31,596 nucleotides of DNA from a virus, in the IMG/VR virus record IMGVR_UViG_3300025647_000162, positions 1 to 31,596 of that record. One strand, 5' to 3'. Position numbers and translations under genes: made by a program. This document shows positions 1 through 31,596 of the stretch, piece by piece; the first letter of the stretch is position 1, and each line of letters starts with the position of its first letter. The notes below the pieces were generated by a model that was not told where the DNA came from, did not search any database, and saw only the letters and a list, made by a program, of their open reading frames with translations.

Positions 1-3000
1 TCTATCTTTTTGTTGTAAAGTTCTGTCACTATATAGATTAGCTTGTAATTGTTTATACATTAAACTTTTTGTTGTTGCTTCACTATAATTAAATCTTCCA
101 CTAAATTCAGTATTTAAAATGTCGCTTTTAAATGCTCCTTGTTTTTGTCTGAATGTTTGGAATCTTGTTAATGTTGCTTTATCTGTATTTTTTCTAATTC
201 CATTAATAATATCATTGTAGATAGGAACTGACTGACCTAGTTGCTTTGCAGCCTCTTTAATTAATATCTCTTGTTGACCTTTAGTTTCAGAAAAAAACAA
301 TCCTTGTGAAGCTAAAGACATTGCACCTAATAGTTTCTGACCATTCTGAACAATAGCAGGTGTTAATGATTGAGCTATAGGTCTATTAGTTTCTGCGAAA
401 GCTGAAAATATACCTAAACCTTCTCCCTCAACAAAATAATTCCACAATCTTTCTGGAGCAGATATAAATTTATCTGGGTCTGTGTTATGAATTTTATAAT
501 ACATGTTTTGTAATGTAGCACCAGCTATAGTAGAAGCAGCTAAATATCTTAACATAGGTGCTACTTCTCCATTTTGTACTAAAGGTTTATAAGCATTTTG
601 ATATACATTTTCTGTTACACGTAAAGCAATACGATAGAAAAGAGTAAAAGGTTTAGCATAAGCATTACTCATGAATCTTGGAAGAGCTGTAGGGTCAGCT
701 AATCCTTGAGTTAATGTATGACCTCTGAAGTATATTTGTCTTAATTGGTCTTCATTAAATGAACCTCTTTTAATTGCTTGTTCCCATCCTTCTACTTGAA
801 ATACATCTTCTAAAATTCTTCTTGCTTGAGATTTATCCATTTTAAGAAATACATCATCTGTCTTTCCTGCTAATACTTTTAATGCATCATCTGATGCAAC
901 TTCTGCTACTGCAACTGATATTAATCTGTTTTTCTGCTCTGTAACTTTCATTCCTTTTGTTAAGAAACGTTGAATAGCTCCACTTTTTCCTTCACCTCTT
1001 CTTGCTACACCAACAGTTTCTACAATTTGTTCTCCAGCATCTAAAGCACCAACTTTAACAGCTCTTTCATATACTGATTGTTGAAACTTTTCATCAGTCA
1101 TCATTTTAAACATAGCTCTCATATATTTTTTTGAACCAAAGGTAGTGATTGTTTGAACTTGACCTAATACAAGATTCTTTAAAGCTGACCTAGGGCTACT
1201 TAAACCAACAGAAGCTGTCCATGCTGTAGCTTTTCTTAAAACAGGACTTACAATTTCATCATAAGAGTCACCTCTTAAAACAATATCCATATCTTTTTCT
1301 AATTCACCTTTGATATAATTAATATCTTTAATATTACCTACCTCTTGTTCCATCTTTCTAATTCTTTCTGTAAATTTTTTTGTAAAATTACCATCTTTAA
1401 TTACACCTTCAGGACCAAAAAATTTTGAAGTAGATGTAATGCTAGCAGCTCTACCTGCATATCTATCCATAGTCAATCCATAATCTAATATGTAAGTATC
1501 AACTACTTTACCAATTTTGACTCCATTAAATGTATCTCCTACACCTAATTTCATATTATCTACTCCAGAGATAATTGCACCACTTTCATCTAAAAATATT
1601 TTAGGAGGTAGTTTAGCAGTACGTGAATATTGAGCACCATAAATACCATGTTTAGCACTATGAGATAAAGTATCATCTAATATTTCACTAGCAATTTCAT
1701 ATTTATTTTTAGCATTAAAGAAATTACCACCACGTTTAAACCTTTTATCTGTCTTCAATATAGCGTCAATCATAGAGTCTCTTAATGGTCCATCTTGTCT
1801 AGATAATAATTCTGATGCTTCGTCTGAAACAGTAAGACTTACAAAGTTCTTAACTTTTTGTATATCTTGATTTTCAAAATTTTTACCATTAAAAACTTTT
1901 TCTGGTACATTTGCTTTTTTCATTCTTGTAAATATATCATCTACAAATTTTTCATGTATTTTAATTACATCATTTAAAGCTGCTTTTTGTTTATTATTTA
2001 AAGGACTTCTTAAACTTTCAAATCTATCATCAATATGATAAATCAATTCTTTATCTAATTGTTCTGCTTCTGCTTTTGATAAATCATAAAAATTATATCT
2101 ATCTTTCATTTTATCTCTTGAAGCTCTATAAGTACCTTTTATTTCTTCTCTCATCCTTGTCATTTGAGTCATATCTTTTTCTAACTTAATCAGTTCTTTA
2201 CTTCCTAAGTCTCTTCCAAGATTTCCAAATTTAGTACTAACAGGTAAGAATCTATTTAATGTTTTTTTGAAGTTACTAATAGCAGGATTATTGTCAAAAA
2301 GAATACCACCATTCTCATCATTTAATCTTGTAGTATAAGATGGTTGATTGTCTATTAAAGCTTTATATTGAAGTAATTCATCATCTGTCATTTTTGTAAT
2401 AGAGTCTTTACCAAATACGTTTAGCTTTAATGCAGTGTGTCTATTGTCTAATGGAGACTTTGATAATAATCCAGCTTCTCCTTCAAGAATTTTAATTTCT
2501 TTATATAAATTAATTCTTTCTGGGGCAGCTGCAATCTTTTTTGATGATTCTAATAATATTTCATCAGCTCTTATTAATTGTTGAGTTTTATTCATAGTTG
2601 GATTTCTAAGAGTTACATCTTTCTTCCAATCTATTAAATAACTAAATGATAATTCTTCATTATTCTTGCTTGTAATTTTTGTATAATATTCAGTTTTTTG
2701 AGCATCTGTTCCATATAAAATATTCTTTTTTATCTCAGGAAAATATCCAAATTCATTTATATCATTTTGGTCCCAATATACATCTTTAACTTTTACTTTT
2801 TTAGATATAACTTTTCCTACATTAGGACCTAAGTTATTCTCTGCATGAAGCTTTGCGTATGTAGGACTTAATGTAACAAAATCTCCCCTATTAATTTCAT
2901 TTACATTTTCAGGAACTCCTCTATATATTGTAACTGTTGCATTAGGATTATTTCTATATATTTTTGCAAGACGATAACTTTCATCATTAGACCTACCAGC

Positions 3001-4959
3001 CATATCTATTTCTCCTGATGTAAGTTTTCTTTCTCCTGGTGCAAATACTCTTTTACCTTGTGGAGAATAAAAATAATCTGGATAACCAGCTCTTTCCCCT
3101 GTAGTGCTTCTTGTAAGATTATCTAATCTAACTGGTAATTCATCTTCTGGACCTTGTGCTTGATGTGCACGTCTATATTTAACATCTGGCTCAGTCATGT
3201 TTTGTGCTTTTAAATTGTACACAACTTCTGTTATTTCGTTTTTCTTTTCTCCTACTTTATATCCAACCTCTTCATAAACTAATTTACCATCTTTATCATA
3301 TACAGGTTCACCATTTTCTAATTTTTTAATTTTTCTTTTAGGTCTTCTTATATTCAATATTCCTTTTTGTGTAGCTACTGATTCTTGACCAAATATTTTA
3401 GATAATTCTACTGCATCTTTTTCTTTTAAACCTTTTACAATAAATCCTCTACCATCAGAAACATTATTATATACACCTTCAACAGCCATTATCTGATTTC
3501 TTTTATACCCTCTAGATAATAACTCTCTAATTAATACTTCATTAGGAGTTTCTCCATAAAGACCTATTGCCTTATTATCATAAAAAACAGGCTTATTAGC
3601 TGTTATAATTCCAAATTTTTCTGTGTTTAAAAATGATTCTAATTGTTTTTGGTCTTCAAAGAAAGAGAACTTTCCTCCTTTACCATCAAGATTATATTTT
3701 ATTTCTTGTACAAGGTTATTATCTGACCTTTTATAGTTTTCATTAAAATTTTTGAAGTCTCTTGTAACTAAATCTTTTGGCTCTCCATTTTTATAATATG
3801 TTTGATATTCTACTTTTAATTTTTTATCTTGAGGGTCTACATATACTTTTCTTACTTTTGCAGTAGTTTTTACTTCACCTGTTGTTTTATCAAAACTGCT
3901 AAAATCTACAGTTTTATATTGTTCATCTACAGCAGTAATAGCTTGTTTATTTATCACACCAAGAGCTATATCTGAATATTCACTGAGTTTCTTTTCATCT
4001 GTTAAACCAATTCTTTCTAATGCTCTTCTAACATCTTGTTTAGAAGCTTGCATTGTTGCACCACCAAATAAAGCACCTAAACCAGTAGATAATGCACCTG
4101 TTAATACTCTACTTCCTAAATCTAATCCTTCTTCATTAGGTAAACTTGTAACAAATCCAGACATAAAATAAGAACCTAATTCTGCTGATTTACTTTGACC
4201 TAAACTTTTTATATATGGATTATTAGTAAATTTAAAAGCTGGTGCTACTGCAAATAAAGCACCTGCTACTGCATCTTGTCCGAAAGCTACTGCACGCTGT
4301 TTAAACGATGCGTCATCTTCTTGCATCATTTGACCAGTTGTACCAAAGATTAAAGCTTCTTTACCCATCTCACGTGCTAAAACAAATCTTCTTGCAGCTG
4401 CAACATCTGTCTCTGCAAGTTTCATAAATTTGTCCATATAAGATTTTTGAACTCCATTCTTACCAAGAGCTCTCATCAAGAAAGAATTTTTTATACCAAT
4501 ACCAGCTTCAGCAATACCTACTGCCATATCATCGACTTTACCTGCTTTTTTAGCAGCATTATATATTTGAGCTCCTTTTTGTAATCTAGCAGCACTTGAA
4601 CCTAACATTGCTAATCCACCAAGACCTCCAGTGGCTACAGTAGCTAAAGCTGTGACACCAAAAAATGCTGCTCCAGAACCTAGTAATTTACCTGCTTTTG
4701 CTGCACCAGATAATTCATCTGCATCTAATCTTGGGTCATTATATAATTTACCGAATGTTAATTCTTCACCAAGACTGCTAAAAAAAGCTTCAGTGAATGT
4801 AGGCATTTCTGGTCTAATCATTGATGTCGTTTGTGTAGGAGCTTCTGTTTGAGCCAGTGCCAAGAAGTTTGGTCTGTTTTGAGTTTGAGTTTGAGTTATA
4901 GATGTATCTACACCTGCTAATTCAAAGAAATTAGGTCTTGTTTGGTTTCCATTTGCCAT
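1..4959 (-). CDS. Giant internal virion (ejection) protein with ADP-ribosyltransferase-like domain; C-terminus beyond window
   Basis: The minus-strand frame is open from an ATG at 4959 to base 1 with no stop, giving 1653 codons before the left edge. It is the last of four consecutive genes that look like internal virion proteins, as in T7-type ejectosomes, and would be injected with the DNA. The N-terminus has two copies of an RPNF-x-x-LA motif (residues 9-16 and 29-36), then an Ala/Gly-rich hydrophobic stretch (about 93-122) and further hydrophobic patches near 230 and 290. Residues 678-742 show an ART-type signature: IYRG (R680), DFVTLSPTYA (S698), and DINEFGY (E736). The rest is charged and probably helical. 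No lysozyme or transglycosylase motif was recognised in the visible part. The start has no clear SD and lies 12 bases after the previous stop. The ejection role is inferred from size, position and neighbours. Confidence 0.85.
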   Translation of the reverse strand, partial: MANGNQTRPNFFELAGVDTSITQTQTQNRPNFLALAQTEAPTQTTSMIRPEMPTFTEAFFSSLGEELTFGKLYNDPRLDADELSGAAKAGKLLGSGAAFFGVTALATVATGGLGGLAMLGSSAARLQKGAQIYNAAKKAGKVDDMAVGIAEAGIGIKNSFLMRALGKNGVQKSYMDKFMKLAETDVAAARRFVLAREMGKEALIFGTTGQMMQEDDASFKQRAVAFGQDAVAGALFAVAPAFKFTNNPYIKSLGQSKSAELGSYFMSGFVTSLPNEEGLDLGSRVLTGALSTGLGALFGGATMQASKQDVRRALERIGLTDEKKLSEYSDIALGVINKQAITAVDEQYKTVDFSSFDKTTGEVKTTAKVRKVYVDPQDKKLKVEYQTYYKNGEPKDLVTRDFKNFNENYKRSDNNLVQEIKYNLDGKGGKFSFFEDQKQLESFLNTEKFGIITANKPVFYDNKAIGLYGETPNEVLIRELLSRGYKRNQIMAVEGVYNNVSDGRGFIVKGLKEKDAVELSKIFGQESVATQKGILNIRRPKRKIKKLENGEPVYDKDGKLVYEEVGYKVGEKKNEITEVVYNLKAQNMTEPDVKYRRAHQAQGPEDELPVRLDNLTRSTTGERAGYPDYFYSPQGKRVFAPGERKLTSGEIDMAGRSNDESYRLAKIYRNNPNATVTIYRGVPENVNEINRGDFVTLSPTYAKLHAENNLGPNVGKVISKKVKVKDVYWDQNDINEFGYFPEIKKNILYGTDAQKTEYYTKITSKNNEELSFSYLIDWKKDVTLRNPTMNKTQQLIRADEILLESSKKIAAAPERINLYKEIKILEGEAGLLSKSPLDNRHTALKLNVFGKDSITKMTDDELLQYKALIDNQPSYTTRLNDENGGILFDNNPAISNFKKTLNRFLPVSTKFGNLGRDLGSKELIKLEKDMTQMTRMREEIKGTYRASRDKMKDRYNFYDLSKAEAEQLDKELIYHIDDRFESLRSPLNNKQKAALNDVIKIHEKFVDDIFTRMKKANVPEKVFNGKNFENQDIQKVKNFVSLTVSDEASELLSRQDGPLRDSMIDAILKTDKRFKRGGNFFNAKNKYEIASEILDDTLSHSAKHGIYGAQYSRTAKLPPKIFLDESGAIISGVDNMKLGVGDTFNGVKIGKVVDTYILDYGLTMDRYAGRAASITSTSKFFGPEGVIKDGNFTKKFTERIRKMEQEVGNIKDINYIKGELEKDMDIVLRGDSYDEIVSPVLRKATAWTASVGLSSPRSALKNLVLGQVQTITTFGSKKYMRAMFKMMTDEKFQQSVYERAVKVGALDAGEQIVETVGVARRGEGKSGAIQRFLTKGMKVTEQKNRLISVAVAEVASDDALKVLAGKTDDVFLKMDKSQARRILEDVFQVEGWEQAIKRGSFNEDQLRQIYFRGHTLTQGLADPTALPRFMSNAYAKPFTLFYRIALRVTENVYQNAYKPLVQNGEVAPMLRYLAASTIAGATLQNMYYKIHNTDPDKFISAPERLWNYFVEGEGLGIFSAFAETNRPIAQSLTPAIVQNGQKLLGAMSLASQGLFFSETKGQQEILIKEAAKQLGQSVPIYNDIINGIRKNTDKATLTRFQTFRQKQGAFKSDILNTEFSGRFNYSEATTKSLMYKQLQANLYSDRTLQQKDR

Positions 4960-4971
4960 AGTTTATTTTAT

Positions 4972-6156
4972 TTAGAAAGCACCAGACATTCCTATTCTAC
5001 TTAACATTTCTTCTTTCTGTGCTCTTTGTGCTACAGTTTGCTCTATAGGTCTGTCTATTATTTTTTGAAGTTCTCTAGTTAGAGAGTCATATTCCTCTCT
5101 AGTTTTTGCTTCTTTGCGTTTATCACGAAGTTCTTTTATTTTTCTATTTTTTGTTTCTTTATCAAATACTGCGTCAAAATATCTATATTCTCCAGTATCT
5201 AGATTAATTTCTATATTTTTTTCTGTTCTACTTTCATCGTTATTTTCTACAACTATAATTCCAGATTGTCCTTGTGACTTAAATGCTTCTAATTCTTCTC
5301 GTTCTAAAAAACCTCCAGTTTCTGTAACAGACCCTGGTTCACCAACTTTTACATCCTCTACTCTACTTAATTCATTTAGTTTTGATTCAACATTATTGAT
5401 AACGAATTGTGGTGCACCTGCATTTATTAGTCCTGGTAAAGCATTTGATAAATCAGTAAATAATTTATTTTTATCTTTTTCGTTTTCAATAGAATCTAAT
5501 TTTTGTTTATCTAATCTTCCAATAACAAAAGAGAATATTTCTGTTGGATTTTGAGAACTGTTTACAACATTTCTTATTTCGTCTTCATTAGCTCCAAAAT
5601 CTACTATATCAAGAACTCCATTAGCAAATTCTCTACCTTGTTTTACTGCTACTTTTTTATCTATTGTTGATAAATCTCTTTTAATGTTTTTTGCTTCTAA
5701 ATCTAATTTAAGTGCATTAGTTGCATTTAGAGCTTCATCATAAGTCATATTATCTATATTGGTATATAAATTTTTAATCTGTGAGTTTAAGTTATTATTG
5801 TTTTCAATAGTAACCTTTTTAGATTTACTAACAGAATTAGCTAGACTTCTACCATTATCTGTTTTGAGGCTTAAATTGTCGAAATATGTTATTGCTGAAT
5901 CTCCCTCTAACTCAGAACCTATTTTAACCAATTCTACATCAGATGAATAATCTCTAGCATCTTTTAAATCATTATATTGTCTATATTGAAATGCTTGTAA
6001 ATCAGCGTAACGTTTATCTTCTGTTTCTTTAGCGTCTCTGTATCTTTGTTGTTCTACCAATAATCCAGGTAACTGATTTAACATATTACCTAAAGTATCT
6101 TGTCTTGCTGCCATTGATGCTGCATCTAAAATAGCGTCTACATCGCTTCTAGCCAT
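4972..6156 (-). CDS. Putative internal virion protein, helical
   Basis: 394 residues, rich in Asp, Glu, Lys, Asn and Gln, with long predicted helices and no membrane segment. The N-terminal 60 residues (MARSDVDAILDAASMAARQD and following) are amphipathic, and the C-terminal third (about 330-390) is a highly charged coiled-coil-like stretch. No enzyme motif was recognised. The ATG at 6156 overlaps the upstream stop as TAATG, which suggests translational coupling. Its position between two other likely internal proteins and the giant protein suggests a core or ejection protein comparable in role to T7 gp14/gp15, but no family was identified by sequence. Confidence 0.8.
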   Translation of the reverse strand: MARSDVDAILDAASMAARQDTLGNMLNQLPGLLVEQQRYRDAKETEDKRYADLQAFQYRQYNDLKDARDYSSDVELVKIGSELEGDSAITYFDNLSLKTDNGRSLANSVSKSKKVTIENNNNLNSQIKNLYTNIDNMTYDEALNATNALKLDLEAKNIKRDLSTIDKKVAVKQGREFANGVLDIVDFGANEDEIRNVVNSSQNPTEIFSFVIGRLDKQKLDSIENEKDKNKLFTDLSNALPGLINAGAPQFVINNVESKLNELSRVEDVKVGEPGSVTETGGFLEREELEAFKSQGQSGIIVVENNDESRTEKNIEINLDTGEYRYFDAVFDKETKNRKIKELRDKRKEAKTREEYDSLTRELQKIIDRPIEQTVAQRAQKEEMLSRIGMSGAF

Positions 6157-6785
6157 TAAACTGTTCCTCCAGTTGGGTTGTATTGAAATCCACCACCATA
6201 TAAATAATCTAATTGTGATTGTAAGTTGTATTGAAATTGAGAATCTTGTTGCATCATTGGATTTGTAGTTACAGTTCTATTGTTGTTTTCATCAAATAAT
6301 CCTGCTAATTCTGCAACACGTAGAGCATCTGACCTTCTTTGAGCTTCTAATTCTGCTACATATCTTCTTTCAGCTCCAACTCTTTCTACAATATCTGATT
6401 CAATATCATATAGTCCTCTTCCAAAAGCAGAAGCAGCTCTTTCTCCTCTCATAGAAGCTTCTCTACTAAGTTCTCCCATAAGACTTCTACCTCTTACTAA
6501 TCCAGCTCTACCCATCATACCTCTTGCTTCTCTTTGACTTTGGAATAAGCTTGATTGTAATCCAGTATAAGTTTCACCAAGTTGTTGTGATAATCTCTGT
6601 TGTTGCTCTCCTCTGAATTGTTGATATATATCGGCACTAGGGTCAGTTAAAGCATATAATTCTTGAGGTATTTCTGGTATAAACTGAGCATATTGACCAT
6701 ATTGTGAAGGTGTAACACCTAAAGGTCCATACATAGATTCAAGAAACTCTTGAGTTGTTTGTGGTGTAAATAATTGATTAGGCAT
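6156..6785 (-). CDS. Putative internal virion protein, Gln/Arg-rich
   Basis: 209 residues. The N-terminal 50 residues are rich in Pro, Tyr and Gln; the middle (about 55-165) is a helical region rich in Arg, Gln, Ser and Gly (segments such as QSQREARGMMGRAGLVRGRS); the C-terminus is Gln/Asn/Tyr-rich with a YGGGFQYNPTGG tail. No transmembrane segment or catalytic motif was recognised. The ATG overlaps the stop of the upstream gene as TAATG, and its own stop overlaps the next start in the same way. Grouped with the flanking genes as a possible ejection protein. The function is an inference from position. Confidence 0.78.
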   Translation of the reverse strand: MPNQLFTPQTTQEFLESMYGPLGVTPSQYGQYAQFIPEIPQELYALTDPSADIYQQFRGEQQQRLSQQLGETYTGLQSSLFQSQREARGMMGRAGLVRGRSLMGELSREASMRGERAASAFGRGLYDIESDIVERVGAERRYVAELEAQRRSDALRVAELAGLFDENNNRTVTTNPMMQQDSQFQYNLQSQLDYLYGGGFQYNPTGGTV

Positions 6786-7684
6786 TACAGATTCTCTCCT
6801 ATATATCTCATTGGTGTAATACTATAATTAAATAAACTATTTCTTTTTTTATAATTAGGATATAGATTTTGTAAATAATTTAATTCATCCATATTAGTAG
6901 CACTATTTAATAAATTATTTGAAAAGTCTAATACATTAGGAACTTGACCTCCAAGAGTATTAGGTATCTGAGTCATTCCCAAAGCTCTTGTAAAGTTTCC
7001 AGTAGGAGTGACATTTGTTAATAATTCAGACAACTCACCCATTCTTTTTTCTCCAATACCACCAGCTGCACTTCTTAATACATCTACTAAATAATCTTTT
7101 TTAGATATTTGTCCTGTTTCTAATAAATCATCTAAAGAAACACCTAAATCTCCTATTTTAGCTTCTCCTAATTTACCAAGACCTCTACCTGTTAGATAAT
7201 CAGTAAGGACATTCTTTCCAATATTTAGTCTTTGTTGTTCTGTAAGGTCTTCGAATGCTTCTTCTAAGTCTGCTGCACGTTCTCTAAATGCTTCTCTTTC
7301 TCTACCATAAAATACTCCACCAGGAACTAAACTATCAGGTACTTCTACACCATAGCTTTTAAATCCACCTGCAGCTGCTTGACCTGCTAGAGAACCTAAA
7401 GCTGTACCTAATGCTGCTTTTCCTGCTGGTCCACCAATCGCATATCCTGCGATACTACCTAATAATCTACCAAAAGAAACTCTTCTTCCACGTTTACGTG
7501 CATTTTCTTCAGCTTCTTTTGCTATTTTTTCTAGTTGGTCTGCTGCTCTTTCTAATGCTTCTTTCTCTTGAATAGCAGTTAATCCAGTACGAAACTGTGC
7601 ATAACTACGTTCAGATGTAGCTCTAGCTTTAGCAGCAGAAACTCCTAGTTGTGATTGTTGATATTGTGAAAAGCCGTTACTCAT
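6785..7684 (-). CDS. Putative internal virion protein with glycine-zipper membrane-like segment
   Basis: 299 residues. After a Gln/Ser-rich N-terminus comes a strongly charged helix (about 40-68, with ERAADQLEKIAKEAEENARK), then a Gly/Ala-rich hydrophobic segment (about 73-110, with GSIAGYAIGGPAGKAALG) of glycine-zipper type that could insert into a membrane. The remainder is soluble and charged. Such a membrane-active segment fits a phage ejection protein that helps form a channel through the host envelope (compare the role of T7 gp14), but homology is not established here. An SD-like GAGG lies about 10 bases upstream of the ATG. It is the first of four probable internal protein genes. Confidence 0.8.
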   Translation of the reverse strand: MSNGFSQYQQSQLGVSAAKARATSERSYAQFRTGLTAIQEKEALERAADQLEKIAKEAEENARKRGRRVSFGRLLGSIAGYAIGGPAGKAALGTALGSLAGQAAAGGFKSYGVEVPDSLVPGGVFYGREREAFRERAADLEEAFEDLTEQQRLNIGKNVLTDYLTGRGLGKLGEAKIGDLGVSLDDLLETGQISKKDYLVDVLRSAAGGIGEKRMGELSELLTNVTPTGNFTRALGMTQIPNTLGGQVPNVLDFSNNLLNSATNMDELNYLQNLYPNYKKRNSLFNYSITPMRYIGENL

Positions 7685-7697
7685 GTATATATCCTCA

Positions 7698-7745
7698 CTA
7701 ATTTATCCATTTTATTAATACCATTTCCACTATTTTCTTACTCAT
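7698..7745 (-). CDS. Possible 15-residue micro-ORF filling the gap
   Basis: The 60-base gap between the genes ending at 7745 and starting at 7684 holds an ORF whose ATG overlaps the upstream stop as TAATG. It encodes MSKKIVEMVLIKWIN and stops with TAG about 13 bases before the next gene's start. It could keep terminating ribosomes engaged until the next SD, or it could be a chance reading. Nothing in the peptide identifies a function. Confidence 0.2.
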   Translation of the reverse strand: MSKKIVEMVLIKWIN

Positions 7746-8056
7746 TATGCACCTGTATAACCACTTGTATCGGCTGCTCTCCCTGTTGGAAATTCTGACA
7801 TTGCATGACCTGTGGTAATCGTTTGGTCATAAGTGTTATCAACAGGGTTAGCTACTAACCAATTCTGTAAACTACCATTGGTGGTTGTTTCAGGTGTACT
7901 TGGTAAAATTGTTCTACTAATACTTGAATAAGACATTGCAGGATTGTTAATGGATAGTCCTCTTAAACTTATATCAGATGTATTCGTGCAACTACAAGAT
8001 TCTCTCAAGTTTGCATACAATCCAATATTAGTGGCTGGTACTACTGGTAATGCCAT
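7745..8056 (-). CDS. Small fibre-adjacent structural protein, unknown
   Basis: 103 residues, rich in Ser, Thr, Asn, Pro and Gly, without membrane segment. It begins MALPVVPATNIGLYANL, has a CSC motif near residue 21, then DISLRGLSIN. The pattern of a short MALP start followed by an ISLxxLSIN segment loosely recalls small receptor-end or fibre-associated proteins in marine phages that have repeated ISL motifs, but this resemblance is from memory and weak. It starts at a TAATG overlap with the preceding gene, two genes downstream of the tail fibre, so a tail-tip or fibre-associated role is plausible. Confidence 0.7.
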   Translation of the reverse strand: MALPVVPATNIGLYANLRESCSCTNTSDISLRGLSINNPAMSYSSISRTILPSTPETTTNGSLQNWLVANPVDNTYDQTITTGHAMSEFPTGRAADTSGYTGA

Positions 8057-8307
8057 TATTGACCATCTCTAATTGCTATCATATCTGCAAGTTCTGCTTC
8101 ACATAATGCTAAGTCAGCTTCTAATCTTGCTTTGTGTGCTTCACAATCACTAATTGCTTGGTCAAGCATTTTATTTTCAGTCCAATCAAGCACTTCTACA
8201 TCTGCACCATTTAAATCTTGTACAGTTCTTGTATGTTTGATTTGAATCATTTTTGGTGAATCAGCTACAACTTGTTCAGGTGTATATTCTGATATTACTT
8301 TAGCCAT
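8056..8307 (-). CDS. Small coiled-coil protein after the tail fibre
   Basis: 83 residues. Residues 1-40 look like a beta-type segment (IQIKHTRTVQDLNGADVEVL), and residues 45-80 form a clear acidic amphipathic helix (AISDCEAHKARLEADLALCE). The gene starts inside the last codons of the tail fibre gene, with GGAGAAG about 5 bases before the ATG, so expression is coupled to the fibre. The size and place fit a fibre assembly factor or short fibre-associated protein, but no family was recognised. Confidence 0.75.
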   Translation of the reverse strand: MAKVISEYTPEQVVADSPKMIQIKHTRTVQDLNGADVEVLDWTENKMLDQAISDCEAHKARLEADLALCEAELADMIAIRDGQ

Positions 8308-11300
8308 TTAACTTCTCCTTCAGTTCGTTTATTTGTTGTTGTTGTTCTTGAACTGCCTTTATTAATACAGCAGTTAATTTTTCATAATCCAAAGTCTTTA
8401 TTTCTTTATCAAAGTGTTTTTTATCTTTGACAATTTCAGGAATTACTTTTTCTACTTCTTGTGCAATAAATCCAATATCGTGTCTATTGTCTTTTTTCCA
8501 GTCATATTGTTTTGGTTTTAGTTTTAGAATAGTATCTAAACCATAATCAATTTCTTTAATATTTGTTTTTAATCTTTTATCTGATGGTGTTGTAGAAAAT
8601 GCAATAACATCTTGGTCAAAATGTGCATCTCCTCCTGATTCAAAAATAACTCTTTCTGTGCCATTTGGTCTAAATTTCATATCATTAGCACCTATCGTAT
8701 CTATAAATGCTTGACCATTCCATCTTAAAACATCTCCACCATTTATTCTTACATTACCAGCAATATGAAGTTTATCTCCAGGCGATGTAGTTCCTATGCC
8801 GACATTTCCTGATGAGTCTATTTTCATTTTTTCAGTAGCATTAGTCCAAAACTCCATAGCATCAGTAGAATGTTCATAAACTATTGTTCCTCTCCAAGAG
8901 TCATTAGCACCTCTACCATCTGCAAAAGATATTTGTCCATTTCCTGATATAGAATCAGAATAAATTAATAATCCAGTATATCCACCAACACTCGGCCCAC
9001 CAATAATAACTTGATGTCCTGAATTAGCAATAGCACCACTACCTGAAGTTCCAAATTCTGCAATAGCAGCAGTACCATTAGAAGTTGTAGTATATTCTAC
9101 TTGTAACTTAGAATCAGGTGATGTAGTTCCTATACCGACATTACCTGAATCTAAAATTTCTATTGAACCATTACTTCCATAAGTTCCTGCTCTTGTAGCT
9201 AAAGATATTCTACCATCACTTCTTTGTGATATTTCTGCATCATAAGATGCTCTACTATCTCTTAATTCTAATTTTCCTGGACTATCTGTTTGATAAATAT
9301 AAGCAAATCCTTCTGCTACATGTAGCTTTGCACTTGGTGATGTAGTTCCTATACCGACATTACCTGCTGCTGATATTCTCATCTTTTCAGTTTCACTTCC
9401 TGATGCAGAAGTGTTGTACATAGTATAAAATGCTAAAGCAGGTTGAAGATAGCTTGGATTGTTGCCCTCATATACTGTTGCTATTTTAGTAGAATAACTA
9501 CCATCGTCTTTACCCATAGTAACAGCAACACCATTGCCAACAGCACTTGTAGTATCAGTTAAATTGTTTGATAAATGAAGGGCATTTTTTATACTATTTG
9601 TAGCAGTTGCAGCTACTTGTAATTTTTGTGTAGGTGAGTTAGTGCCTATACCGAAATTTCCAGTATGATTGTAATAAGAATTTGTACCATTTCTTGCATC
9701 AAGATTAATAACTGAAGTTCCTGAAGCATTTCTTATATTTATTAATCCACCATCTGTTCCACTATAAATATCTACTGCACCTAATGCACCATTGTGTTCA
9801 AATCTTGCTTGGTCTCCACTTGCACCTTTTACTACAAACTTTTTACTTGGTGAGTTAGTTCCTATACCGACTCGTTCTGCACTACCATCTATAAATAAAT
9901 TAGTTACATAAGCACTACCAGCACTATTTAAGTTTTGAAATATAGTATCTTTACCTGCTGTGAAATTTGCAATATAAAAATTATCTTCATAAGAATATAA
10001 AACTCCATCTCCACCTGCACCGAATTTAAGGTATTGTAAATCATTAGGAATTTCAATATGTCCTGTGGTATCTTTAATTTTAAATCTTGTTGCTACACCA
10101 TTTTCATCTATTATAAAATCTCCATTTAGGGCATATACATCATAAGTATTGGTAGTAGTGATTAATCTATTATAAGCACCATAACCTGCTGCTGTTGATT
10201 CTGTTCTAAATACTGCACTACCATTAGCATAATTTCTTAAAGAACCATTAACATCTAATTTATATCCAGGTGTTGTAGTTCCTATACCGACATTACCTGC
10301 TGAGTCTATTCTTAATCTTTCAGAAGCAGAAGAAGCACCACTTGCTTTTGTAAACAATCTCATTTCAGATGGTACTGTTCCATCAGAATTAGCAACAATA
10401 TCTGTTGTTTTTGTATATGGACTTCCTTGCGATTGATATGATGTAATTAATACACCTGCACCTGCAGAAGTATAAGTTTTATAAGCACTAAGTCCAATTT
10501 CATATATATGTAATTTTTCTAAAGGTGAGGTAGTTCCTATACCGACTGAGCCAGGAATATATACATCTCCATCATCTTGAAATTCTGCTAAAGAAGTTCC
10601 ACCATAATTTTTAATTCTAAATGTTCCACCACTAATAAGATTTTGAATATTAGATGCTTGTAAATAATTACTTGAAGAAGATATTTTTATATTACCTGAT
10701 ACTTCCAACTTTTCACCAGGTGATGCAGTTCCTATACCTACCCTTGAAGTACTATCTACTACTAAAGTATCACTTCCTGCACCATCTTTAATTTTTACTG
10801 GTGTTGCAGGTACTGAAGCATCATAAAAACTAAACCAATTATTAGTTGCATCATACCCAATATTCCAAGCTACATCAGTGTTTTCTTTAAAATGTATTCT
10901 TGTATTATTAGTATCACTTCTTAATTGTAATATTGCATTACTACCACTTCTATTTATTTCTAATTGTCCTGCACTATAAGTTAATTCTGACTCTACATCT
11001 ATTGTAGTGCTACTACCATAAGTCAATACTCCATTAGCAGTTGAGCCATTGTAGGTGAGTCCTGCAGTTCCATTTTCCCAAAAACCAGTACCAAAGTTGT
11101 AAATCAATGCTTGGTTAGCACTTGGAGAAGTAATTGTAACATCAGATAAATTACCAATAGGAATATCAATATTAGCACTACCATCAAAAGCAACTCCTGC
11201 AATATTTCTTGCAGTTCCTAATTTGGTAGCAGTAGAAGCATTGCCTGATAATGCCCCATAAAATGTGGTAGCTTGAACACTACCTTCTGTATAAGTAATA

Positions 11301-13669
11301 TCTCCAGTAGCATCGGCAGTTGCTGTGGTTGTTCCCAATACCCATCTGTCTTGAGATTCGTCCCAAATAATCATTGCATTATCGCCTGTGCTACCTCGTT
11401 CTATAATAATTCCTGAATCGTTAGAATTAGAAGCAACTCCTTGATTGAGTTCAATAATATTATCAGTAACTTTTAAATTAGTAGTATCTAAAGTGGTGGT
11501 TGTTCCATTAACTGTTAAATCACCACTAAGAGTTAGATTAACACCAGTAGCAGTTCCTGTAAAAGCAGGGGAAGCTAAGGTTTTATTACTTAAAGTATCT
11601 GTGCTTGTTGTGGTTATAAATCCTGCATCGTTATTTAAAATACTTAAAGGAATTTCATTTGCAGGTTTTTTTGATTCTGTAGTTCCATCTAATACAATAA
11701 ATTGGTCTGTGCCTACCATAGCAATACCATTCATATCAGTTGCTTCATTTAAATCTACATCAATCGTAATACTACCTGATGATGTGATTGGTCCACCTGA
11801 TACATCAATTAAGCTACCTGGAGTAATCCCTACACTGGTTACTGTTCCTGTTGTAGTGCTATAACCATAGGATAATATTCTATCATCAATCGCAGCAGAA
11901 GTCATAAGAGTTGTATCATTGTCTGCAAATACTTCTGCACTTGTTGTTAAAGAACCAGCTGCAAGTTCTGATACAGTTAATCCAGTAACAGACAATGTTT
12001 GACTATGTGCTCCTGAAGTAGTACTTACTGTTCCAGTTAAACCTGTTCCTGCAGTAATGCTAACTGAAGTAATATCTCCAGTGTTATTAGTAAAAGGCAA
12101 ATCACCTACATTTGTTTTAACTATACTTGTTGAAGAATTATCATATAGCATTATTTGGTCATTTGTTGTATCAACAGCATCAGCTAGAGAAGTTAATCCA
12201 TTTATATCTACTTCAATACTATCTGCATTAACTGTAATACCAGTACCAGCTCCAACATTTAAACTTCCTGTAGTAGTTATTGAACCAGTTAATCCATTTC
12301 CACCTGTGACACTAGTTACTGTACCAGTGCCATATCCATATTCTTCAATTTTAGATTCTGTAGCTAATGCAGTTAAAATTCTTGAATCATTTAATGTAGG
12401 AGGAGTGCCAGAATTAAATTCTGTATCTGTAATAATAACATCAGCATCAAAATTAGAAAGTGCTAAAGAACCAACTGATATTGTTCTTGCGACTGCTCCT
12501 GTATAATTTGTTCCTGAACTAAAATTAAGACCACTTCCAACTGTTAATGCCCCTAAAGTTCCACCTAAAGAAACACCACTAATAGTATAAGCTGCTAATT
12601 TAGTAATTGTAATTGCAGCATCACTTGCTATATCTCCATCTTCAATAACACCTGCACTTATAGCAGTAGATAAAGATACATTTCCTGTTCCGTCAAAACT
12701 AACACCACCTGCAGTTATTTCTCCTGTTAAAGTAAAGGTTCTTGCAGTTTCTAAAGCTGTTGCTGTAGAAGCATTCCCTTCTAATTCAGCAACTAATGTT
12801 CCAGTAGTATATCCTGTTCCAAGTACATTAACTGTTGAAGTAGGCTCAGTTTGTAAATCTTTAAATAGCTTAAACTTACCACTATCATCAGCATCTCTAA
12901 ATAATCCAGCATATAAATCTTGTGAGCCACTGGTATCATATAAACCATAAAAACCAATATCAACTGTATCTGATGCACTATTAGCTTTTGCTAATTTTAT
13001 CAGTGGGTCTTGAACAGCAAGAGTGTCAGTGTCAATAGTAATGGTTGTTCCATTAACAATTAAATTACCTGATAAAGTAAGATTAGCAGCATTTGTTGTA
13101 CCAGTAAAAGTAGGAGATGCAAAGATAGTTGCAGTATCAACAGCTATATCATCTGCATTAACTGTAATACCAGTTCCTGCTCCAACATTTAGTGTTGTAC
13201 TTGAACCTAAAGAAACTGAACCACCATCTGTTAATCCACTTCCAGCAGTTACTGTAATAGAGCTATTTGTTAAAGAACTATTTCCTATATTTGTTAAAGT
13301 ATTACTTGAACCACTAATAGTTTTATTAGTTAGGGTTTGTGTGCCTGTTAAAGTAGCAACAGTAGAATCAATAGAAAGTGTAACTGGTCCTGATGCTCCA
13401 CCACCACTTAGTCCAGTAGATGCAATAACAGCAGTAATATCACCACTAGGTTCAGTAGTTGGAGTAGAAATAGTAATTGCTGAAAGTGCTTTTGTTCCTT
13501 GCTCTGAATATCTTGTTTCGTAGACAACGCCATTTCTTTTTTCTTGTTTGACAAGTTGACCTTTCTCAAGAAATGAGATTGACTCTCCTTCTCTTATGGT
13601 ATTTCTAGATGGTCTTACCTTAAAAAAGGAGTCAACATTATTGACGTTATGTTCTCCTGATTTTGGCAT
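8300..13669 (-). CDS. Long tail fibre with C-terminal S74 intramolecular chaperone
   Basis: 1789 residues; the largest complete gene here. The N-terminal half is Thr/Ser/Gly-rich beta repeats, including two copies of GAGTGITVNAD and paired LTLSGxLxVNGTT blocks typical of trimeric fibres. The second half has eight copies of the VGIGTxSPxxKL repeat. The C-terminus is a peptidase S74 (endosialidase-type) chaperone: SDKRLKTNI at 1696-1704, then DIGFIAQEVEKVIPEIV and a terminal Gln-rich coiled coil. In this family a Ser and a Lys five residues later cut the chaperone off after trimer folding; here these are S1696 and K1701, so about 94 residues would be released. The start overlaps the previous stop as TAATG. 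The N-terminus should attach to the tail and the distal part should bind the host. The ligand cannot be read from sequence. Confidence 0.93.
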   Translation of the reverse strand: MPKSGEHNVNNVDSFFKVRPSRNTIREGESISFLEKGQLVKQEKRNGVVYETRYSEQGTKALSAITISTPTTEPSGDITAVIASTGLSGGGASGPVTLSIDSTVATLTGTQTLTNKTISGSSNTLTNIGNSSLTNSSITVTAGSGLTDGGSVSLGSSTTLNVGAGTGITVNADDIAVDTATIFASPTFTGTTNAANLTLSGNLIVNGTTITIDTDTLAVQDPLIKLAKANSASDTVDIGFYGLYDTSGSQDLYAGLFRDADDSGKFKLFKDLQTEPTSTVNVLGTGYTTGTLVAELEGNASTATALETARTFTLTGEITAGGVSFDGTGNVSLSTAISAGVIEDGDIASDAAITITKLAAYTISGVSLGGTLGALTVGSGLNFSSGTNYTGAVARTISVGSLALSNFDADVIITDTEFNSGTPPTLNDSRILTALATESKIEEYGYGTGTVTSVTGGNGLTGSITTTGSLNVGAGTGITVNADSIEVDINGLTSLADAVDTTNDQIMLYDNSSTSIVKTNVGDLPFTNNTGDITSVSITAGTGLTGTVSTTSGAHSQTLSVTGLTVSELAAGSLTTSAEVFADNDTTLMTSAAIDDRILSYGYSTTTGTVTSVGITPGSLIDVSGGPITSSGSITIDVDLNEATDMNGIAMVGTDQFIVLDGTTESKKPANEIPLSILNNDAGFITTTSTDTLSNKTLASPAFTGTATGVNLTLSGDLTVNGTTTTLDTTNLKVTDNIIELNQGVASNSNDSGIIIERGSTGDNAMIIWDESQDRWVLGTTTATADATGDITYTEGSVQATTFYGALSGNASTATKLGTARNIAGVAFDGSANIDIPIGNLSDVTITSPSANQALIYNFGTGFWENGTAGLTYNGSTANGVLTYGSSTTIDVESELTYSAGQLEINRSGSNAILQLRSDTNNTRIHFKENTDVAWNIGYDATNNWFSFYDASVPATPVKIKDGAGSDTLVVDSTSRVGIGTASPGEKLEVSGNIKISSSSNYLQASNIQNLISGGTFRIKNYGGTSLAEFQDDGDVYIPGSVGIGTTSPLEKLHIYEIGLSAYKTYTSAGAGVLITSYQSQGSPYTKTTDIVANSDGTVPSEMRLFTKASGASSASERLRIDSAGNVGIGTTTPGYKLDVNGSLRNYANGSAVFRTESTAAGYGAYNRLITTTNTYDVYALNGDFIIDENGVATRFKIKDTTGHIEIPNDLQYLKFGAGGDGVLYSYEDNFYIANFTAGKDTIFQNLNSAGSAYVTNLFIDGSAERVGIGTNSPSKKFVVKGASGDQARFEHNGALGAVDIYSGTDGGLINIRNASGTSVINLDARNGTNSYYNHTGNFGIGTNSPTQKLQVAATATNSIKNALHLSNNLTDTTSAVGNGVAVTMGKDDGSYSTKIATVYEGNNPSYLQPALAFYTMYNTSASGSETEKMRISAAGNVGIGTTSPSAKLHVAEGFAYIYQTDSPGKLELRDSRASYDAEISQRSDGRISLATRAGTYGSNGSIEILDSGNVGIGTTSPDSKLQVEYTTTSNGTAAIAEFGTSGSGAIANSGHQVIIGGPSVGGYTGLLIYSDSISGNGQISFADGRGANDSWRGTIVYEHSTDAMEFWTNATEKMKIDSSGNVGIGTTSPGDKLHIAGNVRINGGDVLRWNGQAFIDTIGANDMKFRPNGTERVIFESGGDAHFDQDVIAFSTTPSDKRLKTNIKEIDYGLDTILKLKPKQYDWKKDNRHDIGFIAQEVEKVIPEIVKDKKHFDKEIKTLDYEKLTAVLIKAVQEQQQQINELKEKLNG
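8582..8584 (-). other. Predicted S74 self-cleavage site (codon of S1696)
   Basis: The codon for the catalytic serine of the S74 motif SDKRLK lies here. By analogy with the endosialidase C-terminal chaperone, cleavage occurs just before this serine, using the Ser and the Lys five positions later. Both residues are present. Confidence 0.6.
8781..10746. repeat. Eight dispersed copies of a VGIGTxSP-coding repeat in the tail fibre gene
   Basis: Near-identical DNA copies with the core GTAGTTCCTATACCGACATT (plus strand) begin at about 8781, 9117, 9335, 9633, 9849, 10269, 10524 and 10719. Each encodes a VGIGTxSP turn followed by xxKL and marks the boundary of a fibre module. Spacing varies (about 195-420 bases), so modules between the repeats differ in length while the junction sequence stays constant at the DNA level. 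Confidence 0.85.
12221..13190. repeat. Pair of DNA repeats encoding GAGTGITVNAD
   Basis: The segments at 12221-12280 and 13151-13190 share ATCTGCATTAACTGTAATAC and further matching bases. They encode the same GAGTGITVNAD motif about 310 residues apart in the N-terminal half of the fibre, indicating duplication of a fibre module. Confidence 0.7.
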
Positions 13670-16065
13670 TATGAAGGTCTCTTATTAGTTTGTCTATAAT
13701 CTATATTAATATCATTAATAGTAATTGCACCATCAGCAGTTAATTCAAAAGCCATTGATTCACAATTTCTATCTGCTGAGTCTATTGTAAATTCTTTAAT
13801 CACATAGTCTGTACCTAAAGAAACTGCAGGATTTCCATCTGTAGCTGTAGCAAAAGTTGTTTCTCCATCATTAGCATATTTAAGAGTTAATGTAGTTCCA
13901 CTTCCTTTTGCAGTAACAAATACTCTATTAACTCTTTTTACTAATCCAGGATTACCAAAATCTAAATCTTTTGTTTTTAAATCTATATTGTTTGTTCCTG
14001 TATCACCTGTTAATAACATTACTGTTTTAGCATTAACTGAACCATATTCTATGAAATATAGACCATCAGATGTCTGAACAAAGTTTGACATTCCACCAGT
14101 CATAGATTTTGTTACAGACCATCCTTGTGTTTGAAAATCATATACAAGGAAATCATCTGTTGCACTTGTATCTTGACATACAACTAATTGTTTATATTTA
14201 GAATTATAACCTATAGCTGGTCTTTCTCCTGAATTATTTCTAAATGTATTATCGTCTAAAAATAATGATAGTTCTTTAGGAGCACTTGTACCATCAAATA
14301 AATACACTCCATCATCATTTACCCAACATACACCAAATGGTGTCTTACATACTGATTCTTGAGTTCTACATCCTACACCTTCGTATTCTGCTTCTAAATA
14401 CCATCCTGCATCTGAAGTAGAAGATACATTAATAATGTATAGTTTCTTCTGTTTAAACGCTAGCACTCTATTTCCTAAACTATGTAATCCTGTGAATGAG
14501 TCTCCATCACTAATACCAATATCTAAATAATATGAATCAGGAAATGTTGCAAATTGATTTACTGGAGAATAATAAACTCTATCATCATAAACCACATCAT
14601 TTTTTCTTACATTCGCAATCCATGCTCTTCTTGAACAGATAGTAGCTGCTTTATATCCACCTTTATCTCCTAAATTAATACTTTTTTCTTCTTGAGAATA
14701 TCCGTTAATACTTTCATAAGTATCTAATGCTGGTCTTAGTATTCTTAATTGGTTTTGTAAATAAGCTGTATTACCAGCACTACCATAAGTAGAGCTTGCA
14801 TGCCATGCTTCAAAATCTTCAAATAAATTTCTTCTTGCTCCTCTTTCATAGTCTACATCTAAAAATAAAATGTATCTATCATTTGAATCTTTAATTCTAG
14901 TATATATTCTTACACCTTTTTCATTTTTTCTAAAAGCACTAGCAGTATTAAATTTAATATCAACATCATCAAAGAATTGACCTGATGCTATAGTAGCATG
15001 ACTTAAAGCAGTATCAAAAACATGAGGTAATGTTTCATTACCACCATAATCTACTATAGTATAAGAAAACTCATAAATCCCTTCTTCCCATGCACCTCCA
15101 CCAGCTGGTTCATCACTAGATTGTTGTAATGTACTATCAGTTCCTGCAATGTGTGACCTTATAGAAGTACTAAATTGACCTCTATTAGCAAAGAATGATG
15201 TTACTCCACCTGAAAAAGTAGGAGCAATAGAAACAACCATAATTTCACCATTTAAATATATTTTAGTATTAACTGTGAATAAAGAACTAGCATCATTTCC
15301 ACTAGCTGTTGTTACTTTCACTAATGAAACAAATTCAGTACCTGATAAATCTGCTTGCAAATATACTGCTTCACCTGTTGCTTCAAAGTCTGATAAAGAT
15401 GATTGAGTAGGAGAACTATTAAATCCTAATCTAAATTCACCAGCTGCAGAAGCAGTACTTAAACTAACAGTAGTTTCATTTTCTATTGCTTCAAAAATTG
15501 CATCAGTAGTACTTGATGGACCTGAATCTCCAGATACCCATTCTGCATTTACTGGTTGATTAAATCTTTCTTTTGATACTAATTGTATAGATTTTTGCGT
15601 ATATGAACCAGTAGCATCTACTCTATCTTTATCTGCAATATACAACACTCCATCAACATAATAGTACACTGGTTCAAATGTTGCATCACCAGTCATAGTA
15701 ATAGCATTACTAGTATCTCCATCAGTAAAATCTCCAGTTGTATTATAGGTTCTATATAAAAATTCTATATCAGTTCCATCTGGATATGCTATAATTTGTG
15801 TTGCTGTTTGTGTTACTGGTGCTGATGAATCACTAATATCATAATCATGATTATAAATAAAAGCACCATTACCATAATTACCAGTAGTAGTTTTATTAAA
15901 TCCTGTTAATTTACTATCTGCGTCTTTACTGGATTGTACTAATCCTACATTAGACAAAATAACATTATCTGCTAATTGTACCTGATTAGGTGCAATATCC
16001 CTAGGAGAGGACTTAGTATTAAGTCCTCCACTAAAGTTATTTAATTGTAGGGATGCTCTAGGCAC
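13669..16065 (-). CDS. Tail hub/nozzle-like structural protein, GTG start
   Basis: 798 residues. It starts LQLNNFSGGLNTKSSPRDI, a pattern seen in large tail proteins of short-tailed phages. The body is rich in beta strands and aromatic residues, with segments such as RAWIANVRKNDVVYDDRVYY, PVNQFATFPDSYYLDI and LHSLGNRVLAFKQKKLYII that suggest propeller-like blades (about 440-690). A small beta domain is inserted at about 237-310 (see findings). The start is GTG at 16065: the conserved N-terminus begins exactly there and there is no nearby ATG. Its own SD is poor, and the codon directly follows the stop of a 10-residue micro-ORF with a strong SD, so translation may be coupled. Directly upstream of the tail fibre gene, it probably forms the tail nozzle or hub to which the fibre attaches. 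Confidence 0.85.
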   Translation of the reverse strand: MPRASLQLNNFSGGLNTKSSPRDIAPNQVQLADNVILSNVGLVQSSKDADSKLTGFNKTTTGNYGNGAFIYNHDYDISDSSAPVTQTATQIIAYPDGTDIEFLYRTYNTTGDFTDGDTSNAITMTGDATFEPVYYYVDGVLYIADKDRVDATGSYTQKSIQLVSKERFNQPVNAEWVSGDSGPSSTTDAIFEAIENETTVSLSTASAAGEFRLGFNSSPTQSSLSDFEATGEAVYLQADLSGTEFVSLVKVTTASGNDASSLFTVNTKIYLNGEIMVVSIAPTFSGGVTSFFANRGQFSTSIRSHIAGTDSTLQQSSDEPAGGGAWEEGIYEFSYTIVDYGGNETLPHVFDTALSHATIASGQFFDDVDIKFNTASAFRKNEKGVRIYTRIKDSNDRYILFLDVDYERGARRNLFEDFEAWHASSTYGSAGNTAYLQNQLRILRPALDTYESINGYSQEEKSINLGDKGGYKAATICSRRAWIANVRKNDVVYDDRVYYSPVNQFATFPDSYYLDIGISDGDSFTGLHSLGNRVLAFKQKKLYIINVSSTSDAGWYLEAEYEGVGCRTQESVCKTPFGVCWVNDDGVYLFDGTSAPKELSLFLDDNTFRNNSGERPAIGYNSKYKQLVVCQDTSATDDFLVYDFQTQGWSVTKSMTGGMSNFVQTSDGLYFIEYGSVNAKTVMLLTGDTGTNNIDLKTKDLDFGNPGLVKRVNRVFVTAKGSGTTLTLKYANDGETTFATATDGNPAVSLGTDYVIKEFTIDSADRNCESMAFELTADGAITINDINIDYRQTNKRPS

Positions 16066-16098
16066 TTAACAGCACCCACAGTTACATTCGCAATTCAT
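16066..16098 (-). CDS. Cysteine-rich micro-ORF (10 residues) abutting the tail hub start
   Basis: It encodes MNCECNCGCC and then TAA, with five cysteines in ten residues. An excellent SD (AGGAGATAAC directly before ATG) lies upstream, while the following GTG of the tail hub gene touches the TAA with no gap and lacks a good SD of its own. This arrangement suggests a leader peptide that delivers ribosomes to the GTG. The C-x-C-x-C-x-CC pattern could also bind a metal. Whether the peptide is stable is unknown. Confidence 0.5.
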   Translation of the reverse strand: MNCECNCGCC

Positions 16099-16106
16099 GT
16101 TATCTC

Positions 16107-16262
16107 CTATTTGCTTAAGGTTTTTTTAACTTCATCCCAAAGCTTGTCATCTAACTTATTAGAAGATTTAGCTACTAGCCAGTCTCCTAAATGTAGAAGG
16201 ATAGCTTTGATGAATTTTTCAGTACCTAACCCAGTTAGGATTTTGCTGATTACTAAGTTCAT
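16107..16262 (-). CDS. Small protein of 51 residues, unknown
   Basis: The ORF starts at the ATG at 16262 with GGAGATAAT just before it, a strong SD, and ends with TAG. It encodes MNLVISKILTGLGTEKFIKA, then a hydrophobic helix (ILLHLGDWLVA, about 21-31) and a charged helical tail with DDKLWDEVKK. The first 31 residues are amphipathic to hydrophobic and could associate with a membrane. It sits between a small basic protein gene and the Cys-rich micro-ORF. The strong SD and coding fit support a real gene, but I do not recognise the family. Confidence 0.75.
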   Translation of the reverse strand: MNLVISKILTGLGTEKFIKAILLHLGDWLVAKSSNKLDDKLWDEVKKTLSK

Positions 16263-16272
16263 ATTATCTCCT

Positions 16273-16575
16273 TTACCATTTAACTTTATCTGCCCAATAA
16301 GCTGCAGACATTTTACCTTTTGCTATATTCTTAGCGTGTCTTGCCTTGAAACTTTTTCTTCTAGCTTTTTGTTTAGCAGATTCACCTTTTTTAGGTTTAC
16401 CTGCAGTTTTTACTCCTTGTTGTCCAAAACGTATAGTCTTTACTTTATCGCCTTCTTTAGCTACAACAATGTGTGACTTTTTAGGATGATTAGGAGTACG
16501 TTTAGGTTTATTATAACCAGATACACCAGCTCTTGATAAACGAGGGTCTTTTTTTGATGTTTTTTTAGTTGCCAT
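16273..16575 (-). CDS. Small basic protein, DUF5872-like
   Basis: 100 residues, very rich in Lys and Arg. The C-terminal part (FGQQGVKTAGKPKKGESAKQ, then RRKSFKARHAKNIAKGKMSA and AYWADKVKW) matches my memory of the DUF5872 family, a conserved small protein of unknown function found in many phages and giant viruses. The charge suggests a nucleic acid-binding or DNA-packing role, and it may be a virion component. It starts 11 bases inside the end of the preceding gene. The family name is recalled, not searched. Confidence 0.8.
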   Translation of the reverse strand: MATKKTSKKDPRLSRAGVSGYNKPKRTPNHPKKSHIVVAKEGDKVKTIRFGQQGVKTAGKPKKGESAKQKARRKSFKARHAKNIAKGKMSAAYWADKVKW

Positions 16576-16942
16576 AATTCTTTATTTCTGCTTCTACTTT
16601 TCTTAATATTTCTTCTTCACTAAACTTCATTGTTAAATTAGCTTCAAATCTTTTTTGCTCAACACCATTCTTAAATATAATCACAGTAGGAACTACACGA
16701 ATATCCCATTCTTTCTGCAATAATGCTCCTATATTCTTATCTGATAAATCAATATAAGCTGTATAACAGTTCTCTAGTTTTTCTAATGGTATTCTATTAT
16801 TCCAGTTCCAAGATGCGTTTACTTCTATTACAGAACAAAACTCATTCTTCATTAACTGTATTTCTTGCAATGTACTAAGTGTAGGTGTTTGTGCCTTTAC
16901 ACTTGTTAGTAACAGTGCTAAGAATAATATTATTTTTTTCAT
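16565..16942 (-). CDS. Secreted thioredoxin-fold protein lacking the CxxC active site
   Basis: 125 residues. Residues 1-17 form a classical signal peptide (MKKIILFLALLLTSVKA, with cleavage likely before Q18), so the product should be exported to the periplasm. The mature part follows a thioredoxin layout: beta strand VIEVNASW, helix, strand TAYIDLSD, helix, then VVPTVIIFKNG with the conserved cis-proline (P85), and a final helix. The active-site position reads W45-N-W-N-N49 instead of WCxxC, so the redox pair is missing. Two other cysteines (C36, C59) remain. It is therefore probably a binding or chaperone-type thioredoxin relative, not an oxidoreductase. AGAGG lies about 5 bases before the ATG. 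It lies next to two membrane proteins, so an envelope role during entry or lysis is possible. Confidence 0.8.
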   Translation of the reverse strand: MKKIILFLALLLTSVKAQTPTLSTLQEIQLMKNEFCSVIEVNASWNWNNRIPLEKLENCYTAYIDLSDKNIGALLQKEWDIRVVPTVIIFKNGVEQKRFEANLTMKFSEEEILRKVEAEIKNYGN

Positions 16943-16950
16943 AGTAACCT

Positions 16951-17247
16951 CTATTTGCTGTTCATATCAATCAGTGTCTGAGTTATAGCTTTAGTATCTT
17001 CTTTAATATCATCTACTTTTTCTTCTAACTTTTCCACTTTAGATTCTGTATTTACAATAGAATTACGAATCATTTGGTCTTTCAAATCGTATTCCATTCT
17101 TGACACAGGAGGCTCTGGTAATTCTTTAGCTTCTTCTATTTCTGCTTTTAAAGAGTACCACATACCAACTACCATAGCGATGGTAACAACAATGCTAATA
17201 CCTGTTTCAATGCTGATTGTAAATTTACTTTCTTTATTAATTTCCAC
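16951..17247 (-). CDS. N-terminal membrane anchor plus coiled-coil protein; lysis candidate
   Basis: 98 residues starting with GTG at 17247; GGAG lies 6 bases before it and no ATG start fits better. Residues about 10-32 form one hydrophobic transmembrane segment (ISIETGISIVVTIAMVVGMW), followed by an acidic and basic coiled coil to the end (VEKLEEKVDDIKEDTKAI). One anchor with a soluble coiled coil can be seen in holin-like or spanin-like proteins, but no family motif is visible. It forms a pair with the neighbouring gene, whose coiled coil and anchor are in the opposite order. Confidence 0.75.
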   Translation of the reverse strand: MEINKESKFTISIETGISIVVTIAMVVGMWYSLKAEIEEAKELPEPPVSRMEYDLKDQMIRNSIVNTESKVEKLEEKVDDIKEDTKAITQTLIDMNSK

Positions 17248-17248
17248 C

Positions 17249-17491
17249 TTATGCTCCTAATATAATTGCTAATAATGTTATTGCTCCAGTACACAAAAAA
17301 ATAATAACACTAGCTACTCCTCTCCATTTAGCTATCTGCTCTTCATTCTTACGTACTCTTCCATTCTGCATTTCTACTAAATGTTCAATTCTTTTTACAT
17401 GATGATAAATATTTTCCACATGAGTTTCAAGATTGCTTAGTCTTTGTTCTAAGCCTCTTCTATGTTCCCATACTGGTGATTTATTAGCCAT
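17249..17491 (-). CDS. Coiled-coil protein with C-terminal membrane anchor; possible holin or hemolysin XhlA-like
   Basis: 80 residues. Residues 9-52 form a coiled coil (LEQRLSNLETHVENIYHHVK), and residues 56-79 a single transmembrane segment (GVASVIIFLCTGAITLLAII). The order coiled coil then C-terminal anchor resembles the XhlA/haemolysin-type small phage lysis proteins, which act with holins, but the match is by layout only. The gene starts at a TAATG overlap with the connector-like gene upstream and ends one base before the GTG of its membrane partner. Confidence 0.75.
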   Translation of the reverse strand: MANKSPVWEHRRGLEQRLSNLETHVENIYHHVKRIEHLVEMQNGRVRKNEEQIAKWRGVASVIIFLCTGAITLLAIILGA

Positions 17492-18180
17492 TATCTCATA
17501 TCTGCTGGAACGATACCACGTGTTCCACCTGTTTTATCATTTTTCTTCATTCCAAATTTTCTTAAGCCTTCTCTGTAGTTAGCTAAGCATTGTTGTCCTG
17601 AAGCCATTCTTATTTGTGCTATAGTAGGGTTCATTTCTCTTGCTGCTGCATCCATTAATGCTTTTGATTTTACATAGTCAATTAATAAAGGTTGTAAAGT
17701 ATTATCTATATCAATAGTTCCAGTAAGAGAAGTTAATTTAATTGGTTCAGCATAATAAGAAATAACAATACCATCTTGTACATAATTTAGAGTATATATT
17801 TCGCTGTCGTTATCATGAGTTGCTGCAGTAGTACCATTATAAGCTCTTGTTACTGTTAATGTATTTGTATCTATTGCAGTAACCTTCATCATTTCAGAGT
17901 CTATTTTAATAATATCTCCTACAGTGAATTGTGCTCCTTCATCAACATCTACATCTGTTTCAGATGCATCTAAAGCTTCATTGGTTAAATTTTTAGGTAA
18001 TGGGTCTCCAGTAGATTGATAAACTAATGTATATCCTAACTGTACTGCTTTTAGTTTTGATTCTGCAGTTTCTGATGTTCCACCATCTCCTATTTCTGTA
18101 GCTATAGCTAATTTATCTCCTTCTATCCACCAAACTAATGATGTTGAAGGGTCTTTATATGTACTACTTATAGATGCCAT
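17491..18180 (-). CDS. Connector or tail-tube-like structural protein with inserted beta domain
   Basis: 229 residues from the ATG at 18180. That ATG overlaps the previous stop as TAATG and has GGAG about 9 bases upstream; a longer reading would need a TTG. The N-terminal part (STSLVWWIEGDKLAIATE, about 10-55) and the C-terminal helices (about 145-229) frame a beta domain at about 65-130 containing VGDIIKIDSEMMKVTAI and TLTVTRAYNGTTAATH. This VGD-ID-E-M-V ... RGYNGT-type module occurs in many phage structural proteins as an insertion. By position among connector genes the protein is probably part of the head-tail interface or tail tube. Confidence 0.75.
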   Translation of the reverse strand: MASISSTYKDPSTSLVWWIEGDKLAIATEIGDGGTSETAESKLKAVQLGYTLVYQSTGDPLPKNLTNEALDASETDVDVDEGAQFTVGDIIKIDSEMMKVTAIDTNTLTVTRAYNGTTAATHDNDSEIYTLNYVQDGIVISYYAEPIKLTSLTGTIDIDNTLQPLLIDYVKSKALMDAAAREMNPTIAQIRMASGQQCLANYREGLRKFGMKKNDKTGGTRGIVPADMR

Positions 18181-18521
18181 TATACTATGCTCCAATCTGT
18201 CTCATCTGCTGTATTTGATTCAACATAAAATTGTTTTATTTCTTGATTAGTTAATCTAGGTATTTGAATATATTCACCTTTATCATTCTTTATTGCACAT
18301 CTAAATACTTTATTAACAGTAATAGCTTCATCATCATCTATTGAATACCATAATCTATTCTCTTGCAGGTCTGTTTTAGCATTCTCTACTTTTTGTAAAA
18401 ATTGACCCATATCAATCAATGCTTCATTAATTAAATTTAAAACATAATTTTCTGTTGCATTAGGAACTGCTTGTAAAACTCTACTATAGATTTCTTTTCC
18501 TGTAAATTCTATTGCTGCCAT
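18180..18521 (-). CDS. Putative head-tail connector protein
   Basis: 113 residues, starting FTGKEIYSRVLQAVPNATEN; it has an N-terminal helical half and a C-terminal half with beta segments (EAITVNKVFRCAI). Size and position between two other likely connector proteins suggest a head completion or adaptor protein. The start ATG overlaps the stop of the preceding gene as TAATG. No catalytic residues or membrane segments are visible. The function is inferred from position. Confidence 0.72.
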   Translation of the reverse strand: MAAIEFTGKEIYSRVLQAVPNATENYVLNLINEALIDMGQFLQKVENAKTDLQENRLWYSIDDDEAITVNKVFRCAIKNDKGEYIQIPRLTNQEIKQFYVESNTADETDWSIV

Positions 18522-20221
18522 TATCTACCTTCTCTGTATAATCTTTGTTCTTCTGATTCTATTTTTTCAACAGATATTAACTGTAAAGCTTGTTTATATT
18601 GAGCATCAATAGATGCATATTGTTGAGTATACCATTGGTATTTAGCTTGGTCTCTAGTTAATCTTGCTTGAAATTCTTGACCATATTGAGCTGCTGCTGA
18701 TAATCTTCCTTGTACTTCTTGAAGATACGGAGCAACGCCTGATAATTCTAATTGATAAGAAGCCATTAAAGAATTAATTTCTGCTATTGCTACATTAGCT
18801 CTTTGTAATTCTTGTTGTGCTACTGCCACACCCAAATTAGCTTGAGCTATTCTAGCAGAACCTTCTTGTGTTCTAGCATTTGCTGCAGCTATGTAAGCTG
18901 TTGCATATCCAAGTCTAGCTTGTACTTCTTTTGCATAACCATCTGCTTCATTCAATGCTACTTGTACTTCTTTGACTCTCATATCTCCAATACTGGTCCA
19001 TTCTGCTAAATGCATTTGAGCTTTTTGTATTTCTGTTTGTACAATATTTAAGGCAGAAGCTACTAGCTCTACATCTTCTGCTGCTTGAGCTCCAAATGCA
19101 TCAGTATTAGCATCTGGCTGATTACCATTTAAAACATTTTCTGCTTCATCTAAAGCTGCTTTAACTCTAGTTAATTGAGAACTATCAGTTAAAAATGTAT
19201 CTTCGTCTCCAAAAACAGATTCATCAGCTGAAGTAAACTTGCCTGCTGCTGTTGCTGCTTGGTCTACAGCTGTTTTAATTAATCCTAATGCTGTAAAAAT
19301 AGCTCCATCAGATGGGTCGTCAGTTAATATAGATTCTTCATCAGTTAAATGTGCATCTATTTTACCTAAAGCTGTATCTACGTCTCCAACAAAATCTGTT
19401 ACATCTAAGTTAGTACCAAAACCATCATTATCTATAATATCTTGTGCTTTTAATAAAGAATCTCTTACTACTTTAAATCTTTTATTTGTATCATCCCATA
19501 ATTCTGTAATATCATCTATATCAGCTATAGAAGTATAAAAATCATTAATTTTATTTTGTGCTAATTGCAATGAACCAGTTGATGCGTCTGTTACATTGTC
19601 TATTTGAGCATTCATCAGTGCTAGTGTACCAGTCGAAGCATTATCTATTAAATCATTTGATTGCAAATTATTCATTAATCTCATTAATGCATTTCTAGCT
19701 GCAAATAAAATTACTGCATTATTTCCTTCTTTAGGAAAGTTCTCAACAGTAGTATCTGTAACTGCAATCGTAAAATCTTCGTTTATTTTTTGTAATTTGC
19801 AATCTGCAGTTCCAGCGTTAGTAGCATCGTTATCTGGTAATACTCTTAATAACTTATCTGAAATATAATATACTGGGTCTGTTGATGTTGCATATTCCAT
19901 AAAATTAGAGTCTATAGCTCTACCTATTTGAGAAGAATGAATGTGTCTACAAGGTTGATAGACTACTGGACTAGCTGTAATATCTACTGCTCTTAATACA
20001 TGAAGAATTTTTGCGTCTTCTACATTAAGACCATCAATAGGATTGGTTGTTTTTGTATTACCACTATGAAAAGATACTTCTTCAGACATTCTGTCTAATT
20101 TAGCCATAGGGAATACATTAATTACTTCTCTAGCACCATTAGCTAACCAATCTGCTAAAGCAACATCATCAGTGCTTCCAAATCCTGTTAAATCATCAAC
20201 TTGTGTTTTAAAATCAGCCAT
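18521..20221 (-). CDS. Large connector/neck protein with helical C-terminal half
   Basis: 566 residues. The N-terminal 180 residues (ALADWLANGAREVINVFPMA onward) look like a head-tail adaptor domain with mixed helices and strands. The next part has paired helices with the related motifs NASTGTLALMNAQID and DASTGSLQLAQNKIN (about 205-235), suggesting an internal duplication. The last 190 residues are an Ala/Gln-rich helical rod (for example ARIAQANLGVAVAQQELQRA). The start overlaps the stop of the small gene upstream as TAATG. It may be a neck or tail-tube protein with a long helical extension, perhaps lining the portal channel. No database family was recognised. Confidence 0.75.
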   Translation of the reverse strand: MADFKTQVDDLTGFGSTDDVALADWLANGAREVINVFPMAKLDRMSEEVSFHSGNTKTTNPIDGLNVEDAKILHVLRAVDITASPVVYQPCRHIHSSQIGRAIDSNFMEYATSTDPVYYISDKLLRVLPDNDATNAGTADCKLQKINEDFTIAVTDTTVENFPKEGNNAVILFAARNALMRLMNNLQSNDLIDNASTGTLALMNAQIDNVTDASTGSLQLAQNKINDFYTSIADIDDITELWDDTNKRFKVVRDSLLKAQDIIDNDGFGTNLDVTDFVGDVDTALGKIDAHLTDEESILTDDPSDGAIFTALGLIKTAVDQAATAAGKFTSADESVFGDEDTFLTDSSQLTRVKAALDEAENVLNGNQPDANTDAFGAQAAEDVELVASALNIVQTEIQKAQMHLAEWTSIGDMRVKEVQVALNEADGYAKEVQARLGYATAYIAAANARTQEGSARIAQANLGVAVAQQELQRANVAIAEINSLMASYQLELSGVAPYLQEVQGRLSAAAQYGQEFQARLTRDQAKYQWYTQQYASIDAQYKQALQLISVEKIESEEQRLYREGR

Positions 20222-20349
20222 TATTTACCTTTTTTCTTATAACCAGAAGCATAAGCAGCTTTTGCTTGTCTTTCAGCACCAGCTCTAGTCTTATAGACTT
20301 TGCCTTTGCTTCCCCATTTATACCCACCTTTTACTTTTCTAATAGGCAT
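20221..20349 (-). CDS. Small basic protein of 42 residues, MPIRKVKGGYKWG type
   Basis: The ATG at 20349 directly follows the TAA of the preceding small gene, and the TAA at 20221-20223 overlaps the next start as TAATG. It encodes MPIRKVKGGYKWGSKGKVYK, then TRAGAERQAKAAYASGYKKK. I recall very similar small proteins (RKVKGGYxWGxxGKxYxT...AxRQxxAIYASGYK) in many phages, so the ORF is almost certainly real despite its size. Function unknown; the charge suggests a nucleic acid or virion-associated role. Confidence 0.85.
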   Translation of the reverse strand: MPIRKVKGGYKWGSKGKVYKTRAGAERQAKAAYASGYKKKGK

Positions 20350-20511
20350 TTATTTTCTTTTCTTTGCAGTTTTAGCTGCACGTTTAAATTGAGCTTTAGT
20401 TGGAGCACCTTTACTTCCAGGTTTTCTCATTTTTTCCCCAGAACCAGCTTTTATTCGTTTGCGTTTAGCATGAATATTAGCATATAACCCTTTTTTCTTT
20501 GTTTTTCTCAT
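20350..20511 (-). CDS. Small basic protein of 53 residues, GLYANIHAKRKRI type
   Basis: The ATG at 20511 starts MRKTKKKGLYANIHAKRKRI, continues KAGSGEKMRKPGSKGAPTKA and ends in Lys/Arg. This motif series (GLYANIHAK, then AGSGExMRKPGSKGAPT) recurs in my memory of many marine phages, including cyanophages. Its TAA touches the ATG of the next small basic gene with no gap. 19 of 53 residues are Lys or Arg. It may bind nucleic acid or be a capsid-associated peptide; no function is known to me. Confidence 0.85.
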   Translation of the reverse strand: MRKTKKKGLYANIHAKRKRIKAGSGEKMRKPGSKGAPTKAQFKRAAKTAKKRK

Positions 20512-20527
20512 AATATATCCTATAAAT

Positions 20528-20776
20528 TTACTTCCATTTTATAAGTGAGTTTATCTTCTTTTCTCTCTCTTCTGCGTTTTTTTTCTGAACCTGCTTAATA
20601 TGGTCACCCATACTTTTTGAACCAAAGTTTATTTGGTCTTTTCTAATAGCTGTTGCCATAGGTGTATCTCTCATAATAGTATTAACTGTAAACTTAGGAG
20701 CAGAAGCTCTCTGTTCACAGTTTCTACAATAAAAATAACCTTCAGGATTAGGTTCGTTGCAATGTTGACAATTCAT
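20528..20776 (-). CDS. Small zinc-ribbon protein
   Basis: 82 residues. The N-terminus has two knuckles, C3-x-x-C6 and C17-x-x-C20 (MNCQHCNEPNPEGYFYCRNC), typical of a zinc ribbon. The rest is polar, ending in a charged helix (HIKQVQKKNAEEREKKINSL). Zinc ribbons of this kind usually mediate protein or nucleic acid contacts. It lies between the capsid block and the connector block, three bases after the preceding gene. The role in the phage is unknown. Confidence 0.8.
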   Translation of the reverse strand: MNCQHCNEPNPEGYFYCRNCEQRASAPKFTVNTIMRDTPMATAIRKDQINFGSKSMGDHIKQVQKKNAEEREKKINSLIKWK

Positions 20777-20779
20777 CTA

Positions 20780-20974
20780 TTATTTATAAAGAATAATATA
20801 TGCTACTCTAGTTGCATCTAATTTTACTGCTTCAGTAGAAATGATTGTATTAGTTGTGTCATCAAGAGTATTAACAAAAGTTTTAATATCATTTGCTAAT
20901 GAACCTGAATCACTGTCTGCTTTAACACTCAAATCATTAATAATAACTTTTACATTTGCGTTATATGCTGCCAT
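20780..20974 (-). CDS. Small protein of 64 residues, unknown, after the capsid block
   Basis: 64 residues with a strong SD (GGAGATAAC directly before the ATG). It starts AYNANVKVIINDLSVKADSD and ends in a hydrophobic strand (ATRVAYIILYK). A central polar helix lies between two beta segments. It is the first gene after the stem-loop that closes the capsid block. No family was recognised; size and place would fit a minor head or connector component. Confidence 0.7.
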   Translation of the reverse strand: MAAYNANVKVIINDLSVKADSDSGSLANDIKTFVNTLDDTTNTIISTEAVKLDATRVAYIILYK

Positions 20975-21000
20975 GTTATCTCCAATTTAAAATTAATCTT

Positions 21001-21045
21001 TTAGCTGTTTGGGAGAGCGTTTAAACGCCCTCCCCAGTAGCTTAA
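21001..21045 (-). terminator. Stem-loop between decoration and downstream genes; terminator or RNA processing site
   Basis: Bases 21011-21019 pair with 21026-21034 (nine pairs) around TTTAAA, with a possible outer AGCT/AGCT stem (21003-21006 with 21039-21042). One pair is G-U in the minus-strand transcript but A-C in the plus strand, which favours function in the leftward RNA. There is no U-tract directly after the stem, so a simple intrinsic terminator is doubtful; attenuation or RNase processing after the capsid genes is equally possible. Confidence 0.5.
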
Positions 21046-21050
21046 CTGTA

Positions 21051-21512
21051 TTATTGGTCTGCAAAAGTTGGTGCAGTTGTAGAAACAACTTGACCATTTA
21101 CATACCAAAGTGTACCGTCACAGATTAGTTCAACCATAGTACCAGTTTCAGGTAAATTAATCTGAAGTTTACTGTTACTATTTGCATCAGAATATACTGT
21201 AGCGACATTGTCACCAGCATCATCTGAATCTAGATGAACAACACCACCAACAAAGTAGTTAGTGTCTGAACCTGAATCGATAATCATATCGTGTCCATCT
21301 GCTGCAGTTCCTGCAAACCAGATTTTAAAGTTCAAACCAACTTCTTCAGCTGGTAAAGTGATAGTTCTATCTGCTGAATTATCAATAACGATAATTGCTT
21401 TTCCTGAATCGCTAGATGTTAAAGTAACGTTAGCATCAGGTAACTTGCGAAAACCTTGTGGTAATCCACCATAGTTTCCACTATTGATTTCTAATACACT
21501 TGCTCTAGCCAT
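21051..21512 (-). CDS. Capsid decoration-like protein
   Basis: 153 residues from the ATG at 21512, chosen because GGAGGG lies 8 bases upstream; a longer in-frame ATG at 21530 has no such site. The sequence is all-beta: NVTLTSSDSGKAIIVIDNSA, RTITLPAEEVGLNFKIWFAG and, near the end, LICDGTLWYVNGQVV. The TITLP...G...F and DGTLWYVNG patterns are common in phage decoration and fibre domains. Directly downstream of the major capsid gene, it probably decorates the outside of the capsid. Assignment is by position and fold pattern. Confidence 0.75.
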   Translation of the reverse strand: MARASVLEINSGNYGGLPQGFRKLPDANVTLTSSDSGKAIIVIDNSADRTITLPAEEVGLNFKIWFAGTAADGHDMIIDSGSDTNYFVGGVVHLDSDDAGDNVATVYSDANSNSKLQINLPETGTMVELICDGTLWYVNGQVVSTTAPTFADQ

Positions 21513-21513
21513 C

Positions 21514-22887
21514 TTATACACCCTCCACATTAATTAGGTAGTGTGATTCTGGTAAACATACTTCTAGACCAGCTTCGGTCAGAATCATGTCTTTTCTCAA
21601 GTCTTCATCAGCGTTTTGTACGTTGGTCATAACTTGAGTATCACGGTTTACACCATTACCAACTAATGGTCTGTAGTATAGTTTGCTCATATCAGCCATC
21701 AACATTAAACCAGATGAATGTCCTCTAAACAATGGTTCTTTAACCATGTATACAGAACCGTGAACAGTGTTGATTTCCATTAATTTGTGACCAAACTGTC
21801 CTGATAGTTCATCCATGTTTATTTGATACTGAGTTGAAGCTGTTGAAGCATCAGAGAAGCTATTGTTACCCATTTTGTTGAAGTAAGAAATAACAGGAAG
21901 AGAAGCTAGTGCTAATCTTTCGTTAGAACCACCTCTAGCAGGGTCAAATAGAACTTCAAAGTCAGCTAATAATGCATCATAAGTTAATTCAGATGTTGCA
22001 TAACTTGAGAAGTATGCTTTACCTGATTTATATGCTAAGTTAGCTGAAGTTCTATCAACTACAGTACTATTTTTGATGATATGTCCAACAAGACCTTCAG
22101 TATATTGAATACCTCCAACTCTTGCTTTTTGATTAAATAACATTGCTCTTTCAATGTCGATTTTGTGCTCTCTTAATTTCATAGCTAGCACTCTTTCAAA
22201 TTCGTTAGAATATCCACGAAGTTGAGTTGCGTATGCAGTGTTGCTAATTTCAGCAGCTGTTTTAAAGATTTGAGTATATCCAAATCCATCATCGATGCCT
22301 TCTGAGAATACGTCTGGTGAACCAGTACCTTCTGCATAAGCTGAACCGATAATTTGACATCTGTCGTTATCAGCAATACTGTCAGAACCAGAAACGCTTG
22401 ATACTGAAATACATTTAGCTTGGAAAGTAGTATCTGCACCATTATCTACTGGAGCTGATTCTACTCTTAAGATTGCATTTCCATATCCTGCTGTGTCTGA
22501 TGCACCAACAGTTCTAACTGCAATAACCATTCCTTTAACAAGGAAATCGATTGATGCTGGTGATGATTCATTATCATCAACAGTAATTGTGTAATCTGTA
22601 CCTGCTGCTACAGTTCCTACAGCTCCATCAATGAAGAACTCTCTACTTGTATAACTAATCTTTGACCTATCTTCAAGATAACGGAACAAAGAATCGTCAG
22701 TAGGAAGTTTAGCTGTTTTTGATAGATACACGAAGAATGGAGATTCTTCAGGTGCTAATTCAGCAATTCTATCAGAAAAATTAAACAGTCTTCTTTGGTC
22801 AGGAGCAACACCAGTGCCAGAGACACCAGTAGCTGTAGTGGCAGCAGTTAAATTACTTGCTTTTAGTTGTCCACTTGTAATTGCCAT
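21514..22887 (-). CDS. Major capsid protein
   Basis: 457 residues following a scaffold gene and preceding a decoration-like gene. Typical features are the N-terminal arm (APDQRRLFNFSDRIAELAPE), the PFFVYLSKTAKLPTDDSLFR region, the helix around RGYSNEFERVLAMKLREHKI and a C-terminal part with ADEDLRKDMILTEAGLEVCL. The arrangement is that of HK97-fold coat proteins of short-tailed phages, though the fold is inferred. The start has an SD (AGAGG) in the short gap after the scaffold gene. It should assemble the icosahedral shell around the scaffold. Confidence 0.9.
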   Translation of the reverse strand: MAITSGQLKASNLTAATTATGVSGTGVAPDQRRLFNFSDRIAELAPEESPFFVYLSKTAKLPTDDSLFRYLEDRSKISYTSREFFIDGAVGTVAAGTDYTITVDDNESSPASIDFLVKGMVIAVRTVGASDTAGYGNAILRVESAPVDNGADTTFQAKCISVSSVSGSDSIADNDRCQIIGSAYAEGTGSPDVFSEGIDDGFGYTQIFKTAAEISNTAYATQLRGYSNEFERVLAMKLREHKIDIERAMLFNQKARVGGIQYTEGLVGHIIKNSTVVDRTSANLAYKSGKAYFSSYATSELTYDALLADFEVLFDPARGGSNERLALASLPVISYFNKMGNNSFSDASTASTQYQINMDELSGQFGHKLMEINTVHGSVYMVKEPLFRGHSSGLMLMADMSKLYYRPLVGNGVNRDTQVMTNVQNADEDLRKDMILTEAGLEVCLPESHYLINVEGV

Positions 22888-22908
22888 TTTTTAATTCCTC
22901 TTTACGTT

Positions 22909-23649
22909 TTATTTTTTATTAACTAAACTGCCACGTATAGATGTAGTACCTCCAGCTTTCATAATATTGCTCCACATATTATCCTCATCAGATGCTTTTG
23001 GTGGTTGACCACCTTGTACTAAACCAGCTGATTTTGGTTTTTGTTGTGCACGCTTTACGCTTTCAATATTTTGATTAACTCGTGGTACTCCGTTTTTATT
23101 AACGTTCCATACGTTAAACAGTGTATCTAAAGGAAGTTGTTCTTTAGGTTTTGTTACAAATTCAATAAAATCATTTGCATCATCATTTGACAACTTAAAC
23201 TCAGTTTGTGCTCTATATCTTAAACTATCTATAGAACGCTGAGCTTCTAATCTAGACATATAGTCTTGCATTCTGCTACTTACAGCTTGCTCGATTTCTT
23301 GCTGTCTTAGTTGATACGATTTACTATTTGGATTTGTATACGCATCCCAAGGATTAAATTCCTCTTCATTAATTTGTATTTCATCTTTGTTCTGTCCTTT
23401 ACCCCCTGATAAGTGGTCTCTAACAACGTCTACCAGCTCAGGATTATCCTGAAATAGCTTTGCTACTGGTTTAATTTTGTTTAACTCAGCCTGAGCTTTG
23501 TCGTACATAGACTGGAATTTACGTGCTTCATCTTCTTGCACGTCAGAACTCAAATCCTGTTCGATTTCAGGCTCACTTATATCATTATTTTCAGAAGTTT
23601 CAGAACCTTCAAAAGTTTCTTCATACTCTTTCATTAATTCGTCACTCAT
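22909..23649 (-). CDS. Capsid scaffolding protein
   Basis: 246 residues from the ATG at 23649, chosen because AAGGAG lies 5 bases upstream; the longer frame would start with TTG at 23688. It is very acidic and polar (EETFEGSETSENNDISEPEI), with a helical centre (FQSMYDKAQAELNKIKPVAK) and a Gln-rich middle. Such low-complexity, acidic, helical proteins directly between portal and major capsid genes are characteristic of scaffolds. The C-terminus ends with a basic patch (RGSLVNKK), where scaffolds commonly bind coat protein. Confidence 0.87.
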   Translation of the reverse strand: MSDELMKEYEETFEGSETSENNDISEPEIEQDLSSDVQEDEARKFQSMYDKAQAELNKIKPVAKLFQDNPELVDVVRDHLSGGKGQNKDEIQINEEEFNPWDAYTNPNSKSYQLRQQEIEQAVSSRMQDYMSRLEAQRSIDSLRYRAQTEFKLSNDDANDFIEFVTKPKEQLPLDTLFNVWNVNKNGVPRVNQNIESVKRAQQKPKSAGLVQGGQPPKASDEDNMWSNIMKAGGTTSIRGSLVNKK

Positions 23650-23677
23650 ATTATCTCCTTTTCGATGTGCTGTTTTT

Positions 23678-25675
23678 TTATTCACCAATATCTTCTGACA
23701 TCAATGAAGTTATTCCAGCCTGCACCTGTTGTTCTTGTTGACGTTTTACTCTTTCTGTATTTACTTTTTGTTGAGCCTGTGCACCAGTAACCACTTTATT
23801 AAGTTCAGATTTAAATTTCTGTACCTCAACACGTTTTCTGTCGTTCATAGACTCTCTTTGGGCAGTTTGTAAATCACCAGATAGAATCTTTATTTGGTCT
23901 TGTAATTGAGCGATAATGCCTTGCATTCTTTGTACTTCTCCAGTACGTGCAAGTACACCTTCTTTGTCGAAGATTTCAGTTTTCTTCAACGCTTCTGTTC
24001 TATCAATTAGACCTAACTGATATGCTTCTAGATACATTTGATACTCTGCGTGTTTATTATTAGGCATTGTAGAGCCTGATACGACACGAATATCAAACTG
24101 ACCAGAAGTAATATCGTTTTCAATTTTTACTAATTCTTTTGTTTTATCATCATACAATCTGTTATTGATTGCAAATTGAGTAATGTCATTATTTGGTTGT
24201 ACTATTCTAAATTTCTTTTCAAAAGAATAATGTCCTTTTGACATTTGATATAATACTTTTCCAAGCTGTTGTAGTGACATTTCAATATCACGCAACTTAG
24301 AAGCACCACGACCTTCTCCCATTTGTGCTAATAACATTGTACCTCTTACACTTTGTGGAGCACCTTCTTTAAATCCTTGTAGTAATTCAGGAACACCAAA
24401 GTTTAAGTCAATATATCTTTCTATTTGGTTAATCAACGCATAGAACTGACTAGTCAATGGTTGTGGAGAAGGGAAATGTGGTTCTCCATAACTTGGGTCA
24501 TATTCAATTACAGCATTAGGATTAGCCCAATCTTTTTCAAGCTGTGATATGTTTTCTACACTTCCTTGTGGTACTAATAGTTTCAAACCAGCTGAAGTTT
24601 GAGCATGAGATAATGCAAGCGAGAATAATTTATTCAACAGTCTTTGCATATCTTTTACTTTATTAACATCTGATTTAGGATATGGTGTATTGGTCCAAAT
24701 GTTTGGAATAGGGACAATAGGATAAATGTCAGTATCTAAAATTGTCTCATAAAGAAGGACTTGTCCTAAAGATGCTGTAACTTTAATTCTTGTTTGTGGT
24801 ATTTCTACATACGCATAAGTATTATTTTCAAAGTTTGCTTCATTCTCTGCTAAAAACATTTCAAATGCTTCTGCACTCATAATGGTTTCTGTTCCATTCT
24901 TTTGGTCAGCAACACGATAGAAAGGAACTCTTACTTTGTTAAAACGTTCAATAATACGATAACGTTGAGCTATAGTGCTCTCATAATCTTTATCTTCTAC
25001 TTCTGCAGGAGTAAATACATTAATACTATTTTTATTCTGAGAATCAGGATAATCATTATAGTAGTCAGACATATTGTAGGTTTCAATATTAGGTAGAAAC
25101 TCTTCTACATCTGGGTATAAGTCTAATAATTGCTCTTTTGTTAAAATAGTAGATAATAAAATATTTGCTGCGTCTTTAAAGTATCTATCTCTAGATGCAG
25201 GGTCTACATATACACGGAAAGGATTTAAGTGTGTAAACATTACCTCTCCTCTACCATAATCTGATTCTGGTTCTATATATGCATAAAAATATCCTAATCC
25301 AGTAGTAGCATAATCATGTACAGCTTGTTTAAAATGATGTTGACCATCAGAGATGTCATATATATATTCTAATAGTGTTCTCCATACATTGGCTAATTTA
25401 GTATCAGAATCTTCTCTAGCAGTTACACTAAACTTAACTGGTCGAGAGGTCATTAATGATTTTAATTTATCTATAGCAGCATAAATTCTGTCGATGGTAA
25501 AGTCAGCTTGACCAATCGATTGCAATACTTCTGATTCTTGTGCAGTATAATGATTACCTAAAGTAAAATCAATCGCATCACGAGCTTCAACATCCCAGTC
25601 TCTACGTGCATCAGCATAACGCTGAAATATTTCTCTATTCTCTCTTGCTTTAGAATCTTCTTTTATTTGACTCAT
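23678..25675 (-). CDS. Portal protein
   Basis: 665 residues directly after the terminase and lysozyme genes and before the scaffold. Features include an N-terminal DARRDWDVEARDAIDFTLGN, SRPVKFSVTAREDSDTKLAN, the LNPFRVYVDPASRDRYFKDA segment (about 150-170), and a long C-terminal helical region (about 590-655) with coiled-coil character. DPASRD with the preceding LNPF is typical of portals of the P22-like and related podovirus type. The ring forms the DNA entrance and connector docking site. The start ATG overlaps the stop of the small gene upstream as TAATG. Confidence 0.92.
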   Translation of the reverse strand: MSQIKEDSKARENREIFQRYADARRDWDVEARDAIDFTLGNHYTAQESEVLQSIGQADFTIDRIYAAIDKLKSLMTSRPVKFSVTAREDSDTKLANVWRTLLEYIYDISDGQHHFKQAVHDYATTGLGYFYAYIEPESDYGRGEVMFTHLNPFRVYVDPASRDRYFKDAANILLSTILTKEQLLDLYPDVEEFLPNIETYNMSDYYNDYPDSQNKNSINVFTPAEVEDKDYESTIAQRYRIIERFNKVRVPFYRVADQKNGTETIMSAEAFEMFLAENEANFENNTYAYVEIPQTRIKVTASLGQVLLYETILDTDIYPIVPIPNIWTNTPYPKSDVNKVKDMQRLLNKLFSLALSHAQTSAGLKLLVPQGSVENISQLEKDWANPNAVIEYDPSYGEPHFPSPQPLTSQFYALINQIERYIDLNFGVPELLQGFKEGAPQSVRGTMLLAQMGEGRGASKLRDIEMSLQQLGKVLYQMSKGHYSFEKKFRIVQPNNDITQFAINNRLYDDKTKELVKIENDITSGQFDIRVVSGSTMPNNKHAEYQMYLEAYQLGLIDRTEALKKTEIFDKEGVLARTGEVQRMQGIIAQLQDQIKILSGDLQTAQRESMNDRKRVEVQKFKSELNKVVTGAQAQQKVNTERVKRQQEQQVQAGITSLMSEDIGE

Positions 25676-25896
25676 TATTTAACCTTTGATTTTTTCATAT
25701 AATTTTTGATTCTACCTTCCTCTTTCATTACTTCTCTAGGTGGTAGATAATCTACTTTGCCAGAATCTCTTTGTGCATTATAAATGCCTCTTCTTTGATT
25801 TTCAGATTCTACAGTAAATCTATCCATAAAGTCTCTGGTTTTTTTACTTGTAAAATTGTAAATTCTTCTTGCTAAGCTAGTTGTATCTATTTTCAT
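25675..25896 (-). CDS. Small basic protein, unknown, between lysozyme and portal
   Basis: 73 residues with about 30% Arg and Lys, starting MKIDTTSLARRIYNFTSKKT and ending NYMKKSKVK. The start overlaps the lysozyme stop as ATGA, and the stop overlaps the portal start as TAATG, so it is translated in the same packed series. No cysteine motif or membrane segment. I do not recognise it; its charge and place would fit a packaging accessory or minor head factor. Confidence 0.72.
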   Translation of the reverse strand: MKIDTTSLARRIYNFTSKKTRDFMDRFTVESENQRRGIYNAQRDSGKVDYLPPREVMKEEGRIKNYMKKSKVK

Positions 25897-26465
25897 GCTT
25901 TCTCCAAATATGGTTTTAAAAATTCTTTATAAAATTCTTTATTTCTTCCTAATGGCTTACGTTCTCCCATAGTATTTCTGTAAACACGTTCATATTGTTT
26001 AAAACCAGGTCTACCTGGGTCATCTTCCATTGCACCTTCGACATTATTCATCAATAAATATTTTGCAGTAGTAGGGAACTTTTTTAAACTTCCTAAGTTA
26101 AAACAGTAATCAGCTAACGCATATTGTAGTCTAGCGTCAACTTTATCCCAACTCATTTCTTTAAACGAACAATAAGCTCTTGCTTTATCAAATGAAACTT
26201 TTGCTTCATGCTCTAATGTCTTTTGAACGTCTGCTACCGACATTCCTTTTTCTTCGAGCTCATTCTGCTCTTCTATTGTTTTGATTTTATATCCGTACCC
26301 TATTGTTTTCAAACCACCTTCTGGTGAAGGATATGGATAAAATCTATCCCCTACTTTATTCTCGTAGCCCTCTACCCTTTTTAAGTAGTCTATGTACTGT
26401 TCTAATGTGTAATCAGATACCATAACCCTTTGTAATTTATTACAAAGAAAACGGCGATTTCTCAT
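25893..26465 (-). CDS. Phage lysozyme (endolysin), GH24/T4-lysozyme-like
   Basis: 190 residues from the ATG at 26465, which overlaps the large terminase stop as ATGA. A TTG start at 26486 would be longer, and an ATG at 26423 would make a 176-residue protein and leave a hairpin in the leader. The catalytic region reads KRVEGYENKVGDRFYPYP and ends LKTIGYGYK: E32 should be the acid, T54 with IGYGY matches TIGIGH of T4 lysozyme, and D40 or E49 may fill the aspartate role. The C-terminal half is helical (LQYALADYCFNLGSLKKFP, the usual AL-SF-FN-G region). It should cut peptidoglycan at the end of infection. No signal peptide is apparent, so release needs a holin. Confidence 0.9.
   Translation of the reverse strand: MRNRRFLCNKLQRVMVSDYTLEQYIDYLKRVEGYENKVGDRFYPYPSPEGGLKTIGYGYKIKTIEEQNELEEKGMSVADVQKTLEHEAKVSFDKARAYCSFKEMSWDKVDARLQYALADYCFNLGSLKKFPTTAKYLLMNNVEGAMEDDPGRPGFKQYERVYRNTMGERKPLGRNKEFYKEFLKPYLEKA
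26428..26447. repeat. Perfect inverted repeat inside or before the lysozyme start
   Basis: Arms CTTTGTAAT (26428-26436) and ATTACAAAG (26439-26447) are separated by two bases. The hairpin lies between the large terminase stop and the ATG at 26423. If that ATG is used it is a leader hairpin close to the start codon; if the ATG at 26465 is used it lies in the coding sequence. Confidence 0.55.
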
Positions 26466-28027
26466 ATTTTTAATCCAGTCATCCAATTTATTTTTGTACG
26501 TGTTTGAGTTTTAAAATCATCAGGTCTTTCATACTCACTATTTTGAATGACGGTACTACGTGGTGGCTTTGCAAAAAAGTCAGCATAATACAATCCATCT
26601 AACAAGTCATCATGCTTTCCTTTTGGAAATTCAAATATTTCATCTATCAATGCAGAATGTTCTTTACGAATAAATAGTTTCTTTGTATTTACTATACTTC
26701 CTAAAGACATTTCTAATCTATCTTCTTTTTTAATCCCATGAGGTGGTTTAACTCCTTGGTTAATTCCAGGCAGTAATCTTTTTTCTTGTCTAGCCATACG
26801 TTCTAGCATATCACGCACCATTTCCTGTGCACCAACGGTTTCAACAGAACATCTACGAATAGGTGAATATTTTTTAGCCATCTTTAATATTTGCTCTGGC
26901 ATATCGAATGCTGGTATTTTATCATGATAGTAGTCAATAACATAACGATTCTTGTTGGCATCTATACCCATAACCATAATTACCTGATAATCGGACGTAT
27001 TTGATGCTGTATGAGCCAAATCGACTCCCATGTAGGTGTAGATAGGTATCATCTCTTTTTCGTTCTTTAAATAGGCAAATTGACCGTCTGTGTAAAATTC
27101 GTAGTTATGGTAGCGAATATTATCCATTTGGAATGTAGCAGAAGATGAATCTCTTGCGTCATTTAAATACTCTTGAGCAAACTTATCTATCTTTCCTGCT
27201 TCAATGTACTCTTGTCGTTTTTGATTTAGCTTTGATAATGGAAATTGTTCTTCCCATGCAGGTTTACCATCTTCTATTGCTCGAATAAAAGTTACATCCC
27301 ATGGATAGCTCTTTTGATGTTTTTGTGAATCTTTCCATCCATCTACAATATTCTGTAAGAATGCATCATAGTGTACAATCGTACCAGATAACCATATCCA
27401 TCCCTCTTTACCAGGACTTTCTTCTAACGCAGGATAAACTGTAGATACAATCCATTGTTTAATCTCATCTCTACGTATTGCTGTCTTTGTGTTTAGTTCT
27501 GATTCAAAGTCATCTAAGATAATACCAGTATAACGTGTATCTACCTCAGCACGACCTCTAAGACGTTGTGAAGTACCTTTCGCAATAATACGATGTCCTT
27601 TATTGGTTACTAAGTCTTTTTCTGTCCATCTCTTTCCAGTATCTGAACCACAAAGGTTTCCAAAGTAATAACGAATAGCATGGTTATTCTCTAAATGTGA
27701 ACGAATATACTTGATATGGTCAATAGACTGACCTTGTTCCTCAGCTACCCATGCCATAAACATTGCTTTATCTTCTGGAGTAAAACAGAGTCTATGCATA
27801 ATTGCTGCTTTCATTAATACTGATTTTCCAAAACCTCTAGGAAGCACATTACAAATACGTGCTCCTGGTTTTGTGCTAATTAATTTTTTACCTAATTCAT
27901 AATGAAAAGGAGGGGAAGCTGATTTATGTAAAAAATCATTTGGTAAGAAAAGCTTACCAAACAGTATTAAATCCTTCGATGCTTTATGTAACAGCACCTC
28001 CTTATCAGAAACACTAAGCTTTTCCAT
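26462..28027 (-). CDS. terL: Terminase large subunit
   Basis: 521 residues from the ATG at 28027; the longer frame begins with TTG at 28057, and AAGGAG lies 13 bases before this ATG. The ATPase part has the Walker A-like PRGFGKS (about 63-69) and the Walker B LDDFE (about 171-175), with an upstream LFGKLFLPNDFLH adenine-binding region. The nuclease part has GVDLAHT, SVETVGAQEM and KHDDLLDGLYYADF, giving the acidic residues expected in the RNase H-type fold. It drives DNA into the capsid and cuts it. Neighbours (small terminase upstream, portal two genes downstream) agree. Confidence 0.95.
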   Translation of the reverse strand: MEKLSVSDKEVLLHKASKDLILFGKLFLPNDFLHKSASPPFHYELGKKLISTKPGARICNVLPRGFGKSVLMKAAIMHRLCFTPEDKAMFMAWVAEEQGQSIDHIKYIRSHLENNHAIRYYFGNLCGSDTGKRWTEKDLVTNKGHRIIAKGTSQRLRGRAEVDTRYTGIILDDFESELNTKTAIRRDEIKQWIVSTVYPALEESPGKEGWIWLSGTIVHYDAFLQNIVDGWKDSQKHQKSYPWDVTFIRAIEDGKPAWEEQFPLSKLNQKRQEYIEAGKIDKFAQEYLNDARDSSSATFQMDNIRYHNYEFYTDGQFAYLKNEKEMIPIYTYMGVDLAHTASNTSDYQVIMVMGIDANKNRYVIDYYHDKIPAFDMPEQILKMAKKYSPIRRCSVETVGAQEMVRDMLERMARQEKRLLPGINQGVKPPHGIKKEDRLEMSLGSIVNTKKLFIRKEHSALIDEIFEFPKGKHDDLLDGLYYADFFAKPPRSTVIQNSEYERPDDFKTQTRTKINWMTGLKI

Positions 28028-28250
28028 TATTCTGTATAAACTCCTTACTGAATGCAATTAAGTCCATGTCATCATCATAGGTGCATAGACAGTTGCAGTC
28101 AACTGTTATATATTTATCCATAGGAATACCAACAATAGTGTTTAACAAGAAGTCATTGTAATTAGGGTTAGACTTCCTAACCTTCACTTTCCTCTGACAT
28201 ATCTGGCAATCCAAGTACTTCACGTTCTTGCGATGCAATTCTTTTGACAT
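28014..28250 (-). CDS. Small cysteine-rich protein, possible zinc binding
   Basis: 78 residues. Cysteines C15-x-x-C18 and C52-x-C54-x-C56 could form a metal site; the protein contains DCQICQRKVKVRKSNPNYND and ends IAFSKEFIQNNGKA. It overlaps the end of the small terminase gene by 74 bases, so the N-terminus could be shorter if a GTG inside is used. GGAAAAG precedes the ATG. Its stop lies inside the start of the large terminase gene, so coupling is likely. No family was recognised. Confidence 0.65.
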   Translation of the reverse strand: MSKELHRKNVKYLDCQICQRKVKVRKSNPNYNDFLLNTIVGIPMDKYITVDCNCLCTYDDDMDLIAFSKEFIQNNGKA

Positions 28251-28950
28251 CTTTTCCTTCCAATGCAGCTAGTTGTTCAGGACTAAAGCCTTTAAACAAA
28301 GCTATTGATTCTGTTTTTTGTTCTTTCTTACCTAGTAACCCAGATATTTCCATTAGCATCTTTAGCGACGAAATCTTATCGCTATCTCTTGCTTCTTCAT
28401 TGTCTACAATCTCTTTAGTCTTCAACAACAAATACTTAGGAGTAATCTCTGTTTCATTCAGTATTTTTTCTATTTCTTTGTCAATCAAGGTTTTTATCCT
28501 TTCTGTTTTTAATAACATACTACTTTGCTCTTTGATATACTGTTCTGATTGTGCTTTAGGATAAGCTCGTTTAAACGACTCGATTATCCCTTCGCCTTTG
28601 GCAATATACCTAGCAAATAAAAATTCTTGTTTAGAAGGTTCTACACGCTCCTTAAATAGCGTATTGCTATTCTTTCCACTGAAGGTGTATACATTCTCTC
28701 TAAGTTCTCCTTCCATCTTAACAGAAGGAGCACAGTTAAACATACCAATCGCTGTGCGTACATATCTTTGGTTGTTGATAGTCCCACGTTCCAACACTTC
28801 ACAAACCTGCCCATCGTCTGTGACAGTCCATGTTCCAACAGGGGCTTTTCTCCAATCCTCTTGCACGTCTTGAAATGGCATAGCCTGCCTGAGCTCGTTG
28901 ATATTTTCGTAAACAATGTGCTCCTTACCTTTTACTTTTCTTTTATTCAT
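28177..28950 (-). CDS. terS: Putative terminase small subunit
   Basis: 257 residues. The N-terminal 100 residues have beta character (GTWTVTDDGQVCEVLERGTI), and residues 106-160 (SKQEFLFARYIAKGEGIIES, then FKRAYPKAQSE) match the start of Terminase_2-type small subunits, where a helix is followed by an A-xx-AY motif and repeated helices. The C-terminus is acidic. It lies one gene upstream of the large terminase, where the DNA-recognition subunit normally sits. The extra N-terminal part is unusual for the family. The start ATG overlaps the stop of the metallophosphoesterase gene as TAATG. Confidence 0.75.
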   Translation of the reverse strand: MNKRKVKGKEHIVYENINELRQAMPFQDVQEDWRKAPVGTWTVTDDGQVCEVLERGTINNQRYVRTAIGMFNCAPSVKMEGELRENVYTFSGKNSNTLFKERVEPSKQEFLFARYIAKGEGIIESFKRAYPKAQSEQYIKEQSSMLLKTERIKTLIDKEIEKILNETEITPKYLLLKTKEIVDNEEARDSDKISSLKMLMEISGLLGKKEQKTESIALFKGFSPEQLAALEGKDVKRIASQEREVLGLPDMSEESEG

Positions 28951-29693
28951 TACTTTCGATGTACGATATATTCTGGGTCTTTATCACTTAGTCTTATTTC
29001 TACCCATCCCTTTGTTTGTGGCTCAAACATAGAATAGCGTGCATATTCAGCATATCCTATAAAAGAACCTCCACGCACAAACCATTGTCTTTTAACTTCT
29101 TCACTCTGTTGCATGATTTCGAATGAATCGATTGGTTTAGCGTACAACTGGTGGTTGTGACCCAAATAATACATATCAGCATCTGGGAAAATATTTCGGA
29201 GACGTTGTAACTCCATGTCTCCATTCTTAGCTCCACTTTTTCCATGACCACTTGCAAATGTAAAGCGATTATGTTTATGATTTATCACTGTATACCCTGG
29301 AAATGGATAATAAGGAACTTCAAGGTCATCACATAGTACACGAATAATATCAATTCCTGCTGCTCTTACAGAACGTAAGGTATCATGATTTCCTCCACGT
29401 AAAAAAATACACTTATGAATGATAGGGCGTATCATCTGTACAAATTGTGCATACTGCTCATTGTTATCAAATAACTGGTCACCTTCTGGAATGTGGTAAT
29501 TAGGTGGAATAAACTCTAACATATCCCCATTTCCAAACCAAAGAGCATTTGGGTCTTCCTTAATCTTTTTAATTGCATCTAAAAATAGCAATCTATCAAA
29601 GACTTTGCTTCCAACATGTATATCTGTCAAGCAGTGTAGGTTGACTTTAGACTTATTTGTATTGTATTCTAATATTTTACCTGGATTAATCAT
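28950..29693 (-). CDS. Metallophosphoesterase
   Basis: 247 residues from the ATG at 29693, chosen because GGAG lies 6 bases before it; a longer in-frame ATG at 29717 lacks this. The calcineurin-like motifs are complete: D24-x-H26 in LTDIHVG, GNGD (54-57), GGNHD (N102, H103, D104), GHGKS and GHNH near the C-terminus. These residues bind two metals and hydrolyse phosphodiesters or phosphomonoesters. Related proteins in phages act on nucleic acids or nucleotides, but the substrate cannot be told here. The start overlaps the end of the Nmad1-like gene, and the stop overlaps the small terminase start. Confidence 0.9.
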   Translation of the reverse strand: MINPGKILEYNTNKSKVNLHCLTDIHVGSKVFDRLLFLDAIKKIKEDPNALWFGNGDMLEFIPPNYHIPEGDQLFDNNEQYAQFVQMIRPIIHKCIFLRGGNHDTLRSVRAAGIDIIRVLCDDLEVPYYPFPGYTVINHKHNRFTFASGHGKSGAKNGDMELQRLRNIFPDADMYYLGHNHQLYAKPIDSFEIMQQSEEVKRQWFVRGGSFIGYAEYARYSMFEPQTKGWVEIRLSDKDPEYIVHRK

Positions 29694-30015
29694 TTTCTTC
29701 TCCGTTTTCTGAGTCATATTGGTCTTGATACAACGTATAACTCAATAATATTATGCTATAATTTATTAAATCCAACATTGTGTCTTCTACTTTTTCTTCA
29801 CTTATCGCTCTTTCTCCGTTTCTCTTCAATAAATTAGCTATTCTAGCAATTTTATCGGAGATACGAACAAGAATGCCAGTCTGTGTATCACATATTTTTA
29901 GTGATTCGACCATTTCAAAGTTTGAAAATGGTTCTTGTACCTGTGCATAATCAACATTTTTGTTATCACACAAGGATTTTGCCTTTTTGACGATTGCATC
30001 GTAGTTAGGAATCAT
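29686..30015 (-). CDS. Nmad1 (DUF1599)-like protein
   Basis: 109 residues from the ATG at 30015, where AGGAGGAAAGT directly precedes the codon; the longer frame would start with TTG at 30051. It has the signature LVRISDKIARIANLL (49-63) and VEDTMLDLINYSII (76-89), with D54, E77, D78, D82 and N85 fitting the metal site of the all-alpha NTP pyrophosphatase-like family called nucleotide modification associated domain 1. The family name is recalled from memory. Such proteins are linked to modified bases or nucleotide pools. Its start overlaps the preceding gene by 11 bases. Confidence 0.8.
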   Translation of the reverse strand: MIPNYDAIVKKAKSLCDNKNVDYAQVQEPFSNFEMVESLKICDTQTGILVRISDKIARIANLLKRNGERAISEEKVEDTMLDLINYSIILLSYTLYQDQYDSENGEEND

Positions 30016-30346
30016 ACTTTCCTCCTGATTTTTCCCATAAGTAGTTACCAAAGCCCAATCTAAACAAATTATTTGCCATAACTTGTACTTGAGTCTCTGT
30101 CATTTCTAGACTTGTACCAAAAGTAATCGCATGAATCACTTCATGGCATAATACTTCTAGTATTTTACTATCTTTCATGTCATGTTCTAGTAAAATCTCA
30201 CATTTACGCATGGATACTGCACCTAATATCTCTGTATCTTCTGCTCCAAAATCTGTTTTAGCACCAGAAATAAACCGTATTTCATAATCATGACCATTAA
30301 TATCTAATGATAATGGCTTATTTGTCTTTTTCTTTAGCTTCTGCAT
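30005..30346 (-). CDS. Zinc metallopeptidase-like protein (HExxH)
   Basis: 113 residues. H68-E69-V-I-H72 in VLCHEVIHAITFG is the zincin motif, and E84 in TETQVQVMANNL may be the third ligand, as in ImmA/IrrE- or SprT-type proteins. The N-terminus has a strand-rich region (YEIRFISGAKTDFGAEDTEI). It lacks a signal peptide, so it should act in the cytoplasm. AAGGAG lies about 7 bases before the ATG. In phages, ImmA-like peptidases can cleave repressors, but this one is a small stand-alone domain with unknown target. It overlaps the previous gene by 29 bases. Confidence 0.75.
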   Translation of the reverse strand: MQKLKKKTNKPLSLDINGHDYEIRFISGAKTDFGAEDTEILGAVSMRKCEILLEHDMKDSKILEVLCHEVIHAITFGTSLEMTETQVQVMANNLFRLGFGNYLWEKSGGKYDS

Positions 30347-30530
30347 TCTTTATCTCCTTTTGTAAGTATTTTTTAAACTTATCTGTGTCTTTTTTCATTT
30401 CCATATAAGCATGCAGTGTTCCTTCTAAGGTCATTACCTTTTCATATAAAGTAAAGATTTGTTCTTTATTCTTTACAATGTTATACACTAGGTCTTTCAT
30501 AGTCGGTTTTTGTTTTTTTCTAATAGCCAT
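30318..30530 (-). CDS. Small coiled-coil protein
   Basis: 70 residues, almost all helical and charged (KPTMKDLVYNIVKNKEQIFT, then a Lys/Glu-rich tail ending AEAKEKDK). GAGG lies about 9 bases before the ATG, and the start follows the previous stop by three bases. No motif was recognised. Confidence 0.7.
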   Translation of the reverse strand: MAIRKKQKPTMKDLVYNIVKNKEQIFTLYEKVMTLEGTLHAYMEMKKDTDKFKKYLQKEIKNAEAKEKDK

Positions 30531-30533
30531 GTT

Positions 30534-30836
30534 CTATTCCTCTTCTATTGGGTTTTGTTTTTGCTCCATAATTAGATTTAGTAGTGATGTAATGTAAGCA
30601 CTTTTTAATTCATCAAACTTTCCACCATAACTCCAGTCAACTGCTTCAGCAGCTAAAACTAATTCGTCATCTGAAACACAATCCAGTAATCGCTCATCTA
30701 ATTTCTTGTGCCCTGTTAATGGGTTAGTAAACATATTGCTTTTTTGTGTACTACACCAATAATCATACTGGTCTCTAATTTCCTTTGTAGTTACAGAAAC
30801 CAATACGGTAAATACTTTATTTTTTTCTTTTTTCAT
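30534..30836 (-). CDS. Small acidic protein, unknown
   Basis: 100 residues from the internal ATG at 30836: MKKEKNKVFTVLVSVTTKEI, then a mixed middle and an acidic, helical end (GKFDELKSAYITSLLNLIME). The frame could be read from an ATG at 30950, but the extra 38 residues are Lys/Arg/Gln-rich and fall over a separate gene in another frame, so the shorter start is preferred. No motif was recognised. Confidence 0.65.
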   Translation of the reverse strand: MKKEKNKVFTVLVSVTTKEIRDQYDYWCSTQKSNMFTNPLTGHKKLDERLLDCVSDDELVLAAEAVDWSYGGKFDELKSAYITSLLNLIMEQKQNPIEEE

Positions 30837-30957
30837 TTTGGTCTTTCTTTTTGGTTTTCTTGAATATTTTGTCCCAACGTTCTTCGTATTCTTTTCTAGT
30901 AATACCCATCGGTCTTGGCTTATCACCCTTTCCTGCTCCATTTGGTCCATTAAACAT
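30817..30957 (-). CDS. Small protein of 46 residues with GKGDKPRP motif
   Basis: The ATG at 30957 begins MFNGPNGAGKGDKPRPMGIT and continues RKEYEERWDKIFKK with a Lys-rich end, then TAA at 30817-30819. A small conserved phage protein with a GKGDxxRP motif followed by a WDxIF motif is familiar to me, so this reading is very probably real. It overlaps the next gene's start by 20 bases. Function unknown. Confidence 0.75.
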   Translation of the reverse strand: MFNGPNGAGKGDKPRPMGITRKEYEERWDKIFKKTKKKDQNEKRKK

Positions 30958-31029
30958 AATAGAACTTATTTAAATAGTTTTGAAAAAGCAAGAAATTTTT
31001 TCTAAAATATTTTTTAAAACCTTAAAAAG

Positions 31030-31035
31030 ATTATA
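31030..31035 (-). promoter_or_regulatory. Possible leftward promoter -10 box before the gene series
   Basis: A perfect TATAAT on the minus strand lies about 70 bases before the first leftward gene. The -35 position (ATAGAA at 17-base spacing) is poor, so an activator or chance match in AT-rich DNA is possible. Confidence 0.3.
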
Positions 31036-31036
31036 C

Positions 31037-31065
31037 TTGACATCGCTAACTTTTCTATTTAAATT
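31037..31065 (+). promoter_or_regulatory. Possible rightward sigma70-type promoter
   Basis: TTGACA at 31037-31042, 17 bases, then TAAATT at 31060-31065. It overlaps the leftward TATAAT box, forming a back-to-back arrangement. A 10-base palindrome ACTAGCTAGT lies about 25 bases downstream at 31090-31099. Confidence 0.45.
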
Positions 31066-31192
31066 CTAGTTGAATAACTATGCAAACCTACTAGCTAGTA
31101 TAGTTAGTATGTTAGCAGCAGCTGTAACTCTAACAATATCAAGGCTTCCAGAAACAAACCCTATCTAAAAAAATTGCCCAAGTATTTGCGTG

Positions 31193-31320
31193 AGTCTTTT
31201 TTTTCAATCGCCCCCCCAGTCTTTTTCAAGTTAGGATTTGTAAAACTAGGTTGAAATTTGGTTGTAACTCCTTATATATGTTAACTTACAGCTATTTCTA
31301 AAAGTCAAGTCTTTTTTTTC
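31193..31320. repeat. Identical 13-base direct repeats AGTC-T8-C
   Basis: Copies at 31193-31205 and 31308-31320 are identical; a shorter relative, AGTC-T5-C, lies at 31218-31227. On the minus strand these give GA8GACT, and the copy at 31308-31320 sits directly beside a TTGACT box, as an UP-like A-tract would. Confidence 0.6.
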
Positions 31321-31343
31321 TAGGCTCATGCTTTCAGCTATTT
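31285..31343. repeat. Near-identical CTT(A/T)CAGCTATTT direct repeats
   Basis: Copies at 31285-31297 and 31331-31343 differ at one base and are 46 bases apart. They could be operator half-sites in the control region. Confidence 0.45.
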
Positions 31344-31389
31344 TCCAAAGCATACCACCTAGCTAGCTACCGACGGAGAAATTATTTAC

Positions 31390-31417
31390 TTGACAAGCTA
31401 GATAGATATGTTACATT
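31390..31417 (+). promoter_or_regulatory. Possible second rightward promoter
   Basis: TTGACA at 31390-31395, 16 bases, then TACATT at 31412-31417. CTAGCTAG (31359-31366) lies just upstream, matching the palindrome core at the first rightward promoter. Confidence 0.35.
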
Positions 31418-31441
31418 ACGACCCTTTCACACGCATGAAAA

Positions 31442-31472
31442 ATTATATATAGTTCCTATTTCCAGAGCCCAA
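31442..31472 (-). promoter_or_regulatory. Possible leftward promoter with upstream direct repeat
   Basis: Minus-strand TTGGGC (31467-31472) and a perfect TATAAT (31442-31447) are separated by 19 bases. The -35 box lies within a tandem repeat CCAGAGCCCAA / CCAGAGCCAA (31462-31482), which could bind a regulator. Confidence 0.35.
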
Positions 31473-31552
31473 CCAGAGCCAATAGACCTTGTTTAAACGC
31501 TGTCTTTCTACCTATATTATCGGTTGTTTTTATGACGCTAGAATTTATTTTC

Positions 31553-31581
31553 TTGACTATCTGGATATTACTCCGTAAGGT
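31553..31581 (+). promoter_or_regulatory. Possible third rightward promoter, weak
   Basis: TTGACT at 31553-31558, 17 bases, then TAAGGT at 31576-31581. The -10 is weak. It is listed because it is the third TTGAC-type box facing the same way within about 520 bases. Confidence 0.25.
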
Positions 31582-31596
31582 TAGGGGTATTAACAA

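Follow-up and report, generated by a model that had tools for sequence, protein, structure and literature searches.

The window analysed here, a viral record 31,596 bases long with a G+C content of 0.33, encodes on its minus strand a giant protein, P0001 (1..4959, -), that carries an inserted domain at residues ~588-744 (2728..3198, -, linkers included, as delimited by an ortholog alignment). We cautiously favour the view that this insertion is an optional, compact enzyme of the ADP-ribosyltransferase (ART) superfamily, with an R-[T/S]-E site, housed in a giant protein that would be packaged and ejected. P0001 comprises at least 1653 aa, its frame being still open at the window edge and its C-terminus lying beyond that edge, in agreement with the more than 1650 residues given in a preliminary description, which had called attention to a spaced R-S-E pattern in this protein. 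In the translation of window:1-4959:- the pattern is indeed found, with IYRG at residues 678-681, DFVTLSPTYA at 693-702 and DINEFGY at 733-739; residues 678-742 correspond to 2734-2928, one base away from the start at 2735 reported beforehand. The conserved core of the domain covers residues 595-742 (2734..3177, -), as outlined by the C-terminal region of PHROG_2579, by an alignment of 122 domains and by an AlphaFold model, and the G+C content of the domain (0.325) is close to that of the whole gene (0.307).

The motifs belong to a genuine domain of a widespread phage family and are not due to chance, because they coincide with a match to phrog_2579, with relatives retrieved by tblastn and with about 300 IMG/VR loci per scan. 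In particular, residues 578-742 of P0001 match phrog_2579 with an E value of 6e-21, over positions 324-463 of the 472 in the profile, that is, its last third. This profile, labelled 'ParB C-terminal domain', is the sole existing one found for the domain and is matched by 10/10 diverse members of the family; no Pfam or NCBIfam model covering the domain was found. By tblastn the domain was detected in unrelated Mycobacterium, Vibrio and Gordonia phages, with E values down to 2e-9, and also in two Arthrobacter plasmids, while the two IMG/VR scans confirmed 297 and 296 relatives, 80 of which were retained from each. The proteins carrying the domain are mostly 200-700 aa long, the extremes being stand-alone forms of 129 aa and carriers of more than 3000 aa; the stand-alone genes encode 129-145 aa.

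Residue conservation was counted in the alignment of 122 unique domain sequences. The arginine of the IYRG motif, R680 (2920..2922, -), located on predicted strand 1, is invariant (119/119), and so is the glutamate E736 (2752..2754, -), where predicted strand 5 begins (122/122); no conserved loss of either residue, on both of which the preliminary description had made its proposal depend, occurs in the sampled phage copies. The serine of the earlier pattern, S698 (2866..2868, -), is retained in only 93 of the 122 domains and is otherwise T, D or N, so that the R and the E of the proposed triad stand and its S does not. T696 (2872..2874, -), at which predicted strand 2 ends, occupies instead the proposed STS-type position (TLS in the window) and is T or S in all 122. 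Since S698 is variable and position 696 is not, T696 is preferable as the candidate catalytic hydroxyl, and the triad predicted from conservation is R680/T696/E736, not R680/S698/E736. Further conserved positions are the near-invariant histidine H599 (3163..3165, -; 116/118), D693 and V695 (122/122 each) and H705 (121/122). Position 734, two residues ahead of E736, is I, V or L in 112/122 domains, and the 122-domain alignment lacks the E/Q-x-E (ARTT) motif by which arginine- or asparagine-type transferases are recognized. Because the residue at -2 from the glutamate is hydrophobic and E/Q-x-E is missing, the alignment advises against presuming that this domain performs classical arginine transfer. 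The chromosomal relatives of Sinomonas (L190, L192, L195), stand-alone and obtained from a genome scan with a narrower family alignment, keep the arginine and read DLDQYGY, with Q replacing E. Judging from this substitution they are possibly inactive or altered versions; the family is therefore not uniformly catalytic-looking.

The window domain was modelled by AlphaFold with a pLDDT of 91 and a pTM of 0.86, and a stand-alone relative of 140 aa (L173), ~44% identical to it, with values of 90 and 0.82. Both models display, in this order, a long helix, a strand with the R, a short strand ending at the T/S, a helix, a strand, a short strand and a strand beginning at the E. Specifically, in the window model R680 lies in strand E88-95, the hydroxyl strand spans 107-109 and E736 stands at the start of 150-152. 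R-S-E ARTs are characterized by the same order of strands and helices, with R on strand 1, the hydroxyl on strand 2 and E on strand 5; an ART-type arginine on the first core strand (YRG-type, here IYRG) and an ART-type glutamate on the fifth are both present in the window domain, each on a predicted strand.

Database comparisons were less decisive. The profile search for ART families advocated in the preliminary description matched no ART family among PDB sequences, Pfam or NCBIfam, and hhalign against a small alignment of T4 ModA, ModB and Alt returned nothing significant. When hhalign was run over 693 ORFs, T4 ModA and its relatives ranked 2-5, with WRGVP placed on IYRGVP, at a probability <3% and with the ModA alignment confined to the strand-1 to strand-2 region, an outcome that is suggestive only, the set having contained ModA copies used as positives. 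ART-PolyVal (PF18760) was matched neither by P0001 nor by the domain alignments, and the active site is not of the H-Y-D kind, as strand 1 bears R and strand 2 bears T/S. In Foldseek searches against the PDB, ART-superfamily chains (ExoS, ART2.2) occupied ranks 1, 2, 3, 5, 7 and 9 for the window model, and rank 1 for the L173 model was a tRNA 2'-phosphotransferase, likewise a member of the ART superfamily, with mostly unrelated matches (Hsp90) below it. These matches are nonsignificant, as the top ranks have E values of 0.7 and 1.5 and a TM of about 0.28, normally not taken as indicating the same fold. In a predicted viral library, the significant Foldseek matches were phage proteins resembling members of the family, including a 'large polyvalent protein'. 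Hence, of the ART-like domain put forward previously, what stands is a real domain with invariant R and E and, from the structure prediction then envisaged, an ART-like order of the R, T/S and E elements; a significant match to ARTs, by profile or by fold, was not obtained. We regard the domain as a probable ART: it is likely to have an ART fold, and we lean towards its being enzymatically active.

Comparison with orthologs indicates that the giant protein can exist with or without the insertion. Five IMG/VR orthologs of P0001, of about 1593-1757 aa, span residues 1-1653. In L002, L003, L004 and L005 (about 1593-1630 aa, 67-78% identical to P0001) the domain is cleanly absent, that is, in 4/6 orthologs when P0001 itself is counted, and in L006 (1757 aa) it is found at the same site as in the window. 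At the junction the window reads NLKAQ-[domain]-KKNIL, whereas L002 runs straight across with NLRSQ-GKGNVL, and when the complete records of L002-L005 were searched with a profile, no copy of the domain came up elsewhere. Given this clean absence in four orthologs and the same-site presence in L006, the domain behaves like an optional, plug-in-like cassette of the giant protein. In the rest of the giant protein the window shares 78% identity with domain-less L002 and 71.5% with domain-bearing L006; the domains of the window and of L006 are themselves 71% identical. Because the window is nearer to domain-less L002 than to domain-bearing L006, the best backbone tree of the six orthologs requires two gains/losses (deep node support 72-82%), and the cassette has probably, though not certainly, been gained or lost twice.

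The gene of P0001 is the last of the late (virion) gene block. It follows a tail fibre gene with a C-terminal S74 intramolecular chaperone (8300..13669, -; Pfam PF13884, E 5.7e-19, and PHROG tail fibre), upstream in the same block, and, between the two, three co-directional genes of 394, 209 and 299 aa (4972..7684, -) that are conserved in orthologous phages. The latter have no informative family or PDB match and are candidates for further internal virion proteins. Also in orthologous phages the P0001-type gene comes last and is followed by convergent replication genes, for example one for a DnaB-like helicase. P0001 itself has zero matches in Pfam, and outside the inserted domain none in PHROG or the PDB; a second known domain was not found in it with Pfam or PHROG. 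Hydrophobic stretches lie near residues 92-110, 224-242 and 285-303. The placement claimed earlier, similar to that of T7-type ejection proteins, holds as far as the giant protein is the last of the late block, but PHROG and PDB profile searches matched P0001 to no known internal virion protein. Since P0001 and its neighbours match no such protein, it is from gene position and from the company of its relatives that we infer a likely ejection of P0001 into the host. In this respect, the domain's partners in other phages, namely portal, internal virion and polyvalent proteins, would by analogy be company typical of ejected proteins, and polyvalent proteins have been proposed to be ejected together with DNA (PMC5512222).

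Different explanations must be weighed against the one preferred here. The fact that neither profile nor fold searches gave a significant ART match, the near-invariant H599, D693 and H705 outside the classical R-S-E triad and the best PDB profile match, to the type III effector HopA1 with a nonsignificant E of 0.068, would all suit a phage-specific enzyme domain of non-ART fold, in which R, H and E serve another chemistry and which would still be an effector cassette. We regard this as credible yet unlikely, in view of how R, T/S and E are ordered and spaced along predicted strands 1, 2 and 5 and of the ART-superfamily entries that came first in both independent fold searches. Still less probable is an inactive binding or structural insertion, of ART-like or other fold, involved in virion assembly or in host-factor binding. 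The carrier can, in fact, do without the domain, which is absent from four orthologs, S698 varies and the chromosomal Sinomonas copies have exchanged E for Q; nevertheless, R and E are invariant in all sampled phage copies, throughout diverse carrier architectures and stand-alone genes, and this invariance speaks for chemistry rather than for one structural role.

A distinct question concerns the carrier. If P0001 were a tape measure or a structural tail protein, the domain would end up in the tail or in the periplasm and not in the cytoplasm, and both the hydrophobic stretches, as in tape measures, and the lack of detectable internal-virion-protein homology would fit such a role. We give this only a small chance, since neighbours of the major tail, sheath and tape-measure kinds were unmatched in the families searched, the gene order is tail fibre, three small genes and giant last gene, and an orthologous phage has a separate internal-virion-protein match (phrog_511). 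Finally, the label of phrog_2579, shared in GenBank by 129-aa mycobacteriophage genes, would make the domain a ParB C-terminal domain. This reading was rejected and retains hardly any likelihood: Pfam ParB is matched by 0/10 diverse members, the match is limited to the last third of the PHROG profile and the labelled 129-aa gene consists of the ART-like domain alone. The label in PHROG_2579 and in many mycobacteriophage records therefore appears, from these matches, to be a mistaken transfer.

Should the domain be an ART delivered by ejection, the giant protein would be packaged in the virion with the domain inside and would enter the host along with the DNA. R680 and T696 would then bind NAD+, E736 would bring about nicotinamide release, and the ADP-ribose would be passed, early in infection, to an acceptor that may be a host molecule, a defence molecule or simply water (NAD+ hydrolysis). 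T4 Alt provides a precedent for timing, as it modifies RNA polymerase early in infection. Since the acidic or amide residue at -2 is missing, NAD+ hydrolysis or a non-arginine acceptor would be likelier, by analogy, than an arginine transfer of the ModA/ModB type.

Among known systems, T4 Alt, ModA and ModB have in common with the domain a YRG/WRG arginine strand, a hydroxyl motif and a glutamate in the same order (PMC5512222, PMC9503650, PMC10468400), and a ModB R73A, G74A mutant is inactive (PMC10468400). Moreover, Alt travels in the phage head and is injected, and delivery with the DNA is proposed for the P0001 domain too. However, there is no significant homology between them; ModA and ModB have EQE and Alt has EME, whereas the P0001-type domain lacks E/Q-x-E, is far more compact and is inserted in another virion protein instead of having a gene of its own. 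ART-PolyVal (PF18760), the ART of polyvalent proteins (PMC5512222), is likewise located in phage polyvalent or virion proteins thought to be ejected, and co-occurs with the ART-like domain in polypeptides of L142, L165 and L172, but its site is of the H-Y-D type and not R-[T/S]-E. T7 gp16 and the N4 vRNAP are also giant late proteins with hydrophobic segments, encoded at the end of the virion block; they show no sequence match to P0001, the likeness being of position and size only. Extra ART domains are known in N4-like vRNAPs, and Alt-family R-S-E ARTs are reported absent from genuine polyvalent proteins (PMC5512222). Siphoviruses and podoviruses carrying ARTs amount to only 3%.

The family keeps varied domain company. 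L142:819-6188 encodes a polypeptide of 1790 aa in which a phage portal is fused with two ART-PolyVal domains and the ART-like domain, thus bringing three candidate ADP-ribosylating domains together. The carrier in L086 matches the phrog_6651 internal virion protein (E 2e-50); in the same polypeptide as the ART-like domain there are LPD23 and GNAT in L075, a pyrophosphatase (InPase), GGDEF and GNAT in L156, GP88 and ART-PolyVal in L165, and ART-PolyVal in L172. Fusion to several unrelated conflict domains, which defines polyvalent proteins, is hence seen in the carriers of other phages and not in P0001. In our judgement it is an evenly balanced proposition that these domains form a large unclassified ART clade, with R-[T/S]-E and without E-x-E, acting as a plug-in effector that moves among portal, internal virion and polyvalent proteins of unrelated phages. 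If true, close phage relatives would differ in injecting an NAD+-using enzyme, and the orthologs of the giant protein, some bearing the domain and others lacking it, would offer a natural, clean comparison for the role of such an enzyme. Ejected ARTs are already known in T4 Alt and predicted, of H-Y-D type, in polyvalent proteins; new would be a separate R-[T/S]-E-like family as an optional plug-in, and a description of the PHROG_2579-type ART-like family was not found in the literature searched. Invisible to Pfam, labelled as ParB in PHROG and present in hundreds of phage copies, such a family would widen the catalogue of early-infection effectors.

Some additional observations concern single relatives and the surroundings of P0001. 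In one sub-group of the family the strands bearing the arginine and the hydroxyl are separated by a long insertion, which measures ~50 residues in L010; the sub-group includes L010:5653-6567, L103-L105, L107, L109, L112, L135, L138, L155, L160, L162, L167, L171, L174 and L181. The 129-aa form in L007:2992-3641 (Mycobacterium phage Elite2014 gp129-gp128) and L183 has a four-base overlap with a downstream HTH gene, a layout that resembles a toxin-antitoxin or regulated pair. An apparent extension of the L024 match to P0001 beyond the domain was unsupported by a search with the flanking segment, and weak pentatricopeptide and gasdermin matches, obtained in PDB profile searches with P0001 and the three small proteins encoded next to it, were judged to be chance. 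In an orthologous phage, a late protein of 716 aa (L200:469-2616, -) is the one matching the phrog_511 internal virion protein; the window gene at the corresponding position (13669-16065, 798 aa) has no match. Lastly, the window encodes at 16273-16575 (-) a small basic protein of 100 aa, which is 58-77% identical in unrelated phages (L080:7485-7754, L068:6480-6743, L010:5421-5645, L103:4398-4643, L109:4344-4622 and L125:117-341). In many phages its gene directly adjoins that of the ART-like domain, and in the window it belongs to the same late block, not adjacent to it; the protein is a possible functional partner, or a head-module marker, of the ART-like-domain gene.
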